Source: Lentzea sp. NEAU-D7
GTDB lineage: Bacteria; Actinomycetota; Actinomycetes; Mycobacteriales; Pseudonocardiaceae
DNA: 64,000 nucleotides
Assembly (NCBI RefSeq): GCF_026242055.1
Contig: NZ_JAPJDL010000014.1
Location: 1 to 64,000, forward strand
Reading direction: 5' to 3'
Shown: positions 1-64,000 of the stretch, one piece after another
Layout of the letters: each line of letters starts with the position of its first letter
Numbering within the stretch: position 1 is the first letter of the stretch
Position numbers and translations under genes: made by a program
Notes under the pieces: model-generated
What the model was told of the DNA's origin: nothing
Database searches by the model: none
The model's input: the letters and a program-made list of their open reading frames with translations, nothing else

Positions 1-105
1 CCCCGGGGGGCGGGCCGGCTCGTCCGGGTTCGAGCACGCGACGGAGTTCGAGGGTGTCGCCGGCCAGGCCTGCGAATCTTTGAACCCTCAACTACCCTTG
101 CCCCC

Positions 106-624
106 ATGCCACAGCCAGAGGGTGAAGAGCTCGCCGCCATCCGCGCCAAGCGCGACGAGCTGCGCGAGCGGTACGTGAAGCCACTCGCCGAGCGGGGCGG
201 GTCGCCGACGCGCGGAGTTCACCACATCGCGTTGATCTGCAAGGACGTCGAGGAGACCATCCGGTTCTACCAGGAGTTCCTCGGCTTCCCGCTGGTGGAG
301 CTCGTGGAGAACCGCGACTACAACGGCTCCAGCCACTTCTTCTTCGACCTCGGCTCCAAGAACCTGCTGGGGTTCTTCGACTTCCCCGGTCACGACCACC
401 CGGCGTTCTCCGAGACGATCGGCGCCGTTCAGCACCTCGCGCTCTCGACCTCCCCCGAGCGGTTCGACGAGATCAAGTCCAAGCTGGACGAGGCGGGGAT
501 CGAGTACCTGGGCCCCGACCGCGGCGTCGAGGACAGCCTGTACATCCGCGACCCCAACGGTGTAGGGATTGAGTTCTACCGGGAAGAACTCGGCGAGTTC
601 GAAGGCACGACACTGATCAACTGA
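106..624 (+). CDS. VOC (glyoxalase/dioxygenase-fold) family protein
   Basis: This is a 172-residue single-chain protein with two beta-alpha-beta-beta-beta modules of the vicinal-oxygen-chelate fold. The first module is recognisable as [20 protein letters not shown] (from about residue 38), and the second has the typical ending [15 protein letters not shown]. After a charged N-terminal helix, a conserved His-His starts the first module, as in metal-binding VOC enzymes. The substrate is unknown. It sits 13 bases before the mycothiol-dependent formaldehyde dehydrogenase and reads the same way, so a role in aldehyde or thiol-adduct chemistry is a reasonable inference. No clear Shine-Dalgarno precedes the ATG, so it may be translated from a leaderless message. 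Confidence 0.85.
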
Positions 625-637
625 GGACGGAGTCGCA

Positions 638-1726
638 GTGGCGCAAGAGGTCAAGGGCATCGTCGCCCGGGGCAAGGGACAACCCGTCGAGCTGACCTCG
701 GTGCTGGTGCCCGATCCCGGCCCCGGCGAGGCAGTGGTGAAGGTCCAGGCGTGCGGCGTCTGCCACACCGACCTGCACTACCGCGAGGGCGGCATCAACG
801 ACGACTTCCCGTTCCTGCTGGGCCACGAGGCCGCGGGGGTCGTGGAGTCGGTCGGCGAGGGCGTGGTGGACCTGGAGCCCGGCGACTTCGTCGTGCTGAA
901 CTGGCGGGCGGTCTGCGGCACGTGCCGCGCCTGCCGCCGGGGCAAGCCCTGGTACTGCTTCTCGACGTTCAACGCCTCGCAGCCGATGACACTGACCGAC
1001 GGCACGAAGCTCTCGCCCGCGCTCGGCATCGGCGCGTTCGCGGAGAAGACCCTCGTCCACTCGGGACAGTGCACCAAGGTCGACCCGTCCGCCCGTGCCG
1101 CGGCGGTCGGTCTGCTCGGCTGCGGCGTGATGGCGGGCGTCGGCGCGGCCATCAACACCGGTGGCGTCACGCGCGGCGACTCGGTGGCCGTGATCGGCTG
1201 CGGCGGTGTCGGTGACGGCGCCATCGCGGGCGCCCGCATCGCCGGTGCCGCGAAGATCATCGCCGTCGACACCGACGCGCGGAAGCTGGAGTGGGCCAAG
1301 GGGTTCGGCGCCACGCACACCGTCAACGCCCGCGAGGTCGACGACGTCGTCACGGCCATCCAGGACCTGACGGACTCGTTCGGCGCGGACGTCGTGATCG
1401 ACGCGGTCGGCCGCCCGGAGACGTGGAAGCAGGCGTTCTACGCCCGCGACCTCGCTGGAACCGTTGTCCTGGTGGGTGTTCCGACGCCGGACATGAAGCT
1501 GGAGATGCCGCTGATCGACTTCTTCTCGCGCGGCGGCTCCCTCAAGTCCTCGTGGTACGGCGACTGCCTGCCGACGCGCGACTTCCCGATGCTCGTGGAC
1601 CTGTACCAGCAGGGCCGCTTCGACCTGGACGCGTTCGTCACCGAGGAGATCCCGCTGGACGGCGTCGAGGGCGCGTTCGAGAAGATGCACCACGGCGAGG
1701 TGCTGCGATCGGTGGTGGTGTTCTGA
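638..1726 (+). CDS. mscR: S-(hydroxymethyl)mycothiol dehydrogenase
   Basis: A 362-residue zinc alcohol dehydrogenase that oxidises the spontaneous mycothiol-formaldehyde adduct with NAD, and may also reduce S-nitrosomycothiol. It is cytoplasmic. Catalytic zinc ligands are Cys42 (CGVCHTD) and His63/Glu64 (GHE). The structural zinc set is Cys93, Cys96, Cys99 and Cys107, and the Rossmann motif GCGGVG is at residues 188-193. Length and motifs match the actinobacterial MscR/AdhE2 family rather than glutathione-dependent FrmA. The start is GTG with GAGGACGGAG upstream. The stop overlaps the next start (TGATG), so the MBL hydrolase is translationally coupled. The same pair (Rv2259-Rv2260) exists in mycobacteria, which supports the assignment. 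Confidence 0.93.
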
Positions 1727-2325
1727 TGCCGTTGCGCGTGGACCACACCGTCACCTCCGGCACGTTCTCGCTGGACGGCGAGACCTTCGACGTCGACAAC
1801 AACGTCTGGGTCATCGGCGACTCGTCGGAGTGCGTCGTCATCGACGCACCGCACGACGTCGACGCGATCCTCAAGGCCGTGGACGGCCGTCGAGTCGTGG
1901 CGATCCTCCTGACGCACGCCCACGACGACCACGTCCGCGTCGCACCGGACCTGGCGCACGCGACGGGCGCGCCGATGGCGTTGCACCAGGCCGACCACGT
2001 CGTGTGGAACCTGACGCACACCGGCGTGATCCCGCACCAGGCGCTGGAGGACGGCCAGGTGCTCACCGTCGCCGGCGAGGAGATCCACGTGCTGCACACG
2101 CCGGGGCACTCCCCCGGCGCCGTGTGCTTCTACGTGCCGTCGCTGGGCGCGGTGTTCACCGGCGACACGCTGTTCCAGGGCGGGCCGGGCGCGACGGGCC
2201 GGTCGTTCTCGGACCGGCCGACGATCGAGGCGTCGATCCGGGAGAAGCTGCTGACGCTGCCCGGCGACACCGTGGTGCACACGGGCCACGGCCCGGACAC
2301 CACGATCGCCGCCGAGGTGTTCTAG
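1726..2325 (+). CDS. MBL-fold metallo-hydrolase, mscR partner
   Basis: A 199-residue metallo-beta-lactamase-fold protein with the metal site HAHDDH at residues 64-69, then HTPGHSPG, the bridging Asp in GDTLF and a final HTGHGPDT. This is the glyoxalase-II-like architecture. Its start codon shares one base with the mscR stop, and the same pairing is seen in other mycothiol-making actinomycetes. It may hydrolyse the S-formylmycothiol produced by MscR, giving formate and free mycothiol; this is inferred from context, not shown. The gene ends tail to tail with the enoyl-CoA hydratase, and the two stop codons share the bases CTAG. Confidence 0.88.
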   Translation: MPLRVDHTVTSGTFSLDGETFDVDNNVWVIGDSSECVVIDAPHDVDAILKAVDGRRVVAILLTHAHDDHVRVAPDLAHATGAPMALHQADHVVWNLTHTGVIPHQALEDGQVLTVAGEEIHVLHTPGHSPGAVCFYVPSLGAVFTGDTLFQGGPGATGRSFSDRPTIEASIREKLLTLPGDTVVHTGHGPDTTIAAEVF

Positions 2326-3080
2326 AACCGCGGAGGCCGCTTCTCCAGGAACGCCGTCACGCCTTCGGCGTAGTCGGCGCTGGAGGCGGCCTCCGCGTAC
2401 AGCGCGCGCACGAAGTCGTCCTCGTGGCCGCCGTCCGTGATCGAGTTGATGATCTTCTTGGCGCCCCGGACGGACACCTGCGCGCGGCCCGCGATCTGTT
2501 CGGAGAGCTCCTTCACGCGGGCGTCCAGGGACTCGACGACCTCGTTCACGAGGCCGATCCGCAGGGCCGTCGCCGCGTCGAGCAGGTCGGCCGAGAACAG
2601 GATCTGCTTCGCCCAGGCCGGGCCGACCGCGTCCACCAGCGCCTTGGTGGAGGTGAAGTTGTAGACGATGCCGAGCTTCGCCGGGGTGATGCCGAAGCGG
2701 GCGTCCGCGGCCGCCACCCGGATGTCGCAGGCGAGGGCGATCTCACAGCCGCCGCCGACGCAGAACCCGGAGATCGCGGCGATCGTCGGTTTGTCCAGCT
2801 GGGCGATGGCGCGTTCGCCGTTGTGCACCGCTTCGCCGTAGTGAGCGGCGCCCTCGGCACCCCGCCGCAGCGTCGAGAACTCGGCGATGTCGGCCCCGGC
2901 GGAGAAGTGCTCCCCTCCCCGGATCACGAGCACCCGCACGTTCTCATCTGCGGAAACCTCGGCCAGGAGGCCTGGAAGCGCCGACCACATGTCGTAGGAC
3001 ATCGCGTTGCGCTTGGCCGGGCGGTTGATCGTCAACGTGGCGACCGGACCGGCCGCGGACAGCTCCAGGAACTCGCTCAC
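2322..3080 (-). CDS. Enoyl-CoA hydratase/isomerase family protein
   Basis: A crotonase-fold protein of about 252 residues. The first oxyanion-hole loop is GGEHFSAGADI (about residues 55-65), and the second is in SGFCVGGGCEIALACDIRV (about residues 100-118). The C-terminal half holds ARFGITPAKLGI and an ending typical of the family (SADYAEGVTAFLEKRPPRF). It probably hydrates or isomerises an acyl-CoA in fatty-acid or amino-acid breakdown; the substrate cannot be read from sequence. GTG at 3080 is used because homology begins at SEFLELS. GTG at 3089, in frame, is an alternative, and the longer open frame upstream looks non-coding. No operon partner is apparent. Confidence 0.88.
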   Translation of the reverse strand: MSEFLELSAAGPVATLTINRPAKRNAMSYDMWSALPGLLAEVSADENVRVLVIRGGEHFSAGADIAEFSTLRRGAEGAAHYGEAVHNGERAIAQLDKPTIAAISGFCVGGGCEIALACDIRVAAADARFGITPAKLGIVYNFTSTKALVDAVGPAWAKQILFSADLLDAATALRIGLVNEVVESLDARVKELSEQIAGRAQVSVRGAKKIINSITDGGHEDDFVRALYAEAASSADYAEGVTAFLEKRPPRF

Positions 3081-3183
3081 CCGCCGCACGATACCCACCG
3101 CCCCCGGCGGTGGGCGCGGTCTCAGATGGGTAGCGAGGCGTTCACCTCCTTGTAAAGTCCGGTGCCGAAGAGGGGGAGGAAAC

Positions 3184-4152
3184 GTGACAGCGGCTGCCAT
3201 CGGTGCGTCCACGCTGCGCACGCTCGCGGTGCGGTTGCGCACCAGTGCGCCGGTGTCGTCGCGCATCCTCTCCGAGCTCGCGAGCGAGCTCGACCGGGGC
3301 GGGCCGGTGGCGGACCTGCTGTGCTCGCACAGCGCCGTGCACAGCCCGCTGTTCGGCATCCAGGCGCTCGCGGGCGTGCGGTTGCTGATGCTGTCGGGCA
3401 AGGCCCCGGAGCTCAGCCAGCGGTTCGCCAGCGCGCACGCGGCCGCGATGGCCGGGGAGTCGGACTCGACGGCGCTGCTGGCGTGGCTCGCCGCACGGAG
3501 CGCGATCGTGGAGAACGCGGGCGAGATCCTCGCGGCGCTCGACCGGACGGTGCAGCAGCACCAGCCGAAGACGGCCGCGTACCTGCTGCGCGGCCTCACC
3601 ATGATCGGCGCGCCGAAGGTCCGGCTGCTCGAGCTCGGCGCCTGCGCGGGACTCAACCTGATCCTCGACCACTACCGCTGGTTCGGCCTCGGCTGGGAGT
3701 GGGGCGACAAGGACTCGCCGGTGCGCCTGGCCGCCACCGGCCCCCGGCCGCCGAACCTCGAGATCGTCGGCAGGGCCGGCTGCGACCTGCAGCCGCGCGA
3801 CCCCGCCGACCCCAAGCACGCGATGATCCTGCAGTCGTTCATCCCGCCCGAGCACGACGCGCTGCGGTGGGACCTCGACGACGCCATCGAGCTCGCCGCC
3901 CAGGTCGGCGTGAAGGTCGCGCGCGCCCCCGCCGGGCGGTGGCTGCGGGAGAACCTCGTGCCGCCCGACGACCGCGGCACCTACACGGTGATCTGGCACA
4001 GCTCGTTCTGGGCGTACCTGACCGAGGACGAGCGCAACGAGATCGAGACGACGCTGACCGCGGCGGCCGGCTCGATGCCACTCGCGCGCGTCGCCCACGA
4101 GTCGACAGATCTTCGCTCGAACCCCCGCCTGACGGTCACCATCTACAGCTAG
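3184..4152 (+). CDS. DUF2332 family protein
   Basis: A 322-residue cytoplasmic protein that I recognise as the actinobacterial DUF2332 family. The centre holds LLELGACAGLNLILDHY (about residues 149-165), which resembles a class I SAM-binding loop, so a methyltransferase-like fold is possible but unproven. The N-terminal third is helical and conserved in the family (SPLFGIQALAGVRLLML). A strong Shine-Dalgarno (AGGGGGAGGA) lies just before GTG 3184, which decides the start. It is divergent from the enoyl-CoA hydratase gene across about 100 bases. It ends 12 bases before the secreted-protein gene, so the two may share a transcript. Confidence 0.8.
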   Translation: MTAAAIGASTLRTLAVRLRTSAPVSSRILSELASELDRGGPVADLLCSHSAVHSPLFGIQALAGVRLLMLSGKAPELSQRFASAHAAAMAGESDSTALLAWLAARSAIVENAGEILAALDRTVQQHQPKTAAYLLRGLTMIGAPKVRLLELGACAGLNLILDHYRWFGLGWEWGDKDSPVRLAATGPRPPNLEIVGRAGCDLQPRDPADPKHAMILQSFIPPEHDALRWDLDDAIELAAQVGVKVARAPAGRWLRENLVPPDDRGTYTVIWHSSFWAYLTEDERNEIETTLTAAAGSMPLARVAHESTDLRSNPRLTVTIYS

Positions 4153-4163
4153 CCTCCGGCGTC

Positions 4164-5084
4164 GTGAAAACGATCCGCGCCTCCCTGCTGGCCGCCGCTC
4201 TCTTCACCACGGCCCTCACCACACCGGCGAACGCCGCCGTCTCGGACCACGACCTGGCGTTCCACTGGGCGCCGGTCCACCACCAGGACACCGACTCGTC
4301 CGACCACGACGCCGACTACCTGTCCACAGTGGACTTCGACGGCGACTGGAACACGCTGAACAACTGGGAGAACCAGCCCCAGCTCGCGAAGCTCACCGGC
4401 GCCGCCTACTACTCCGTGGTCGAGACGTCCACGCACTGGTTCGTCGTCTACGGCTTCTTCCACCCGCGCGACTGGGACGACCAGCCCGACCCGTTCAGCA
4501 CCAGGACCCACGAGAACGACCTGGAGGGCGTCCTGTTCGCGGTCCGCAAGGACGGCTCGCAGTACGGCAGGCTCGAAGCCGCCGTCACGGTGGCGCACAG
4601 CGACTTCTACTCCTACGTGCCCACCGGGTCGCCCTACCGGAACGGTTCCGAGACCATCGACGGCACGCTGCTGCTGGTCGGCGGTCGCCCCGCCACGTTC
4701 CAGGAGGCCAAGGGCCACGGCCTGTACCGCTGGACCGGCACCGACTTCCCCGGCGGCGACGGCGTGGTCTACCAGCCCGCCGCCACCGGCGAGGTGCCGT
4801 CGGGCGGCAACGACCGCAGCGTCGGCTACCGGCTCGTGAACACCCTGGAGGCCGGCGGCATGTGGGCGCGCCGCGACAACGCGGAGACCTACTCGTCGTT
4901 CGGCACCTTCCGCGGCGACAACGGCAAGGACAACGCCGCCAACGCGCCGTGGGGCTGGGACGACCAGAACGACGGCGCCGTCTACCGCGGCTACCTCGCC
5001 ACCGACCCCGCCCTGGTGATCGACAGGTACTTCTCCGACAAGGGCAGCTTCAGCCTGACCTACACGCGCAACGCCTTCCGCTGA
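4164..5084 (+). CDS. Secreted protein of unknown function
   Basis: A 306-residue protein with a clear Sec signal peptide: Lys near the N-terminus, hydrophobic SLLAAALFTTALTT, cleavage after PANA near residue 25. The mature part opens with a striking run rich in His, Asp and Trp (HWAPVHHQDTDSSDHDADY), then has HENDLEGVLFAVRKDG and several aromatic-rich beta-like stretches. The HENDLEG block loosely recalls the HEGDWE signature of Vps62-like secreted proteins, but I cannot assign a family. The acidic and His residues could bind metal. The start is GTG 4164, 12 bases after the DUF2332 gene, and a strong hairpin follows the stop. Confidence 0.7.
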   Translation: MKTIRASLLAAALFTTALTTPANAAVSDHDLAFHWAPVHHQDTDSSDHDADYLSTVDFDGDWNTLNNWENQPQLAKLTGAAYYSVVETSTHWFVVYGFFHPRDWDDQPDPFSTRTHENDLEGVLFAVRKDGSQYGRLEAAVTVAHSDFYSYVPTGSPYRNGSETIDGTLLLVGGRPATFQEAKGHGLYRWTGTDFPGGDGVVYQPAATGEVPSGGNDRSVGYRLVNTLEAGGMWARRDNAETYSSFGTFRGDNGKDNAANAPWGWDDQNDGAVYRGYLATDPALVIDRYFSDKGSFSLTYTRNAFR

Positions 5085-5109
5085 CCGACCGGCGGCGGAA
5101 GAGCAACAG

Positions 5110-5143
5110 GGGCCTGTGTCGAAGTCTGGTTCGACACAGGCCC
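5110..5143. terminator. Bidirectional intrinsic terminator
   Basis: A perfect 14-bp inverted repeat (arm GGGCCTGTGTCGAA, loop GTCTGG) sits between the convergent secreted-protein and SDR genes. It touches the SDR stop codon. The T-run is weak in both directions, as is usual for actinomycete terminators. Confidence 0.85.
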
Positions 5144-5877
5144 TAGTTCTGGGCGGTCGGCCGCACGGCGATCTCGTTCACGTCGACCTCGGCCGGCTGC
5201 TCGATCGCGAACGCGACGGCACGGGCGATCGCGTCCGGCGGGATCGCGATCTCGTCGCGCATGCCCGCGATGCTCTCCCGCACCTCGGTGTTGGTGGACG
5301 CCTCCGCGAAATCGGTGTGCACGAAACCGGGGAACACCGTGGTCACGCGCAAAAAGGCGCCCGCCTCCTGGCGCAGGCCCTCGCAGATCGCCCGGACCGC
5401 CACCTTGGTGCCCGCGTAGACCGCCATGGACGGCACGACCCGGAACGCCGCGGTGGAGGAGGTGGTGACGAAGTGCCCCGCCTGTTGCTCGCGGAACACC
5501 GGCAGCGCCGCCGCGATGCCGTGCAGCACGCCCTTGATGTTGACGTCCACCATCTCGTCCCACTCGTCGACGCGCAGGTCGTCCAGCGGTGAGATCGGGC
5601 CGGCTCCCGCGTTGCCGACGAGCACGTCGAGCCGCCCGAACCGCTCGCGGGCCAGTGCCACCAACGAATGCAGGTCTTCGCGGCGGGTGACGTCGGTGCG
5701 CGTGTGCACGGCCGTGCCGCCTGCCTTCTCGATCCTGTCCACCAGGTCCGCGAGGCGCTCCGACCGGCGTGCCCCGAGCACGAGGCGCGCTCCCCGTTCC
5801 GCGAGGAGGAGCGCGGTCGCCTCTCCGATCCCACTGCTGGCGCCGGTGATCGCCACGACCTTGTCCGCAATTGCCAT
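5143..5877 (-). CDS. SDR family NAD(P)-dependent oxidoreductase
   Basis: A 244-residue classical short-chain dehydrogenase. Visible are the cofactor loop TGASSGIG (residues 11-18), the NAG motif at about 89-91 (GNAGAG), the catalytic Ser140/Ser141, and the Tyr154-xxx-Lys158 pair in VYAGTKVAV. Length is standard for the family. The substrate is not predictable. It is divergent from an MmyB-type regulator over 68 bases, an arrangement very common in actinomycetes, where the regulator usually controls the neighbouring oxidoreductase; that link is inferred. The terminator at 5110-5143 closes the gene. Confidence 0.9.
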   Translation of the reverse strand: MAIADKVVAITGASSGIGEATALLLAERGARLVLGARRSERLADLVDRIEKAGGTAVHTRTDVTRREDLHSLVALARERFGRLDVLVGNAGAGPISPLDDLRVDEWDEMVDVNIKGVLHGIAAALPVFREQQAGHFVTTSSTAAFRVVPSMAVYAGTKVAVRAICEGLRQEAGAFLRVTTVFPGFVHTDFAEASTNTEVRESIAGMRDEIAIPPDAIARAVAFAIEQPAEVDVNEIAVRPTAQN

Positions 5878-5902
5878 GATCCCAGCCTGCGATCGCTTCA
5901 GC

Positions 5903-5931
5903 CTGGTATCCAGAGTCCCTTTATTCTGGTA
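5903..5931. promoter_or_regulatory. Candidate operator between SDR and MmyB-type regulator
   Basis: The 68-base divergent gap carries CTGGTA twice (5903-5908 and 5926-5931), 23 bases apart on the same face of the helix. The first copy also lies in a small dyad CTGGtatCCAG. This is a plausible binding site for the adjacent XRE/MmyB-type regulator. Confidence 0.4.
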
Positions 5932-5945
5932 CTGGAGGTGCCAGC

Positions 5946-6728
5946 GTGCGGAGAACGGACGATCAGCGGCGCGAGCTGGGTGCGTTCCTGCGCAGCCGGC
6001 GGGAACGGCTCACGCCGGCCGAGGCGGGCCTGCCGCGGACGGGACGGCGCCGGACTCCCGGCTTGCGCCGGGAGGAACTGGCGGTGCTCGCGGGCATCAG
6101 CGCCACCTGGTACACGTACCTCGAGCAGGGTCGCGACGTGCGGGCTTCCGACCAGGTGCTCGGCGCGCTCGCCACCGCCCTCGGGCTCGGTCCGTCCGAA
6201 AAGGACCACCTGTTCCGGCTCGCGGGCCACATCCGGCCGCACACCCTGGAGGCGGAGCCGCTCGCCGCGGAAGTGGCCGCCGTACCGGGGTTCCTGGACC
6301 CGCACCCGGCGTTCGTCATCGGCGCCACCTACGACGTGCTCAGCCACAACGAGGCGGCGGCCGAGCTCTTTCCCGGTCTGAGCAAGGAGAACCCGAGCTT
6401 CGCGCGCTGGGTGTTCACCGTCCCGCAGTCGCGGCACGTCCTGATCGACTGGGAGACGGAGGCGCGCGGCCTGCTCGCCCGGCTGCGCGCGCTCGCCGGC
6501 CAGCACCCCGCCGACGAGCGGTTCACCCGGCTGTTCGACGACCTGCACGAGGCCAGCCAGGAGGTGCGCTCCTGGTGGCCCCACTACGACGTGCAGCCCC
6601 GCCACGGCGGCCGGAAACGCTTGCGGCACCCCAGGTCCGGGCCGCTCGACTACGCGTACACGGCGTTCCACCTCGCCGAGCAGCCCGACCAGACGCTGGT
6701 CGTCTACTCGGACGAACGGCCGTGCTGA
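5946..6728 (+). CDS. XRE-family transcriptional regulator with MmyB-like ligand domain
   Basis: A 260-residue regulator. The N-terminal helix-turn-helix (residues 1-90) has the family signature RTPGLRREELAVLAGIS followed by WYTYLEQGRD. The C-terminal half (about 105-260) is the MmyB-like domain, related to PAS folds and able to bind fatty-acid-like ligands in studied members. It closes with the hallmark LDYAYTAFHLAEQPDQTLVVYS. Most such proteins regulate a divergent dehydrogenase, which fits the SDR gene next door. The start is GTG 5946 with GGAGGTG a short distance upstream. Confidence 0.9.
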   Translation: MRRTDDQRRELGAFLRSRRERLTPAEAGLPRTGRRRTPGLRREELAVLAGISATWYTYLEQGRDVRASDQVLGALATALGLGPSEKDHLFRLAGHIRPHTLEAEPLAAEVAAVPGFLDPHPAFVIGATYDVLSHNEAAAELFPGLSKENPSFARWVFTVPQSRHVLIDWETEARGLLARLRALAGQHPADERFTRLFDDLHEASQEVRSWWPHYDVQPRHGGRKRLRHPRSGPLDYAYTAFHLAEQPDQTLVVYSDERPC

Positions 6729-6732
6729 AACT

Positions 6733-7551
6733 CTAGGCCGCGCGCGGGTAGAGCCGGGCCATTCCCGGAGGCGCGGCGAAAGGCGCCCACGTACCCTCCG
6801 CCTGCGCCAGCCGGTCCGCGACGACCCACAGGACGCTGGAGTTGAAGCCGTAACCCAGGTGTGAGGACGACACCTGGACGTTCTCCCTGCGCGGCCCCGG
6901 TTCCTCGACGCACGACTCCCACGAGACGATGCCGTCCGTCTTCGAGTAGATCGACGTGGCGGGCACCGGGATCGGCGGCCGCGACGACTCGAGCGGCGGG
7001 AACTCGTCCTTCGGGATGTGCAGCCGGGAGAACAGCGCGAAAGCGGGCATCGCCCGTGACTGCACGGGATCGCTCATGTTGTACGGCGACCCCATGGTGA
7101 TCACCTGGCGGACGCGGTGCGGGTGGTCGCGCGCCATCTCGCGCGCGAAGATCCCGCCCAGCGACCAGCCGACGATGGAGACCGGTCCGCCGTAGGCGTC
7201 GGAGACCTTCTTCACCAAGGCGTGCATGCCGTCCACGGCCTTGCGGGTGGGCCCGATGTTGCGGCCCAGGCCCCACGGGTTCACCTCGTAGCCCAGGCCG
7301 GACAGGAAGCGGCGCAGCATCACCGTGGACGAGTCGGCGGCACCCAGGCCGGGGAAGACGAGCACCGGATGACCGTCACCCGACGGAGCACCGCGCAACA
7401 TCGACCGCGTGGCCACGAACTCGCTGACGTCGATCGCGCAGCGGGTGGGCTCGGTGAGGTACCAGAACAGGCCGGGCGCGGAGCCTCTGACGAGGTGGAG
7501 GGGCGGAGCGGCGGGCACTTCGAAGACTTCGTCCGAAGGTACGGCAGACAT
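6733..7551 (-). CDS. Alpha/beta-fold hydrolase
   Basis: A 272-residue alpha/beta hydrolase. The nucleophile elbow is GWSLGG with Ser130, preceded by VLVFPGLGAADSS (oxyanion strand, about residues 63-75) and followed by HRVRQVITMGSPYN. A C-terminal SSHLGYG probably supplies the catalytic His. I use ATG 7551 because GGGGAGG sits just upstream; ATG 7617 in the same frame has no ribosome site. It is probably an esterase or lipase. It is divergent from the WS/DGAT acyltransferase gene, so the two could act on the same neutral lipids (inference). Confidence 0.82.
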   Translation of the reverse strand: MSAVPSDEVFEVPAAPPLHLVRGSAPGLFWYLTEPTRCAIDVSEFVATRSMLRGAPSGDGHPVLVFPGLGAADSSTVMLRRFLSGLGYEVNPWGLGRNIGPTRKAVDGMHALVKKVSDAYGGPVSIVGWSLGGIFAREMARDHPHRVRQVITMGSPYNMSDPVQSRAMPAFALFSRLHIPKDEFPPLESSRPPIPVPATSIYSKTDGIVSWESCVEEPGPRRENVQVSSSHLGYGFNSSVLWVVADRLAQAEGTWAPFAAPPGMARLYPRAA

Positions 7552-7763
7552 GGCGGCCTCCCCACACGTCGACAACCCCGAGCCGGCGCCCCGGGCGGCG
7601 TCGCCCAGTGAGTCCATGATGTTTCGTGAACGATCTTTTGGCCAGTACTTTCGAGTCTCGATTCGCCACCCGCAGGTAACACGTTGGCAACTTCACAGCT
7701 GTGCAGTGGCTCTCACCTGCATGGACGTCGATTGAGACGCCCCGGTCCTCTACTCTTTTTCGA

Positions 7764-9353
7764 GTGGATCGGATGAGCTCTTTGGACGCTGGCTTCTACT
7801 TCATCGAGGACGAGAACGTGCCGATGCACGTCGGTTCCGTCCTGGTTTTCGACGGACCGGTCCCGTCCTACGGAGACGTGATCCGCCTCTTCCTGGCGCG
7901 CATGGACCAGGTGCCGCGCTACCGGCAGAAGGTGAAGGCGCTGCCGTTCCACGTCGGGCGTCCGGTCTGGGTCGACGACGACCACTTCAACATCCTCTAC
8001 CACGTCCGCCACACCGCCGTGCCGTCTCCGGGCGGGGAGGACCAGCTGCGCAACCTCGCGGGCCGGATCTTCGCGCAGAAGCTCGACGACTCCAAGCCGC
8101 TGTGGGAGGCCTGGCTGGTCGAGGGTCTCGAAGGTGGCCGCTGGGCGATCATCTCCAAGGTCCACCACTGCATGATCGACGGAGTGTCCGGTTCGGACAT
8201 GCTGCAGCTCATCCTCGACTTCCGGCAGGAGACCGTGCTGCCGGAGCCGCAGGAGTGGAAGCCGCAGCCGCAGCCCTCCACGCTCGACCTGGTGGTCGAC
8301 GGCGTGCGTGACGCCATCGTGACGCCGGTGCAGCACCTGTCCGCGTTGCCCGCCGTCGCGCGGAACGTGCGCTCCTTCAGCGAGATCGTCGACTTCGGCA
8401 AGTCCGTGCTCGGTTCTCTTCCCGGTACGGCACGGCGTCTGGTCACGCGCGCGGCGACGTCGCTGAACGGTCCTATCGGACCGCACCGCCGCTGGGTGTG
8501 GGCGCGCGCGAACCTGGCTGAGATCAAGCAGATCCGCATCGCGGCGGGTGGCACCGTCAACGACGTCATCCTGACGGCGATCACGCGTGGTTTCCGGGAT
8601 CTGCTGGAGAAGCGCGGCGAACTGACCGAGGGCATGGTCGTGCGGACCATGGTTCCCGTGTCGATGCGCAAGGCCGATCAGCACAACGAGCTGAACAACC
8701 GCGTCAGCGCCGTGCTCGTGAACCTGCCCGTGGGCGAGGCGGACCCGGTGAAGCGCCTCGCGTCGATCCGCGCGCAGATGGACGACTTGAAGAGCTCGCG
8801 CCAGGCCGCCGGCGCCGACGTCATCACGAACCTGTCGAACTTCGCCGCGCCGACGCTGATGGCGCTGGGCTCGCGGACCGCGATGCGGTTCCCGCAGCAG
8901 ATCCTGCAGACCGTCACCACCAACGTGCCCGGCCCGCGCATCCCGCTCTACATGCTCGGCCGCCCGCTGGTCGAGATGTTCCCGTACGTGCCGATCGCCT
9001 CGACGATCCGGATCACCGTCGGCATCTTCTCCTACCTCGACAGGTTCACCTTCGGCATCAACGCCGACTTCGACGGTGTGCCGGACGTCCAGCTGCTCGC
9101 GGACGGCATCCGCGCGGGCTTCGACGAGATGGTGGCGCTGGCCGCCGAGGCGGCGGAGAAGACCGAGGCTGCCCAGAAGGAGACGGCCCAGAAAAAGACG
9201 GCTCAGAAGGTCGTCGACGCCGCGCCCACCGCCAAGCCGGCTCCCAAGCCCGCCCCGAAGCCGGCGGCCAGGAAGGCGGCTCCCCAGCCCCGTGCCGTGC
9301 GCGCGCCCTCCAAGGCCGCGACGAACGGCGTGAAGCCGGGGACGACGGCCTGA
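7764..9353 (+). CDS. Wax ester synthase/diacylglycerol acyltransferase (WS/DGAT)
   Basis: A 529-residue bifunctional acyltransferase of the WS/DGAT family, which makes wax esters or triacylglycerol from acyl-CoA at the membrane. The catalytic motif HHxxxDG is present as HHCMIDG (residues 134-140). The family start (MDRLSPLDASF-like) appears as VDRMSSLDAGF, so GTG 7764 is preferred over upstream frames. The later blocks VNDVILTAI and NVPGPRIPLYMLG are typical. An unusual tail of about 60 residues (from residue 470) is rich in Ala, Lys and Pro with repeated PAPKPAPKP units; it is not part of the catalytic fold. Storage-lipid metabolism is the likely role. Confidence 0.92.
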   Translation: MDRMSSLDAGFYFIEDENVPMHVGSVLVFDGPVPSYGDVIRLFLARMDQVPRYRQKVKALPFHVGRPVWVDDDHFNILYHVRHTAVPSPGGEDQLRNLAGRIFAQKLDDSKPLWEAWLVEGLEGGRWAIISKVHHCMIDGVSGSDMLQLILDFRQETVLPEPQEWKPQPQPSTLDLVVDGVRDAIVTPVQHLSALPAVARNVRSFSEIVDFGKSVLGSLPGTARRLVTRAATSLNGPIGPHRRWVWARANLAEIKQIRIAAGGTVNDVILTAITRGFRDLLEKRGELTEGMVVRTMVPVSMRKADQHNELNNRVSAVLVNLPVGEADPVKRLASIRAQMDDLKSSRQAAGADVITNLSNFAAPTLMALGSRTAMRFPQQILQTVTTNVPGPRIPLYMLGRPLVEMFPYVPIASTIRITVGIFSYLDRFTFGINADFDGVPDVQLLADGIRAGFDEMVALAAEAAEKTEAAQKETAQKKTAQKVVDAAPTAKPAPKPAPKPAARKAAPQPRAVRAPSKAATNGVKPGTTA

Positions 9354-9367
9354 GACACGATCTGACG

Positions 9368-9907
9368 GTGCGGGCGGGCGCGCACGACCTGAGCCTGACC
9401 GTGGTGGGACTCGACGCGCGGCTGGGCGCCCTGGGACTGGCTCTCGGCCAGGTCGACGACGTCCGCGTCGAACTGGAGGACGTGCGGTGGTCGCGCTGGC
9501 GTGCTCGCCGCGCGACCGTCGTCTGCCGGGATGTGCACGTGAACCCGCCCGCGGTCCTGGTGGCCTCGCCGGTCGAGTTCCGCGTCGAGGTGGACTTCGC
9601 GGACGTCCCGGAGCTGCAGCCGTTCAGCTGGTTGCCGCTGACCGTCCGGCTGGTCGGCTCCGAGCTGCACGTGCGGCTGCACAAGTGGCTGCCGGCACGC
9701 GTGTTCGCGGTGCCGGAGCTGCCGCGCGGCATCGAACTGACGGGCGTCGAGCAGCGGGACGACCACTTCGTGCTGACCGGAGCCGCCCCCGTGCTGCGGG
9801 AGCGGCTCACCCTGGGTCAGCTCGCGGACGTGCTCAGGCGGTTGGCGTCCATCCAGTCGAGGACCCGTTCGGACACGACCTCGGGGATCTCCATCTGGGG
9901 CACGTGA
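9368..9907 (+). CDS. Small beta-rich protein, possibly DUF2993/LmeA-like
   Basis: A 179-residue protein starting at GTG 9368, 14 bases after the acyltransferase, so probably cotranscribed. It lacks a signal peptide or membrane segment. The sequence alternates short beta-like strands (DDVRVELEDVRW, ATVVCRDVHV, PVEFRVEVDFADVPE) in a way that recalls DUF2993/LmeA lipid-binding proteins, but I hold this only as a possibility. The last 91 bases overlap the convergent alpha/beta-hydrolase gene. The C-terminal residues (about 150-179) look unlike the rest and are mostly the antisense of that gene, suggesting the stop was lost and read-through became fixed. Confidence 0.6.
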   Translation: MRAGAHDLSLTVVGLDARLGALGLALGQVDDVRVELEDVRWSRWRARRATVVCRDVHVNPPAVLVASPVEFRVEVDFADVPELQPFSWLPLTVRLVGSELHVRLHKWLPARVFAVPELPRGIELTGVEQRDDHFVLTGAAPVLRERLTLGQLADVLRRLASIQSRTRSDTTSGISIWGT

Positions 9908-10731
9908 CCGACGTTCGCGTACTCGTCGTAGCGCCAGTGCGGGAACCTGCGCGCCACGTACCGGGCGGCGGCGACGTTGACCAGGCGGTCGCGGTCGCCG
10001 CTCATCAGGAACACCGGCACCCGGACCTTGGACATCGCCGCGTAGCAGGCGCCGCGCTTCGACGTCGTGAACACGACGCTGCGCGCGGCCGCGAGGAACG
10101 CCTTGTCCAGGCCCTCGACCTTGGCGCGTTCGCCGATCAGGTGCTCGCTGGCCTGCTTGAGCTCCTCGGGGATGCCGGACGGGTCCGCGCAGACCAGCTC
10201 CAGCAGGCGTTCGACCTGCCTGCGGGCGGGAACCGCCCTCGACCTGGCCAGGTACCGCTCGCCCAGACCCGGCACGGCGTACAGGAAGAACGTGCTGAGC
10301 ATCGTCGGGTCCGGCCGGGTCCCGAACACCATCGGCAGCGCCGGGTCGACCAGCACCAGGCCCCTGACGAGCTCGGGGTCGTGGGCGGTCTGGAAGAGCG
10401 AGATCAGCCCGCCCATCGAGTTGCCGGCCAGGACCGCCGGCTCCCCCACGACCTCGCGCAGGAACCGGCCCAGGAGCCTCGTGTTGGCCTGGACCGTGGT
10501 CTGCCGCCCCTCGGGGTTCGTCAGGCCGTGCCCGGCGAGGTCGACGGCCGTGACGCGCGCCTTGCGAGCGAGCAGCGGTGCGAGCAGCACCCAGTTGAGG
10601 TGCGAGCCGCCGAGCCCGTGCACGAGCACGATCCGCGGACCGTCCGCCGGTCCGCCGAAGTCGACCCAGTGCACGGGCCCGTCGAGGTCCGCGTGGTGGC
10701 TGGTGCCGCCGAAGTTCGCCACAGTCGTCAT
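9817..10731 (-). CDS. Alpha/beta-fold hydrolase
   Basis: A 304-residue alpha/beta hydrolase with the oxyanion motif VHGLGGSHLNW (about residues 37-47) and the nucleophile elbow GNSMGG (Ser105). The acid is probably in VFLMSGDRDRLV, and the catalytic His lies in YANVGHVPQMEIPE near the C-terminus. It is likely an esterase or epoxide-hydrolase-like enzyme; no substrate is apparent. It is convergent with, and overlaps by 91 bases, the last gene of the acyltransferase pair. A lipid-related role is suggested by neighbours only. Confidence 0.87.
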   Translation of the reverse strand: MTTVANFGGTSHHADLDGPVHWVDFGGPADGPRIVLVHGLGGSHLNWVLLAPLLARKARVTAVDLAGHGLTNPEGRQTTVQANTRLLGRFLREVVGEPAVLAGNSMGGLISLFQTAHDPELVRGLVLVDPALPMVFGTRPDPTMLSTFFLYAVPGLGERYLARSRAVPARRQVERLLELVCADPSGIPEELKQASEHLIGERAKVEGLDKAFLAAARSVVFTTSKRGACYAAMSKVRVPVFLMSGDRDRLVNVAAARYVARRFPHWRYDEYANVGHVPQMEIPEVVSERVLDWMDANRLSTSAS

Positions 10732-10782
10732 ACCAACCAGTATGTCGCTGGGGATGACCGGTCGGTAGTGACGTTCAGGGCC

Positions 10783-11622
10783 TCATTTCCACGGCGACGC
10801 GACCTGGCACTGGTCGCGCTTGCGCGGGTCGCCGTAGACGATCTCACGACTGGCCGGGTCGAAGAAGCACGCCGTCAGCAGGTCGGAGCTGGTGCCGAGC
10901 AGGGTGCCTGCGGCGTCGTAGGCGCGCACGACGGGGTCGGGCTCGTTCGCGGGAACGGTCCAGGACCGCGGGTAGTGGGTCCGCAGGGCGTACGTGCCGT
11001 TGGCGATCTTGGCGTCGGTGGTGCGACCGTCGGCGGTGACCGTCACGCGGGCGACCGCGGAGTCGATCCGGCCGGCGACCGTGCGGTGGCCCGGCATCCC
11101 CGCGCGCTCGGGGCCGAGGTGGTCACCTCCAGCGGTCGAGCTGACGATGTCGACGGAGAAGTGCCCTGGCAGCAGCTGAACCGCACGCTTTCCGAAGCCC
11201 GCGCTGTAGTCCCGGCCCGCCTCACCGAGAGCGCAGGGCAGCATCTCGTCCTCGGTGTAGAGCAGCGCCCACCTCGTCTCCCCCTCCAGCAACTGGTGCA
11301 GCTTCGCCTTGCCCGGCATGCCCGTGGACTTCATGCAGCCCGCCTCGATCGCCTCGACGGTCTCCCGCGGCACCTCGAAGCCGGTCGAGGGCGGTGTCGT
11401 CGTCACCTGCGGGCTGGTGACGTGCACCGCGGGCGACGGCGGAGGCGGGGCGGGCTGCAGCGTCAGGACGCTGGCGGCCACGGTGGCCACCGCGGCCGCC
11501 CCCGCGAGGACCGGGAAGAGGAGCCTGCGCCGGCGGCCGGTGGCCGCGCGTTCGAGCTCGGCGCGGATCTGCGTGCGGCGGCCGGGCGGCAGGTCGCGCG
11601 TGGGCGGAAGCATGCTGGTCAT
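10783..11622 (-). CDS. Membrane-anchored partner of the sigma factor, possible anti-sigma protein
   Basis: A 279-residue protein with a short cytoplasmic N-terminus (about 36 residues, ending in GRRRR), one membrane helix at about residues 37-58 (LLFPVLAGAAAVATVAASVL), a Pro/Ser/Thr linker and a soluble outer domain with three or four Cys. Its ATG overlaps the stop of the sigma gene by four bases (ATGA), and GGGGAGGA lies upstream. Gene order and topology are those of an ECF sigma/anti-sigma pair. The zinc-binding HxxxCxxC motif of common anti-sigmas is absent, so the anti-sigma role is inferred from context only. Confidence 0.65.
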   Translation of the reverse strand: MTSMLPPTRDLPPGRRTQIRAELERAATGRRRRLLFPVLAGAAAVATVAASVLTLQPAPPPPSPAVHVTSPQVTTTPPSTGFEVPRETVEAIEAGCMKSTGMPGKAKLHQLLEGETRWALLYTEDEMLPCALGEAGRDYSAGFGKRAVQLLPGHFSVDIVSSTAGGDHLGPERAGMPGHRTVAGRIDSAVARVTVTADGRTTDAKIANGTYALRTHYPRSWTVPANEPDPVVRAYDAAGTLLGTSSDLLTACFFDPASREIVYGDPRKRDQCQVASPWK

Positions 11623-12197
11623 CGGTCCTCCCCGGTGTGCACGAGCTCGCGGTGGTGCTGCTGGACCTTGGCCCTGGCCTTGCTGACCCGCGCACGCACG
11701 CTGCCCTCGGTGATGCCGAGAACGGCAGCGGCGTCCGCGTAGGACACGTCCGACCACACGCACAGGACGAGCGCTTCGCGTTCGTTGCGCGGCAGCTTCG
11801 CCACGACGTCCAGCAGCGCTTTCATCCGCCGCTGGTCGTCGAGCCGCTCCGCCACCAGGTCCGCGTGGTCGGGCACCGGGCGCTCCTCGCCGACACGGCG
11901 CAGGTTCTTCAGGCGGCGCAGGAACGAGCGCTGCTCGTTGCGCACCACGTTCGTGGCCACGGTGAGCAGCCACGGCAGCGCCGACTCGCGCTCCAGCCGC
12001 ACGTCGTCGCGTTTGCGCCAGGCCAGCAGGAACGTCGCCTGCAGGTGGTCCTCGGCCTCCGCCCAGGACGCGGTCAGCCGGAAGCAGTGGTTGTAGACCG
12101 CCTTCGCGTGCCGGTCGAACAGCACCCCGAAGGCGTGCGCACTGCCCCCAGCCGCCTGCGACCACAGCGCGCGGTCGTCAGGGTCTTCGGTTGTCAT
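11619..12197 (-). CDS. ECF-type RNA polymerase sigma factor
   Basis: A 192-residue group 4 sigma factor. Region 2 spans about residues 20-90 (LFDRHAKAVYNHCFRLTASWAEAEDHLQATFLLAWRK shows the -10-recognition helices), and region 4 spans about 130-185 with LPRNEREALVLCVWSDVSYADAAAVLGITEGSVRARVSKA. It has no extra C-terminal domain. It is cotranscribed with a membrane-anchored protein through an ATGA overlap, so its activity is probably set by that partner. The signal and regulon are unknown, and no clear autoregulatory promoter was recognised in the 71-base gap upstream. Confidence 0.9.
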   Translation of the reverse strand: MTTEDPDDRALWSQAAGGSAHAFGVLFDRHAKAVYNHCFRLTASWAEAEDHLQATFLLAWRKRDDVRLERESALPWLLTVATNVVRNEQRSFLRRLKNLRRVGEERPVPDHADLVAERLDDQRRMKALLDVVAKLPRNEREALVLCVWSDVSYADAAAVLGITEGSVRARVSKARAKVQQHHRELVHTGEDR

Positions 12198-12268
12198 GCC
12201 TGTTCGTGTCCGCTCGCCCCGGAAGTGTTGGCACCAGTTTCACGCGGCCACCATTAACGTCACGAAGC

Positions 12269-13174
12269 GTGGCACATCTGGGGGTGGCCGACCTCGCGCA
12301 CGTCGCGCAGGCGGCGTACGGCCGTGAACTGCGCGACGTGGTCCGCCTGCACGGCGGCAGCAAGAAGGGCGTCTACCGCCTGACGCTCGACGACGGCACG
12401 ACGGGCGTCGCCTACGTGTGGCGCACGAGCGAGGACTACTGGCCCGCGCACGAGCACGATCCGTTGTTCGGCAACGCGAGCGGGCGCGACCTGTTCCTCA
12501 CGGCGCACACGGCGCTGTCCGAGGCCGGCGCGTGCGTGCCGAGGCTGGTGCTGGTCCACAGCGACGTCGTCGTGGTCGAGGACCTCGGGGCGGAGTTCCT
12601 CGAAAAGGTGCTCGACCACGACACCGAGGCACTGGAACGGCTCTGGGACGACCTGGCCGCCGTGCACCAGCGCACCAGCCCGCGCTACGGCCGCCCAGGC
12701 GCGCTGCAACCGGTGGACGCGCCTCCGGTACCGGACGTGGTGCTGCAGCGGGCCCTCGGACACCTCGACGCGTGCTGCGAGCGGGTGCCGCGCATCGCCG
12801 CCGAGCGCGACCGCCTGGAAGCCGAGCTGCGGCAACGGCACGCCGTGGTCGAGCCGCGCGCGGAGTACGGGCTGGTCCACGGCGAGCTGGGCCCCGACCA
12901 CGTGCTCGTGGCGGACGGGCGGCCGGTGCTGATCGACATCGAGGGCGCGATGTTCTTCGACGTCGAGTGGGAGCACGCGTTCCTGGAGCTGCGCTTCGGC
13001 CCGCACCACCGTCCGGCGCCCGGTCTCGACCCCGCGCGGATGTCGTTGTACCGGCTGGCGCAGCACCTGTCCCTTGTGGAGGGTCCGCTTCGGCTGCTGG
13101 ACGGCGACTTCCCGCACCGGGACGCGATGCGGGAGATCGCCGAGCACAACGTCGAGCGCGTGCTGAGCTGTTAG
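12269..13174 (+). CDS. Phosphotransferase (aminoglycoside-phosphotransferase-like fold)
   Basis: A 301-residue kinase-fold protein starting at GTG 12269. The catalytic loop reads HGELGPDH (residues 204-211), in place of the usual HGDLHPGN. The metal-binding motif is DIEG (223-226). An early SKKGVYRLTLDDG resembles the glycine loop region, and YVW is near the ATP-binding strand. The Asp-to-Glu and Asn-to-His changes in the catalytic loop recur in an actinomycete subgroup (HGELGPDHVLV), as I recall it, so the protein need not be dead. The substrate is unknown; resistance to an antibiotic is possible but unsupported. It is divergent from the ECF sigma gene. Confidence 0.82.
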   Translation: MAHLGVADLAHVAQAAYGRELRDVVRLHGGSKKGVYRLTLDDGTTGVAYVWRTSEDYWPAHEHDPLFGNASGRDLFLTAHTALSEAGACVPRLVLVHSDVVVVEDLGAEFLEKVLDHDTEALERLWDDLAAVHQRTSPRYGRPGALQPVDAPPVPDVVLQRALGHLDACCERVPRIAAERDRLEAELRQRHAVVEPRAEYGLVHGELGPDHVLVADGRPVLIDIEGAMFFDVEWEHAFLELRFGPHHRPAPGLDPARMSLYRLAQHLSLVEGPLRLLDGDFPHRDAMREIAEHNVERVLSC

Positions 13175-13311
13175 AACCGGCCGAGCCACACCTCCTCGAC
13201 CCGCAGCCGCGCCGGAAGGGGCGGAGATCGCCCCAATGAGCCGACGTTAGCTCGCGTCTCACCACGTGGGCGTCCTTGGCCGACGACGACGCGGGTGCCA
13301 GCATCGGTGAC

Positions 13312-13401
13312 ATGTCCCAGGCATCCGTGCTCAGCACGCGCCGCCACGTCGACCTCCGTCGGCAGGCGAGCGCGATCTGTGCGGTGCCCGCCTTCGCCTG
13401 A
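13312..13401 (+). CDS. Putative regulatory leader peptide of the sulfur operon (TRRxHVDL type)
   Basis: A 29-codon reading frame 42 bases upstream of the ROK gene. The core is LSTRRHVDLRRQASAIC (residues 7-23), ending AVPAFA and TGA. Small peptides with the core LTRRRHVDLxRxxSAxC are known as putative leader peptides upstream of sulfur-assimilation and sulfonate genes in Streptomyces and relatives, and this one precedes exactly such an operon. The Cys near the end and the conserved Arg-Arg-x-His-Val-Asp-Leu block are both present. The start is ATG 13312; GTG 13327 in frame would give a shorter version. It is too short for ordinary gene calling. The mechanism (attenuation or nascent-peptide sensing of a sulfur metabolite) is unproven. 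Confidence 0.78.
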   Translation: MSQASVLSTRRHVDLRRQASAICAVPAFA

Positions 13402-13418
13402 CCGGAGAGCAGACGAAC

Positions 13419-13434
13419 CCCCTGCGAGAAGGGG
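13419..13434 (+). promoter_or_regulatory. Short stem masking the ROK Shine-Dalgarno
   Basis: CCCCT (13419-13423) can pair with AGGGG (13430-13434) across a 6-base loop. The right arm is the front of the Shine-Dalgarno AGGGGAGGGA that serves ATG 13444. Placed between the leader peptide and the first operon gene, it could hide the ribosome site. Short and unverified. Confidence 0.4.
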
Positions 13435-13443
13435 AGGGACCGC

Positions 13444-14607
13444 ATGAGCCGCACCGCCGCCACCGTGCTCAGGTCCGTGCTGGAGCACGGGCCCGTCGCG
13501 CGCAGCACCCTCGCGCGCCTCACCGGGCTGAGCGCCGCGACCGTCACCAAGCAGTACGCCGAACTGGCCGGACGCGGGCTGGTGCGCGAGGTCGAGACAC
13601 GCGTTCCGCGGGTGACGATCGGACGGCCGCACGTACCGGTGGACATCGACGTGGACCGGCACGTGGTGTGCGGCGTCCACATCGCCTACGGGCACACGAC
13701 CCTGGCGCTCGTGGACCTGCGCGGGCGGGTGCTGGCCGAGGAACGCGAGCCGCACCACAGGCCCGGCCCGGCGGCGGCGTTGCGCCGGATCGCCGAGCGG
13801 GTGCCCGCGTTCCTGCGCCGGCACGACCGGGTGCCGATCGGTGTCGGGGTCGCCACCGGCGGACGCGTGGACGGCGGCACGATCGTCGAGCACAGCCAGC
13901 TCGGCTGGAAGGACGTGCGTGCCGAGGAGTTCCTGACCACCGCGCTCGACACCGCAGTTCAGGTCGAGTCGCACTCGAGGGCACTCGCGCGGGCCGAGCA
14001 GCTCTTCGGGGCCGACCCCAGAGCCCGCACCAGCCTGGTGCACCTGTTCGTGGGCAACGTGGTCGACGCGGCCATCGTCACCGGCGGCGCCGTGCACAGC
14101 GGGCCGGGTGGCGCGGCGGGCGGGATCGCGCACCTCCGGCTGCGCGACGACGACACCCCGTGTCCCTGCGGCCGCCGCGGTTGCCTGGAGGCGGCGACGT
14201 CGAACCGGACGCTCGCGGAACGGGCCGCGCGGCTCGGAATCATCGCGGAACCGTTGCTGGACCCGCTGATCGAGGCCGGCCGGCGAGGTGACCCGCGGGC
14301 GGTCGAGCTGTTCCGGCGGCGGTCGCGGCTCGTCGGGCAGGCCGCGCGACTGCTGCTCGACGTGATCAACCCGGACGTGCTCGTGGTGGTGGAGGCGGGC
14401 GCGATCCTCATTCCCGGATGCTGGGAGGAATTGACGTCGGAAATCGGGGAGCGCGCGCCGGACGTGATTCAGACGAGTTTCGGCGAAGACGTTCTCAGCA
14501 TCGCCGCGGGAAGTGTCGTGCTCAGCGAGATCTACGGCGGCAAGACTTATTTTTCCCGAGAAGAAAATAGACATGACAAGACGCTGAACTGCAGTCTTGA
14601 TGCATGA
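13444..14607 (+). CDS. ROK-family transcriptional regulator of the sulfonate operon
   Basis: A 387-residue ROK repressor. A winged helix-turn-helix covers residues 1-55 (ARSTLARLTGLSAATVTKQYAELAGRGLV). The ROK body follows, with the zinc-binding CPCGRRGCLE (Cys240, Cys242, Cys247) and His230. The sugar-kinase catalytic Asp is missing: the usual ND motif is ESHSRALARAE here, so it should sense a ligand without phosphorylating it. ROK proteins usually sense sugars. Here it is the first gene of a sulfonate operon and its stop overlaps the dioxygenase start (ATGA), so it probably autoregulates that operon; the effector may be a sulfosugar or other organosulfur compound (inference). Confidence 0.87.
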   Translation: MSRTAATVLRSVLEHGPVARSTLARLTGLSAATVTKQYAELAGRGLVREVETRVPRVTIGRPHVPVDIDVDRHVVCGVHIAYGHTTLALVDLRGRVLAEEREPHHRPGPAAALRRIAERVPAFLRRHDRVPIGVGVATGGRVDGGTIVEHSQLGWKDVRAEEFLTTALDTAVQVESHSRALARAEQLFGADPRARTSLVHLFVGNVVDAAIVTGGAVHSGPGGAAGGIAHLRLRDDDTPCPCGRRGCLEAATSNRTLAERAARLGIIAEPLLDPLIEAGRRGDPRAVELFRRRSRLVGQAARLLLDVINPDVLVVVEAGAILIPGCWEELTSEIGERAPDVIQTSFGEDVLSIAAGSVVLSEIYGGKTYFSREENRHDKTLNCSLDA

Positions 14608-15563
14608 CCTCAGTTCAGGAAAAGACGCTCACCGTCAAGCCGATCGCCGGTCACATCGGCGCGGAAATCTCGGACATCGACATTTCCCGCCCGCTCCGCG
14701 CGGCCGAGCTCGACACGCTCCAGAAGGCACTCCACACCCACAAGGTGGTTTTCTTCCGGGACCAGCGGCTGGACCACGCGAGCCAGATCGCGTTCGGCCG
14801 CCAGTTCGGTGAGCTCACCTACGCCCACCCCCACGACGACGCGCCGCCCACCGGCTTCCCGGAGATCTTCACGATCGACCCGCGCCGGTACGAGGAGCGC
14901 TACGGCGAGGACTTCCGGCAGCAGACCCGCAAGCGCCAGTACAGCTACTTCTCCGGCTGGCACACCGACGTGACCGCCGCGGTGAACCCGCCGGCCGCCT
15001 CGATCCTGCGCGCCGAGGTGGTGCCCGAGATCGGCGGCGACACGACGTGGACCAACCTCGTCGCGGCGTACAACGGACTCTCCGGGCCGGTGAAGTCCTT
15101 TGTGGACGGACTCAGGGCCGAACACCGCTACGGCGGCTCGGCGAAGGCCGAGGACGGCGCGTACGCCAAGCGCGTCAACGACAACCTGCTCGTCGCCGAG
15201 CACCCCGTCGTCCGCGTGCACCCCGTCACCGGCGAGAAGGGCCTGTTCGTCAACCCCGGCTTCACCAGCCACGTCACCGGGGTGTCCCCGGCCGAGAGCA
15301 AGGCGATCCTCGACCTGCTCTACGCCGAGCTCACCAGGCCCGAGTACACCGTGCGGTTCCGCTGGGAGCCCGGCAGCGTCGCGTTCTGGGACAACCGCGC
15401 CACCGCCCACCTCGCGCCGCGCGACCTGGAGCACCTCGACGTCCAGCGCACCCTGCACCGCGTCACGCTCGTCGGCGACACCCCGGTCGGGCCGGACGGG
15501 CGCGAGTCCACGCTGCTCGCGGGCCGTCCGTTCACCGCCGACCACGCTGTGGTGGTGGACTGA
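14604..15563 (+). CDS. TauD/TfdA-family Fe(II)/2-oxoglutarate dioxygenase
   Basis: A 319-residue dioxygenase of the taurine dioxygenase/alkylsulfatase group. It would couple 2-oxoglutarate decarboxylation to hydroxylation of a sulfonate or sulfate ester, releasing sulfite or sulfate. The iron ligands are His120 and Asp122 (WHTDVT) and His269 (DNRATAHLAPRD); an Arg near 282-286 would hold 2-oxoglutarate. The N-terminus (AGHIGAEISDIDISRPL) is typical of the AtsK/TauD type. It overlaps the ROK gene by ATGA and the substrate-binding protein by TGATG. Its position with an Ssu-type transporter and an LLM monooxygenase points to organosulfur use. Confidence 0.9.
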   Translation: MTSVQEKTLTVKPIAGHIGAEISDIDISRPLRAAELDTLQKALHTHKVVFFRDQRLDHASQIAFGRQFGELTYAHPHDDAPPTGFPEIFTIDPRRYEERYGEDFRQQTRKRQYSYFSGWHTDVTAAVNPPAASILRAEVVPEIGGDTTWTNLVAAYNGLSGPVKSFVDGLRAEHRYGGSAKAEDGAYAKRVNDNLLVAEHPVVRVHPVTGEKGLFVNPGFTSHVTGVSPAESKAILDLLYAELTRPEYTVRFRWEPGSVAFWDNRATAHLAPRDLEHLDVQRTLHRVTLVGDTPVGPDGRESTLLAGRPFTADHAVVVD

Positions 15564-16585
15564 TGCTGACCAGGCGTTCCCTGTTGCTCGGCCTCGCGGC
15601 TCTCGGTGCCGCCGGGTGCTCCGCGGGCAGCTCCACCACGCAGCAGGTCCTCGGCGACCTGCCCACGACGGCCCCGCCACCGGACACCAGGCTCACGATC
15701 TCCATCCGCACCACGCTCAAGCAGCTCGAGGCATCGGGCGAGCTGGGCAAGCTCCCGTTCCAGGTCACCGACTGGCCCAACATCCAGGCCGGCCCGGACG
15801 TGATCCAGGCGTTCCGCGCGAAGTCCGTCGACCTCGCCGCCAACGCGGGCATACCGCCGATCCAGGCGCAGGCGACCCGGCTCGCCACGAAGATCGTCGC
15901 CGTCGGCGAACGCGACAAGCCCCTCTACACCTACGTCACCAAGCCCGGCTCCCCCATCACCTCCCTCGACGACTTCAGGGGCAGGAAGATCGCGTTCAGC
16001 CAGGGCCAGGCGCAGGGCGTGGTCGTCCTGCGCACCCTGAAAGAGCTCGGACTCAGGCCCACCGACGTCGAGCTGGTCCCGTTGACCAGCAACCAGTTCC
16101 TGACCGCCGTGCAGGCGGGTCAGGTCGACGTCGCCGTGCTCGCCGAACCGCAGCTGACCAAGTACCTCGGCCAGTACCCGGACGCACGGGCGATCGAGAT
16201 GAGGTCCGTCGACCTGCTCACGGTCCTGTGGGCGCCGGTCGAGGTCCTCAACGACCCGGCGAAGCTCGCGGCGATCAAGGCGTTCATCCCGTTCTGGGCG
16301 CGGGGAACCGTGTGGAGCTACGAGAACCCGGACAAGTGGGTCGACGCCTACTACGTGAAGGACCAGAACGTCTCCAAGGCCGACGGCGACCGGATCGTCC
16401 GGTCGCAACCACCCCTGACCTTCCCGGCGAACTGGGACCGCGCGATCAGGTGGGAGCAGGAGACCGCGGACCTGCTGGCGGAAGGCGGGTTCGTCGAGGA
16501 GTTCGACGTGACGCAGCTCTTCGACCGCCGGTTCGAGAAGGTCGCCGCCGAGGCCGTCGACGCCAAGTACCGGAGCCGGACATGA
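15563..16585 (+). CDS. ssuA: Aliphatic sulfonate ABC transporter substrate-binding lipoprotein (SsuA-like)
   Basis: A 340-residue extracytoplasmic solute-binding lipoprotein. The signal sequence TRRSLLLGLAALGAAGC has a lipobox with Cys19 and a twin Arg, so Tat export is possible. The mature domain is of the SsuA/NMT1 type: VTDWPNIQAGPDVIQAFRAK, DLAANAGIPPIQAQA, the hinge block DDFRGRKIAFSQGQ and QAGQVDVAVLAEP. It would capture sulfonates or a similar organosulfur compound and pass it to the permease. ATG 15563 is chosen because it starts the lipoprotein signal and overlaps the dioxygenase stop. Overlap with the permease is ATGA. Confidence 0.9.
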   Translation: MLTRRSLLLGLAALGAAGCSAGSSTTQQVLGDLPTTAPPPDTRLTISIRTTLKQLEASGELGKLPFQVTDWPNIQAGPDVIQAFRAKSVDLAANAGIPPIQAQATRLATKIVAVGERDKPLYTYVTKPGSPITSLDDFRGRKIAFSQGQAQGVVVLRTLKELGLRPTDVELVPLTSNQFLTAVQAGQVDVAVLAEPQLTKYLGQYPDARAIEMRSVDLLTVLWAPVEVLNDPAKLAAIKAFIPFWARGTVWSYENPDKWVDAYYVKDQNVSKADGDRIVRSQPPLTFPANWDRAIRWEQETADLLAEGGFVEEFDVTQLFDRRFEKVAAEAVDAKYRSRT

Positions 16586-17415
16586 CCCAGCTGCTCGAAC
16601 GCCCCGCCGCCCTCCTCCCGGCCACCACCCCCGCCCGCCGCAGGCGACTGGGACTCGGCCGGCCGATCCCCTACGGACGACTCCTCGGACCGGCACTGGT
16701 CATCGCCGCGTGGAGCATCGCGTCCGCGACCGGCGTGCTCGACCCGCGCATCCTCAGCGCACCGTGGACGATCGTCCACACAGGAATCGAGCTGACCGCG
16801 AACGGGAAGCTGCCCGAGAGCATCCTCACCTCGCTCCAGCGAGCAGCGCTCGGCTTCTTCTTCGGCGCCACCGCGGGCACGCTGCTCGCCCTCGCCTCTG
16901 GGCTCAGCCGCGTCGGCGAGGCGCTGATCGACGGCACTGTCCAGGTCAAGCGCGCGATCCCGTCGCTCGGCCTGATCCCGCTGCTGATCCTCTGGCTCGG
17001 CATCGGCGAGGAGTTCAAGATCGTGGTGATCGCCGTGACCATCGCGACGATCATGTACCTGCAGACGTACGCCGCGCTGACCGGCATCGACAGCCGGTAC
17101 GTCGAGCTGGCGGAAGCCGTCGGCCTCACCCGCGCCCAGTACGTGCGCAGGGTCGTGTTCCCCGGTGCGCTGCCCGGCTTCTTCCTCGGGCTGCGGCTCG
17201 CCGTCACCGCGTCGTGGCTGTCGCTGGTGGTGCTGGAGCAGATCAACGCGACCAGCGGCATCGGTTACCTGATGTTCCAGGCGCAGAACTACGGCCAGAC
17301 CGACGTGATCGTGGTCGGCCTCGTGGTCTACGGCCTGTTCGGGTTCGTGTCCGACGCGCTGCTGCGGATCGTCGAACGGAGGGCGCTGGCATGGCGACGC
17401 ACGCTGTCCGGGTGA
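16582..17415 (+). CDS. ssuC: Sulfonate ABC transporter permease (SsuC-like)
   Basis: A 277-residue BPD-type inner-membrane permease with about six helices after an Arg-rich cytoplasmic N-terminus (TPARRRRLG). The EAA loop that contacts the ATPase is ELAEAVGLTRAQYVRRVVFPGALPGF-like (positions about 173-198), and the helices around PLLILWLGIGEEFK and VVIAVTIATIMYL are typical of SsuC/TauC. It starts at ATG 16582, overlapping the binding protein by four bases, and its last 25 bases overlap the ATPase start. It would form a transporter with the genes on either side. Confidence 0.92.
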   Translation: MTQLLERPAALLPATTPARRRRLGLGRPIPYGRLLGPALVIAAWSIASATGVLDPRILSAPWTIVHTGIELTANGKLPESILTSLQRAALGFFFGATAGTLLALASGLSRVGEALIDGTVQVKRAIPSLGLIPLLILWLGIGEEFKIVVIAVTIATIMYLQTYAALTGIDSRYVELAEAVGLTRAQYVRRVVFPGALPGFFLGLRLAVTASWLSLVVLEQINATSGIGYLMFQAQNYGQTDVIVVGLVVYGLFGFVSDALLRIVERRALAWRRTLSG

Positions 17416-18053
17416 AGGGCCTGACGAGGCAGTTCCAGGAACGCAGGATCCTCGACGACCTCGACCTCACGATCGCCCCCGGCGAGTTCACGGCACTGCT
17501 GGGCCGCAGCGGTTCCGGCAAGTCGACGCTGCTCAAGGCCATCGCCGGACTCGACCACGACGTGACCGGCACCGGAGACCTGGAGGTGCCGAGGGAGGTC
17601 GCCGTCGCGTTCCAGGACTCGCGGCTGCTGCCGTGGCTGCGGGTGCTGGACAACGTCGAGCTCGGCGTGAGACCGGGCAGGGGCAGGGCGGCACTGGAGG
17701 AGGTCGGGCTCAAGGGCCGCGAACGCGCGTGGCCCGCGGAGCTGTCCGGCGGCGAGCAGCAACGGGTGGCGCTCGCCCGCTGCCTCGTCCGCGAACCCCG
17801 GCTGCTGCTGGCCGACGAGCCGTTCGGCGCGCTGGACGCGTTGACCCGCATCAAGATGCACGACCTGCTGCGCGAGCTGTGCGCCAAGCACCGGCCCGCG
17901 GTCCTCCTGGTCACGCACGACGTCGACGAGGCCATCGAGCTCGCCGACCGGGTGCTCGTCCTGCAGGAGGGCCGCATCGGCCTCGACCTCCCGGCGCACG
18001 ACGCCGACCGCACGCACCTGTTGTCCGCACTCGGCATCGGAGTCGCCGCATGA
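17391..18053 (+). CDS. ssuB: Sulfonate ABC transporter ATP-binding protein (SsuB-like)
   Basis: A 220-residue ABC ATPase. Walker A is GRSGSGKST (residues 38-46), the Q-loop is in AFQDSRLLPWL, the signature is LSGGEQQR, Walker B is LLADEPFGALD, and the switch His is in LLVTHDVDEAIELADRV. Length and the phrase RLLPWLRVLDNVELG are typical of SsuB/TauB. ATG 17391 lies inside the permease gene, giving a 25-base overlap. It powers import by the SsuA-SsuC pair. Its stop overlaps the LLM monooxygenase start by ATGA, so all five structural genes are translationally coupled. Confidence 0.92.
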   Translation: MATHAVRVKGLTRQFQERRILDDLDLTIAPGEFTALLGRSGSGKSTLLKAIAGLDHDVTGTGDLEVPREVAVAFQDSRLLPWLRVLDNVELGVRPGRGRAALEEVGLKGRERAWPAELSGGEQQRVALARCLVREPRLLLADEPFGALDALTRIKMHDLLRELCAKHRPAVLLVTHDVDEAIELADRVLVLQEGRIGLDLPAHDADRTHLLSALGIGVAA

Positions 18054-19363
18054 CGCTGCACCTCAACCTCTTCCTGCACGACACCGGCCACCACGAGGCG
18101 TCCTGGCGGCTGCCCGAGTCGGATCCGCTGGCGCACATCGACATCGCCTATCACCAGCGGATCGCGCGCACCGCCGAGGAGGCGCGGTTCGACTCGGTGT
18201 TCCTCGCCGACTCCCCCGTGCTGTGGGGAAACCCGAGCCGCCGCCCGTCCGGCAAGATCGAGCCGACGATCCTGCTCGCGGCGATCGCCGCCGCCACCAC
18301 GAGGATCGGCCTGATCGCCACGGCGTCCACCACCTACAACGAACCGTTCAACCTGGCCCGCCGGTTCAGCTCGCTCGACCACGTCAGCGGTGGCCGCGCC
18401 GGCTGGAACATCGTCACGACCGCAGGGGACGACGCCGCCCGCAACTTCGGGCTCGACGCCCAGCCCGCCCACCTCACCCGCTACGACCGGGCCGCGGAGT
18501 TCGTGGAGGTCTCGAAGAAGCTCTGGGACTCCTGGGACGACGACGCGATCGTCGCCGACAAGGACAGCGGTGTGCACGCCAGGGACGACCGCGTGCACAC
18601 CATCGACCACGTCGGCCCGCACTTCCGCGTCCGCGGCCCGCTGAACCTGCCGCGGTCACCCCAGGGCCACCCGCTGCTGGTCCAGGCGGGCAGCTCCGAG
18701 GACGGCAGGGACTTCGCCGCCCGGCACGCCGAGGCCGTGTTCACCGCGCAGCAGACGCTGGCCGACGCGGTCGCCTTCTACCAGGACGTGAAGCGCCGGG
18801 CGATCGAGTTCGGCCGCGACCCGGACGAGGTCAAGATCCTGCCCGGCCTGGTCCCGGTGATCGGGTCGACGGAGGAGGAGGCGCACGCGCTCGACGCGGA
18901 GCTGGAACGGCTGATCGTGCCGGAGCACGCGGCCAGGCAGCTCGCGGCCCTGCTCAAGGTCGACCACCTGGAACTGGACGAGGAACTGCCCGCCGACCTG
19001 CCGGAGGAGGCCGCGATCGAGGGTGCGAAGTCGCGGTACACGCTGATCGTGGAACTGGGCCGGCGTGAACGGCTGACCGTCCGCCAGCTCATCGGCAGGC
19101 TCGGTGGCGGGCGCGGGCACAAGACGTTCGCCGGCACCGCGCTCCAGGTCGCCGACACGATCGAGGAGTGGCACCGGGCGGGCGCCGCGGACGGGTTCAA
19201 CATCATGCCCGCCGTCCTGCCGTCCGGCCTGGAGCGGTTCGCGGACGAGGTGCTGCCGATCCTGCGGCGACGCGGCCTGTTCCGCACCGAGTACACCGGC
19301 ACGACCCTGCGCGAGCACTACGGCCTGCCACGCCCGGCCAACCAGTTCGCGCTACCCGTGTGA
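18050..19363 (+). CDS. LLM-class FMN-dependent monooxygenase (NtaA/SnaA/DszA group)
   Basis: A 437-residue flavin monooxygenase of the NtaA/SnaA/DszA/SoxA subfamily, which uses FMNH2 from a separate reductase. Typical blocks are FDSVFLADSPVLWG, the FMN-contact SSLDHVSGGRAGWNIVTT (about residues 107-124) and HPLLVQAGSSEDGRDFAA. Members oxidise nitrilotriacetate, dibenzothiophene sulfone and similar compounds. Here the operon context suggests desulfonation or C-S cleavage of the substrate imported by the Ssu transporter. No flavin reductase gene is in the window. The gene ends convergently with the patatin gene, overlapping by 12 bases. Confidence 0.9.
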   Translation: MTLHLNLFLHDTGHHEASWRLPESDPLAHIDIAYHQRIARTAEEARFDSVFLADSPVLWGNPSRRPSGKIEPTILLAAIAAATTRIGLIATASTTYNEPFNLARRFSSLDHVSGGRAGWNIVTTAGDDAARNFGLDAQPAHLTRYDRAAEFVEVSKKLWDSWDDDAIVADKDSGVHARDDRVHTIDHVGPHFRVRGPLNLPRSPQGHPLLVQAGSSEDGRDFAARHAEAVFTAQQTLADAVAFYQDVKRRAIEFGRDPDEVKILPGLVPVIGSTEEEAHALDAELERLIVPEHAARQLAALLKVDHLELDEELPADLPEEAAIEGAKSRYTLIVELGRRERLTVRQLIGRLGGGRGHKTFAGTALQVADTIEEWHRAGAADGFNIMPAVLPSGLERFADEVLPILRRRGLFRTEYTGTTLREHYGLPRPANQFALPV

Positions 19364-20212
19364 CGGGTGCCCGTAGAGCCCCACACCGGCGAACTCCAGC
19401 GTCGTGAGGAACGCGGTCGAGGCCTGGTAGGAGGCCTCGACCAGTTCCGCGGTGTGCGAGAAGTCGAGCGGTGTCACCGCCTGCACGGGCGGGCCCGGCA
19501 GGTAGAGCACGGGCGCGCTCTGCGAGGCGAGCTCCACCTCCAGCACGGCCTGGTTGCGCATGCCCAGGGTCGCCCAGAACAGCAGGGTCTCGGCGAGCGT
19601 CTCCGGCACGGTCGGCAGGTGGCCGGGGAACGCGCAGTCCAGCACCACCAACGACTTCGCGCCCATCGCCAGGGCCTGCCGGATCGGCACGTTCGCCAGG
19701 ACGCCGCCGTCGTAGAGCACCTGGTCGCCGATGCGCACCGGCGGGTAGACGCCCGGGATCGCCGCGCTGGCGAGGATCGCGGGGACCAGCTCGCCCTCGG
19801 TGATGTTCACGGCCTCACCGGTCACGCCGTTCACCGACACCGCGCCGAACGGCAGCGCCAGGTCCTGAAAGGACGAACAGCCGCCGAGCCCCTCGGACAG
19901 CACGTGCGCGAGGCCGGTGTTCGGGAAGAGGTAGGTCTTGTTGGTGCGCAACGACCTCAGCTGCGCGATCGGCCCGCCGGGGAACACCCGCTGCCGCGTC
20001 ATGCCCTCCCACAGCACGCCCAGCCGCTCGGCCGCCCTGTCCGGGTCCAGCGCGAGCAGCGAGCCGTTGACCGAGCCGACCGAGGTGCCGACGACGAGGT
20101 CGGGCCGGATCCCGTGCTCGCGCAGGGCGCGCAGCATGCCGACCTGCGCGGCGCCGAGGCTTCCCCCGCCTCCGAGCACGAACCCGACTGGTCCTGGCAG
20201 TTCGATCGTCAC
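19352..20212 (-). CDS. Patatin-like phospholipase family protein
   Basis: A 286-residue patatin-fold lipase. It has the oxyanion loop LGGGGSLGAAQ (residues 13-23), the nucleophile GTSVGS (Ser44) and the catalytic dyad Asp in LYDGGVLANVPI (about residue 170). It has no signal peptide, so it is probably cytoplasmic or membrane-associated. It would hydrolyse acyl chains from phospholipid or similar lipids. The 3' end overlaps the LLM gene by 12 bases tail to tail. The phosphodiesterase-like gene lies upstream on the same strand with a gap of 45 bases, so the two may share a transcript. Confidence 0.88.
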   Translation of the reverse strand: MTIELPGPVGFVLGGGGSLGAAQVGMLRALREHGIRPDLVVGTSVGSVNGSLLALDPDRAAERLGVLWEGMTRQRVFPGGPIAQLRSLRTNKTYLFPNTGLAHVLSEGLGGCSSFQDLALPFGAVSVNGVTGEAVNITEGELVPAILASAAIPGVYPPVRIGDQVLYDGGVLANVPIRQALAMGAKSLVVLDCAFPGHLPTVPETLAETLLFWATLGMRNQAVLEVELASQSAPVLYLPGPPVQAVTPLDFSHTAELVEASYQASTAFLTTLEFAGVGLYGHPSHG

Positions 20213-20257
20213 GTCCGGTGATCCTAAAGCGAGACAACGGAAAGGGCTGATTTCAAT

Positions 20258-21355
20258 CTACACTGAAGTTACTGAGTGAACCAGAATCGAGATCGCCAGC
20301 TCCGCGTGGGTCCGCGATCCGTGGAACCCGTTCATGCCGGTCCACATGGGCTCCGCCTGACTGCGCACGACCACCGCGGAGCCCTTCATCGCCACCACGA
20401 CGTCTCCGATGCGGTCCGCCGCCAGCGGGCTGATCGGGCCGAACCACCCGGCGTCCACCGCGTCCTCGCGCGTCAGCACGTCGGCACGGTCGCCGAGGTA
20501 CTCGCGCCACACGTCCAGGACCTCGTCGCTCGCGGTGTGCAGGTAACGCACCCGGGGTTCTCCGGCGATCACCCGGACCCCCTGCCACAGCAGGGGTTCG
20601 GTGTCGAAGTCGATCCGCTCTCCCGCGGTGATCATGCCGTGGTCCGCCGTGACGGCGAGCACCGAGTCCGGCGGCATGCGCGCGGCGATCCGCGACACCA
20701 GCGAGTCGATGAACTCCAGCTGCAGCAACCACTCCTCGGAACCCGGCCCGTACATGTGCCCGATCGTGTCGAGGTCCGCGTGGTAGGCGTAGCAGAACGA
20801 ACGGTCCTCCCGCACGGCCGCGAGAGCACCGAGGGCGAGGTCGCCGAACCCCGCCGCGCCGCGGAACCACGAGCCGCGCAGCACCGCCCTGGTGAGGCCG
20901 CTGCCGCGGTGGAACAGCGGGGCGACCACGCTGACCGCGACACCGGCCGCCGCCGCGCGTTCGAACAGCGTCGGATGGGGCTGCACGACCTCGGGCACGA
21001 GCGTCTTGCGCAGGTCGTGGTGACGGTCGTCGGCGCGCGACCAGGTCAGCGAGTTCAGCACCTCGTCCCCGACCGCGAACGTGTAGCCGACGATGCCGTG
21101 CTCACCCGAGAGCAGCCCGGTGCCGATCGAGGCGAGGCTGGTCGCGGTCGACGACGGGAAGCCCGCGGAGATCTCCCGGCCGGCCATCGACGACAGGAAC
21201 GGCGCGTGCGCGGCGTGCGCGCGCAGCAGCTCGTGGCCCAGACCGTCGACGAGCAGCAGGACGACACGCCGGGCCCGCGGCAGGCCGAGCGTGTTGTCGG
21301 CACCCGGCACTCCCAGGCCCGACAGCAGTGATGGGACGACCTCGGCGATGGTCAT
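20258..21355 (-). CDS. Alkaline-phosphatase-superfamily protein (nucleotide pyrophosphatase/phosphodiesterase-like)
   Basis: A 365-residue enzyme of the type I phosphodiesterase/nucleotide pyrophosphatase group. The first metal Asp is in [14 protein letters not shown] (about residue 37), and the Ser/Thr nucleophile region is [16 protein letters not shown]. Further metal ligands are [12 protein letters not shown] and VTADHGMI, and a final His is in [13 protein letters not shown]. All key blocks are present, so activity is likely. No signal peptide is visible from ATG 21355, which begins [11 protein letters not shown]; an upstream extension in frame exists but looks non-coding. It is divergent from tex. 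Confidence 0.87.
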
Positions 21356-21404
21356 GAAGGACACCGTGCCACGTCGGATCGGACAACGGGCAGAATGGCG
21401 CGCT

Positions 21405-23729
<2,325 letters not shown>

Positions 23730-23737
23730 GACGACGG

Positions 23738-23771
23738 AAACGGCCCCTCCCGAACCCGGGAGGGGCCGTTT
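23738..23771. terminator. Intrinsic terminator of tex
   Basis: A perfect 15-bp inverted repeat (left arm AAACGGCCCCTCCCG at 23738-23752, loop AACC) followed by TCTCATTT. It separates tex from the convergent small membrane-protein gene and could serve both directions. Confidence 0.92.
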
Positions 23772-23795
23772 CTCATTTGGTCGTTCCTGGGCGTG

Positions 23796-23969
23796 CTAGT
23801 CCTTGGCCCACGCGACGAGGAACCAGACGCCGATGACGAGACCTGCGAAGATCACAACCGCTGGTAGCGGGTTCTGCACGAGGAACAGGTAGATCAGCCG
23901 CAGCAGCCCCGGCGAGGGCTCCGGCACCGCGGCAACGAGCACTTCCTGGATCGCACTGGATGCGGCCAT
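23796..23969 (-). CDS. Small single-pass membrane protein (57 residues)
   Basis: A 57-residue protein with a short soluble N-terminus (MAASSAIQEVLVAAVPEP), then a hydrophobic stretch LLRLIYLFLV, NPLP, and a membrane helix AVVIFAGLVIGVWFLVAWA ending in Lys-Asp. ATG 23969 is chosen because GGAG lies six bases upstream; GTG 23990 in frame would start inside an inverted repeat. I do not recognise a family. Directly upstream of the ribosome site is a perfect 17-bp inverted repeat (23979-24020), so expression may be controlled there. It could be a small stress or transporter-associated protein; nothing decides this. Confidence 0.6.
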   Translation of the reverse strand: MAASSAIQEVLVAAVPEPSPGLLRLIYLFLVQNPLPAVVIFAGLVIGVWFLVAWAKD

Positions 23970-23978
23970 GGCGACTCC

Positions 23979-24020
23979 TGTGGTTCTCACACAGGCGGCG
24001 GCACCTGTGTGAGAACCACA
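23979..24020 (-). repeat. Perfect 17-bp inverted repeat abutting a ribosome-binding site
   Basis: Arms 23979-23995 and 24004-24020 (TGTGGTTCTCACACAGG and its complement) flank an 8-base loop. In the minus direction the hairpin is followed at once by GGAGTCGCC and the ATG of the 57-residue protein, with no T-run. It lies after the stop of the binding-protein gene. It could be an operator, an attenuator-like stem or a processing site. Confidence 0.85.
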
Positions 24021-24072
24021 TCGAGTCGATCTGACAGGCGGTTACCGCGGTGGCGCCGCCGAGTCGGAGTCG

Positions 24073-25311
24073 TTACTTGGCGCGCGTGCCCTTGGCCTTC
24101 ACGAGCTCGGACTCGAACAGCTCCTCGACGGTCGTGAGACCGCCGGGCGCCTTCGAGTCGACCTTGGTGATGTACGACTGCGTCGCGGACGGCCGCCCGA
24201 CGAGCGAGTAGTGCAGCGCGCTGGTCAGGCCCTGGGTGTCCAGGCCGTTGGTGTTGTGGAACGCCTTCAGCACGCCGTCGCGCGTCAGGTCGCCGTCCTG
24301 GCAGGCCTTCTCCACGACGGAGAGGAACACCTTCGCGACGGTGTAGCCGTGGTCGACGTAGATCGCGGGCTTGTCGTTCGGGTAGTACTTGTTGAACGCG
24401 GCCGCGACCTCGCGCGGGCCCGCCTGGGTGCCGGTGAAAGGGGCCACCGACGTCACCACGGACACCTGCTTCTCGACGGCGGCGCCGACCGGCGAGTCGA
24501 GGATCGCGGTGTCGAAGCCGACCACGTTGACCATGAACGGCACCTCCCACTTCAGCGCGGCGGCCACGCCGACGGCGGCGGCGGTCTGGGCGGGGGTGGT
24601 GCTGAGCACGACGGCCTTCGCGCCCGCGGCCTTCAGCGCGCCGATCTGCTGCGCGAGGTCCGCGGTGGTCTCGCCGATGGGCTGTTCGGCGATCTTCATG
24701 TTCCACTGCGTGCCGACGAACCGGCTGCCCTCGACGGCGTTGTCGCCGTAGCTGCCCCGCACGTAGACGTGGCCGACGGTGTCGCCGTCCTTGATCACGC
24801 CCTTGCGCTTGTAGTGGTCGAGGCCGTTGATGACGTCGAGGTCGTACGTGGTGCCGACGATCATCATGTGCGGGTTGCCGAGCAGCGACGCGGCCCACGA
24901 GGCGGGAGCGGTCAGCGTGCGGGTCTGCATGATGTCGGGCTCGATCGCCGCGGTCATCGGCGTGCCCGCGAGCTCCAGCAGGCCGAGGATCTGCGGCTCC
25001 AGGTCGAAGTACGCGTCGAGCGCCTTCTGCACGTCGTACGCGTGGTCCTTCTGCTTGAGCTCGATCCTGCGACCGCAGATGCCGCCGCGGTCGTTGACCT
25101 GCTTCAGGTACAGCTCGTAGCCCTTCATGCGGGTCAGCGCGGAGGCTTTGAACGGCCCTGTCATGTCCGTGAGGATGCCGAGCGAGATCGTGTCGTCGGT
25201 AACGCCCGGACCGGTCTTGACCTGGACCTTCTCGTCTGTCTTGGCACCGCAGCCGGCCACCAGGACGGCGAGCGCCAAGGCGGCGGTGGGCAGTACACGG
25301 CGGAGGGGCAT
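24073..25311 (-). CDS. Branched-chain amino-acid-type ABC transporter substrate-binding lipoprotein
   Basis: A 412-residue solute-binding protein of the Leu/Ile/Val-binding (type I periplasmic) family. The signal is PLRRVLPTAALALAVLVAGC, a lipobox with Cys near residue 21, so it is membrane-anchored outside the cell. The mature domain shows SLGILTDMTGPFKASA, NDRGGICGRRIELKQKDHAYD and DGDTVGHVYVRGSYGDNAVEG. ATG 25311 has AAGGA upstream and begins the lipoprotein signal. No permease or ATPase genes accompany it, so its transporter is elsewhere or it acts as a sensor. A TetR-like dyad lies just upstream (25338-25359). Confidence 0.88.
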   Translation of the reverse strand: MPLRRVLPTAALALAVLVAGCGAKTDEKVQVKTGPGVTDDTISLGILTDMTGPFKASALTRMKGYELYLKQVNDRGGICGRRIELKQKDHAYDVQKALDAYFDLEPQILGLLELAGTPMTAAIEPDIMQTRTLTAPASWAASLLGNPHMMIVGTTYDLDVINGLDHYKRKGVIKDGDTVGHVYVRGSYGDNAVEGSRFVGTQWNMKIAEQPIGETTADLAQQIGALKAAGAKAVVLSTTPAQTAAAVGVAAALKWEVPFMVNVVGFDTAILDSPVGAAVEKQVSVVTSVAPFTGTQAGPREVAAAFNKYYPNDKPAIYVDHGYTVAKVFLSVVEKACQDGDLTRDGVLKAFHNTNGLDTQGLTSALHYSLVGRPSATQSYITKVDSKAPGGLTTVEELFESELVKAKGTRAK

Positions 25312-25337
25312 GCAGGGTCCTTGTCCAGAAGATCGAC

Positions 25338-25359
25338 ATACTAAGCGGTAGCTCAGTAT
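25338..25359 (-). promoter_or_regulatory. Candidate TetR-type operator upstream of the binding-protein gene
   Basis: An imperfect dyad centred at 25348/25349 (ATACTAAGCGG against TAGCTCAGTAT, 8 of 11 positions symmetric). The CTAAGC/GCTCAGTA style resembles TetR-family operators. It lies 27-48 bases upstream of ATG 25311. A second small dyad, CACATAA-N7-TTATGTG, is at 25372-25392. Confidence 0.45.
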
Positions 25360-25513
25360 TGAGCGGAGCCTCACATAATGGCCCCTTATGTGCTACGGAA
25401 CACAGGCACGTTAGGTTCATGTGACTACCGCTCGACTACGGAGTGTGCTAGCTCTTCGGTGCCGAACGAAATGAGATACGCGTGATCGGTCACATCGCGG
25501 GTATCCGGGCAGG

Positions 25514-26377
25514 GTGAAAATCGTCGTCACCGGTGCGTCCGGCAACGTCGGCAGCGCGCTGCGCCGCCACCTGGACTTCGAGGACGCCGGTGTCGACGTG
25601 CGCACACTCTCGTCGCTGTGCGACGCGTTCCGGGGTGCCGACGTCGTGGTGCACCTGGCGTGGGCGATCAAGCCGACGAACCGCGAAACGAACGTCGACG
25701 GCACCGAGCACGTGCTCGCCGCGTGTGTGAAGGAAGACGTCGGCCACGTGGTTCTCGCCTCTTCGGTCGCGGCCTACGGCCCGGCGGAACGCTGGACGCG
25801 GGTCGACGAGTCGTGGCCGCTGACGGGCATCGCCGGCAACACCTACAGCGCCCACAAGGTGCGGCTGGAGGAGATGGTCCAGCGCTATCCGTTGCCGTGC
25901 ACGGTGATCCGGCCGTGCGGCATCGGGCAGGCGTCCGCGGCGGAGAAGATCCGCCGCTGGCTGCTCAGCCCGCTGCTCCCGCCGGGGCTGCTGCCGTTCC
26001 TGCCGGTCCCGCTGTGGAACGACCTGCGCCTGCAGCTCGTGCACGCGGACGACGTGGCGCGCGCGATCGCCGAGATCGTCCGCCGCAAGGCGCTGGGAGC
26101 GTTCAACCTCGCCGCCGAACCGGTGCTGACCGCGCCGATGATCGCGGGCCGGGTGGGGGCGGCCCGGCTGCCGGTGCCGTACCCGGTGATCGAGAAGCTC
26201 GCGGGGGCCACCGCGCGGATCGGGCTGCAGCCCCTGACCCCCGAGTGGGTCCGGATGGCCGACCAGGCGCCTCTCGTGCGCACCACACGAGCACATGAAG
26301 ATCTGGGATGGTGGCCCGAACACGACGCGCGTGATGTGCTGCGTGAGGTCATCGCTGCAATGGGAGGACGTGCGTGA
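25514..26377 (+). CDS. NAD-dependent epimerase/dehydratase family protein
   Basis: A 287-residue extended short-chain dehydrogenase. The cofactor loop is VTGASGNVG (residues 5-13). The active site pairs a Ser in VLASSVAAYGP with Tyr and Lys in TYSAHKVRLEE (about residues 114-124). The conserved RPCGIGQ and LQLVHADDVARAIAEIV blocks are typical of nucleotide-sugar epimerase relatives. The substrate is unknown. GTG 25514 begins the Rossmann strand. The stop overlaps the GTG of the following FAD-dependent oxidoreductase (GTGA), so the two are translationally coupled and probably act in one short pathway. Confidence 0.88.
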   Translation: MKIVVTGASGNVGSALRRHLDFEDAGVDVRTLSSLCDAFRGADVVVHLAWAIKPTNRETNVDGTEHVLAACVKEDVGHVVLASSVAAYGPAERWTRVDESWPLTGIAGNTYSAHKVRLEEMVQRYPLPCTVIRPCGIGQASAAEKIRRWLLSPLLPPGLLPFLPVPLWNDLRLQLVHADDVARAIAEIVRRKALGAFNLAAEPVLTAPMIAGRVGAARLPVPYPVIEKLAGATARIGLQPLTPEWVRMADQAPLVRTTRAHEDLGWWPEHDARDVLREVIAAMGGRA

Positions 26378-27912
26378 ACGAGGTTGACGCGGTCGTCATC
26401 GGCTCCGGCCCGAACGGGCTGGTCGCCGCCACCCTGCTGGCGGACGCCGGCTGGGACGTGCTCGTGCTGGAGCAGCGCGACACGGCCGGCGGCGCCGTGA
26501 CGTCGGCCGAGATCACCGCTCCGGGATTCACCAACGACGTCTACAGCGCGTTCTACCCCCTCGGCCTCGGCTCGCCGGTCATCGGCGCGTTGAACCTCGA
26601 CGTGCAGTGGCAACACGCACCTGCCGTGCTGGCCCATGTGCTGCCGGACGACCGTGTCGCGCTCCTTTCTCGTGACGTGGACGTCACCGCGAAGTCCGTC
26701 GGCTCCTTCGCTCATTCGGATGCCGAGGCCTGGCAGGCCGAGTACGCCCGCTGGCAGCAGGTGCGGGGCGCCGTGCTGGAGAGCCTGCTGCGGCCCTTCC
26801 CGCCCGTGCGCGGCGGTCTGTCGTTGCTCAGGACGCTCGGCGCCGGTGACGCGTTACGGCTGACGCGGCTGCTGACGCTGCCCGTGCGGCGCCTCGGCGA
26901 GGAGCTCTTCGCCGGTGAGGGCGCCCGGTTGTTGCTGGCGGGCAACACGATGCACTCGGACCTCGGCCCCGACCAGGCCGGTGGCGCGGGCTTCGGCTGG
27001 CTGCTCGCCATGCTCGCCCAGGACGTCGGCAACCCCGTGCCGCGCGGCGGGGCGGGTGAGCTGGCCGCGTCCCTGGTCCGCAGGTTCGGCGGCCGGATCG
27101 AGACCGGCGCGCGCGTCACCCAAGTCCTGCACGCACGCGGTGTCGCCGTCGGCGTGCGTCTGGCGGATGGTTCCGTTGTGCGCGCACGCCGTGCCGTGCT
27201 GGCCGACGTGCCCGCGCCCCGGCTCTACCTGGACTTGATAGGTGGCGACGCGCTGCCGTCGAAGCTCGCGGAGGACCTGAAGAGGTTCCAGTGGGACGGC
27301 GACACGATCAAGGTCGACTGGGCGCTGTCGGGCCCGATCCCCTGGCGCAACGCGGAAGCCGCGCAGGCGGGCACGGTCCACCTCGGCGGTGACCTCAACG
27401 GCCTGGCGGGCGTGGCCCACGAGCTGGCGTGCGGCAAGGTGCCGCGCAACCCGTTCATGATCCTGGGCCAGATGACGACGACCGACCCGTCGCGTTCCCC
27501 CGCCGGCACCGAGGCCGCCTGGGCCTACACCCACGTGCCGCTGGGCGGGAACTGGACACCGGACCGGTTGAAGCGCCGCGCCGACCGCCTGGAGCTGATG
27601 ATCGAGGAACGCGCACCCGGCTTCCGCTCGCGCATTCTCGGGCGTTCGGTGCTCGGCCCCGCCGACATCGGGTCGGTCAACGGCGGCACGGCGGCGATCC
27701 ACCAGCAGCTGGTCTTCCGGCCCGTGCCCGGTCTCGGCCGCGCGGACACCCCGTTCGACCGGCTCTACCTCACCGGTTCGTCGGCGTGGCCCGGCGGCGG
27801 CGTGCACGGCGCGGCGGGCGCGAACGCGGCACGGGCGGCGATGGCGCGCTGGGGTGTGGCGGGCGGGCTGTACCGGGCGCTGGTCCAGGGAGCCCAGAAA
27901 GCCATCTACTGA
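26374..27912 (+). CDS. FAD-dependent oxidoreductase, phytoene-desaturase-like
   Basis: A 512-residue protein of the phytoene desaturase/CrtI-like NAD(P)/FAD family. The FAD-binding Rossmann motif is VVIGSGPNGLVAATLLADAGWDVLVLEQ-like at residues 6-34 (Gly10, Gly12, Gly15), followed by GGAVTSAEITAPGF. A C-terminal FAD motif is YLTGSSAWPGGGVHGAAGANAARAA-like near residues 468-492. No carotenoid synthase is nearby, so a carotenoid role is not supported. It is coupled to the epimerase gene and ends 12 bases from the convergent ABC ATPase gene. Confidence 0.88.
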   Translation: MNEVDAVVIGSGPNGLVAATLLADAGWDVLVLEQRDTAGGAVTSAEITAPGFTNDVYSAFYPLGLGSPVIGALNLDVQWQHAPAVLAHVLPDDRVALLSRDVDVTAKSVGSFAHSDAEAWQAEYARWQQVRGAVLESLLRPFPPVRGGLSLLRTLGAGDALRLTRLLTLPVRRLGEELFAGEGARLLLAGNTMHSDLGPDQAGGAGFGWLLAMLAQDVGNPVPRGGAGELAASLVRRFGGRIETGARVTQVLHARGVAVGVRLADGSVVRARRAVLADVPAPRLYLDLIGGDALPSKLAEDLKRFQWDGDTIKVDWALSGPIPWRNAEAAQAGTVHLGGDLNGLAGVAHELACGKVPRNPFMILGQMTTTDPSRSPAGTEAAWAYTHVPLGGNWTPDRLKRRADRLELMIEERAPGFRSRILGRSVLGPADIGSVNGGTAAIHQQLVFRPVPGLGRADTPFDRLYLTGSSAWPGGGVHGAAGANAARAAMARWGVAGGLYRALVQGAQKAIY

Positions 27913-27924
27913 CTGGCCCCTGGT

Positions 27925-28788
27925 CTACCGGCGGGCGAGCCTGCGGGTGCGTGACGCCCGCAGGTACCCCATCACCAGCGCTTCCAGGTCGGGGTGCTCG
28001 GACTGGAATCCCTCGGGTGCGCTGCCACCGCGCACCAGCGCCGTCGTCTGGCGGGACGTGTGCGAGGAGTCGACCACGGTCCCGTCGGTGTCCAGGTCCA
28101 GTCCGGCGGGTCCGACGACGACCCCGTGATCACCCAGGATCTCCTCGATCTCGCCCGCCACCTGCACGCGGCCCTCGTCCAGCAGCAGGAGGTGGTCGCA
28201 GACGTCACCGAGGTCGGTCAGCAGGTGCGACGACAGCAGCACCGTCGTGCCGCGCTCCGCGACGTCGGTCATGACGATCCGCAGCGTCTCGTCGCGCGCC
28301 AGCGGGTCGAGGTCGGACAGCGGTTCGTCCAGCAGCAGCACCTTCGGCAGCCGGCCGAGCGCCAGCGCGATCGCGACCTGCGTGCGCGCGCCGGCGGACA
28401 ACGTGCGCACCTTCGCGTCCTTGTCCACTCCCGCAAGGAGATCCAGCACCTCGTCCGCGCGTTCGGCGGACCAGCGGTCGTTCATCGCCGCGCCCGCCCG
28501 CATCAGCTCGCGCACGGTGAACTGGTCGTAGAGCGGCCTTTTCTGGGTCAGCAGCGACACGTCGGGGTGCATTCGGCCGCGCACCGCCGTGCCGTGCACG
28601 GTGATCTCGCCGCGGGTGGGCTTCGCGAGCCCGGCGACCAACGACAGCAGCGTGCTCTTGCCGGCGCCGTTCGGCCCCACCAGCGCGGTCACGCTGCCCT
28701 CCGGCAGCTCGAACGAGCAGCCGTCGAGCGCTTTCGTGCGCCCGAAGTGCTTCGCGAGGTTCTCAGCCCGCACCGGACTGGCGTTCAT
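27925..28788 (-). CDS. ABC transporter ATP-binding protein (exporter type)
   Basis: A 287-residue ATPase. Walker A is GPNGAGKST (residues 38-46), the signature is the relaxed LSAGARTQ (about residue 131), and Walker B is VLLLDEPLSDLDP. The switch His is in VLLSSHLLTDLGDV. The C-terminal extension (about 60 residues) is typical of CcmA/YtrB-type ATPases. It lies last in a minus-strand operon of ATPase, permease, GntR regulator and this ATPase. It may pair with the single permease as the second half of a heteromeric exporter, or with another permease elsewhere. Confidence 0.88.
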   Translation of the reverse strand: MNASPVRAENLAKHFGRTKALDGCSFELPEGSVTALVGPNGAGKSTLLSLVAGLAKPTRGEITVHGTAVRGRMHPDVSLLTQKRPLYDQFTVRELMRAGAAMNDRWSAERADEVLDLLAGVDKDAKVRTLSAGARTQVAIALALGRLPKVLLLDEPLSDLDPLARDETLRIVMTDVAERGTTVLLSSHLLTDLGDVCDHLLLLDEGRVQVAGEIEEILGDHGVVVGPAGLDLDTDGTVVDSSHTSRQTTALVRGGSAPEGFQSEHPDLEALVMGYLRASRTRRLARR

Positions 28789-28813
28789 CGTGCTCCCACG
28801 TCCACAGTGGACA

Positions 28814-29203
28814 TCAGTAGTGCGTGCCTCGCACGTCGGTGTAGATCGCGTCGACCTCGTCGGCCGAGAGCCCTTCGTCGACCGCGCGGTCCATCCACCG
28901 GTCGAGGTCCTGCCGCAGCGGCGCGTCCGCCTTCGTCGCGTCGGTGGCGAGCGAGGCCGTGACGAACGTGCCCATGCCCCGGCGGCCCTCCACGAGCCCC
29001 TCGTGTTCGAGCTCGCGGTACGCCTTCAGCACGGTGTTGGGGTTGACCCTGGTGGCCTCCACCACCTCCCGTGCCGTCGGCAGCTTGTCGCCGGGTCCGA
29101 GCAGCCCCATCCGCATGGCCTGCTTGACCTGTGCGGCGATCTGGAGATAGGTGGACACCCCGGAGTGCCGATCGATGCGAAACTCGATCACGCCGCTCAG
29201 CAT
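28814..29203 (-). CDS. GntR-family regulator, YtrA type
   Basis: A 129-residue one-domain GntR regulator. The winged helix is at residues 11-75 (FRIDRHSGVSTYLQIAAQVKQ, then LPTAREVVEATRVNPNTVLKAYRELEHEGLV), followed by the wing GRRGMGTFV and a short C-terminal tail that serves dimerisation. The small size is typical of YtrA regulators, which repress ABC-transporter operons that contain them. It sits between a permease and an ATPase gene. Its probable operator is the 16-bp dyad at 30942-30977 in front of the operon. ATG 29203 is used; the longer frame adds only a few residues. Confidence 0.9.
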   Translation of the reverse strand: MLSGVIEFRIDRHSGVSTYLQIAAQVKQAMRMGLLGPGDKLPTAREVVEATRVNPNTVLKAYRELEHEGLVEGRRGMGTFVTASLATDATKADAPLRQDLDRWMDRAVDEGLSADEVDAIYTDVRGTHY

Positions 29204-29226
29204 AGGTGTCCACCCGTCCACTCAAG

Positions 29227-30198
29227 TCACACCTGCCTGCGCACGGCCCACACCGAGCCCAGCACGAACAGCACCGCGAACCCCGCGAAGACCGCCCCTT
29301 CCAGCAGGTGCAGCGCCGTCGCCTGGTCGGCGGGGATGACGTCCGAGTACCGCTGCGCGAGCCCGTTCTCCCGGTAGCAGGTCTCCCAGTCCACGATCCC
29401 CTGCGCGTCGCCCCTGCCGACGCAGTTCATCTTCGGCGTCGGATCGGCGACCACCGCTCCCGCGGCGTCCAGGTAACCCGACTCCAGCACGAGCGGACGG
29501 CCGTCGAGGACGGTGCGGCCGTCGAGGTCGTCCGTGACCACGCGGGTCGGCGTGATCATGGACTCGCGCAGACCGCTGATCAGGACCCGTGCCGCGATGA
29601 ACACCGCCAGCGTCAGGGTCATCGCCACGAGCGTCCGCTTGAACACCGCGCCCGCGACCATGCCGAGCGTGTAGGCGAAGAGCGTGTAGGCGATCGGCGA
29701 CACGCCCTGCGACTCGAAGGTCGTGAAGTAGAACTTCCCCGTGGCGAGCGGCCCGAGCTCACCGGCCACGTCCAGCCAGCTGTGCACGACGAGCTGGTAG
29801 ACGAGCACCACGGCCAGCGCGGGCAGGCCCGCGACGAGGAACTTGGTCACCATCCAGCGCGTCCGGCTGACCGACTGCGTGAACGCCAGCGTGTGCGTGC
29901 CCTGCTCGAACTCCCGCGCGAACAACGGCGCGCCGACGAAGACACCGATCACCGCGGGCGCGGCGAGCACGGTGCCCTGAGCGATGTGCAGCTTGTCGAA
30001 CCAGGCGTCCTGGAACTCGTCGGCGGCCTTGCCCCGGCAGGCGTCGAGACCTCTCAGGACGCAGTCCGCGAGGTTGCCCGCCTGGACGTCCGCGACCGTT
30101 GCCGCCCGCCACAGCAGGACGGCGGCGACGCTCACGACCAGACCGGCGACCAGCGTGATGAACACGGGCCGCTGCTGGCGCCACACGACCCACGTCAT
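29227..30198 (-). CDS. ABC transporter permease (ABC-2-like)
   Basis: A 323-residue integral membrane protein with about six helices: the first near residues 13-31 (VFITLVAGLVVSVAAVLLW), then a long outside loop with two Cys (DCVLRGLDACRGK). Further helices include VLAAPAVIGVFVGAPLF, FLVAGLPALAVVLVYQLVV, and others near 195-250 and 290-315. GREFEQGTHTLAFTQSVSR-like text (AREFEQGTHTLAFTQSVSR) is typical of actinomycete ABC-2 permeases. Its ATG overlaps the upstream ATPase stop. Together they form an exporter; the cargo is unknown, and cell-envelope stress or antimicrobial efflux is the usual role of YtrA-linked systems. Confidence 0.85.
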   Translation of the reverse strand: MTWVVWRQQRPVFITLVAGLVVSVAAVLLWRAATVADVQAGNLADCVLRGLDACRGKAADEFQDAWFDKLHIAQGTVLAAPAVIGVFVGAPLFAREFEQGTHTLAFTQSVSRTRWMVTKFLVAGLPALAVVLVYQLVVHSWLDVAGELGPLATGKFYFTTFESQGVSPIAYTLFAYTLGMVAGAVFKRTLVAMTLTLAVFIAARVLISGLRESMITPTRVVTDDLDGRTVLDGRPLVLESGYLDAAGAVVADPTPKMNCVGRGDAQGIVDWETCYRENGLAQRYSDVIPADQATALHLLEGAVFAGFAVLFVLGSVWAVRRQV

Positions 30199-30929
30199 GC
30201 CGCGACCTCCGTCCGCATGTGGGCGAGCGCGAGCTGACTGAGCGTCCGGTGCTCCGGCTGCGCTCGCAGCAGCGCGCCGACGTCACCGGCCAGCCGCAGG
30301 CGGTGGTCGGCGAGCAGCACGAGGTGGTTGCACACGTCCTCCAGCTCCGCGAGCACGTGCGACGACAGCAGCACCGTGATGCCCTGCGCCCGGCACTCCT
30401 CGACGAGCGTGCGCAGCACCGACTCGCGCGCCAGCGGGTCGAGGTCGGCGAGCGGCTCGTCGAGCATCAGCAACCGCGGCCGCTTGCCCAGCGCCAGCGC
30501 GAGCGCGACCCGCGTCCGCTGACCACCCGAGAGCGTCCCGACCTTGGCCGCGAACGGCACCTGCGCCTTCTCGACGAGCTCCTCGGCGTACGCCTGGTCC
30601 CACCCCGGATTGGAGTTCCGGCCGTACTTGAGCGTCTCGGTGACCGTGAACTGCGGGTACAGCGGCTTGGCCTGCGTCAGGAACGCCACCGACCGGTGCA
30701 TCCCCCGCCCGCTCGGCACGTCGCCGAACACCGAGATCCGGCCCGTCGTCGGCCGCAGCAACCCGGTGATCATGCCCATCAGCGTGCTCTTGCCGGCCCC
30801 GTTCGGCCCGACGAGCGCGACGATCCGGCCCGCCGGGATCTCCAGCGAGCAGTCGCGCAACGCCCAGCCCCGCGAGTACTTCTTCCCCAGGCTCTCCGCC
30901 AGGACAGGCGGATGCTCCCTCTGACTCAT
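30195..30929 (-). CDS. ABC transporter ATP-binding protein, first gene of the GntR operon
   Basis: A 244-residue ATPase with Walker A GPNGAGKST (about residues 38-46), signature LSGGQRTRVALALALG, Walker B LLMLDEPLADLDP and switch His in VLLSSHVLAELEDV. It is the first gene after the dyad at 30942-30977. No good Shine-Dalgarno precedes ATG 30929, so translation may begin near the 5' end of the message. The stop overlaps the permease start by four bases. It powers the permease next to it. Confidence 0.9.
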   Translation of the reverse strand: MSQREHPPVLAESLGKKYSRGWALRDCSLEIPAGRIVALVGPNGAGKSTLMGMITGLLRPTTGRISVFGDVPSGRGMHRSVAFLTQAKPLYPQFTVTETLKYGRNSNPGWDQAYAEELVEKAQVPFAAKVGTLSGGQRTRVALALALGKRPRLLMLDEPLADLDPLARESVLRTLVEECRAQGITVLLSSHVLAELEDVCNHLVLLADHRLRLAGDVGALLRAQPEHRTLSQLALAHMRTEVAA

Positions 30930-30941
30930 GGGAGCGACCGT

Positions 30942-30977
30942 ACCACCCTTTCACTAGTTACCTAGTGAAAGGGTGGT
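30942..30977 (-). promoter_or_regulatory. 16-bp perfect dyad, probable GntR operator and promoter of the ABC operon
   Basis: Arms 30942-30957 and 30962-30977 (ACCACCCTTTCACTAG and its complement) flank a 4-base centre. It lies 13 bases upstream of the first ATPase start. In the minus direction TAACTA across the centre could be a -10 box. It also sits just after the SRPBCC stop and could end that transcript. Confidence 0.7.
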
Positions 30978-30980
30978 GAA

Positions 30981-31418
30981 TCAGGAACGGCCCTTGGCCA
31001 GATCGCCGAGGCGGTGCAGCGTCTCCTTGTTGCGGGGCGTCAGCAGCAGGTCCTGCACGACGTTCGGCAGGATCGTCGACGGCCCGCGCACCACCCTCTC
31101 GGTCATGTGCACCTCCGTCAGCGACTCGGACCGCGCCCGCAGCACGAAGGTGATCCGCGCCGCGCCCGCGGGCCAGAGCCGGGCGTCCAGCTCCAGCAGC
31201 GTGGGGGCCTCGCACCGGACCACCTCGGTCACGTCGTCGATGACCAACGGCCACGGGCCCACGCTGTGGTGGATGCGCGTGCCGGGCTTGGGCCAGCCGG
31301 TGTCGACGTCGCGGATGTGGGACGCGCCCACCACCCAGCCCCCGTACGACCAGCCGTCGGCGAGCACGTCCCAGACGTGTGCGGCGGGTGCTTCGATGTT
31401 CAGCGTGACCTCGGCCAT
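30981..31418 (-). CDS. SRPBCC (START/Bet v1-like) family protein
   Basis: A 145-residue one-domain protein of the SRPBCC fold, which binds hydrophobic ligands in a deep pocket. The opening AEVTLNIEAPAAHVWDVLADGW and the mid block ITFVLRARSESLTEVHMTERV are typical polyketide-cyclase/dehydrase-like features. The protein ends with a long helix region (NKETLHRLGDLAKGR). No catalytic residues can be assigned. The gene stands just upstream of the ABC operon on the same strand but is separated from it by the dyad at 30942-30977, so it is probably transcribed on its own. Confidence 0.85.
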   Translation of the reverse strand: MAEVTLNIEAPAAHVWDVLADGWSYGGWVVGASHIRDVDTGWPKPGTRIHHSVGPWPLVIDDVTEVVRCEAPTLLELDARLWPAGAARITFVLRARSESLTEVHMTERVVRGPSTILPNVVQDLLLTPRNKETLHRLGDLAKGRS

Positions 31419-31438
31419 GCCGGGGAGTACCCCGTGGA

Positions 31439-32068
31439 TCAGGAAGCAATCCGGCGGGTGCGGCGGCTCTCCGCCCTGCGCTGCAGGTGGTCGGCGGTGA
31501 GTTCGAGCTCGTACGTGCGCAGGGCCTGGTAACGCGGCGAGACGCGGAGCGCGAACGTCCCGCTGAGGCGTTCGATCGCCGACGCCGCGCGATCGAGCCG
31601 CCTCCTCGCCGCGTCCAGGCCGCCGGCTCGCAGCATGCGCAGGCAGTTCTCGGCCTCGCAGTTGTACGAGCGCAGCATCAGCGCCGACCAGTCCTCGACG
31701 AGCCTGCGTCCGGTCGCGTCCGATCCGTTGAGAGTGACCTGCCCGCCACCCTCGATCGCCGCACCGGTCTTGATCAGGGTCTTCATCTCGTCGTGGACGA
31801 GGTCGAGCTGCGCCTGGTGGTCCGCGACGGCGTCGGTGCGGAACACCCCTGCCCGTTGCAGGGTCAGTTCTTCCTTCAACGGCTGCAGTTCGGCGCGTGC
31901 CCTGTTGATCCGGTGCCGCAGCGCTACGAGTTCGGCACCGGCTCGGTCGACCTCTTCCAGCGCGTCGGTCTGCGCTGATCGGGCGTCACCGATTCGGGCG
32001 AGGAGTTCCTGCAGGCCCTCCACGGCCCGCTCCAGCTCAGCGATCCGGCGGTCTTTGCGCCCGAGCAT
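31439..32068 (-). CDS. Stand-alone DUF4041-like protein with coiled coil
   Basis: A 209-residue protein. The N-terminal 85 residues are predicted coiled coil (DRRIAELERAVEGLQELL and RAELQPLKEELTLQ). The C-terminal half matches my recollection of DUF4041: MLRSYNCEAENCLRML, RRLDRAASAIERL, and SPRYQALRTYELELTADH. In most known proteins this domain is followed by a T5orf172/Mug113 GIY-YIG nuclease-like domain, which is absent here; the frame stops cleanly right after DUF4041. ATG 32068 has GGGGAGGT upstream. It may be a truncated or regulatory form. Phage and defence links of the full-length family make it worth a look. Confidence 0.7.
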   Translation of the reverse strand: MLGRKDRRIAELERAVEGLQELLARIGDARSAQTDALEEVDRAGAELVALRHRINRARAELQPLKEELTLQRAGVFRTDAVADHQAQLDLVHDEMKTLIKTGAAIEGGGQVTLNGSDATGRRLVEDWSALMLRSYNCEAENCLRMLRAGGLDAARRRLDRAASAIERLSGTFALRVSPRYQALRTYELELTADHLQRRAESRRTRRIAS

Positions 32069-32131
32069 GCTTACCTCCCCGATCTGCGACGAAAGGCCCA
32101 TGACCGTTCCATCGCAAGGAGGAATCCGCCG

Positions 32132-32902
32132 TTAACCACGACGCCAGGCACTCACTCCATCGAGTGATCCCACGAAACGGACGAACCCTTCCGGGTCCTC
32201 GCTCGTGGCGGACTGCTGCAGGATCACGCTGGTGGCGCCGGCGGCGGCGACCGAGGTGACGAGGTCCGTGACGAACGCGCGGTCCCGCGAGTCCGTCTCC
32301 ACGTAGACGATCACGGGGTGCTCGCGGGTGGCGCTGATGGCCCGGACGTGGTCGACGTCGGCCGACGCGTCGAGGATGGTGCCGTCGCCGACCTCACCGG
32401 CCAGGGCCAGGGTCTTCGCGCCGTGGCCACCCACGTAGACGGGCATCGGCGCGGGCGGCGGCCAGTCCAGCGCGACGCCGGTCAGCTTCACGTACCGGCC
32501 TTCGACCGTGACGCGCTCGCCGGCCAGCAGCGCCTTCAGCGCGCCGGTGTACTCGCGCAGCAACGTCAGCGGCGACGACACCCGCGCGCCGACCTGGCCC
32601 ATCCAGTCCTGCACGCCGTGCCCGACGCCGATCATGACGCGGCCGGGGAACAACCGGTCGAGCGTCGCCGCCTCCATCGCCGTCAGTGCGACGTTGCGCA
32701 GCGGCACCGGCAGCAGGCCGACGCCGACCTTGAGCCGCGAGGTCCAGGCAAGGGCCGCCGAGGCACAGGCGATCCCGCTCTCCAGGAAGCAGTCCTCCCA
32801 CAGCCACAACGAGTCCACACCGGACTCCTCGGCCGCGAGGACGACGGAACGCAGGTTCTCGGGAGGGAGCTGGGGCCGGTAGACGGCGCCGAGTGTGATC
32901 AC
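32132..32902 (-). CDS. LLM-class flavin-dependent oxidoreductase
   Basis: A 256-residue TIM-barrel oxidoreductase of the luciferase-like family, smaller than average because C-terminal helices are short. Typical blocks: SGVDSLWLWEDCF, RLKVGVGLLPVPLRNVALTAMEAATLDRLFPGR-like text (about residues 55-87), GVGHGVQDWMGQVG and PVYVGGHGAKTLALAGEVGDG. The family uses F420 or FMN; the short form and actinomycete host suggest F420 (inference). GTG 32902 is the start. The gene stands alone; the DUF4041 gene follows after a 63-base gap. Confidence 0.87.
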   Translation of the reverse strand: MITLGAVYRPQLPPENLRSVVLAAEESGVDSLWLWEDCFLESGIACASAALAWTSRLKVGVGLLPVPLRNVALTAMEAATLDRLFPGRVMIGVGHGVQDWMGQVGARVSSPLTLLREYTGALKALLAGERVTVEGRYVKLTGVALDWPPPAPMPVYVGGHGAKTLALAGEVGDGTILDASADVDHVRAISATREHPVIVYVETDSRDRAFVTDLVTSVAAAGATSVILQQSATSEDPEGFVRFVGSLDGVSAWRRG

Positions 32903-32943
32903 CCGTCCACTACTACCGGCCTCACCTCAGATCAGCAACAACG

Positions 32944-33414
32944 TCAGCAGCCGCAGTTGTGGTACGTGACGTCCCAGTGGTTCGACTCGAGGTAGTAGAT
33001 GTTGCCCGCGTTCGACTTCCACTTGTTGCCGCCGATGGACGAGAAGCTGCCCTTGATGTAGTTGGTGACGCAGCTGGACAGCCGGTAGTCCACCTTGTAG
33101 CCGTTCCAGTGCGAGTACGTGCCCGACGCGTGGCCGGTCTCCGTGCCGCCGGTGATGGTCAGCGCACAGCCCGACGCGCTCTTGAACGTCTTGGCGCCCG
33201 CGATGGTCGTCTGGTTGATCTGCTCGAAGGACGTGCAGTTCGGGCGGTTGCGGTCGCTGCAGCCGCCGCTCGACGTCCAGGTGATGCCGGCCGCGCGCAG
33301 CTGCGCGGTCGCCTGCGTGTGGGTGTACTTCGCCGGGGCCGCCGACGCGACGGACGCGCCCATGATCAGAGCGGCGAACATCGCGACCACGGCTGCGATC
33401 GTGCGAACGAACAT
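32944..33414 (-). CDS. Secreted M15/MD-peptidase-like protein
   Basis: A 156-residue exported protein with a Sec signal (residues 1-25, cleavage after ASVASA). The mature domain carries the zinc-binding pattern of M15 D,D-peptidases: SHWNGYKVD gives His102 and Asp109, and ESNHWDVTYH gives His146. Six or more Cys probably form disulfides. The text GHASGTYSHWNGYKVD and CTSFEQINQTTI is shared with actinomycete secreted M15-like proteins as I recall them. It may cut peptidoglycan peptides. It is divergent from an NlpC/P60-like gene across a 164-bp palindrome. Confidence 0.75.
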   Translation of the reverse strand: MFVRTIAAVVAMFAALIMGASVASAAPAKYTHTQATAQLRAAGITWTSSGGCSDRNRPNCTSFEQINQTTIAGAKTFKSASGCALTITGGTETGHASGTYSHWNGYKVDYRLSSCVTNYIKGSFSSIGGNKWKSNAGNIYYLESNHWDVTYHNCGC

Positions 33415-33715
33415 GTGCTCTCTCTCCTTATGCCCGAGGTGCGGCGAACTAGCGTCACGGCCGAAATCTCGGCGGCCAGTTCACGCTCAGCAGGGCGGCT
33501 CGCGGCACCGCCCCCACGCCCCCGTACAACCAGTACGAGGACGTGGGGGCGGCACCACGATCCACCCGTCTGACCGCGAACTGACTCGGCAAGATTTCGG
33601 CCGTGACGCTAGGAAGGAGCGGTAAAGGAAGGCCTAAACCAGCCTTAGGCCGATCTTTGGCGCCACCGTGGACAGTTCCGGTCATCACCAACAGCAAGTC
33701 GATCGGAGCTACACC
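33415..33715. other. 301-base gap between divergent wall-hydrolase-like genes
   Basis: The gap holds no convincing gene. It contains the 164-bp palindromic element (33449-33612), a small inverted repeat GGCCTAA-N7-TTAGGCC at 33631-33651, and the ribosome site CGGAG before ATG 33716. Divergent promoters must lie here. Confidence 0.8.
33449..33612. repeat. 164-bp imperfect palindrome with perfect 21-bp terminal inverted repeats
   Basis: The outer arms, 33449-33469 and 33592-33612, are perfect complements (beginning CTAGCGTCACGGCC and ending in CTAG at both ends). Inside, after a 7/8-base mismatch, 51-base arms align at 40 positions, ending in CGTAC/GTACG around a 5-base centre near 33530. The innermost part is a strong GC hairpin (CCGCCCCCACG). 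The decay of symmetry from perfect ends inward fits a small non-autonomous transposable element (MITE-like). A shared divergent control region is the alternative. Confidence 0.85.
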
Positions 33716-34267
33716 ATGCGCATTCGCCACGCAGTCGCGGCGACCGCGATCTCGCTGGGCCTGCTGGGTGGCCTGAGCGGCGTCGCCCAGGCCGCACCGG
33801 AGGGTCCTGCCGAGCAGGAGACCACCCTCTCGCAGGTCGAGGCGGCGGCCGGGTACGGCGGTTCGATCAGCCGCACCGAGGTCATCAAGCGCGCCAAGGA
33901 CTGGTGGGACCGCAAGGTCCCGTACAGCCAGTCCGCCTACGCCTGGGACATCAACAAGGGCAAGAAGTACCGCACGGACTGCTCCGGCTTCGTGTCCATG
34001 ACGTGGAAGCTCACGACGAGCCGCAACACGTCCACTTTGGACGAGGTCGCCACCAAGATCTCCTGGGCGAACCTGAAGCCGGGCGACATGATCCTGCGCA
34101 ACGGTCACGTGAAGCTGTTCGAGAAGTGGGCCAACTCGGCGAAGACGTCGGCGTGGATCTACGAGGAGGGCAGCACCGCGACGGACATGGACCACGAGAC
34201 CGTCACCATCTCTTCGCTGAAGAGCGGTGGCTACGCCCCGTGGAAGTACAAGAAGATCACCGGCTGA
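33716..34267 (+). CDS. Secreted NlpC/P60-like cell-wall hydrolase
   Basis: A 183-residue exported protein with a Sec signal (residues 1-27, cleavage after AQA). The catalytic Cys is in TDCSGFVSMTW (Cys89) and the catalytic His is in RNGHVKLFE (His131), with PGDMI just before it, the classic NlpC/P60 order. A third polar residue cannot be fixed. It may cleave peptidoglycan stem peptides or act as an amidase. ATG 33716 has GGAG upstream. It is divergent from the M15-like gene and its last 11 bases overlap the AfsR-type regulator gene tail to tail. Confidence 0.82.
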   Translation: MRIRHAVAATAISLGLLGGLSGVAQAAPEGPAEQETTLSQVEAAAGYGGSISRTEVIKRAKDWWDRKVPYSQSAYAWDINKGKKYRTDCSGFVSMTWKLTTSRNTSTLDEVATKISWANLKPGDMILRNGHVKLFEKWANSAKTSAWIYEEGSTATDMDHETVTISSLKSGGYAPWKYKKITG

Positions 34268-37091
34268 GTGCGGGCGGGGCCCATTGAGCCGGCCACTGGT
34301 GCACCTCTTCCCTCTCCCTGGTGCCCAGTCGTGTGAACACGCCGGCGGCCTCGCGCCAGGAGCGGTCCGCGCCTTCGACGTCCCCCAGACGGGCGTGGAC
34401 CGCTCCCAGGTCCCGCAGCGTCCTGGCCCGCCACAGCGGCAGGCTCAGGTCGTTCCACACCGGCAGCAGGTCGGTCAGCGCTGTCCTCGCACCGGCGTGG
34501 TCACCCGCCGCGAGCCGCCACTCCCCCAGCGTGCGGCGGACGAGCGCCTCGCCGAACCGGTCGCCGACGTCGCGGCAGCCGTCCAGCGCCCGCTGGATCA
34601 GTTCCGCGGCCGGATCTAGGAAACCCTTGCGCAGCAGCACCTTTGCCCACGCCTGCGCGGTGTAGCAGGCGAGCAGCTCGTCACCGGTGCCCGCGACCAT
34701 CTCGTGGGCGCGCCGGATGTGCTCCTCGGCGAGGTCGAGCTCACCGCGCGCGCGGTGCACGAGCCCGATCCCGCGGGCGGCCAGTGCCTCACCCCGCCGG
34801 CTGCGCGCCCGGCGGTAGACCGTCTCGGAGAGCCGCAGCGTGCCGAACGCGCCCTCGTCGTCGCCGAGTTCCCGTTTGATGGAGCCGATTCCGTACAGCG
34901 CGTGCGCCTCGCCCTCGAGGTCCTGGGACTCCAGCAGCTCACGGGCGCGGTCGAGTGCCTCCAGCGCGCACGGGTACTGGCCCAGGTCGCGGCACACCAT
35001 GCCGATGCCGTTCATCGCGACGGCCTCGCCGCGCTTGTCGCCCAGGTCCACGAACAACGTCTGCGCGGTGTCGAACCACGACCGCGCCTGCTCCAGGTTG
35101 TCGCGCTTGTAGTGCATCTGCCCGAGGCTGCACCGCAGCACCGCCTCCAGCCGCACGTCCCCGGTTCTCCACACGGCCTCCAGCGCCGCTGTGTGTGTTC
35201 GTTCCCAGGCGTCGTAACGGTTCCTGAGCCCGAACCAGGCGAACACCAGCACCTCGGCCAGCTGCGAGGCGATCTCCGCGAGCCCCAGTTCGGCGGCTCG
35301 TTCCACGAGCTTGGTCAGCAACGGCTCCTCGCGCCCGAACCAGGCGTCCTTGTCGGTCGGCCGCGCCGCGGACGAGACGACGCCCAGCGAGTCCTGCATG
35401 CGCGGCACGGCGAGGAAGAGCTGCTCGGTCAGCCCGTCCACGGTGGACAGCGCGGCGACCACCGCCCTCCTGACCACGTCCTCGCGTTCCCGCTGCCCGT
35501 CCTCGGCCTCGGCGAGCTCGCGGGCGTGCAGCCGCACCAGCTCGTGCATCCGGTACCGCGCGCTGCCGATGACGTCGAGCAGCCGCGCGTCGACGAGCTG
35601 GTCGAGCACGTCCTCGTCCAGCAGGTGCACCCACAGGAAGCTCGGCACCTCGGGCAGCCCGAGGAACCCGAAGATCCGGTACGCGCGGCGGGCGTTCTCG
35701 TCGAGCGCCCGGTAGGTGAGCTCCAGCCCGGCCCGCACCGCGAGGTCGTCCGCGACGAGCTCGTCGAGCCGGGACCGTTCGTCGGACAGCCTCCTGACGA
35801 GCTTCGACACCGGCCAGTGCGCGCGCCCGGCCAGCCGCGCGCCGGTGATCCGCACCGCGAGCGGCAGGTATCCGCACAGCCGCGCGACCTCCTGCGCCTG
35901 GTCGGGCTCCGCGGAGACCCGGTCGTCGCCGAGGATGCGCTGCAGCAGCGTGACGGCCTCGTCGCTGCTCAGCACGTCCAGCGGGACGCGGCGCACGCCT
36001 TCGAGCCCGCACAGCCTGCTGCGGCTGGTGATCAGGGTCAGGCAGCCGGGACTGCCCGGCAGCAGCGGCCTGACCTGCGAGACGCTCGTGACGCCGTCCA
36101 GCACGATCACCACCCGCCGCCCGCTGACCCTCGCGCGCCACAGCGCCGCCCGTTCCTCGGCGGACTCCGGGATCCGTTCGCTCGGCACGTCCATCGCGCG
36201 CAGCAGCGCGTCCAGCGCGCCGGACGGCGAGTGCAGGTCCACGAACAGCTGCCCGTCCGGGTACCGGTCGGCCAGCCGGTGCGCCGCGTGCACCGCGAGA
36301 GCCGACTTGCCGACGCCCGCCGGCCCTTCGATCCACCACACGCCACCGTCGCTGTCGAGCAGCCTGCCGAGCTCGACGTCGCGCCCGGTGAAGTCGCCCG
36401 CGTCGCGCGGCAGGTAGTTGCGGCGGCTGTCGCGCGAGCCCTCCAGGACGTCGCGGTAGAGCTGTTGCAGCTGCTCGCCGGGCTCGACCCCGAGCTCGTC
36501 GACGAGCACCTTGCGCGTCTCGCGGAACACCCGCATGGCGTCGGCCCGGCGCCCGGTGCGGGCGAGCGCGGTCATGAGCTGCCCGCGCAGCCGTTCGGCC
36601 AGCGGGTACTCGGCGACGAACGCCCCGAGCCGGTCGATGAGCCCGGCGTGCCGGCCGAGCGCCAGTTCGGCGTCGACCCACGCCTCGGCGGCCGCGAGCC
36701 GTTGCACGTCGAGCATCTGCGCGAACACCACGGGCGTGCCGCGCCAGAGCTGCAGCGCCTGGCCGAGGACGTCCGCCTTCACCTTGAGGTCGGCCTCGTC
36801 GGCCGCTCTGCTCACGAGCTTGCGGAACGCGTGCAGGTCGACGCTCTCGGGCTCGGCGCTGAGCACGTACCCGGCCGCGCGGTGCTCGACCGGCAGCCCG
36901 GCGCGGCGCAGGCTAGAGATGTGCACCTGCAGCGACTTGCGCGCCTGCGGCGGCGGCTCCTCGCCCCAGATGAGGTCGATGAGCCGTTCGACGGGCACGA
37001 TCTTCCCGCACTCGACGGCCAAGACAGCTAGGATCTGCGCGGGCTTGGGCGGCACCGTCGGCTCGACCGGCCCGAGAATCCTGACCTCCAC
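34257..37091 (-). CDS. AfsR/SARP-type transcriptional regulator (BTAD, NB-ARC, TPR)
   Basis: A 944-residue regulator. An OmpR-type winged helix lies at about 1-85 (PAQILAVLAVECGKIVPVERLIDLIWG), the BTAD domain at about 90-235, and an NB-ARC-like ATPase domain from about 245 with P-loop EGPAGVGKSALAVHA and VVIVLDGV. TPR repeats fill the C-terminal third (AMNGIGMVCRDLGQYPCALEAL and ARGIGLVHRARGELDLAEEH). Large AfsR-type proteins bind direct heptamer repeats and often turn on secondary metabolism, but no biosynthetic genes are in this window. It may act on the adjacent wall-hydrolase genes or elsewhere. The 192-base gap before it holds no recognised gene. Confidence 0.92.
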   Translation of the reverse strand: MEVRILGPVEPTVPPKPAQILAVLAVECGKIVPVERLIDLIWGEEPPPQARKSLQVHISSLRRAGLPVEHRAAGYVLSAEPESVDLHAFRKLVSRAADEADLKVKADVLGQALQLWRGTPVVFAQMLDVQRLAAAEAWVDAELALGRHAGLIDRLGAFVAEYPLAERLRGQLMTALARTGRRADAMRVFRETRKVLVDELGVEPGEQLQQLYRDVLEGSRDSRRNYLPRDAGDFTGRDVELGRLLDSDGGVWWIEGPAGVGKSALAVHAAHRLADRYPDGQLFVDLHSPSGALDALLRAMDVPSERIPESAEERAALWRARVSGRRVVIVLDGVTSVSQVRPLLPGSPGCLTLITSRSRLCGLEGVRRVPLDVLSSDEAVTLLQRILGDDRVSAEPDQAQEVARLCGYLPLAVRITGARLAGRAHWPVSKLVRRLSDERSRLDELVADDLAVRAGLELTYRALDENARRAYRIFGFLGLPEVPSFLWVHLLDEDVLDQLVDARLLDVIGSARYRMHELVRLHARELAEAEDGQREREDVVRRAVVAALSTVDGLTEQLFLAVPRMQDSLGVVSSAARPTDKDAWFGREEPLLTKLVERAAELGLAEIASQLAEVLVFAWFGLRNRYDAWERTHTAALEAVWRTGDVRLEAVLRCSLGQMHYKRDNLEQARSWFDTAQTLFVDLGDKRGEAVAMNGIGMVCRDLGQYPCALEALDRARELLESQDLEGEAHALYGIGSIKRELGDDEGAFGTLRLSETVYRRARSRRGEALAARGIGLVHRARGELDLAEEHIRRAHEMVAGTGDELLACYTAQAWAKVLLRKGFLDPAAELIQRALDGCRDVGDRFGEALVRRTLGEWRLAAGDHAGARTALTDLLPVWNDLSLPLWRARTLRDLGAVHARLGDVEGADRSWREAAGVFTRLGTREREEVHQWPAQWAPPALSR

Positions 37092-37283
37092 TGTGCCCCC
37101 ACCAGTGTTGAAGATTCACCGAGTTCTGCACGGCATTGCCAAATTTTGACGCAGCCTGGCTTTCCGGGGTTCCACTTCTGGGTGAATGCACTCGAACGGA
37201 CGCAGATCTGGATGCAACCAGACCAGGACCCACTCCGTCCAGCGCACTTTCAGTGGGCATGAATGTGAAGTTTTGTTCTGTTT

Positions 37284-37778
37284 CTACAGGCTGGCTTTGA
37301 GTCGTCCGAACTCCTGCGCCAACGCCGGTAACTGCCAGTGCGCGTTCAGCCCGCTCGGATTGGGCAGGATCCACAGCCGCGCACCGCCCACGGTGTCCTG
37401 CTGCGCTCCCACCTGCGCCTTCTTGCGACCGAAGGCCGTCCGGTACACGGTCACACCGAGTATCGCGAGAACCTTCGGTGAATACCGCTCGACCTTTTCC
37501 GAGAGCTCGATCGCACCTTGCCGCATTTCGTCAATTGTTAATTCGTCGGCCCTGGCGCTGGGCCGCGCGACGACGTTCGTGATGCCGAGCCCCAGTTCGA
37601 GCAGCTTCTCCTGCTCGGCGGGCGCGAACTGGGACGGAGTGAAACCGGACAAATGAAGTGCGGGCCAGAACCGGTTTCCCGGCCGTGCGAAGTGGTGCCC
37701 GGTCGCCTCCGACACCAGGCCGGGGTTGATGCCGCAGAAGAGCACTTCGAGGCCGGGCTTGATCACGTCGGCAATCAC
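37284..37778 (-). CDS. mug: G/U mismatch-specific DNA glycosylase
   Basis: A 164-residue uracil-DNA glycosylase of family 2. The active-site motif is FCGINPG (Asn18), which activates the water, and the second motif is LPNPSGLNAHW (about residues 137-147), which contacts the mispaired strand. GHHFARPGNRFWPALH matches the substrate-pocket block of Mug/TDG enzymes. It removes U or ethenocytosine opposite G in DNA repair. GTG 37778 is the start. No operon partner on the same strand is evident. Confidence 0.92.
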   Translation of the reverse strand: MIADVIKPGLEVLFCGINPGLVSEATGHHFARPGNRFWPALHLSGFTPSQFAPAEQEKLLELGLGITNVVARPSARADELTIDEMRQGAIELSEKVERYSPKVLAILGVTVYRTAFGRKKAQVGAQQDTVGGARLWILPNPSGLNAHWQLPALAQEFGRLKASL

Positions 37779-37816
37779 GTGGCCAAGCCTACGAGGTGCG
37801 CCGTAGCGTGCCCGCC

Positions 37817-38269
37817 GTGGCCGACCTGTCGATGACCTGGACCGTCCGCGCGGGATGGGCCGACGTGCGGGTGGCCGACCGCGAGGCCGAGGCGAGGATC
37901 CTCGCCTCGTACGTCAGCCCGGCCCCCGAGCACTTCCTGGGCGCCGTGGCGCACCTGCTGCTCGGCGACGTCGAGGCCGTCGTCGTGTTCGAAGCGGAAC
38001 CCGCCGTCCACCGCTGGCGGTTCACCCGTGAAGGGAACTTCGCCGACATCCGGCTCACCGAACATCCCGACGACCGGCGGCCGGGCGTGGAGATCTGGTC
38101 CACCCGCCAGCGGCTCGGCACGCTCGCCCGCGTCACCGTCCGGTGTTTCGACGCGGTGGCGCGGCAGGGCGAGGCGGACTACGAGCGCGAGTGGCGCCGG
38201 CCGTTCCCGCGCTTCGAACTGGAGGCCCTGCGCACGGTGTGGCGCGACCACCGGGCGGTCACCCCGTGA
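37817..38269 (+). CDS. Conserved hypothetical protein
   Basis: A 150-residue soluble protein without recognised domain. It opens with TWTVRAGWADVRVADRE, has a mid segment VEAVVVFEAEPAVHRWRF and ends with EREWRRPFPRFELEALRTVWRDHR. Mixed alpha-beta content, no signal peptide or membrane helix. GTG 37817 is preferred; GTG 37796 in frame would add seven residues. Its stop overlaps the GTG of the HAD gene (GTGA), so the two are coupled. Function unknown. Confidence 0.65.
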   Translation: MADLSMTWTVRAGWADVRVADREAEARILASYVSPAPEHFLGAVAHLLLGDVEAVVVFEAEPAVHRWRFTREGNFADIRLTEHPDDRRPGVEIWSTRQRLGTLARVTVRCFDAVARQGEADYEREWRRPFPRFELEALRTVWRDHRAVTP

Positions 38270-38724
38270 CGCTCCCGGTCCTCTTCCTCGACGTCGACGG
38301 CCCGCTGCTCCCCTTCGGCGACGGCGTGCCCGGCACACCGGGCCTGGCCAGGCTCGACCCGATGCACGGCCCGCGGCTCGCCGCCCTGCCGTGTGAACTC
38401 GTCTGGGCCACGACCTGGATGGACGAGGCCAACACGCACATCGCACCCCTGCTCGGCCTGCCGTCGCTGCCGGTCGCCACCTGGCCGGACGACCCGGAGA
38501 CCGAGGACGCCGACGCGCGCCGGGGCCTGCACTGGAAGACCCGCGGCCTGGTCGCCCTGACGGGCACAAGGCCGTTCGCCTGGGTGGACGACGAGATCAG
38601 CGACAAGGACCGCGCCCGGGTCGCCGGACACCACCACCAGGCGCTGCTGCTCGAGATCGACCCGCGCCACGGCCTGACCGACGCCGGCTACCTCGAACTC
38701 GACGCCTGGCTGCGCGCGAACTAG
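38266..38724 (+). CDS. HAD-like domain protein (HAD_SAK-type)
   Basis: A 152-residue protein of the HAD phosphatase superfamily. Motif I is FLDVDGPL (Asp9 and Asp11), the middle Thr/Trp block is LVWATTWMDEAN, and the acidic metal motif is AWVDDEIS. The cap is minimal. The block CELVWATTWMDEANTHI is typical of an actinomycete group annotated as HAD domain in Swiss-Army-Knife RNA-repair proteins; I assign it to that group with moderate confidence. Substrate unknown. Its TAG stop shares the bases CTAG with the stop of the opposing ArfC-like gene. Confidence 0.75.
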   Translation: MTLPVLFLDVDGPLLPFGDGVPGTPGLARLDPMHGPRLAALPCELVWATTWMDEANTHIAPLLGLPSLPVATWPDDPETEDADARRGLHWKTRGLVALTGTRPFAWVDDEISDKDRARVAGHHHQALLLEIDPRHGLTDAGYLELDAWLRAN

Positions 38725-39044
38725 GCGCTCGGAGCGGCGCCCGCGGGCACGCGCGGGCGCGGCGTCCACATCGTGTAGCCGGCCCGGCGGGCGTCCTCCG
38801 GCGAGTGGAAGAACGCGTCGCCCTTCATCCGCTTGTAGTACGGCGACTCGGGCGTGTGGAACATCATCGTGCGCGAGTTCGCCTTGATCGCGGGCGCGGT
38901 GGCGGCGGGCTCCTCCATGATCGACAGGGGCTGGGCCTCGGTGGCCGCGGACTCGCGCGAGCGCATGGTCAGCCAGGTCAGCAGGACGCCGGCGAGGAAC
39001 GCTCCCGCGCACAGCAGGAACATCTGGAAGAAGAACCCGAACAC
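38721..39044 (-). CDS. Membrane protein with sunset domain, ArfC-like
   Basis: A 107-residue protein with one N-terminal membrane helix (MFLLCAGAFLAGVLLTWLTM, residues 8-27), an acidic linker and a small C-terminal domain reading IKANSRTMMFHTPESP then YYKRMKGDAFFHSPEDARRAGY. This is what I recognise as the sunset domain of ArfC-type channel accessory proteins in actinomycetes. ArfC partners act with ArfA (OmpATb) in mycobacteria. GTG 39044 has AGGAGCT upstream. It lies 10 bases after a BON-like secreted protein, and the two form an operon. Confidence 0.7.
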   Translation of the reverse strand: MFGFFFQMFLLCAGAFLAGVLLTWLTMRSRESAATEAQPLSIMEEPAATAPAIKANSRTMMFHTPESPYYKRMKGDAFFHSPEDARRAGYTMWTPRPRVPAGAAPSA

Positions 39045-39054
39045 CCAACAGCTC

Positions 39055-39513
39055 CTAGCCCGTAGTCGTGAAGTCCTCGTCGACGCGCAGTCCGGGGGCG
39101 GCCGAGCGCAGGGCGTCGCTCAGAGAGCCCGCGCGCTCCGGGTCCGCGACGCGTGCCGACGCGGTCAGGTGTCCGACGCGCACGACACCGGTGAAGTCCG
39201 CGACGTCGTGGTCGAGCACCGCCGCGAGCAGCGACGCGGCCGCGGCCGCAGAGACGGGCACGTGCGCGCCCGCACCGGGGGTGATCATGTCGGTGATCCG
39301 GTGGGCACCGGTCTGCGCGCGCACGGCGTCCACGACCGCCTGCCGTTCCCCCGCGGAGACGGCGGTGCCCGCCAGCACGATCTCCGACGCCCGCACCGCG
39401 ATGACCAGCTGACCCGGCGGCACGGCGGGGGCGGGGTGCGCCGCGAGCCCCACCGAGGCGAGCACGGCCGGCACGACCACTGCACCGACGACAACGCGTT
39501 GCGGCAACTGCAC
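39055..39513 (-). CDS. BON-like exported protein, ArfA/ArfB-related
   Basis: A 152-residue protein with an N-terminal hydrophobic segment (VVVGAVVVPAVLASVGLAA, about residues 8-26), either signal or anchor. The rest resembles BON modules: IVLAGTAVSAGERQAVVDAV then ASLLAAVLDHDVADFTGVVRV. The OmpA-like C-terminal domain of mycobacterial ArfA is absent, so this is at most an N-terminal ArfA-like or ArfB-like piece. It precedes the ArfC-like gene by 10 bases. It may belong to an envelope channel or ammonia-secretion-like complex; this is inference from gene order. Confidence 0.6.
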   Translation of the reverse strand: MQLPQRVVVGAVVVPAVLASVGLAAHPAPAVPPGQLVIAVRASEIVLAGTAVSAGERQAVVDAVRAQTGAHRITDMITPGAGAHVPVSAAAAASLLAAVLDHDVADFTGVVRVGHLTASARVADPERAGSLSDALRSAAPGLRVDEDFTTTG

Positions 39514-39587
39514 GCGCTTGGACTATCCCATCCGGCCATTCGGGTGCCACCGCCTCGGGCGGAACCCCCAGGACATCGCGCGCTAAT

Positions 39588-41264
39588 TCACTCGTTCGTG
39601 GACACCACGACGGGCTCGCCGCCGGCTACCAGCCGCCAGTCCGCGCCGGCGAACGAGGCGGGGTCCAGCACGCCCGCCGCCTTGACCCAGTCGATCAGCA
39701 GCTGCCTGATCTCCTGCTGCTGGTTGTGCAGCACGGGCGCCGAGGCGATGTGCGGGAAGTCGCCGCCGCCCGCCTGCCGGTAGTTGTTCACGGCGACCGC
39801 GAACTCGCACGAGTCCGTGACCGGCTCCCCGCCGTAGGCCAGTCCCAGGATCCGCGAGCCGGCCGGCCGCGCGATGTCGATGTCGTAGGTCAGCGGCGCG
39901 GCCAGCCCGTAGGCGATGTCGAAGTTGTAGTCGGGCACGTCGTTCGAGATCTCGGCGGCGGAGAACGGTCCGGGCGAGGAGACCTGCCGGAAGTACCGCG
40001 CCGACTCCTCCAGCAGGTCGCGCACCTGTCCGCCGGTCATCCGCACGCCCACCAGCGTGTTGTCGAAGATGTAGAGCCCGGCGACGTCGCGGATGGACAC
40101 CTCTCCCGCCGGGATCGCCGCCGCCCGGTTGTAGGGCGCGCACAGCGACAGCACGGGCAGCGAGGTGGACTTCGCGACCTCCAGCGCCTGCACGTGGTTG
40201 ATGAACCGCAGCGCGGGCGTGTCCTCGAACCGCGACCGCGCGGCCGACATCGCCGAGGCGCAGGTCCCGACCCTCGCGTTGACGTACGACACGACACGCT
40301 CGTGGTCGTGCCGCAGCAGCCGCACGATCCGCGGGTCCTCCTCGACCGAGGCCGACGACAGCACGGACGACCGCGACGCCACCAGTTCCCAGTGCTCCTC
40401 GTGGCGCAGGTCGAACTCCATCACCGACAGCCGCTTGCCCGAGAACAACGGCTCGGTGAGCAGCACCGGCCGCCCGGTCACCTTGTTCGTCACGAACCGC
40501 GAGGGGATCTCCACGTGCGCGTGGCCGACGAGGATCGCGTCGATGCCCGGCACGGTCTCGGCCAGCAGTTCGGAGCAGTTCTCCGGGAACGGCACCTGGT
40601 CGCCCAGCGACGACGACAGGTCGGCCCCGGAGTGCGCCACCACGATCACGAGGTCGGACTTGCGCCGGATCTCCGGCACCCAGTGCAACGCCTGCTCGAC
40701 CAGCCCCGGGAACGTCAGCACCCCGTCGACGTGGGCGCGGTCCCACACGGCGATGCCGGGGTTCGTCAGCCCGAGGATGCCGACCCGCAACGGCGGGCCG
40801 CCCGTCCGCCACAGCGTCTTCACCACGTACGGCTGGAACGCGGGCAGGCCGGTGGCCACGTCCAGCGCGTTGGCCGCGAGCAGCGGGAACTCCAGCTGGC
40901 GCTCGAAGGTCCGCAGCACGGGCAGCCCGTAGTTGAACTCGTGGTTGCCCAGCGCGGCGGCGGTGTAGCCGATGGCGTTCATCGCGGCGGCCATCGGGTG
41001 CGTGTGCGCGCCGCGCGTGATCGGCTCGACCTTCGCGTAGTAGTACGCGAGCGGCGTGCCCTGGATGGTGTCGCCGGCGTCGAGCAGCAACGTGCGATGC
41101 CGCCCCACGGCCGCACGCACGTCGTTCACCAGGGTCGAGATCTTCGCGAGCCCGACGTCGTTGTGCGCGAAGTCGTCGAACTCGCGGTTGAGGTAGTAGT
41201 CCCAGTTGAACAGGTTGCCGTGCAGGTCCGTCGACCCCATCACAGTCAGTGTGAACGTGCGCAC
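39588..41264 (-). CDS. 5'-nucleotidase/metallophosphatase (UshA-like)
   Basis: A 558-residue bifunctional metallophosphatase/5'-nucleotidase. The metal motifs are STDLHGN (first Asp and His), LLLDAGDTIQGTPLA, LGNHEFNYG (Asn-His) and VAHSGAD then VGHAHVEIP (metal His). The C-terminal substrate domain follows from about residue 350 and includes VAVNNYRQAGGGDFP (adenine-stacking region). No clear signal peptide is visible, which is unusual for UshA but common in this actinomycete form. GTG 41264 is preferred because GGAGGTGA lies 5-6 bases upstream; GTG 41273 is in frame. It salvages phosphate or nucleosides. Confidence 0.9.
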   Translation of the reverse strand: MRTFTLTVMGSTDLHGNLFNWDYYLNREFDDFAHNDVGLAKISTLVNDVRAAVGRHRTLLLDAGDTIQGTPLAYYYAKVEPITRGAHTHPMAAAMNAIGYTAAALGNHEFNYGLPVLRTFERQLEFPLLAANALDVATGLPAFQPYVVKTLWRTGGPPLRVGILGLTNPGIAVWDRAHVDGVLTFPGLVEQALHWVPEIRRKSDLVIVVAHSGADLSSSLGDQVPFPENCSELLAETVPGIDAILVGHAHVEIPSRFVTNKVTGRPVLLTEPLFSGKRLSVMEFDLRHEEHWELVASRSSVLSSASVEEDPRIVRLLRHDHERVVSYVNARVGTCASAMSAARSRFEDTPALRFINHVQALEVAKSTSLPVLSLCAPYNRAAAIPAGEVSIRDVAGLYIFDNTLVGVRMTGGQVRDLLEESARYFRQVSSPGPFSAAEISNDVPDYNFDIAYGLAAPLTYDIDIARPAGSRILGLAYGGEPVTDSCEFAVAVNNYRQAGGGDFPHIASAPVLHNQQQEIRQLLIDWVKAAGVLDPASFAGADWRLVAGGEPVVVSTNE

Positions 41265-41277
41265 GCCGCTCACCTCC

Positions 41278-41310
41278 GGTTGTGGTCGGGCTGATCACCC
41301 GACCATAACC
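41278..41310. terminator. Hairpin between the DUF5666 and nucleotidase genes
   Basis: Arms 41278-41290 (GGTTGTGGTCGGG) and 41298-41310 pair over 13 positions with one G-U, loop CTGATCA. It lies after the DUF5666 stop and right before the nucleotidase ribosome site. It is probably a terminator, possibly with a regulatory role. Confidence 0.65.
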
Positions 41311-41329
41311 GCTCACACTTGACCCCAAA

Positions 41330-41839
41330 TCACCTCGTGGGAGGGGCCTGCCCGTTCCGCTGGCCGCGCTGACCAGGCTCGACGACGCTGGCGGCGACGG
41401 ACTTGCCGTCCGCTGTGGTGGCGATCACCGTCACGGTGTCCCCCTTCTCGACACCTTCGGCCACGGTGTCGGCGTCGATCACGTACGTCTTCGTGTAGCC
41501 GTCGGTGGACTTCACCTCGACGGACGAGTCGCTGATCGCGGTGACCTCACCGGTCTGGAACTCGCCGTGCGTCGTGGTGCCGGTCCCGAGGCTGAAGCCG
41601 CCGCGCATGCCGTCCGGCGGTCCGCCGGCCATGCCGCCGGGTCCCATGCCCCCGGCGCCGGTCTGCTGGTTCGTGCCGCTGGCGGCGTAGATCGCGACGC
41701 CACCGGCACCGGCGATCGCGACGGCGATGGCCACGGCCGCCACCGTCTTCTTCGCGGTCCACGCCGGGCGCCCGGCGGAGGGCCCGGCGGGTTCGGCCGG
41801 CTGGGGTGCGCCCCACTCCGGGGACTGTTGTTCGGTCAT
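41330..41839 (-). CDS. DUF5666-like membrane-anchored protein
   Basis: A 169-residue protein. A cytoplasmic Pro/Ala/Gln-rich N-terminus (about 40 residues) is followed by one membrane helix (TVAAVAIAVAIAGAGGVAIYAA, about residues 33-54). A Gly/Met-rich outside linker (GAGGMGPGGMAGGPPDGM) comes next, then a DUF5666-like beta domain (FQTGEVTAISDSSVEVKSTDGYTKTYVID). It would face outside the cell. It is divergent from the two-component regulator over 100 bases, so it may be a target of that system. ATG 41839 is chosen over an upstream frame because homology starts at MTEQQSP. Confidence 0.75.
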   Translation of the reverse strand: MTEQQSPEWGAPQPAEPAGPSAGRPAWTAKKTVAAVAIAVAIAGAGGVAIYAASGTNQQTGAGGMGPGGMAGGPPDGMRGGFSLGTGTTTHGEFQTGEVTAISDSSVEVKSTDGYTKTYVIDADTVAEGVEKGDTVTVIATTADGKSVAASVVEPGQRGQRNGQAPPTR

Positions 41840-41893
41840 GGGAGCCACGGTGCCGGTGCCGGCTGTGCCGAACCTGTGAGCGCAGTAGGCCTG

Positions 41894-41916
41894 AGCTGTG
41901 CGCATCGCTCACAGCT
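41894..41916. promoter_or_regulatory. Candidate operator between DUF5666 gene and response regulator
   Basis: AGCTGTG (41894-41900) and CACAGCT (41910-41916) form a dyad with a 9-base spacer. Further CTGTG/CACAG copies lie on both sides (near 41874 and 41921). This suits autoregulation by the adjacent response regulator. Confidence 0.45.
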
Positions 41917-41939
41917 GGTACACAGGATCGGCGTTCACG

Positions 41940-42674
41940 ATGGGAGCCATGCGCGCCGTGAAGACCGAACTCCGCAGGCCGGACGGACAGCCCGTCCGGG
42001 TGCTCGTCGTCGACGACGAGTCCACTCTGGCCGAGCTGATGTCGATGGCGCTGCGCATGGAGAAGTGGGACGTGCGCACGGCGCTCGACGGCACGACGGC
42101 GGTGCGGACCGCGCGCGAATTCCGCCCGGACGTGGTGGTGCTCGACGTGATGCTGCCCGACTTCGACGGCTTCGAGGTGCTGCGCCGGATGCGCGCGGAG
42201 GCGCCGATCCTGCCGGTGCTGTTCCTGACGGCGAAGGACGCGGTGGAGGACCGCATCGCCGGGCTCACCGCAGGCGGCGACGACTACGTCACCAAGCCGT
42301 TCTCGCTGGAGGAGGTCGTGCTGCGGCTGCGCGCACTGCTGCGGCGCACCGGCGTGACCGACGCGGACGCGGGCACGCGGCTGGTCGTCGGCGACCTGTC
42401 GCTGAACGAGGAGACCCGCGAGGTCGAACGCGCCGGCACCTCGATCGACCTGACCGCGACGGAGTTCGAGCTGCTGCGCTACCTGATGCGCAACCCGAAG
42501 CGCGTGCTGAGCAAGGCCCAGATCCTGGACCGGGTGTGGAGCTACGACTTCGGCGGCCAGGCCAACATCGTCGAGCTCTACATCTCGTACCTGCGCAAGA
42601 AGATCGACGCCGGGCGCACCCCGATGATCCACACGATGCGAGGCGCCGGCTATGTCCTCAAACCTGCGTCCTAG
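41940..42674 (+). CDS. OmpR/PhoB-family response regulator
   Basis: A 244-residue response regulator. The receiver domain (about residues 19-130) has acidic residues in VVDDES, the phospho-acceptor Asp69 in VVVLDVMLPDFDGFE, Thr in FLTAK and Lys in YVTKPFS. The C-terminal winged helix (about 145-240) has TEFELLRYLMRNPKRVLSKAQIL and the wing RTPMIHTMRGAGYVL. It resembles MprA/TcrA-type regulators. ATG 41940 or 41949 can start it. The last 23 bases overlap the kinase gene. It probably controls its own operon, the divergent DUF5666 gene and the glycosyltransferase genes downstream. Confidence 0.93.
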   Translation: MGAMRAVKTELRRPDGQPVRVLVVDDESTLAELMSMALRMEKWDVRTALDGTTAVRTAREFRPDVVVLDVMLPDFDGFEVLRRMRAEAPILPVLFLTAKDAVEDRIAGLTAGGDDYVTKPFSLEEVVLRLRALLRRTGVTDADAGTRLVVGDLSLNEETREVERAGTSIDLTATEFELLRYLMRNPKRVLSKAQILDRVWSYDFGGQANIVELYISYLRKKIDAGRTPMIHTMRGAGYVLKPAS

Positions 42675-44058
42675 GACGCTGCGGGCGAAGCTCGTCTCGG
42701 GCCAGATCGTCCTGCTCACCGCGCTGTCCCTGGTGATCGGCGGGATCTCGGTGCTCGCGCTGCACTCGTTCCTGATGAGCAACCTCGACCGCGAGGTCAC
42801 GACGCTGCGGCCCGCACCGCCCGGTTCGTCCTACGGTCCCCCCGGCATCAACGCGCGGATCTTCCCCGACGGCAGCATCCGCGGCACGATCGAACTGCCC
42901 GGCTGGCAGGCGCCGCGCCTGCTCACCGACGACGAGATCAGGGTGCTCGCGGCCGCGCCGTCGACCCCGCACACCGTGGACCTGGGCGAGGCGGGCGAGT
43001 TCCGCGTCGTCACCGACCGCAGGGACATCAAGGGCCTGTCGCTGCAGCCCGTCACGGACATCGTGTGGCAGATGGTCTGGATCCTCGCCGGGCTCATCCT
43101 CGCGGGAGCGGCGGCGGTCGCGCTGGCGGGCAGGGTGGTCGTGCGGCGCGCGCTGGTGCCGCTCGACCGGGTCGCCGAGACCGCCACGCGCGTCTCCGAG
43201 CTCCCGCTGCACGAGGGCGAGGTCGCGCTGGCCGAACGCGTGCCGGAGGAGGACACCGATCCGGCCACCGAGGTCGGCAAGGTCGGCCTCGCGCTGAACA
43301 CGATGCTCGGCCACGTCGACCAGGCCCTGAAAGCCCGGCACGACAGCGAGACCAGGGTCCGGCAGTTCGTCGCCGACGCCTCCCACGAGCTGCGCACGCC
43401 GCTGGCCGCGATCAGGGGCTACGCCGAGCTGACCCGCAGGACCGGCGCGGACCTGCCGCCCGAGGTCACGCACGCGATGAGCCGGGTCGAGTCCGAGGCG
43501 CTGCGGATGACGTCGCTGGTCGAGGACCTCCTGCTGCTCGCCAGGCTCGACGCGGGCCGCCCGTTGGAGAGCAAGGACGTCGACCTGTCGCGGCTGGTGC
43601 TCGACGTCGTCGGTGACGCCCGCATCGCGGGCCCGGACCACAGCTGGAAGCTGGCGCTGCCGCAGCAGCCGGTCACGGTTCCCGGTGACGTGCAACGGCT
43701 GCACCAGGTGCTCGGCAACCTGCTGTCCAACGCCCGCGCGCACACCCCGCCGGGCACCACCGTCACGACCGGGCTGTCCGTCCACGACGGACGCGTCGAC
43801 CTGAGCGTCACCGACGACGGTCCGGGCGTCCCCGAGGGCCTGGAGGTCTTCGAACGGTTCGCGCGCGGCGACTCCTCGCGCTCGCGGGCGGCGGGCAGCA
43901 CCGGCCTGGGGCTGTCGATCGTGGCCGCGGTGGTCGGCGCGCACGACGGCGAGGTGTCGGTCGCGAGCAAGCCGGGCCACACGACGTTCACGGTCTCCCT
44001 GAAAACGTCTCCGGACACAGCTCGTTCACAGCGGGAGCACACGACCGACCCAGGCTAG
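42652..44058 (+). CDS. Sensor histidine kinase
   Basis: A 468-residue membrane kinase. It has membrane helices at about 16-37 and 138-162, with a sensor domain of about 100 residues outside between them, then HAMP (about 160-225). HisKA carries phospho-acceptor His245 (ADASHELRTPLAAIRGYAEL), and HATPase_c has NLLSNARAHTP, VTDDGPGVPEG and STGLGLSIVAAVV. The stimulus is unknown. It partners the response regulator whose gene it overlaps by 23 bases. A 19-base gap separates it from the first glycosyltransferase, so all five genes may be one operon. Confidence 0.93.
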   Translation: MSSNLRPRTLRAKLVSGQIVLLTALSLVIGGISVLALHSFLMSNLDREVTTLRPAPPGSSYGPPGINARIFPDGSIRGTIELPGWQAPRLLTDDEIRVLAAAPSTPHTVDLGEAGEFRVVTDRRDIKGLSLQPVTDIVWQMVWILAGLILAGAAAVALAGRVVVRRALVPLDRVAETATRVSELPLHEGEVALAERVPEEDTDPATEVGKVGLALNTMLGHVDQALKARHDSETRVRQFVADASHELRTPLAAIRGYAELTRRTGADLPPEVTHAMSRVESEALRMTSLVEDLLLLARLDAGRPLESKDVDLSRLVLDVVGDARIAGPDHSWKLALPQQPVTVPGDVQRLHQVLGNLLSNARAHTPPGTTVTTGLSVHDGRVDLSVTDDGPGVPEGLEVFERFARGDSSRSRAAGSTGLGLSIVAAVVGAHDGEVSVASKPGHTTFTVSLKTSPDTARSQREHTTDPG

Positions 44059-44076
44059 GCCGCGACCCTCGTCCCC

Positions 44077-45795
44077 ATGAGACGAGAACGCCTGGCGCTG
44101 GCGGTCCTGCTGATCGCGACCGGCGCGCTGTACCTGTGGCGGCTCGGGGACTCGGGCTGGGCCAACGCCTACTACTCCGCCGCCGCGCAGGCCGGTGCGA
44201 CGAGCTGGAAGGCGTGGTTCTTCGGCTCGTCGGACGCCTCGAACGCGATCACCGTCGACAAGACGCCCGCCTCGCTGTGGGTGATGGGCCTGTCCGCGCG
44301 GCTGTTCGGCGTCAACGCGTGGAGCATCCTGGTGCCGCAGGCGCTGATGGGCGTGGGCAGCGTCTGGCTGCTGCACGCGACGGTGCGCCGCTGGTTCTCC
44401 CCCGCCGCCGCGCTGATCTCCGGCGCCGTGCTCGCGCTGACCCCGGTCGCGGTGCTGATGTTCCGCTTCAACAACCCGGACGCCTTGCTGGTGCTGCTGC
44501 TCATCGCGGGCGCCTACTGCGTGACCCGCGCCGTGGAGAACGCCAGTCCGTTCTGGCTCGCGCTCGCCGGCGTGGCGATCGGGTTCGGCTTCCTCACCAA
44601 GATGATGCAGGCGTTCCTGGTGCTGCCCGCGTTCGCGCTGGTGTACCTGATCGCCGCACCGGCGCCGGCGGGAAGGAAGGTCCTGCACCTGTCCGGCGCG
44701 CTGGGAGCGATGATTGTCGCGGGCGGCTGGTGGATCGCCGCCGTCGAGCTCACCCCGGACCGGCCCTACATCGGCGGCTCGCAGACGAACAGCGTCCTCG
44801 AACTGACGCTGGGCTACAACGGTTTCGGGCGCCTCACCGGTGACGAGGTCGGCAGCGTGGGCGGCGGGCGCGGCTGGGGTTCCGCGGGGTGGAGCCGCCT
44901 GCTGGGCGCGGAGATGGGCAGTCAGATCGCGTGGCTCCTGCCGGCCGCCGTGGTGCTGCTGGTCGCCGGGCTGTGGCTGACGAGGGGCCGCGCCCGCACC
45001 GCTCTCGCTCTGTGGGGCGGCTGGCTCGTCGTCACCGCCGGGGTGTTCAGCTTCATGAACGGGATCATCCACTCCTACTACACCGTGGCACTGGCACCCG
45101 CGATCGCCGCCGTCGTCGGCATCGCGGCCACCGAACTGTGGGAACGCCGCGGCGAACCCGTTGCGGCAGCGGTGCTCTCGGGCTCCGTCGCGCTGAGCGC
45201 GCTGCAGTGCTACGCGCTGGTCAACGAGTTCTCCACGCCCGTCGCGGTGCTGGTCCTGATGACGGGACTGATCGCGGCGGTCGGCCTCGTGCTGTCGATG
45301 CGCTGGGCCATCCCCGTCGCGCTCATCGCCGCGTTGCTCGGCCCCACCACGTACTCCTTCGCCACCGCCACCACGCCTCACACCGGCGCGCTGCCCGTCG
45401 CGGGCCCGACGAACGGCCGGATGGGCGGCACGGGCGGGCTGCTCGACGCCACGGCGCCGGATGCCGAGGTCGTGACACTCCTGCGGGACGACGCGGGCAC
45501 CTACCGGTGGGCCGCCGCGACCATCGGCTCCAACAACGCGGCCGGGCTCCAGCTCGCGAGCGGGCAGCCGGTCATGGCGCTCGGCGGCTTCAACGGCACC
45601 GATCCCGCGCCGACCCTGGCGGAGTTCCAGGAGATGGTCCGAAGTGGACAGATCCACTACTACGTCGAGGCCGGCCGGATGATGCGGGGCGAGACCGGCA
45701 GCGACGCCGCCCACGACATCGCCGCGTGGGTCGCCGAGAACTACACCGCGACCACCGTCGCCGGTGCCACCCTCTACGAACTGGACGCTTCATGA
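44077..45795 (+). CDS. GT39-family membrane glycosyltransferase (YkcB/ArnT-like), first copy
   Basis: A 572-residue polytopic membrane protein of the GT39/ArnT group, which takes sugars from polyprenyl-phosphate carriers. N-terminal helix and loop: LYLWRLGDSGWANAYYSAAAQAG (acidic residue in the first outer loop), then VDKTPASLWVMGLSARLFG. About 10-12 helices occupy residues 1-430. The soluble C-terminal part (about 440-572; NNAAGLQLASGQPVMALGGFNGTDP) is the YkcB-type C domain. It is about 30 residues shorter than its paralogue downstream. Together with the GT2 enzyme it would decorate a wall or membrane glycan. Confidence 0.88.
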   Translation: MRRERLALAVLLIATGALYLWRLGDSGWANAYYSAAAQAGATSWKAWFFGSSDASNAITVDKTPASLWVMGLSARLFGVNAWSILVPQALMGVGSVWLLHATVRRWFSPAAALISGAVLALTPVAVLMFRFNNPDALLVLLLIAGAYCVTRAVENASPFWLALAGVAIGFGFLTKMMQAFLVLPAFALVYLIAAPAPAGRKVLHLSGALGAMIVAGGWWIAAVELTPDRPYIGGSQTNSVLELTLGYNGFGRLTGDEVGSVGGGRGWGSAGWSRLLGAEMGSQIAWLLPAAVVLLVAGLWLTRGRARTALALWGGWLVVTAGVFSFMNGIIHSYYTVALAPAIAAVVGIAATELWERRGEPVAAAVLSGSVALSALQCYALVNEFSTPVAVLVLMTGLIAAVGLVLSMRWAIPVALIAALLGPTTYSFATATTPHTGALPVAGPTNGRMGGTGGLLDATAPDAEVVTLLRDDAGTYRWAAATIGSNNAAGLQLASGQPVMALGGFNGTDPAPTLAEFQEMVRSGQIHYYVEAGRMMRGETGSDAAHDIAAWVAENYTATTVAGATLYELDAS

Positions 45796-46532
45796 CCACT
45801 GTCGACGTGGTGATCCCGGTCCACAACGAGGAACGCGACCTTCCGAGGTGCGTCGACCGGCTGCTCACCGACCTGCCGAAGCTGTTCCCGCACGACTTCC
45901 GCGTCACCATCGCGGACAACGCGAGCACCGACCGCACGTGGGAGATCGCGGAGGAGCTGATGGGCGAGCACGCCGGGGTGCGCGGCGTCCGCCTGCCGTC
46001 CAAGGGCCGCGGCGGCGCGCTCAAGGAGGTCTGGTCGGTGTCGGACGCGGAAGTGCTGGCGTACATGGACGTCGACCTCTCGACCGACCTGCGCGCGCTG
46101 GCACCGCTCGTCGCGCCGCTGCTGTCCGGGCACTCCGACCTCGCCATCGGCAGCAGGCTCGCGCACGGCGCCCGCGTCGTGCGCGGCGTCAAGCGGGAGG
46201 TGATCTCCCGCTGCTACAACGCGTTGCTGCACGTCAGCCTCGGCACGCACGTCACCGACGCGCAGTGCGGGTTCAAGGCGATCCACGCCCGCGCCGCGCA
46301 CCGGCTGCTCCCCCACGTCGAGGACACCGGCTGGTTCTTCGACACCGAACTGCTCGTGCTCGCCGAACGCGCGGGCCTGCGCGTCCACGAGGTCCCCGTC
46401 GACTGGGTCGACGACCCGCACTCCAGCGTCGACATCCTCGCCACCGCCCTGGCCGACCTGCGCGGCATCGCGCGGTTGCGCCGTTCATCGCCGGCCCTGC
46501 CGGTCACCGCACCGGAAAGGGTCGAGGCATGA
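45792..46532 (+). CDS. GT2-family glycosyltransferase, YkcC/dolichol-phosphate-mannose-synthase-like
   Basis: A 246-residue cytoplasmic GT-A enzyme that would load a sugar on polyprenyl phosphate. Motifs: VVIPVHNEERDLPRC, ADNASTDRTW, the DxD site as AYMDVDLSTDL (about residues 93-103) and QCGFKAIHARAA, then FFDTELLVLAERAG. No C-terminal membrane helices are visible, unlike some relatives. Its start overlaps the first GT39 gene (ATGA) and its stop overlaps the second GT39 gene, so all three are coupled. It is the probable donor-lipid maker for the two GT39 enzymes. Confidence 0.92.
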   Translation: MTTVDVVIPVHNEERDLPRCVDRLLTDLPKLFPHDFRVTIADNASTDRTWEIAEELMGEHAGVRGVRLPSKGRGGALKEVWSVSDAEVLAYMDVDLSTDLRALAPLVAPLLSGHSDLAIGSRLAHGARVVRGVKREVISRCYNALLHVSLGTHVTDAQCGFKAIHARAAHRLLPHVEDTGWFFDTELLVLAERAGLRVHEVPVDWVDDPHSSVDILATALADLRGIARLRRSSPALPVTAPERVEA

Positions 46533-48337
46533 CCGCCACGCTCACCCCCGCGCCCGTCGCAGCACCGAAGCCAGAACAGCGCCGGGATGCGAAGAGGTCG
46601 CACCGCGTCGCCTTCCTCGGTCTGCTCGCGGCGACGGCCGTGCTGTACCTGTGGAACCTCACCGCTTCCGGCTACGGCAACGAGTTCTACGCCGCGGCGA
46701 CGCAGGCGGCGTCGCAGAGCTGGAAGGCGCTGCTGTTCGGGTCGCTCGACCCGGGCAACACGATCACGGTCGACAAGCCGCCCGCGTTCCTGTGGGTGAG
46801 CGGCCTGTTCGCCAAGGTCTTCGGCTTCTCCAGCTGGACCGTGCTCGCCCCGCAGGCGCTCGAAGGCGTCGCGGCGGTCGGACTGCTGTACGCGACGGTG
46901 AAGCGCACGTCCGGCCCTGCGGCGGCACTGTTCGCCGGAGCGGCCTTCGCGCTCACCCCGGTCGCCACGCTCATGTTCCGGTTCAACCTGCCGGACGCGC
47001 TGCTGGTGCTGCTGATGGTCGCGGCCGCGTACTGCACGGTGCGGGCGCTGGAGAAGGCGAGCCCGCTGTGGCTGGCGCTCGCGGGCTCGGCGATCGGGTT
47101 CGCGTTCCTCACCAAGATGCTGCAGGCGTTCCTGGTGCTGCCCGCGCTGGCGCTGGCCTACCTGGTCGCGGCACCGGTCTCACCGCTCAAGCGGCTGCTG
47201 CACCTGCTCGGCGCCGGTGTCGCGGTCGTCGTGTCGGCCGGGTGGTTCATCGCTCTGGTGGAGCTGTGGCCCGCGGACAGCCGCCCGTACATCGGCGGCT
47301 CCACCAACGACTCGCTGTGGGAACTCGCGATCGGCTACAACGGTCTCGGCCGCATCTTCGGCAACTCCGGCGGAGGGCCCGGCGGCGGTGGGATGGGCGG
47401 CAACGGCAACATCGGCTTCGGCGGTGACACGGGCATCGGACGGTTGTTCGGCGCCAGCATGGGCCCGGAGATCTCCTGGCTGCTGCCCGCCGCGCTGATC
47501 GGACTCGGCGCCGGGCTGTGGTTCCTGCGCCGCGCGCCGCGCACCGACCGCACCCGTGCGGCGCTGGTGGTGTGGGGTGGCTGGGTGCTCGTGAGCGGCG
47601 TGGTGTTCAGCTTCATGAGCGGCATCACGCACCCCTACTACACGGTGGCGCTCGCCCCGGCGATCGCGGCGGTCACCGGTATCGCGGGAAGCGAGCTGTG
47701 GCGCGGCCGCGGGCACTTCCCGGCGCGGATGGCGCTGACGGCGATGGTCGCGGCGACCGGGGTGTGGGGCTTCATCCTGCTCGACCGCACGCCGGACTGG
47801 ACGCCGTGGCTGCGCTGGGTCCTGCTGGCCGTCACCGCGCTCGCCGTGGTGGCGCTGGTGTTCGGCCTGGACCGGCGCGGGCTGGTGGGCGTCCTGGTCG
47901 TGGCGGCGCTGCTCGGCACCTCCGGTTACGCCGTGGCGACCGCGTCGGTCACGCACAGCGGCTCGATCCCGTTGTCGGGCCCGCGTTCCCAGCAGGGCGG
48001 TGGCATGCGGCAGGGCACGTCGTCCACGGAGGTCGTGCAGCTGCTCAAGGCCACCGGCACCGAGTGGGCGGCCGCGACGACCGGCGCCCAGAGCGCGGCG
48101 TCGCTCCAGCTCGCGTCCGGACGGCCGGTGATCGCGATCGGCGGCTGGAACGGCGGCGACCCCGCGCCCACGCTCGACGAGTTCAAGGCGCTCGTCGCGG
48201 CCGGCAAGGTGCGCTACTACGTCGAGGGCGGCCGGGGCGGCGGTCCCGGCGGTGGCGGCAGCGACATCGGCGAGTGGGTCGCGGCCAACTTCGAGCCCAT
48301 CACGGCCGGTGGCCAGACGCTCTACGACCTGGGCTGA
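46529..48337 (+). CDS. GT39-family membrane glycosyltransferase (YkcB/ArnT-like), second copy
   Basis: A 602-residue paralogue of the GT39 enzyme two genes upstream. It has a longer cytoplasmic N-terminus (TPAPVAAPKPEQRRDAKRS), then LYLWNLTASGYGNEFYAAATQAA and TVDKPPAFLWVSGLFAKVFG. A Gly-rich outer insert (GGGPGGGGMGGNGNIGFGG, about residues 285-305) is absent from the first copy. The soluble C domain ends with LQLASGRPVIAIGGWNGGDP and VRYYVEGGRGGGPGGGGS. A second Gly-rich tail near the end is unusual. Two GT39 copies around one GT2 suggest two acceptor specificities served by one lipid-sugar donor (inference). Confidence 0.88.
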   Translation: MTATLTPAPVAAPKPEQRRDAKRSHRVAFLGLLAATAVLYLWNLTASGYGNEFYAAATQAASQSWKALLFGSLDPGNTITVDKPPAFLWVSGLFAKVFGFSSWTVLAPQALEGVAAVGLLYATVKRTSGPAAALFAGAAFALTPVATLMFRFNLPDALLVLLMVAAAYCTVRALEKASPLWLALAGSAIGFAFLTKMLQAFLVLPALALAYLVAAPVSPLKRLLHLLGAGVAVVVSAGWFIALVELWPADSRPYIGGSTNDSLWELAIGYNGLGRIFGNSGGGPGGGGMGGNGNIGFGGDTGIGRLFGASMGPEISWLLPAALIGLGAGLWFLRRAPRTDRTRAALVVWGGWVLVSGVVFSFMSGITHPYYTVALAPAIAAVTGIAGSELWRGRGHFPARMALTAMVAATGVWGFILLDRTPDWTPWLRWVLLAVTALAVVALVFGLDRRGLVGVLVVAALLGTSGYAVATASVTHSGSIPLSGPRSQQGGGMRQGTSSTEVVQLLKATGTEWAAATTGAQSAASLQLASGRPVIAIGGWNGGDPAPTLDEFKALVAAGKVRYYVEGGRGGGPGGGGSDIGEWVAANFEPITAGGQTLYDLG

Positions 48338-48340
48338 CCG

Positions 48341-49126
48341 TCAGAGGCGGCCGGTGTCGGCGGGGACCACCTCGCCCGGCACCGGCCACGCCTCGATCGG
48401 CGTGTCGTCGTTCCACAGCAGCGGAACCAGGTCGGCACCGCGCCGGAACAGCCACGGGACCCCTTTGAGCGCCAGCCACGCCACGTGGTGCCACACCGTC
48501 AGCTCGCGCCCGCCGGAGCACTCCAGGCTGACCTCGCCGACCTGGTGCCCCAGCGCGCGCAGCTCGGCCGCGAACGCCCGCGCCAGCATCCGGTGCCCCA
48601 GTTCGGACGGGTGCAGGCGGTCGACCGCCCACGTCTCCAGCTCGTAGGCGCCGGGCATGGTGTGCAGGTCGACGCACCGCACGCCGTGCCGCGCCACCAC
48701 CACGTCGACCACGCGGTTGTACTCGTCGATGCGGTCCTTCAGGACCCGCCGGAGCTTGCCGGGCAGCTTGAACACGCGGCCCTGGTCGTGGAACCGCACG
48801 GTGACGACGGAGACGCCGGCCGCGGTCAGCTCGCGGCAGATGTGGTCGAGGTCCTCGTGCATCCGCCGCACGGAGAAGTCCGACCTCAGCGTGTCGTTGA
48901 CACCGGCGATGACCACGGCGGCACTGGGCCTGTCCCGCAACGCCTGGGGCAGCTGGGTGCGCCTGACGTCCGCCAGCCGCGCGCCGGAGACGGCGTAGTT
49001 GCGATAGCCGTTGTCCGCGCAGGCGGAGGAGAGGATCGGGCCGAAGCCGCGCCAGCCGCCGGGCACGAGGTCGCCGATCCCGACCGCTGTCGAGTCACCG
49101 AGTAACACCAGCACGCGGAACAGCAT
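48341..49126 (-). CDS. SGNH/GDSL-family hydrolase
   Basis: A 261-residue SGNH hydrolase. Block I is LLGDSTAVGIGD (Ser12), the Gly block is in YAVSGARLADVR, block III is VIAGVNDTL, and block V is VDRLHPSELGH, giving the catalytic Asp and His. All four are present, so it is probably an active esterase or lipase. No signal peptide is visible. The C-terminal region (GRELTVWHHVAWLALKG) may associate with membrane. It ends three bases from the convergent GT39 gene. Substrate unknown. Confidence 0.88.
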   Translation of the reverse strand: MLFRVLVLLGDSTAVGIGDLVPGGWRGFGPILSSACADNGYRNYAVSGARLADVRRTQLPQALRDRPSAAVVIAGVNDTLRSDFSVRRMHEDLDHICRELTAAGVSVVTVRFHDQGRVFKLPGKLRRVLKDRIDEYNRVVDVVVARHGVRCVDLHTMPGAYELETWAVDRLHPSELGHRMLARAFAAELRALGHQVGEVSLECSGGRELTVWHHVAWLALKGVPWLFRRGADLVPLLWNDDTPIEAWPVPGEVVPADTGRL

Positions 49127-49167
49127 CAGCGGGCCCGGTGATCCGCGAATGACCGCGCGGGAACGGT

Positions 49168-50340
49168 TCAGCGAAATGCAGGGTAAAGCGGGAGTTCGAG
49201 CACCTCAGGGCCGTAGCGGTCGGCCAGTGCGCCGATCACCGCGTCGGCGTGCGACGCGACGGTCTTCTCGCCCAGCAGCAGCGCGTCGGACCGCAACCGG
49301 ACCCACCGGCCCGTCAGCACGACGCTGCGCGGCGGAGCGTTGACAACGATGGGCATGGGCTTCGAAAGCGCCCGCCACGTCGCGAGCCACACCCACAGCA
49401 GCTGGGCCTCCAGCAGCCGCGGTAAGAGCACCGCGTCGTCGTCCATCTCGGGCCACACCGACCCGACCTCCGCGCGCCAGGCGGCGACCATGGCCTCGGA
49501 CATCCCCGGCGGCAGGCCCCACCCGCACCAGCAGGACGGGAACGGCACGCGCAGCGCGGCGGCGTCGAACACGATGTCGCGGACGCAGCCGCCCTCGAAG
49601 TCGACGAACCGGACACCGCGCGAGGTGACCAGGTGGTTGTCCGGGCACGACGTCGACGGGCTGAACGCGCGCCGCCGCGAGGTGCTGAACGCCCGTGCGG
49701 CGCCGGCGGCGTACTCGATGGCCTGCGTGGACGTGCCCACGCCCACAGTGGACTCCAGCAGCGCCGGTAAGCCCGCGATCGCCGCGTGCACGTCGACCGC
49801 GATCGGGTCCTGGCAGCACTGCGCTCCGGCGCGGCGCATCAACGCGTCGAAGTCGGCGTCCCTGCCCGCCGTCGTGGCGTGCAGGCGGCCCATGGCGTGC
49901 GCCCACGACAGCAGGCCGCGTTCGGCGGCGCGCGCGTCGGTGGCTTGCAGCTTCTCGGACAGCCTCGGCGCGCGGCCCAGGTCTTCCAGCACGACGAGAC
50001 GCGACGCCGCGTCGTGGGCGAAGAGCTCCGGTGTGGCGCGCTCCTCGGCCGGCAGCGCCGTGAGCAGCTGGTGGCTGACGGCCTCGTGCGCCCACGGGTC
50101 CCGGTCGCCGGCACCGGCGGGATAGCGCTTCACGACCAGCGTGCGGGGCATCGAGAACGGCGAGGAGGCGACTCTCACGCGAATGACGACGGAACGACCG
50201 GTACCCCCGAGAGCCTCGGGGTCAGCGAGGCGCACCTGTGCGCCCAGTCGCTTGGTCAGTACCCGCTCAGCCGCCACGACAGCGTCCGCGATCTCAGGTG
50301 AAGTCGTGTCAGGAGGGCCCGCGGTGATCTCCACGCTCAT
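49168..50340 (-). CDS. Phosphotransferase-like protein with altered catalytic loop
   Basis: A 390-residue protein with aminoglycoside-phosphotransferase-like architecture. Lys71 (VVKRYP) and Glu86 (AHEAVSH) match the ATP-binding Lys-Glu pair, and DFEG (residues 247-250) matches the metal motif. The catalytic loop, normally HGDxxxxN, reads SPSTSCPDN (227-235): the catalytic Asp and its His are replaced, though PDN keeps the final Asn. This SPSxxCPDN form may recur in actinomycete homologues, so it may be an unusual active site or a pseudokinase. The C-terminal third is helical and acidic. A 284-base gap with two dyads lies upstream. Confidence 0.75.
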   Translation of the reverse strand: MSVEITAGPPDTTSPEIADAVVAAERVLTKRLGAQVRLADPEALGGTGRSVVIRVRVASSPFSMPRTLVVKRYPAGAGDRDPWAHEAVSHQLLTALPAEERATPELFAHDAASRLVVLEDLGRAPRLSEKLQATDARAAERGLLSWAHAMGRLHATTAGRDADFDALMRRAGAQCCQDPIAVDVHAAIAGLPALLESTVGVGTSTQAIEYAAGAARAFSTSRRRAFSPSTSCPDNHLVTSRGVRFVDFEGGCVRDIVFDAAALRVPFPSCWCGWGLPPGMSEAMVAAWRAEVGSVWPEMDDDAVLLPRLLEAQLLWVWLATWRALSKPMPIVVNAPPRSVVLTGRWVRLRSDALLLGEKTVASHADAVIGALADRYGPEVLELPLYPAFR

Positions 50341-50579
50341 CCCCTCCGACCCTACTCCCCATGTCCGTGAGCCGGACCGACGCTAATCGGGCCAGGCTGC
50401 GACCACCACCACTCGTTGGTAACGGCTCACGCAGTTCCCGGACACCCCTCCGAGGTGTGGACGTGTGGAAACACCTTCCGTTGCCCACCGCGGACCGATC
50501 AAGCGGCTGGATCGGCCCGCACTCCTCAATACCGATCAAGTAGGTGCTCGATCGGGCGAACCGGTCTCATGTTCTGGGA
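50341..50579. other. Intergenic region with two CCGATC dyads
   Basis: No gene is convincing in this gap. It carries two similar dyads, CCGATC-N9-GATCGG (50495-50515) and CCGATC-N12-GATCGG (50532-50555), both with the direct repeat CCGATCAAG. They could be operators for the phosphotransferase-like gene, which reads away from here. A 60-codon frame at 50361-50543 looks random. Confidence 0.5.
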
Positions 50580-50613
50580 CGCGGGGAGGCAACCGCCAGG
50601 TTGCCTCCCCGCG
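50580..50613. terminator. Intrinsic terminator of aspS
   Basis: A 15-bp perfect stem (CGCGGGGAGGCAACC and complement, loop GCCA) lies 12 bases after the aspS stop on the minus strand. Confidence 0.92.
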
Positions 50614-50624
50614 GGAAAAGATCG

Positions 50625-52436
50625 TCAGGCCTTCGGCTCGGCCTTGTCGGCCGCCTTCTCCGCGCCCTTGTCCTGGGGCTTGGCGTCCACACCGGCCTCC
50701 TTGCGCTGCAGCGCCGTGATGGGCGCCGGAGCAGCCGTCAGCGGGTCGTAGCCGCCGCCCGACTTCGGGAACGCGATGACCTCGCGGATCGAGTCGGCAC
50801 CCGCGAGCAGCATGCAGAGGCGGTCCCAGCCGAGCGCGATGCCGCCGTGGGGCGGGGCGCCGAACTTGAACGCGTCGAGCAGGAAGCCGAACTTCTCCTG
50901 CGCCTCCTCGGCACCGATGCCCATGACGTTGAACGCGCGCTGCTGCACGTCCGCGCGGTGGATGCGGATCGAGCCACCGCCGAGCTCGTTGCCGTTGAGG
51001 ATCACGTCGTAGGCGTAGGCCAGCGCGTTGCCCGGGTCGGACTCGAAGTTGTCGATCCACTCCGGGGTCGGCGAGGTGAACGCGTGGTGCAGAGCCGTCC
51101 AGTTGCTGCCGCCGACCGCGACGTCACCGGCCTCGAGCTTGTCGACCGACTCGAACATCGGGAAGTCGACGACCCAGCCGAACGCCCAGGCGTTCTCGTC
51201 GATCAGGCCGACGCGGTGCGCGATCTCGACGCGGGCCGCGCCCAGCAGGGCACGCGCGTCACGCGGGTCGCCCGCGCCGAAGAAGATGCAGTCGCCCGCG
51301 TTGGCGCCGACGGCCTTCGCGAGACCCTCGCGCTCGGTGTCGGTGAGGTTCTTCGCGACCGGGCCGCCCAGCGTGCCGTCCTCCTGGACCAGCACGTACG
51401 CGAGACCCTTGTGGCCGCGCTGCTTGGCGAACTCCTGCCACGCGTCGAGCGTGCGGCGCGGCTGCGAGGCGCCACCGGGCATGACGACGGCACCGACGTA
51501 CGGCGCCTGGAACACGCGGAACGTCGTGTCCTTGAAGTACTCGGTCAGGTCGGTGAGCTCGAGCTCGAAGCGCAGGTCCGGCTTGTCGGAGCCGTACTTC
51601 GCCATCGCGTCGGCGTAGGAGATGCGGCGGAACGGCACCGGGATGTCGACGCCCTTGGTCTCCTTCCAGATCGCGGCGAGCAGCTTCTCGGTCAGGCCGA
51701 TGACGTCGTCCTGCTCGACGAAGCTCATCTCGATGTCGAGCTGGGTGAACTCCGGCTGGCGGTCGGCGCGGAAGTCCTCGTCGCGGTAGCAGCGCGCGAT
51801 CTGGTAGTAGCGCTCCAGGCCACCGACCATGAGCAGCTGCTTGAACAGCTGCGGCGACTGCGGCAGCGCGTACCAGCTGCCGGGACGCAGCCGCGCCGGC
51901 ACCAGGAAGTCGCGCGCGCCCTCGGGGGTGGAGCGGGTCAGGGTCGGCGTCTCGATCTCGACGAACTTCTCGCCGTGCAGCACCTCGCGGGCGATGCGGC
52001 TGACCTCGCTGCGCAGCCGGATCGCCTGCGCGGGACCGGAGCGGCGCAGGTCCAGGTAGCGGTGCTTGAGACGGGCCTCCTCGCCGGGCTCCACGTCGCT
52101 CTCGACCTGGAACGGCAGCGGCGCGGCCTCGTTGAGGACCTCGAGGTCGCTCACGTAGACCTCGATGGCGCCGGTGGCCAGCTCGGGGTTCTCGCTGCCC
52201 TCGGGGCGCTTGCTCACCTCGCCGGTGACCTTGATGACGTACTCGCTGCGCAGCCGGTGCGCGCGCTCGGCCATCTCGCCCTCGCGGAACACGACCTGGG
52301 CGACACCGCTGGCGTCGCGGAGGTCGATGAAGATGACACCGCCGTGATCCCGCCGGCGGGCGACCCACCCGGTGAGGGTGACGGACTGCCCGGCGTGCTC
52401 GGCCCGGAGTGACCCGGCCTCGTGCGTGCGCAACAC
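50625..52436 (-). CDS. aspS: Aspartate--tRNA ligase
   Basis: A 603-residue class II aminoacyl-tRNA synthetase that charges tRNA-Asp. In actinomycetes it usually also charges tRNA-Asn ahead of GatCAB. Domains: OB-fold anticodon binding (about 1-105; [19 protein letters not shown]), class II motif 1 (about 135-165), motif 2 ([21 protein letters not shown], about 215-235), the bacterial GAD insert (about 290-420), and motif 3 ([13 protein letters not shown], about 535-550). A 25-residue Lys/Ala/Asp-rich tail follows. GTG 52436 begins [10 protein letters not shown], as in homologues. The gene stands alone with its own terminator. Confidence 0.97.
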
Positions 52437-52502
52437 GGTGGTGGCTCCTTGTAGACGAAGTCAGCTTTGCCGTCAAGGCTAGCCGGAGCCACCGACGGAT
52501 TT

Positions 52503-52865
52503 TCAGGCAGGGCGGATGGCGGGCCGCGCCTTCGCCCACGCGGCGCGCCAGCCGGGGTCGACCTGCTCGGCGTTCTCGCCGTCGTCCGCGATCAGTTCGA
52601 TCATGTCCCGCAACCGCGCCCGCTGTTCCGGCGCGAGCGACGGCATCACCTCGACGAGGAACGGCAGCACCGCGGTGGCCGCGGGACACACGAAGCCGCC
52701 TTCCTCGCGCACGGTCCGGTCCAGGTCCGTGACGGCCTGCGCGACCACCTCGGGATCCTCGGACAGCAACGCCCTGACATGGCCCGGGGTGTCCAGCGCG
52801 GGACCGTAGGCGTGGTCGATCTCGTGCCACGCGACGTCGTCCAACCCGTGCAGCACAGGTCTCAT
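52503..52865 (-). CDS. Small HEAT-like protein, partner of the following gene
   Basis: A 120-residue helical protein: LDDVAWHEIDHAYGPALDTPGHVR then an alternation of helices with LLSEDPEVVAQAVTDL, and VCPAATAVLPFLVEVM. The pattern of short helix pairs suggests ARM/HEAT-like repeats. The ATG overlaps the stop of the 343-residue gene upstream (ATGA), and the two proteins share the phrases about helix pairs with PFL(V/L)D or PFLVEV blocks. They were probably one family or one split protein. No catalytic residues. Function unknown. Confidence 0.7.
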   Translation of the reverse strand: MRPVLHGLDDVAWHEIDHAYGPALDTPGHVRALLSEDPEVVAQAVTDLDRTVREEGGFVCPAATAVLPFLVEVMPSLAPEQRARLRDMIELIADDGENAEQVDPGWRAAWAKARPAIRPA

Positions 52866-53893
52866 CGCAGCTCCAGCAGCACCGAGGCGGCGAGCGTCGA
52901 GACCCGCTCGCCGATCGAGGTCACGGCGTGGTCGTGCACCGCCGCTTCGACGAGGCCGACGTACTGCCGGGCCCGCGCGACACCGACCAGCCAGACGGCG
53001 AAGGCCCGCAGCCGGACGTCCGGGTCGGCCGCCCACACCGGCACGAACGGCACGACGAGACCGACGTCGGTGGTGTCGCGTTCGAAGAGCCGGCGCAGGT
53101 AGTCGAGCGCCTCGGTCCGCCACGGCAGCACGTCCACCAGCGCCAGCACGAGGTCCATGCCCTCGAAGTCCTTGGGCCCCACCAGCCAGAGCACGTGCTC
53201 CAGCACCTCGTCGTAGCCCATCTCGAACGACCCGGTGGCGAGGAACAGCTCCAGGTCGCCGGTCAGCCCGCGCAGGATCACGTCGGCGTCCGGCCTGGTC
53301 GCCGCGGACACCAGCAGCAGCGCCTGCGGTTCGCCGTCCGGCACGTCCAGCTCCCGCAGCCACGAGACCGCGGCCTCGTCACCCCGCCCGGCGAACTCCG
53401 TCGCGACGAGCACGAGGCACAGCCGCGTGGCCGGATCAGTCTCCTCGTCCCACCGCCGCGCCAGGGCGGGCAGCACCGGCGCGCTGTCCCCGCGGCCTTT
53501 GCCGAGCAGGAACAGCACGCCCCGCCGCACCGCCGCGGAACCGTGGTCGAGCAGGGCGAGCATGGCGGGTTTCGAGGCCTCCCACGCCGGTGGCCAGCTC
53601 GGGTGGACACCGTCCGCCCCGCTGCCCCCGGCGACGGCGATCGCGCCGCAGAGGTTCTCGAGGAGCCATTCGCGGCTGGGGGTGTTGTCGTGGGCGACCA
53701 GGTCCAGCAGGAACGGCCACGCCGCCGCGGTCGCCTCGCTGACCTCGGAGGGGTCGCCGCTCAGGTGCCGCACCAGTTCCTCGTGCGGTTCGACGGAGGT
53801 CCGCGCCTGCCGCAGCAACCTGGGGAGGTCGTCGGCGTACCCGTCGTGACCGCGCAACCGGTACCAGTCGATGCCCTTCAGACCCTCCACCAT
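52862..53893 (-). CDS. HEAT-repeat-like protein
   Basis: A 343-residue helical protein made of repeated helix pairs: EVSEATAAAWPFLLDLVAHD, SKPAMLALLDHGSAAVRRG, PVLPALARRW, and later PDVRLRAFAVWLVGVARA. This is the pattern of HEAT or ARM repeats, used for protein or nucleic-acid binding. The opening WYRLRGHDGYADDLPRLL is similar in type to the first residues of the coupled small gene. No enzyme motif is visible. The gene begins an operon of two. A terminator (53911-53939) separates it from the S8 protease upstream on the same strand. Confidence 0.75.
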   Translation of the reverse strand: MVEGLKGIDWYRLRGHDGYADDLPRLLRQARTSVEPHEELVRHLSGDPSEVSEATAAAWPFLLDLVAHDNTPSREWLLENLCGAIAVAGGSGADGVHPSWPPAWEASKPAMLALLDHGSAAVRRGVLFLLGKGRGDSAPVLPALARRWDEETDPATRLCLVLVATEFAGRGDEAAVSWLRELDVPDGEPQALLLVSAATRPDADVILRGLTGDLELFLATGSFEMGYDEVLEHVLWLVGPKDFEGMDLVLALVDVLPWRTEALDYLRRLFERDTTDVGLVVPFVPVWAADPDVRLRAFAVWLVGVARARQYVGLVEAAVHDHAVTSIGERVSTLAASVLLELR

Positions 53894-53910
53894 GGATCCA
53901 ACAATAGGAA

Positions 53911-53939
53911 AAGGCCGCGACCGGGAGGGTCGCGGCCTT
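53911..53939 (-). terminator. Intrinsic terminator of the first S8 protease gene
   Basis: A 12-bp perfect stem (AAGGCCGCGACC and complement, loop GGGAG). On the minus strand it is followed by TTCC and lies 17 bases after the protease stop at 53956. Confidence 0.9.
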
Positions 53940-53955
53940 CTCAGGAGGAGCTAGC

Positions 53956-55134
53956 TCACGCGGTCGGCGCGAGGTACAGCAGGCGGTTCGGCGAACCGGT
54001 TCCCGGGTTCGTCACCTTCGACGGCGTCGACTGCCCGATCAGGTACGAGGCGACCTGGGCCGGCGTGGCCGACGAGTTCGTCGAGAGGTAGCGGGCGGCG
54101 GCACCCGCGACGTGCGGGGTGGCCATCGACGTGCCCGAGATGGTGCTGGTGGCGCTGTCGGAGGTGTGCCAGGACGACGTGATGTCGCGGCCGGGGGCGA
54201 AGATGTCGAGCACCGAGCCGTAGTTCGAGAACGACGAGCGGGCGTCGGTGCGGTCGGTGGAGCCGACCGTGATCGCCTCGGTCACGCGGGCCGGCGAGAA
54301 GCCGGACGCGTTGGCGTTGGAGTTGCCCGCGGCCACGGCGAACGTGACGCCCTTGGCGACGGCGTTGCGGACGGCCGTGTCGAGCGTGGCGTTGGCGCCG
54401 CCGCCCAGCGACAGGTTGGCGACGGCCGGCTTGACGGCGTTGGCGCCCACCCAGTCGATGCCGGCCGCGACGCCCGCGAGGGTGCCGGAGCCGTTGTTGT
54501 CGAGCACGCGGACGGCGACGATCCTCGCGGCCTTCGCGACGCCGTACTGCGCGCCCGCGATGGTGCCGGCGACGTGCGTGCCGTGGCCGTTGCCGTCCTG
54601 CGCGACGGCGTCGTTGTCCACGAAGTCACGGCCGTTGGTCGCGCGGCCGCCGAACGTCGAGTGGCTGATGCGGACACCGGTGTCGATGACGTAGGCCGTC
54701 ACGCCGGAACCGGTCGAGGTGTAGCTGTAGGAGCTGTTGAGCGGCAGGTTGCGCTGGTCGATGCGGTCGAGACCCCACGACGGCGGGTTCGTCTGCGTCG
54801 CCTGCGTGCGGACGACCTGGTCGGCCTCCACGAAGTCCACCGACGGGTCGGCGGCCAGGCGCTTGGCCTGCTTCTCGGTCAGCTTCACGTTGAAGCCGCC
54901 GAAGGTCTTGTACTCGCGCTCGACGGTGCCGCCGAAGCGGGAAGCGAGGGCGTGCCCGTTCGCCTTGCCTTCCTTCAGCTTCACGATGAAGCTGCCGGCG
55001 ATCTTCTCCGGAGCGTTGAGCGACAGCACCTCGCCCTCGGCGGCGGAGGCGTTGGGAACCATCAGAACCGACATGGCGAGAGTCGCCGCGCCGGCACCGG
55101 CCAGGAACCGGATCTTTCGCGTCATGATGTGCAT
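53956..55134 (-). CDS. Secreted S8 (proteinase K-like) serine protease, copy 1
   Basis: A 392-residue exported protease. Signal peptide at residues 1-31, I9 inhibitor-type propeptide at about 45-110 (FIVKLKEGKANGHALASRFG, FVEADQVVRTQ), mature S8 domain from about 115. Catalytic residues: Asp151 (VIDTGV), His184 (NGHGTHVAG), Ser336 (SGTSMATPHVAG); the oxyanion Asn is Asn271 in VAAGNSNANA. It is complete and should be active. It would degrade proteins outside the cell. ATG 55134 or 55125 can start it. It is one of three tandem paralogues on the minus strand. Confidence 0.93.
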   Translation of the reverse strand: MHIMTRKIRFLAGAGAATLAMSVLMVPNASAAEGEVLSLNAPEKIAGSFIVKLKEGKANGHALASRFGGTVEREYKTFGGFNVKLTEKQAKRLAADPSVDFVEADQVVRTQATQTNPPSWGLDRIDQRNLPLNSSYSYTSTGSGVTAYVIDTGVRISHSTFGGRATNGRDFVDNDAVAQDGNGHGTHVAGTIAGAQYGVAKAARIVAVRVLDNNGSGTLAGVAAGIDWVGANAVKPAVANLSLGGGANATLDTAVRNAVAKGVTFAVAAGNSNANASGFSPARVTEAITVGSTDRTDARSSFSNYGSVLDIFAPGRDITSSWHTSDSATSTISGTSMATPHVAGAAARYLSTNSSATPAQVASYLIGQSTPSKVTNPGTGSPNRLLYLAPTA

Positions 55135-55244
55135 TCCGTTCTTTGCAGGGGAACGAAGCGCTTTCGACGTTATGGAGAGATCCGGTTCCTGCCAAGGGTG
55201 TCTTACGGATTAAGACGCGCTTGTATTGCCGGACAATTCACCTT

Positions 55245-56318
55245 TCACAGGGATGGCGGCCAGTGGAGGATACGAGTGACGGGTGGTGTCCCCGGAGTGC
55301 CCGTGGTAACCAGCGCGCGCTCGACCTGCGCGGGTGTGGCGGCGCGGTTGCGTTCCAGGAACCGGGCCGCGACACCGGCCGCGTGCGGTGCGGCCATGGA
55401 GGAACCGCTCAGCGTGTTGGTCGCCGTGTCGGAGGTGTTCCAGGCAGAGGGAATGCTCACCCCCGGCGCCCAGATGTCCACCAGGGGGCCGTAGTTCGAC
55501 GACGAGGACTTGGTGTCGTTCTGCGTCAGCGCGCCCACGCAGATCGCGGCCGAGACCCGTTGCGGCGACGAGTTCCCGGGGTCGGTGTTGCTGCCGCCCG
55601 CCGCGACCGTGTACGAGATCCCGGAGTCGATGGACTTCTTCACCGCGGTGTCGAGCGCCGCGGAAGCGCTGCCGCCCAACGACATGTTCGCCACCGCGGG
55701 TTTCACGGCGTTGCGCGTCACCCAGTCGACGCCCGCGATGACGCCGGAGATCGTGCCCGACCCCGAACCGTTCAGCACGCGCACGCCCCACACCGTCGCC
55801 TGCTTCGCGATGCCGTGGGTCGTGCCCGCCGCGATGCCTGCGACGTGCGTGCCGTGGCCGTTGTCGTCCTGCGCCACCGCGTCGTTGTCGACGGTGTCCC
55901 AGCCGTTGCGCGCGCGGCCGCCGAAGTCCGCGTGCGTCACGCGGAGCCCGGTGTCGATCACGTAGATGTTCACGCCACGTCCGGTGGTCGTGTACTCGTA
56001 GCGCTGGTCGAGCGGCAACGCGCGCTGGTCGACGCGGTCTAGGCCCCACGGCGGGTTGAGCTGGACGCTGTTGGCGTGCACGATCCCGTCACGCTCCACA
56101 GAGGACACGTTCGGGTCGGCCTTCAGCTTCTTCAGCTGCGCCGCCGTCAGCCGGGCGCTGAACCCGGTGAAGACGCTCGAATAGGTGTGCTCGACGGTAC
56201 CGCTGAACGACGAGACCGAGCCGTCCTTCAGCACGACGATGTAGGACGACGTGGCCGCGGACGCCGGGGCGACCACGACCGTTGCCGCGAGGGCGGCGAC
56301 TGCCAGCAGGGCTCTCAC
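55245..56318 (-). CDS. Secreted S8 serine protease, copy 2, with altered oxyanion hole
   Basis: A 357-residue exported protease, shorter than its neighbours because the propeptide is trimmed. Signal peptide at 1-21, I9 propeptide about 24-82. Catalytic residues: Asp122 ([10 protein letters not shown]), His155 (NGHGTHVAG), Ser307 ([12 protein letters not shown]). The oxyanion-hole Asn is replaced: this copy has VAAGGSNTD (Gly242) where copies 1 and 3 have VAAGNSN. That loss usually lowers catalysis strongly, so this may be a weak or specialised enzyme. GTG 56318 has AAGGAA upstream. Confidence 0.88.
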
Positions 56319-56347
56319 GGGCAGGTTCCTTTCTCTTGCAGGGAAAA

Positions 56348-56376
56348 CGGCCCCGGCTCGCGAGGAGCCGGGGCCG
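56348..56376 (-). terminator. Intrinsic terminator of the third S8 protease gene
   Basis: A 12-bp perfect stem (CGGCCCCGGCTC and complement, loop GCGAG). On the minus strand it is followed by TTTT. It lies between S8 copies 3 and 2, so each protease has its own transcript end. Confidence 0.93.
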
Positions 56377-56412
56377 CACATCTCGGTGCCGTGTCACATC
56401 TCAGGGCCGTGT

Positions 56413-57573
56413 TCAGCTGGTCGGGGCCCAGTGGAGGAGCCTCGTGGTCGTGTTCGCGCCGGGGTTGGTGACCTTGCCGTTGGTGGCGTTGGTCGTGATC
56501 GCGGTCGCCACCTGGGCGGGCGTGACGTTGAAGTTGCCCTGCAGGTACCGGGCCACCACGCCGGCGACGTGCGGCGCCGCCATCGAGGTGCCGGAGATGG
56601 TGTTGGTGGCCGTGTCACTGGTGTTCCACGTGGACGTGATGCCACCACCGGGCGCGAAGACGTCCACCACGGGGCCGTAGTTGGAGAAGGAGGAGCGGGC
56701 GTCGGTGCGCTCGGTGGAGCCCACGGTCAGCGCCGCCGCCACGCGCGCGGGCGAGGTGTTCGCCGCGTTCGTGTTGGAGTTGCCCGCCGCGACGGCGAAC
56801 GTCACGCCGCGCGTGATCGCGCCGGACACGGCGTTGTCGAGCGAGGTGTTGGCGCCGCCGCCCAGGGACATGTTGGCGACGGCGGGCTTGACGTGGTTCG
56901 ACGCCACCCAGTTCACGCCGGCGACGACACCGGCGATGGTGCCGGAGCCGGAGTTGTTCAGCACGCGGACGCCGATGATGTTCGCCTGCTTGGCGACGCC
57001 GTGCAGCGTGCCCGCGACGGTGCCGGCGACGTGCGTGCCGTGGCCGTTGCCGTCCTGCGCGACGGCGTCGTTGTCCACGAAGTCGTAGCCGTTCTTCGCC
57101 CGGCCGCCGAAGTCGCGGTGCGTGATGCGGACACCGGTGTCGATGATGTAGGCGTTCACGCCGGAACCGGTGCTGTTGTAGGTGTAGCGCTGGTCGAGCG
57201 GCAGGTTGCGCTGGTCGATCCGGTCGAGCCCCCACGACGGCGGGTTCGTCTGCGTCGCCTGGATGCTGACGACCTGGTCGCGTTCGACGTACTCGACCGA
57301 GGGGTCAGCGGCCAGTCTGCGCGCCTGCGCGTCGCTCATCTTGATGGAGAAGCCCTGGAAGACTGTGTCGTAGACGTGCCCGACCTGACCGCCGAACCGG
57401 GAGCCGAGAGCCTGCGCGCTCGCGGTGACCGCGTTGTCCTTCAGCTTGACGATGAAGCTGCCGGCGATGTTCTCACCGGGCGAGACGCGGATCTCGCCCA
57501 CGGCGGCGGTCGCCGGTGCCGCGAACGCGGCGATCATGACCACCGAGCCCAGCAGAGTTGCAGTCTTGCGCAT
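56413..57573 (-). CDS. Secreted S8 (proteinase K-like) serine protease, copy 3
   Basis: A 386-residue exported protease closely similar to copy 1. Signal peptide at 1-24, I9 propeptide at about 38-105 (SFIVKLKDNAVTASAQALGS). Catalytic residues: Asp145 (IIDTGVRITH), His178 (NGHGTHVAG), Ser330 (SGTSMAAPHVAG), oxyanion Asn265 (VAAGNSNTNA). It shares the phrase NPPSWGLDRIDQRNLPL with copy 1, so they are recent duplicates. ATG 57573 with AGGA upstream is used. A 180-base divergent gap separates it from an HTH protein, which may control it. Confidence 0.93.
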   Translation of the reverse strand: MRKTATLLGSVVMIAAFAAPATAAVGEIRVSPGENIAGSFIVKLKDNAVTASAQALGSRFGGQVGHVYDTVFQGFSIKMSDAQARRLAADPSVEYVERDQVVSIQATQTNPPSWGLDRIDQRNLPLDQRYTYNSTGSGVNAYIIDTGVRITHRDFGGRAKNGYDFVDNDAVAQDGNGHGTHVAGTVAGTLHGVAKQANIIGVRVLNNSGSGTIAGVVAGVNWVASNHVKPAVANMSLGGGANTSLDNAVSGAITRGVTFAVAAGNSNTNAANTSPARVAAALTVGSTERTDARSSFSNYGPVVDVFAPGGGITSTWNTSDTATNTISGTSMAAPHVAGVVARYLQGNFNVTPAQVATAITTNATNGKVTNPGANTTTRLLHWAPTS

Positions 57574-57732
57574 TGTGCAGTCCTGTTCGTCGCAGGGATG
57601 CTCAGGAACCTGACCGGGGCTATTGGCGGCGTAATAGTCCCGAGATCTGAACCTGCCGAGTTTCGAACCGGGACAAAACCGCCGATCGGCTGTACCGCGT
57701 TCCCTTTGCTGCCGATAGCCTTCCGAACTTGA

Positions 57733-57747
57733 CTCCGTGAAACGGAG
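57733..57747 (+). promoter_or_regulatory. Small hairpin overlapping the ribosome site of the HTH gene
   Basis: CTCCGT (57733-57738) and ACGGAG (57742-57747) form a stem with a 3-base loop. The right arm includes the start of the Shine-Dalgarno ACGGAGGAG that serves ATG 57754, so translation could be held down by this fold. Confidence 0.45.
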
Positions 57748-57753
57748 GAGTGG

Positions 57754-58659
57754 ATGCTCACGATTTACCCACCGCGCGAGGAGCTCGCCGACCTTCTGGT
57801 GACGGGTCCGTTCGCGGACGCGCTGCGGGTCGCGATCCAGGTGCGGGGACTGAGTCTGGAACGGCTGCAGCACCGCCTGAAGCTGCGGGGAGCGCCGATC
57901 AGCGTGACGGCGCTGAGCTACTGGCAGTCGGGCCGCCGCAGACCCGAGCGTCCCGAGTCGCTGATGGCGCTGGCACACCTGGAGGACGTGCTCGGGCTGC
58001 CGTCCACCGCGCTGAGCCGTCTGCTGGGGCCGCCGCGGCCGCGTGGCCGTTCGCGCAGGCGGGAGAAGTCGGCTCGGGCGGCGTGGGACGGTTCCGGGCT
58101 GGTGGTGACCGCCCAGCACGACCGGGTCGACGTCGCGCCCTGCGGCGGGGTGCGCGGTGTCCGCTCACGCCAGGTCATGCGGGCGAGCAGCGCCGATGTG
58201 GACCGCTGGATCCTGTGCCACGAAACGGGTTCCGCGCAGCCCGCGCTCACGGCCGTCCGTTCCTGCCGGGTCGGCCGCATCGCCAGGGAACGCACGAACG
58301 GCGTGCTCGTCGCGGAGATGTTGTTCGACGAACCGATCTCCACCGGCGAGTCGATCGCGATCGAGTACGAATTGATCTATCCGCACCCGACGGTCGAGCA
58401 CACGCATTTCCGGAGGTTCGGCGAACGCGTGCACGACTACGTGCTGGAGATCAAATTCGCGGCCGAGTCCCCGCCCGCCTCCTGCGAACAATTCTCGTCC
58501 GGCCCGGCCGGAACGGAAATGCCCGGCGGCACCCGGCCCGCGCCCGTGGACGACGAGGGCTGCGCGCACGCCGCCGCGCTCGACTTCGGTCCCGGTCTCT
58601 ACGGAATGCGCTGGACCGTCGCCGCGAACGCCCCGGGGTCGTCCACCCAGGGGAAGTGA
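57754..58659 (+). CDS. HTH-domain protein of unknown function
   Basis: A 301-residue protein. Residues 15-95 form a helix-turn-helix-like domain (LSLERLQHRLKLRGAPISVTALSYWQSGRRRP) similar to XRE/Cro types with an added linker of basic residues (PRPRGRSRRREKS). The C-terminal two-thirds has no family I recognise; it holds GRIARERTNGVLVAEMLFDEPI and two or three Cys. It could bind DNA and sense a ligand. It is divergent from S8 protease copy 3 across 180 bases, so it may regulate the proteases. The last 61 bases overlap the convergent alpha/beta-hydrolase gene. Confidence 0.65.
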   Translation: MLTIYPPREELADLLVTGPFADALRVAIQVRGLSLERLQHRLKLRGAPISVTALSYWQSGRRRPERPESLMALAHLEDVLGLPSTALSRLLGPPRPRGRSRRREKSARAAWDGSGLVVTAQHDRVDVAPCGGVRGVRSRQVMRASSADVDRWILCHETGSAQPALTAVRSCRVGRIARERTNGVLVAEMLFDEPISTGESIAIEYELIYPHPTVEHTHFRRFGERVHDYVLEIKFAAESPPASCEQFSSGPAGTEMPGGTRPAPVDDEGCAHAAALDFGPGLYGMRWTVAANAPGSSTQGK

Positions 58660-59402
58660 CCGGCACCGGGCTGCACGACGAGCCGCGCGTGCGGGAACAG
58701 GTCCGCGTACTCCCGCGCGCGACTCGGCGGCAGTGACACGTCGAGTTCACCGGTGACCAGAAGCGTTGGCACGTCGAGTTTCGCGAGCTTCTCGCGGACC
58801 TCCCGCGGATCGAACGCACCCTCGGCGTAGTACTCCATCGCGGCCTCGGGATGGCGCGGGTGGTCGTCCAGCGCACGCGCGGCGTCGTCCCAGCGGCCGT
58901 GGAGGAACGGGGCGATCTTCGCGAACGCCTCGGGCGTCGCGGTGCCCGCCCAGATCTCCTCGAACCCCTGGACGGCCTCGGCGTACCAGGGTTCGCCGCT
59001 GCGCCGCAGGGCGACCTCCCTGCGGTCCTCGTCGGTGACGGCGATGCCCACCACGAACGGGCTGGGCGCGACGAGGACGAGCTCCGCGACCCGCTGCGGG
59101 AACCGGAGGGCGTAGAGGATCGCGAGAGCGGCTCCCGCCGAGTGCCCGAGCAGCCTGATCCGGTCGAGACCGAGGTGCCGGCGGAGCGCTTCCACGTCGT
59201 GGACCTGACGGTCGACGCGGTGGTGGTCCGCCTTCTCCGACTCGCCCGTACCGCGCAGGTCCAGCCTGACCGCGTCGTCCAGCGGCAGCCCGCCCAGGTA
59301 CGACGAGTCCTGCATCGGCCCGCCCGGCAGGCAGATCAGCGGGTCCCCGGCCTCACCGTGGTAGGCGAGGCCGAGCCCGTCCGCGTTCGTGAAAGTCCCC
59401 AT
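58599..59402 (-). CDS. Alpha/beta-fold hydrolase
   Basis: A 267-residue hydrolase with the oxyanion block CLPGGPMQDSSYLGG (about residues 24-38), the nucleophile elbow GHSAGA (Ser88) and LRGTGESE. The acid is likely in LVTGELDVSLPPSR, and His is in QPGAGHFPWVDDP. It resembles proline-iminopeptidase or haloalkane-dehalogenase-like enzymes. It lies 13 bases downstream of the acyl-CoA dehydrogenase stop on the same strand, so it may be the last gene of the carboxylase operon. Its 3' end overlaps the HTH gene by 61 bases. Confidence 0.85.
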   Translation of the reverse strand: MGTFTNADGLGLAYHGEAGDPLICLPGGPMQDSSYLGGLPLDDAVRLDLRGTGESEKADHHRVDRQVHDVEALRRHLGLDRIRLLGHSAGAALAILYALRFPQRVAELVLVAPSPFVVGIAVTDEDRREVALRRSGEPWYAEAVQGFEEIWAGTATPEAFAKIAPFLHGRWDDAARALDDHPRHPEAAMEYYAEGAFDPREVREKLAKLDVPTLLVTGELDVSLPPSRAREYADLFPHARLVVQPGAGHFPWVDDPGAFAATVQRIP

Positions 59403-59415
59403 GTCCCGCAGTGTG

Positions 59416-60555
59416 TCAGTACGAGCGCGGCAACTTCAGCGAGTTCTGCGCGACGAAGTTGAGCACCATCTCCCGCGACACCGGCGCGATGCGCGACAGC
59501 CGGGACACGCCGAGCATCGACGCCAGCCCGAACTCGGAGCTCAGCCCGTTGCCGCCGTGGGTCTGGATGGCCTGGTCGACCGCGGCCGCGATGGCCTCGC
59601 CCGCCGCGTACTTGGCCATGTTCGCGGCCTCACCGGACTCCTTGTCGCGACCGGCGTCGTAGAGCGCGGCCGCCTTCTGCGTCATCAACCTGGCCAGCTC
59701 GATCTCGATGTGGATCTTCGCCAGCGGGTGCGAGAGGCCCTGGTGCGCGCCGATCGGGCTGTCCCACACCTGGCGCTGCCGCGCGTAGGAGACGGCCTTG
59801 GCGATCGCCAGCCTGGCCGAGCCGGTCGCCATGCTCGCGCCCATGATCCGTTCCGGGTTGAGGCCGGCGAAGACCTGCAGCAGGCCCTGGTCCGGCGAGC
59901 CCACGACGGCGTCCGAGGGCAGCCTGACGTCGTCGAAGAACAGGGTGAACTGCTTCTCCGGCGCCACCAGGTCCATCTCGATCTCGTGCCGGGTGAAGCC
60001 CTCGGCGTCCGTCGGCACGACCACGAGGACCGGCCCGGTCTTCTGGATGGCGACCACGAGCACGGCGTCCACCTCGTCGACGCCGGAGATGTAGGTCTTG
60101 GTGCCCTTGAGGACCCAGTCGTCACCGTCGCGCCTGACGTGGGTCTTCAGCTTGTGCGAGTTGGACCCCGCATCGGGCTCGGTGATCGCGAACGCCATCT
60201 TCAGCGTGCCGTCCGCGAAACCGGGCAGCCACTTCGACTTCTGCTCCTCGGTACCGAACCGCGCGATCACCGTGGCGCAGATCGCCGGCGAGACCACCAT
60301 GAGCAGCAACGGGCATCCGGCCGCCGCCAGCTCCTCGCACACCGCCGCGAGGTCGCCGATGCCGCCGCCACCGCCGCCGTACTCCTCCGGCACGGCCACG
60401 CCGAGGTAGCCGAGCTTGCCGGCCTCCTCCCACAGCTCGGTGGTCTTCTCCCCCGCCCTGGCCTTGGCGATGAAGTAGTCGTGGCCGTACCGGGCACCGA
60501 ACTCGGCGACGGCCCTGCGCAGCGCGATCCGCTCTTCGGACTCGACGAAGCTCAC
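59416..60555 (-). CDS. Acyl-CoA dehydrogenase
   Basis: A 379-residue flavoprotein that makes a trans-2-enoyl-CoA. The FAD and substrate motifs are MAFAITEPDAGSNSHKLKT (about residues 120-138), LKGTKTYISGVDEVD and QTHGGNGLSSEFGLASMLG (about 335-353). The N-terminal block ALRRAVAEFGARYG is also typical. The operon with an acetyl/propionyl/methylcrotonyl-type carboxylase points to isovaleryl-CoA or a related acyl-CoA as substrate. It overlaps the alpha-subunit gene by GTGA and is probably the step before the carboxylase. Confidence 0.9.
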   Translation of the reverse strand: MSFVESEERIALRRAVAEFGARYGHDYFIAKARAGEKTTELWEEAGKLGYLGVAVPEEYGGGGGGIGDLAAVCEELAAAGCPLLLMVVSPAICATVIARFGTEEQKSKWLPGFADGTLKMAFAITEPDAGSNSHKLKTHVRRDGDDWVLKGTKTYISGVDEVDAVLVVAIQKTGPVLVVVPTDAEGFTRHEIEMDLVAPEKQFTLFFDDVRLPSDAVVGSPDQGLLQVFAGLNPERIMGASMATGSARLAIAKAVSYARQRQVWDSPIGAHQGLSHPLAKIHIEIELARLMTQKAAALYDAGRDKESGEAANMAKYAAGEAIAAAVDQAIQTHGGNGLSSEFGLASMLGVSRLSRIAPVSREMVLNFVAQNSLKLPRSY

Positions 60556-62399
60556 GATCCGTCTCCGTTCTGTTCGGCCACCACGGCCAGGACGTCGCCC
60601 GCGTTGACCTGCTGGGCCTGCTCGACGAGGAGTTCGGTGACGGTGCCCGCGCTGGTCGCGAGCACCCGGTGTTCCATCTTCATGGCCTCCAGCACCAGGA
60701 GTTCGGCACCGGCCTCGACCACGTCACCCTGCTGGACCGACACCCTGACCACCGTTCCGGGCATCGGGGCGACGGTCGCGCCCGGCGCGAGCCTGATCTC
60801 CGGTTCGGGGAAGCGCGGCACGGCCTTCAACGTCACCGAGCCGCGCGGCGAGTCGACCTCGACCAGGTCGCCGTACCTCGCGACGTGGAACGGAACGCGC
60901 ACGCCGTCCAGGTCGAGCGCGACGACGCCGGGAGTCGCCTGCTTCGGGTCGTACTCGACCTCGATCAGCTCGTCGCCGAAGAGGAACCTGGCCTTCGGCT
61001 GCTGCGAACGCACGTTGCGCCAGCCGAGCGGGAGGTGCCCGATCCTGCGACTCGCCGCCTGAGCCAGCGCCGCCGCACGCGCAAACGGTTGCGGGTCAAC
61101 GGTTCGGCTGAAGTCCTGCTCGGTCAGGAACCCGGTGTGCGTGTCGCCGTCGAGGAAAGCCTCGTTGCCGAGGATGTCCACGAGCAGTGCCCGGTTCGTG
61201 ACCAGGCCGTGGATCTGGGCGCTTTCCAGCGCCGTGGCGAGCTTGCGGGCGGCGGCCCTGCGCGTGGGCGCGTAGGCGATCACCTTGGCCAGCATGGGGT
61301 CGTAGTGCACGGAGACCACCGAACCGTCCTCGACACCGCTGTCGAGCCGGACGTCGCCGGGCACGTGGAACCGGTGCAGCGTGCCGCTCGCCGGCCGCCA
61401 GTCGTTCGCCGGGTCCTCGGCGTAGAGGCGGACCTCGATCGCGTGGCCGCGCGGCTGCGGCACCTCCGCCGGCAGCCTGGCGCCCTCGGCGATCCGCAGC
61501 TGCCACTCGACCAGGTCGACGCCGTGGACGAGCTCGGTGACCGGGTGCTCGACCTGCAGGCGCGTGTTGACCTCGAGGAAGTGGAAGTCCTCGCCCTTGA
61601 GCATGAACTCGACGGTGCCCGCGCCGACGTACCCGATCGACTCGGCCGCCGCCGTCGCCGCGGCGAACAAGCGCTCGCGGACGTCGTCGGTGACCGCCGG
61701 ACTGGGCGACTCCTCGACGATCTTCTGGTGGCGGCGCTGGATCGAGCACTCGCGTTCGCCGAGCGCCCAGACCGTGCCGTGCGCGTCGGCGAGGATCTGC
61801 ACCTCGACGTGCCGGGCGTGCTCCAGCAACGGTTCGCAGAACACCGTCGGGTCGCCGAACGCCGACTCGGCCTCGCGCCGCGCACTGGCGAGAGCGTCGG
61901 CGAACTCGCCCTTCTCCCGCACGATCCGCATGCCCCGGCCACCACCGCCCGCCGACGCCTTGATCAGCACGGGGAACTCGGTGACGGTGTCCGGGTCGAG
62001 TTCCGGCAGCGTCGGCACGCCCGCGGCCGCCATCCGCTTCTTCGCGGCGACCTTGGAGCCCATCGCCTCGATCGAGTCCGGTTCCGGGCCGACCCACGTC
62101 AGGCCCGCCGCCTGGACCTCGCGTGCGAAGCCGGCGTTCTCGCTGAGGAATCCGTAGCCGGGGTGCACCGCGTCCGCGCCCGCCCTGACCGCCGCCTCGA
62201 CGAGCAGATCGGCACGCAGGTAGGTCTCGGCCGGCGACGCACCGGGCAGCCGGACCGCGAAGTCGGCCTCGCGGACGTGCGGCGAGTCCGCGTCCGGGTC
62301 GGAGAAGACGGCGACCGTGCGGATCCCGTTGTCCCGGCAGGTGCGGATGATCCGGCGGGCGATCTCGCCGCGGTTGGCGATCAGGAGTGACTTGATCAC
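60552..62399 (-). CDS. Acyl-CoA carboxylase alpha subunit (biotin carboxylase plus biotin carrier)
   Basis: A 615-residue fusion. The biotin-carboxylase domain covers residues 1-445, with SLLIANRGEIARRIIRTC, the ATP loop KASAGGGGRGMRIV, ECSIQRRHQKIVEESPSP and EVNTRLQVEHPVTE. The carrier domain ends the protein, with biotinylated Lys574 in LEAMKMEHR. A linker of about 100 residues lies between. Length and order match methylcrotonoyl- or propionyl-CoA-type alpha subunits. GTG 62399 begins the domain; a longer in-frame extension upstream is only the antisense-like shadow of the beta gene. It pairs with the beta subunit upstream. Confidence 0.92.
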   Translation of the reverse strand: MIKSLLIANRGEIARRIIRTCRDNGIRTVAVFSDPDADSPHVREADFAVRLPGASPAETYLRADLLVEAAVRAGADAVHPGYGFLSENAGFAREVQAAGLTWVGPEPDSIEAMGSKVAAKKRMAAAGVPTLPELDPDTVTEFPVLIKASAGGGGRGMRIVREKGEFADALASARREAESAFGDPTVFCEPLLEHARHVEVQILADAHGTVWALGERECSIQRRHQKIVEESPSPAVTDDVRERLFAAATAAAESIGYVGAGTVEFMLKGEDFHFLEVNTRLQVEHPVTELVHGVDLVEWQLRIAEGARLPAEVPQPRGHAIEVRLYAEDPANDWRPASGTLHRFHVPGDVRLDSGVEDGSVVSVHYDPMLAKVIAYAPTRRAAARKLATALESAQIHGLVTNRALLVDILGNEAFLDGDTHTGFLTEQDFSRTVDPQPFARAAALAQAASRRIGHLPLGWRNVRSQQPKARFLFGDELIEVEYDPKQATPGVVALDLDGVRVPFHVARYGDLVEVDSPRGSVTLKAVPRFPEPEIRLAPGATVAPMPGTVVRVSVQQGDVVEAGAELLVLEAMKMEHRVLATSAGTVTELLVEQAQQVNAGDVLAVVAEQNGDGS

Positions 62400-62404
62400 G
62401 GGTC

Positions 62405-63955
62405 TCACATCCGGAAGACGCCGAAGCCGTCGGCGCCCTTGATCGGTCCGCTGTGGACAGCGGAGAGGCAGAGGGCGAGCACGGTCCTGGTGTCGCGCGG
62501 GTCGATCACGCCGTCGTCGTAGAGCTTCCCGGACAGGAACGGCGCGAGCGACTGCTCCTCGATCTGCGCCTCCACCATCTTGCGCATGGCGGCGTCGTGC
62601 TCCTCGTTGTACTCCTGCCCTTTCGCCGCGGCGGCCTGCCGCCCGACGATCGAGAGCACCCCGGCGAGCTGCGCGGGCCCCATCACGGCGGACTTGGCGT
62701 TGGGCCAGGTGAACAGGAACCTCGGGTCGTACGCCCTGCCGCACATGCCGTAGTTGCCCGCGCCGTACGAGGCGCCCATCGTGATCGTCAGGTGCGGCAC
62801 CCGGCTGTTGGAGACGGCGTTGATCATCATCGAGCCGTGCTTGACGATGCCGCCCTGCTCGTACTGGGCGCCGACCATGTAGCCGGTGGTGTTCTGCAGG
62901 AAGACGAGCGGGGTGTCGCTCGAGTTGGCCAGCTGGATGAACTGCGTGGCCTTCTGCGACTCCTCGCTGAACAGCACGCCGCGCGCGTTGGCGAGGATGC
63001 CGACCGGGTAGCCGTGGACGCGGGCCCAGCCGGTGACGAGGCTGTTGCCGTACAACGGCTTGAACTCGTCGAAGTGCGACCCGTCGACGAGCCGGGCGAT
63101 GACGTCGCGCGGGTCGAACGGCACCCGCTGGTCCTCGGAGACGATGTCGAGGATGCTCTCGGCGTCGAACAGCGGCTCCTCCACCGGTGCCGGCTCGGGC
63201 CCGAGCTTCCGCCAGTTCAGCCGGGCGACGACCCTGCGCGCCAGCCGGATCGCGTCGGTCTCGTCCTCCGCCACGAAGTCCGCGAGCCCGGACGTCACGC
63301 CGTGCATGGTCGCACCGCCCAGCGACTCGTCGTCGGAGTCCTCGCCGGTCGCCATCTTGACCAGCGGCGGACCGCCGAGGAACACCTTGGAGCGGTCCTT
63401 GATCATGATCACGTAGTCGGACATGCCCGGCACGTACGCGCCTCCGGCCGTCGCGTTGCCGAACACCGCCGTGATCGTCGGGATCCCGGCCGCGCTCAAC
63501 CGCGTGAGGTCGCGGAACGCGCGGCCTCCGGGGATGAAGATCTCGCTCTGCGTCGGCAGGTCCGCGCCGCCCGACTCGACCAGGCTGACCAGCGGCAGCC
63601 GGTTCTGCAACGCGATGTCGTTGGCCCGCAGCGACTTGCGCAGCGTGTACGGGTTCGACGAGCCGCCGCGCACCGTCGGGTCGTTCGCGACGATCACGCA
63701 CTCGACGCCCTCGACGCGCCCGATGCCGGTGACGACCGACGCGCCCACCGGGAAGTCGGTGCCCCAGGCGGCGAGCGGGGACAGCTCCAGGAACGGGCTG
63801 TCCTCGTCGATCAGCAGCTCCACCCGTTCGCGGGCGAGGAGCTTGCCGCGCTCGTGGTGCCGCTCGACGTACTTCGGCCCCCCTCCCGCGAGCGCCTTGG
63901 CGTGCTCGGCGTCCAGTGCCGCGATCTTCGCGAGCAGCGCCTCCCTGTTGCCCAT
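62405..63955 (-). CDS. Acyl-CoA carboxylase beta subunit, methylcrotonoyl-CoA type
   Basis: A 516-residue carboxyltransferase. The two crotonase-like halves are present: LVESGGADLPTQSEIF and TAVFGNATAGGAYVPGMSDY in the first, GNYGMCGRAYDPRFLFTWPN and TLTITMGASYGAGNYG-like text in the second (positions about 375-410). The phrase MCGRAYDPRFLFTWPNAK is typical of methylcrotonoyl-CoA carboxylase, so leucine degradation is likely. It transfers CO2 from biotin to the acyl-CoA. Its ATG overlaps the stop of an upstream gene (TGATG) that is cut by the window edge. Confidence 0.9.
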   Translation of the reverse strand: MGNREALLAKIAALDAEHAKALAGGGPKYVERHHERGKLLARERVELLIDEDSPFLELSPLAAWGTDFPVGASVVTGIGRVEGVECVIVANDPTVRGGSSNPYTLRKSLRANDIALQNRLPLVSLVESGGADLPTQSEIFIPGGRAFRDLTRLSAAGIPTITAVFGNATAGGAYVPGMSDYVIMIKDRSKVFLGGPPLVKMATGEDSDDESLGGATMHGVTSGLADFVAEDETDAIRLARRVVARLNWRKLGPEPAPVEEPLFDAESILDIVSEDQRVPFDPRDVIARLVDGSHFDEFKPLYGNSLVTGWARVHGYPVGILANARGVLFSEESQKATQFIQLANSSDTPLVFLQNTTGYMVGAQYEQGGIVKHGSMMINAVSNSRVPHLTITMGASYGAGNYGMCGRAYDPRFLFTWPNAKSAVMGPAQLAGVLSIVGRQAAAAKGQEYNEEHDAAMRKMVEAQIEEQSLAPFLSGKLYDDGVIDPRDTRTVLALCLSAVHSGPIKGADGFGVFRM

Positions 63956-64000
63956 CAGGCGAACCCCAATCGTCGTGCCGCGAGCTCGGTCATCACTTCA
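63955..64000 (-). CDS. C-terminal end of an upstream operon gene (cut by window edge)
   Basis: The last 14 codons of a minus-strand gene are visible, reading EVMTELAARRLGFA and ending in TGA at 63957-63955, which shares a base with the beta-subunit ATG. The gene is upstream in the same operon. Too little is present to identify it; a TetR regulator or another acyl-CoA enzyme is common at this place. Confidence 0.6.
   Translation of the reverse strand, partial: EVMTELAARRLGFA

Follow-up and report, generated by a model that had tools for sequence, protein, structure and literature searches.

A short leader reading frame stands directly before a likely sulfur-scavenging operon of Lentzea sp. 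NEAU-D7, and in the family to which this leader belongs the last cysteine of the conserved core (C13) is encoded by TGT almost without exception, namely in 163 of 167 distinct cores and in 192 of 201 loci. We think it rather probable that the leader is a cis-acting, leaderless ORF whose ribosomes report the cysteine supply to the operon, and most likely it would sense a shortage of cysteine through its single UGU codon, 13378-13380; this sensing step appears well supported by the codon evidence. The leader family is already known, and what is new is a member in front of a ROK-led operon together with an unexpected codon rule. Positions refer to the window, which is the whole stretch of 64,000 nucleotides that was analysed, and those of the features are collected in Table 1.

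Table 1. Features of the leader region and of the operon behind it
Feature	Position	Strand	Basis or remark
Conserved element TCTCACCACGTGGGC (TCYCACMWCSTGRRC in relatives), operator candidate	13257..13271	+	upstream of the -35-like site
-35-like site TTGGCC	13276..13281	+	direct reading; kept in 6/7 aligned Lentzea loci and in L257 and L258
Extended -10-like site TGC-CAGCAT	13296..13304	+	spaced 17 nt from the -35-like site and 7 nt from the start codon
Leader ORF, 29 codons then TGA, MSQASVLSTRRHVDLRRQASAICAVPAFA	13312..13401	+	direct reading and NF042934 match
15-bp mRNA hairpin inside the core	13337..13374	+	3 nt between its 3' foot and the Cys codon; suggestive only
Conserved core RRHVDLRRQASAIC	13339..13380	+	NF042934 match; conservation of the columns in 89 distinct cores
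Likely sensor cysteine codon TGT, codon 23	13378..13380	+	TGT near-fixed in the family
Small hairpin CCCCT-GCGAGA-AGGGG, covering part of the ROK Shine-Dalgarno	13419..13434	+	folding
ROK Shine-Dalgarno AGGGGAGGG	13430-13438	+	
ROK-family transcriptional regulator, first operon gene	13444..14607	+	PF00480 4.7e-30
TauD/TfdA-type dioxygenase	14604..15563	+	PF02668 8.1e-62; cut-off of the model for taurine dioxygenase not reached
SsuA-like substrate-binding protein	15563..16585	+	TIGR01728 9.1e-31, below its cut-off
SsuC-like ABC permease	16582..17415	+	PF00528; top NCBIfam match SsuC, below its cut-off
SsuB-like ABC ATPase	17391..18053	+	PF00005; NF008420 2.3e-69, below its cut-off
NtaA/DmoA-family FMN-dependent monooxygenase, last operon gene	18050..19363	+	TIGR03860 559 bits, cut-off 279.7

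The leader has its ATG at 13312, the core LSTRRHVDLRRQASAIC and its TGA at 13399-13401, and the ROK gene begins with an ATG at 13444, 42 nt after the stop codon. The 29-codon frame is present exactly where the earlier note had placed it. The peptide matched the NCBIfam model NF042934.1 ('putative leader peptide', cis_reg_atten) with 34.4 bits and an E value of 1.2e-8 (curated cut-off 27). It reached 19.3 bits with the Ms4527A model (NF042936), below the cut-off of 45, and the NCBIfam search reported no match to the Ms5788A model (NF042933). No Rfam family matched at its gathering score anywhere in the window, so no riboswitch or leader RNA family was found there. Judged from the sequence, the leader is a real feature, more than a chance frame, and a member of a known family, and the frame is probably translated. 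The family match and the gene matches bear out the earlier description of a TRRxHVDL-type leader before a ROK-led operon of the organosulfur type. Of the interpretation given in the earlier note, the leader type, the conservation and the cysteine as likely sensor hold; the type is not unannotated, since NCBI already has the model NF042934 for this core, and the statement that no mechanism is established goes too far for the reasons given below.

In the six-gene operon, the five genes after the ROK gene have overlapping ends. The matches of the dioxygenase and of the transporter lie below the cut-offs of the exact taurine and sulfonate models, and that of the monooxygenase lies above its family cut-off. 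The operon is likely to be a sulfur-scavenging one of the organosulfur type, and the SsuA-like protein is, judged by eye, a possible lipoprotein. A patatin-like gene is oriented against the operon. Just upstream of the leader region, on the same strand, lies a gene of the APH-type phosphotransferase family (12191-13174), which adjoins the operon in G018 and lies about 4.7 kb off in L. waywayandensis; no match to it was seen in the fetched stretches of the remaining relatives. Two Lentzea operons have about 490-550 extra bases between the TauD match and the binding-protein match (L064 5625-6114 and L065 9525-10074).

All 24 Lentzea genomes have matches to the family above its cut-off, and the family was also matched in the order sample (105 of 121 genomes) and in the class sample (65 of 89). 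From the order sample 90 loci among the matches listed were used (30 taken automatically and 60 chosen for spread), and from the class sample 27 new loci taken automatically plus 60 chosen, again among the matches listed. A search of relatives, which the earlier note had proposed as a check, found the frame kept in Lentzea, Umezawaea and Saccharothrix, and the order of leader, ROK, TauD, binding protein, permease, ATPase and monooxygenase is the same in Umezawaea endophytica and Saccharothrix tamanrassetensis. The ROK-type leader occurs in seven of the 24 Lentzea genomes; the seven peptides are identical over codons 2-26, the last residues vary in some, and the start site is the same, with ATG and GTG swapped there. 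The operon is present in five of these seven genomes, and in the other two (G016 and G011) only ROK fragments were found, beside the patatin gene, with the promoter-like elements and the leader core retained. That the leader is kept where the operon is largely lost counts against the cysteine-sensor reading, and it is what one could expect of a small protein with a function in trans, whose position before sulfur genes would reflect co-regulation. This explanation seems hardly probable at all, as the operon deletions may be recent and as the family stands directly before many different genes, many of them sulfur-metabolic, as a cis element would.

A sister leader, VSQAAxLTSRRHVDLRRHASAFCRxGR (with T at residue 2 in one case), heads another SsuA-like operon in six Lentzea genomes, where a ROK homologue follows about 5 kb downstream on the same strand; in G011 this ROK match is split in two. 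A seventh operon of the sister type, in G008, gave no leader by pattern search. As the sister operon also has both a leader and a ROK homologue, the pairing of leader and ROK is recurrent; the earlier note had put forward a regulator and a leader on one transcript as a new context. As the first gene, ROK is seen in only two of 52 non-redundant first downstream genes (L001 and L027), both from this type of locus. These first genes were picked by a simple coding score for 121 loci, and the 52 non-redundant ones fell into 37 Pfam families, 25 of which were listed. Among the listed families were DUF4395, of unknown function (12), sulfite reductase (5), APS kinase, rhodanese and luciferase-like monooxygenase (4 each), dicarboxylate symporter (3), serine acetyltransferase (2), and one case each of PAPS reductase, TauE and cysteine dioxygenase. 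Inspection of the second set by eye again gave repeated cases of rhodanese, DUF4395 and sulfite reductase. The gaps between leader and gene vary widely across the family. This bears on another very improbable explanation, a constitutive helper ORF that would load ribosomes and boost the next gene by coupling or re-initiation without any sensing. Leader genes near structural genes in Actinobacteria have indeed been proposed, in the accessible part of PMC4833913, to aid by re-initiation. However, the gap of 42 nt here exceeds the peak of 10-11 nt given in the same part of that source, the family gaps are far from uniform, and coupling does not need conservation of peptide and codon.

Some further observations on the distribution of the family were made. 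Among the matches listed, there are pairs on opposite strands, head to head and about 70-240 nt apart (G046:C57, G133:C85, G091:C53, G140:C104, G105:C116, G088:C40, G163:C251 and G209:C172), as though both leaders were served from one divergent promoter region. Four genomes of one genus (G197, G180, G212 and G160) have five to ten matches each at an E value of 1e-4 or better among the matches listed, and a variant found in this genus, RRVHMDLVRYAGCVC, ends in TGT as well. In the window's own genome there are two matches below the threshold, G000:C7:195964-196014 (L004, RRHVDYGRVAASLC) and G000:C43:171549-171590 (L006, RRHIDLARRTSTGC); both have TGT, and they look like further real leaders of the same genome.

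The strongest regularity lies in the codon of C13. The loci were compared in two sets, and as they were found with a protein model, the search itself cannot select for TGT. Set 1 comprised 122 loci, from which L101 was dropped for core pattern or offset; L004-L006 were left out, of which L005 lies inside a larger frame. Set 2 comprised 87 loci, from which L183, L184, L191, L202, L203, L204 and L206 were dropped for core pattern or offset, and all eight loci dropped in this way have TGT too. In set 1, C13 is TGT in 85 of 89 distinct cores (112/121 loci) against 14 of 201 downstream Cys codons (p 9e-53), and in set 2 in all 78 distinct cores (80/80 loci) against 29 of 189 (p 2e-43); the background of both sets together, 43 of 390 downstream-gene Cys codons, is approximate, since some downstream picks were wrong (L026, L044, L045 and several in the second set). 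Clustering of the cores at 90% DNA identity gave 136 groups, 132 of which had TGT throughout; at 80% this held for 59 of 61 groups. The internal cysteine C6, where present, is at background (TGT in 2/29 in set 1 and 5/37 in set 2), and the codons next to C13 are GC-rich at the third position, with A or T there in 3 of 167 codons before and 34 of 164 codons after it. TGC at C13 was seen in nine of the 201 loci, which counts against the cysteine-sensor reading. Six of them, all in Lentzea and one in the genome of the window itself, share a single identical core and stand before a sulfite reductase (Pfam, for L002); L122 and L126 stand before a sulfite reductase by eye, and L144 before a TauE-type gene by Pfam. 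Two other codon preferences were noted: the Asp at D4 is GAT in 43 of 88 cases in set 1 and 19 of 78 in set 2, compared with about 8% and 7% downstream, and Arg at core position 6 is CGA or CGT in 17 of 22 in set 1.

That TGT is near-fixed at C13 and not at C6 indicates that selection acts on how one particular codon is decoded. The earlier note had offered the Cys near the end as a sensor codon or a sensor residue; it is indeed the likely sensor, and the codon data favour the codon, UGU, and not only the residue. The difference matters for an arrest peptide, which we regard as improbable: the nascent RRxHVDLxRxxSA in the exit tunnel would bind or sense a sulfur metabolite and stall the ribosome, with the Cys codon as the mere place of the stop. 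Such a peptide would accord with the residues, as R0, R7 and C13 do not vary over the 89 distinct cores, in which D4 and L5 each have one exception, with the HVDL residues conserved in the family. It would also accord with the seven Lentzea leaders, which have no non-synonymous difference in codons 2-26, and with the place of the conserved residues on the upstream side of the Cys, in that part of the chain which would lie inside the tunnel. Nevertheless it gives no reason for TGT over TGC at C13 while C6 stays at background.

The usual account of codon bias in leaders, as given in the accessible part of PMC1183508, is the selective charging of different isoacceptors. In the window's genome 72 tRNA matches gave 70 distinct predictions, with two types of tRNA-Cys, both with the anticodon GCA. 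As every tRNA-Cys found is GCA, UGU and UGC would share one anticodon. Selective charging is therefore no explanation of the preference, and another reason is needed, such as slower wobble reading. The second tRNA-Cys(GCA) prediction (L316, G000:C1:392073-392144) is unlike the ordinary one. In the openly accessible literature searched, no statement of the UGU rule for this leader family was found.

The sites before the leader are consistent with a leaderless mRNA. The operator candidate was seen in an alignment of the seven Lentzea loci with Umezawaea and Saccharothrix, its consensus was drawn by eye, and its function is presumptive. No family-wide operator motif was found in the 167 sequences beyond TTGAC-like -35 words and TGTGAC-like words, and CCACAT-N2-TG occurs in 6 of 167 family loci, mostly of one group. 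A strict sigma-70 scan with the E. coli consensus gave no promoter match. CAGNNT is found 6-7 nt before the start in all seven Lentzea loci and in L257 and L258. In tests confined to loci with one candidate ATG or GTG and distinct core DNA, [TCG]ANNNT stood 6-8 nt upstream in 20 of 30 unambiguous starts of set 1 (nine other 3-nt bins, 0-3) and in 12 of 16 of set 2 (other bins, 0-2), and base -1 was C in 26 of 30 and 12 of 16, respectively; this spacing is absent in 14 of the 46 unambiguous starts, which counts against it. The window and 32 of the 46 unambiguous relatives share a -10-like element at a distance of 6-8 nt from the start codon, and so the mRNA is probably leaderless. For S. lividans, the accessible part of PMC8079986 gives TAnnnT as the -10 element of promoters and 17% of transcripts as leaderless, and the eight attenuators listed there include none for cysteine.

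Folding of the leader RNA was compared with synonymous shuffles. The window leader is more stable than these (z -2.97 when the Cys codon was kept fixed and -2.60 when it was included in the shuffling) and its core reaches z -3.9, but among 73 operon control windows two lie at z -2.6 or lower, the lowest at -3.19; the Saccharothrix leader has only z -0.72, and the mean over 167 cores is -0.52. In the core hairpin, 134 of 135 cells are paired over nine aligned sequences, with no both-sided change and no covariation; the sole change that breaks the hairpin among the nine is in G011. A family consensus fold of the core was sought with RNAalifold and rejected, the result being empty for 167 sequences. 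Over ten pairs from five Lentzea loci, codons 2-26 of the leader have pN 0 and pS 0.078, and the ROK gene of the same loci has pN 0.135 and pS 0.362. The low synonymous change and the z values of the window could suggest that the hairpin is the functional element, with translation incidental. An RNA element of this kind has, however, a very low probability, given the controls and the missing consensus fold and covariation described above, and given that the amino acids are conserved across codon changes family-wide. The stability of the core RNA may be taken as a lead rather than as a mechanism, suggestive only.

The small hairpin at the ROK start site has the same sequence in G022, G018, G008 and the relic G016 and is absent in G019 and G011 (all Lentzea), and CCCC/GGGG stems are seen by eye at the same place in Umezawaea and Saccharothrix. 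An RNA switch at this site was considered but is not proposed: when the window was folded with ribosomes at several positions, neither one on the Cys codon nor one on the stop opened the hairpin. In 82 of 89 loci, placing the modelled ribosome on the Cys codon instead of the stop gave a mean change of +0.014 (p 0.5) and hence no significant opening, and no intrinsic terminator (stem-loop plus T run) was found in 13170-13480; both results count against the cysteine-sensor reading.

The window leader shares its core, its size and its position before sulfur genes with members of NF042934, and no excluding difference was seen; its place directly before the ROK-TauD-SsuA/C/B-like-monooxygenase operon fits the sulfur-gene position of the sampled members, from which it differs in having a ROK regulator as the first gene. 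L076, a relative that has a Cys run, is matched by NF042933 (Ms5788A) as well as by NF042934, which indicates that the core is common to the single-Cys leaders and the mycobacterial leaders. Ms5788A is reportedly among the leaders tested by Canestrari in 2020, where a stalled ribosome is said to free a sequestered downstream ribosome-binding site. The mycobacterial polycysteine attenuators (Ms5788A, NF042933; Ms4527A, NF042936) resemble the window leader in the short ORF, the leaderless spacing and the adjacent sulfur genes, whereas the window leader has one sensor Cys followed by six more residues and no Cys run near the stop. Their leaderless feature agrees with CAGCAT 7 nt before the ATG in the window and with the family spacing, as far as sequence alone can tell. 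For their freed ribosome-binding site, the window offers one in a small hairpin that modelled ribosomes do not open. That the window leader has a single Cys codon and not a Cys run counts against the cysteine-sensor reading. Leaders with Cys codons in M. smegmatis are described as cysteine-responsive attenuators (Canestrari 2020, as cited in the accessible parts of PMC9094748, PMC9031893 and PMC13236596), and conserved Cys-rich uORFs precede cysA2/Msmeg_5788 and nirA/Msmeg_4527, the first with ribosome profiling (PMC4633059, in part). With L076 bridging the two models, the claim that the mechanism is not established was too strong; for the single-Cys branch, no mechanism was found in the open literature searched. 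According to the accessible part of Seliverstov 2005 (PMC1262725), the cys leader peptides of Mycobacterium, P. acnes and B. longum have runs of Cys codons near the stop. Like the window leader, they are short Actinobacteria ORFs before cys/cbs genes, and a conserved terminator hairpin was not found for those of Mycobacterium, in that part of the paper, a trait shared with the window. In Rhodobacterales, uORFC-8-2 before cysS is likewise a Cys-codon uORF proposed as a ribosome-mediated attenuator, but unlike the window leader it has two tandem Cys codons with UGC dominant and an intrinsic terminator stem, and it belongs to a different phylum (PMC8632094, in part).

Considering what can be read directly, namely the ORF and its family, the conservation of peptide and codon, the promoter spacing, the sulfur-gene context and the near-fixation of TGT, we assume the following course for a cysteine-sensing leader. 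Transcription would start at or beside the ATG, as the promoter spacing suggests, and the first ribosome would translate RRHVDLRRQASAI and then have one UGU codon to decode. With sufficient Cys-tRNA it would pass this codon and stop seven codons later; with scarce Cys-tRNA it would presumably pause there, and the pause may raise the expression of the ROK/TauD/Ssu-like/monooxygenase operon, whose products would free sulfur from organosulfur compounds. Candidates for the output step are the ribosome-binding site of the ROK gene and premature (Rho-type) termination.

An unlikely but distinct form is that the family is a codon-gated sulfur sensor, in which the readout would be the decoding of UGU as such and not the charging of Cys-tRNA alone. 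Here the nascent chain RxHVDLxR would prime the ribosome and UGU would be the gate, read by the single anticodon GCA via wobble, and how it is decoded could vary with the modification of tRNA-Cys, for example with a sulfur-containing modification beside the anticodon. If true, codon gating would explain the near-fixation of UGU in genomes that are rich in GC and leave no room for selective charging of isoacceptors. Whichever form applies, the near-fixation singles out one codon at which a synonymous change probes the mechanism. In the ROK-led operon the regulator would add a second input on the same transcript, and the wide spread in the order and class samples suggests that this family may be a main way in which Actinobacteria sense their sulfur supply.
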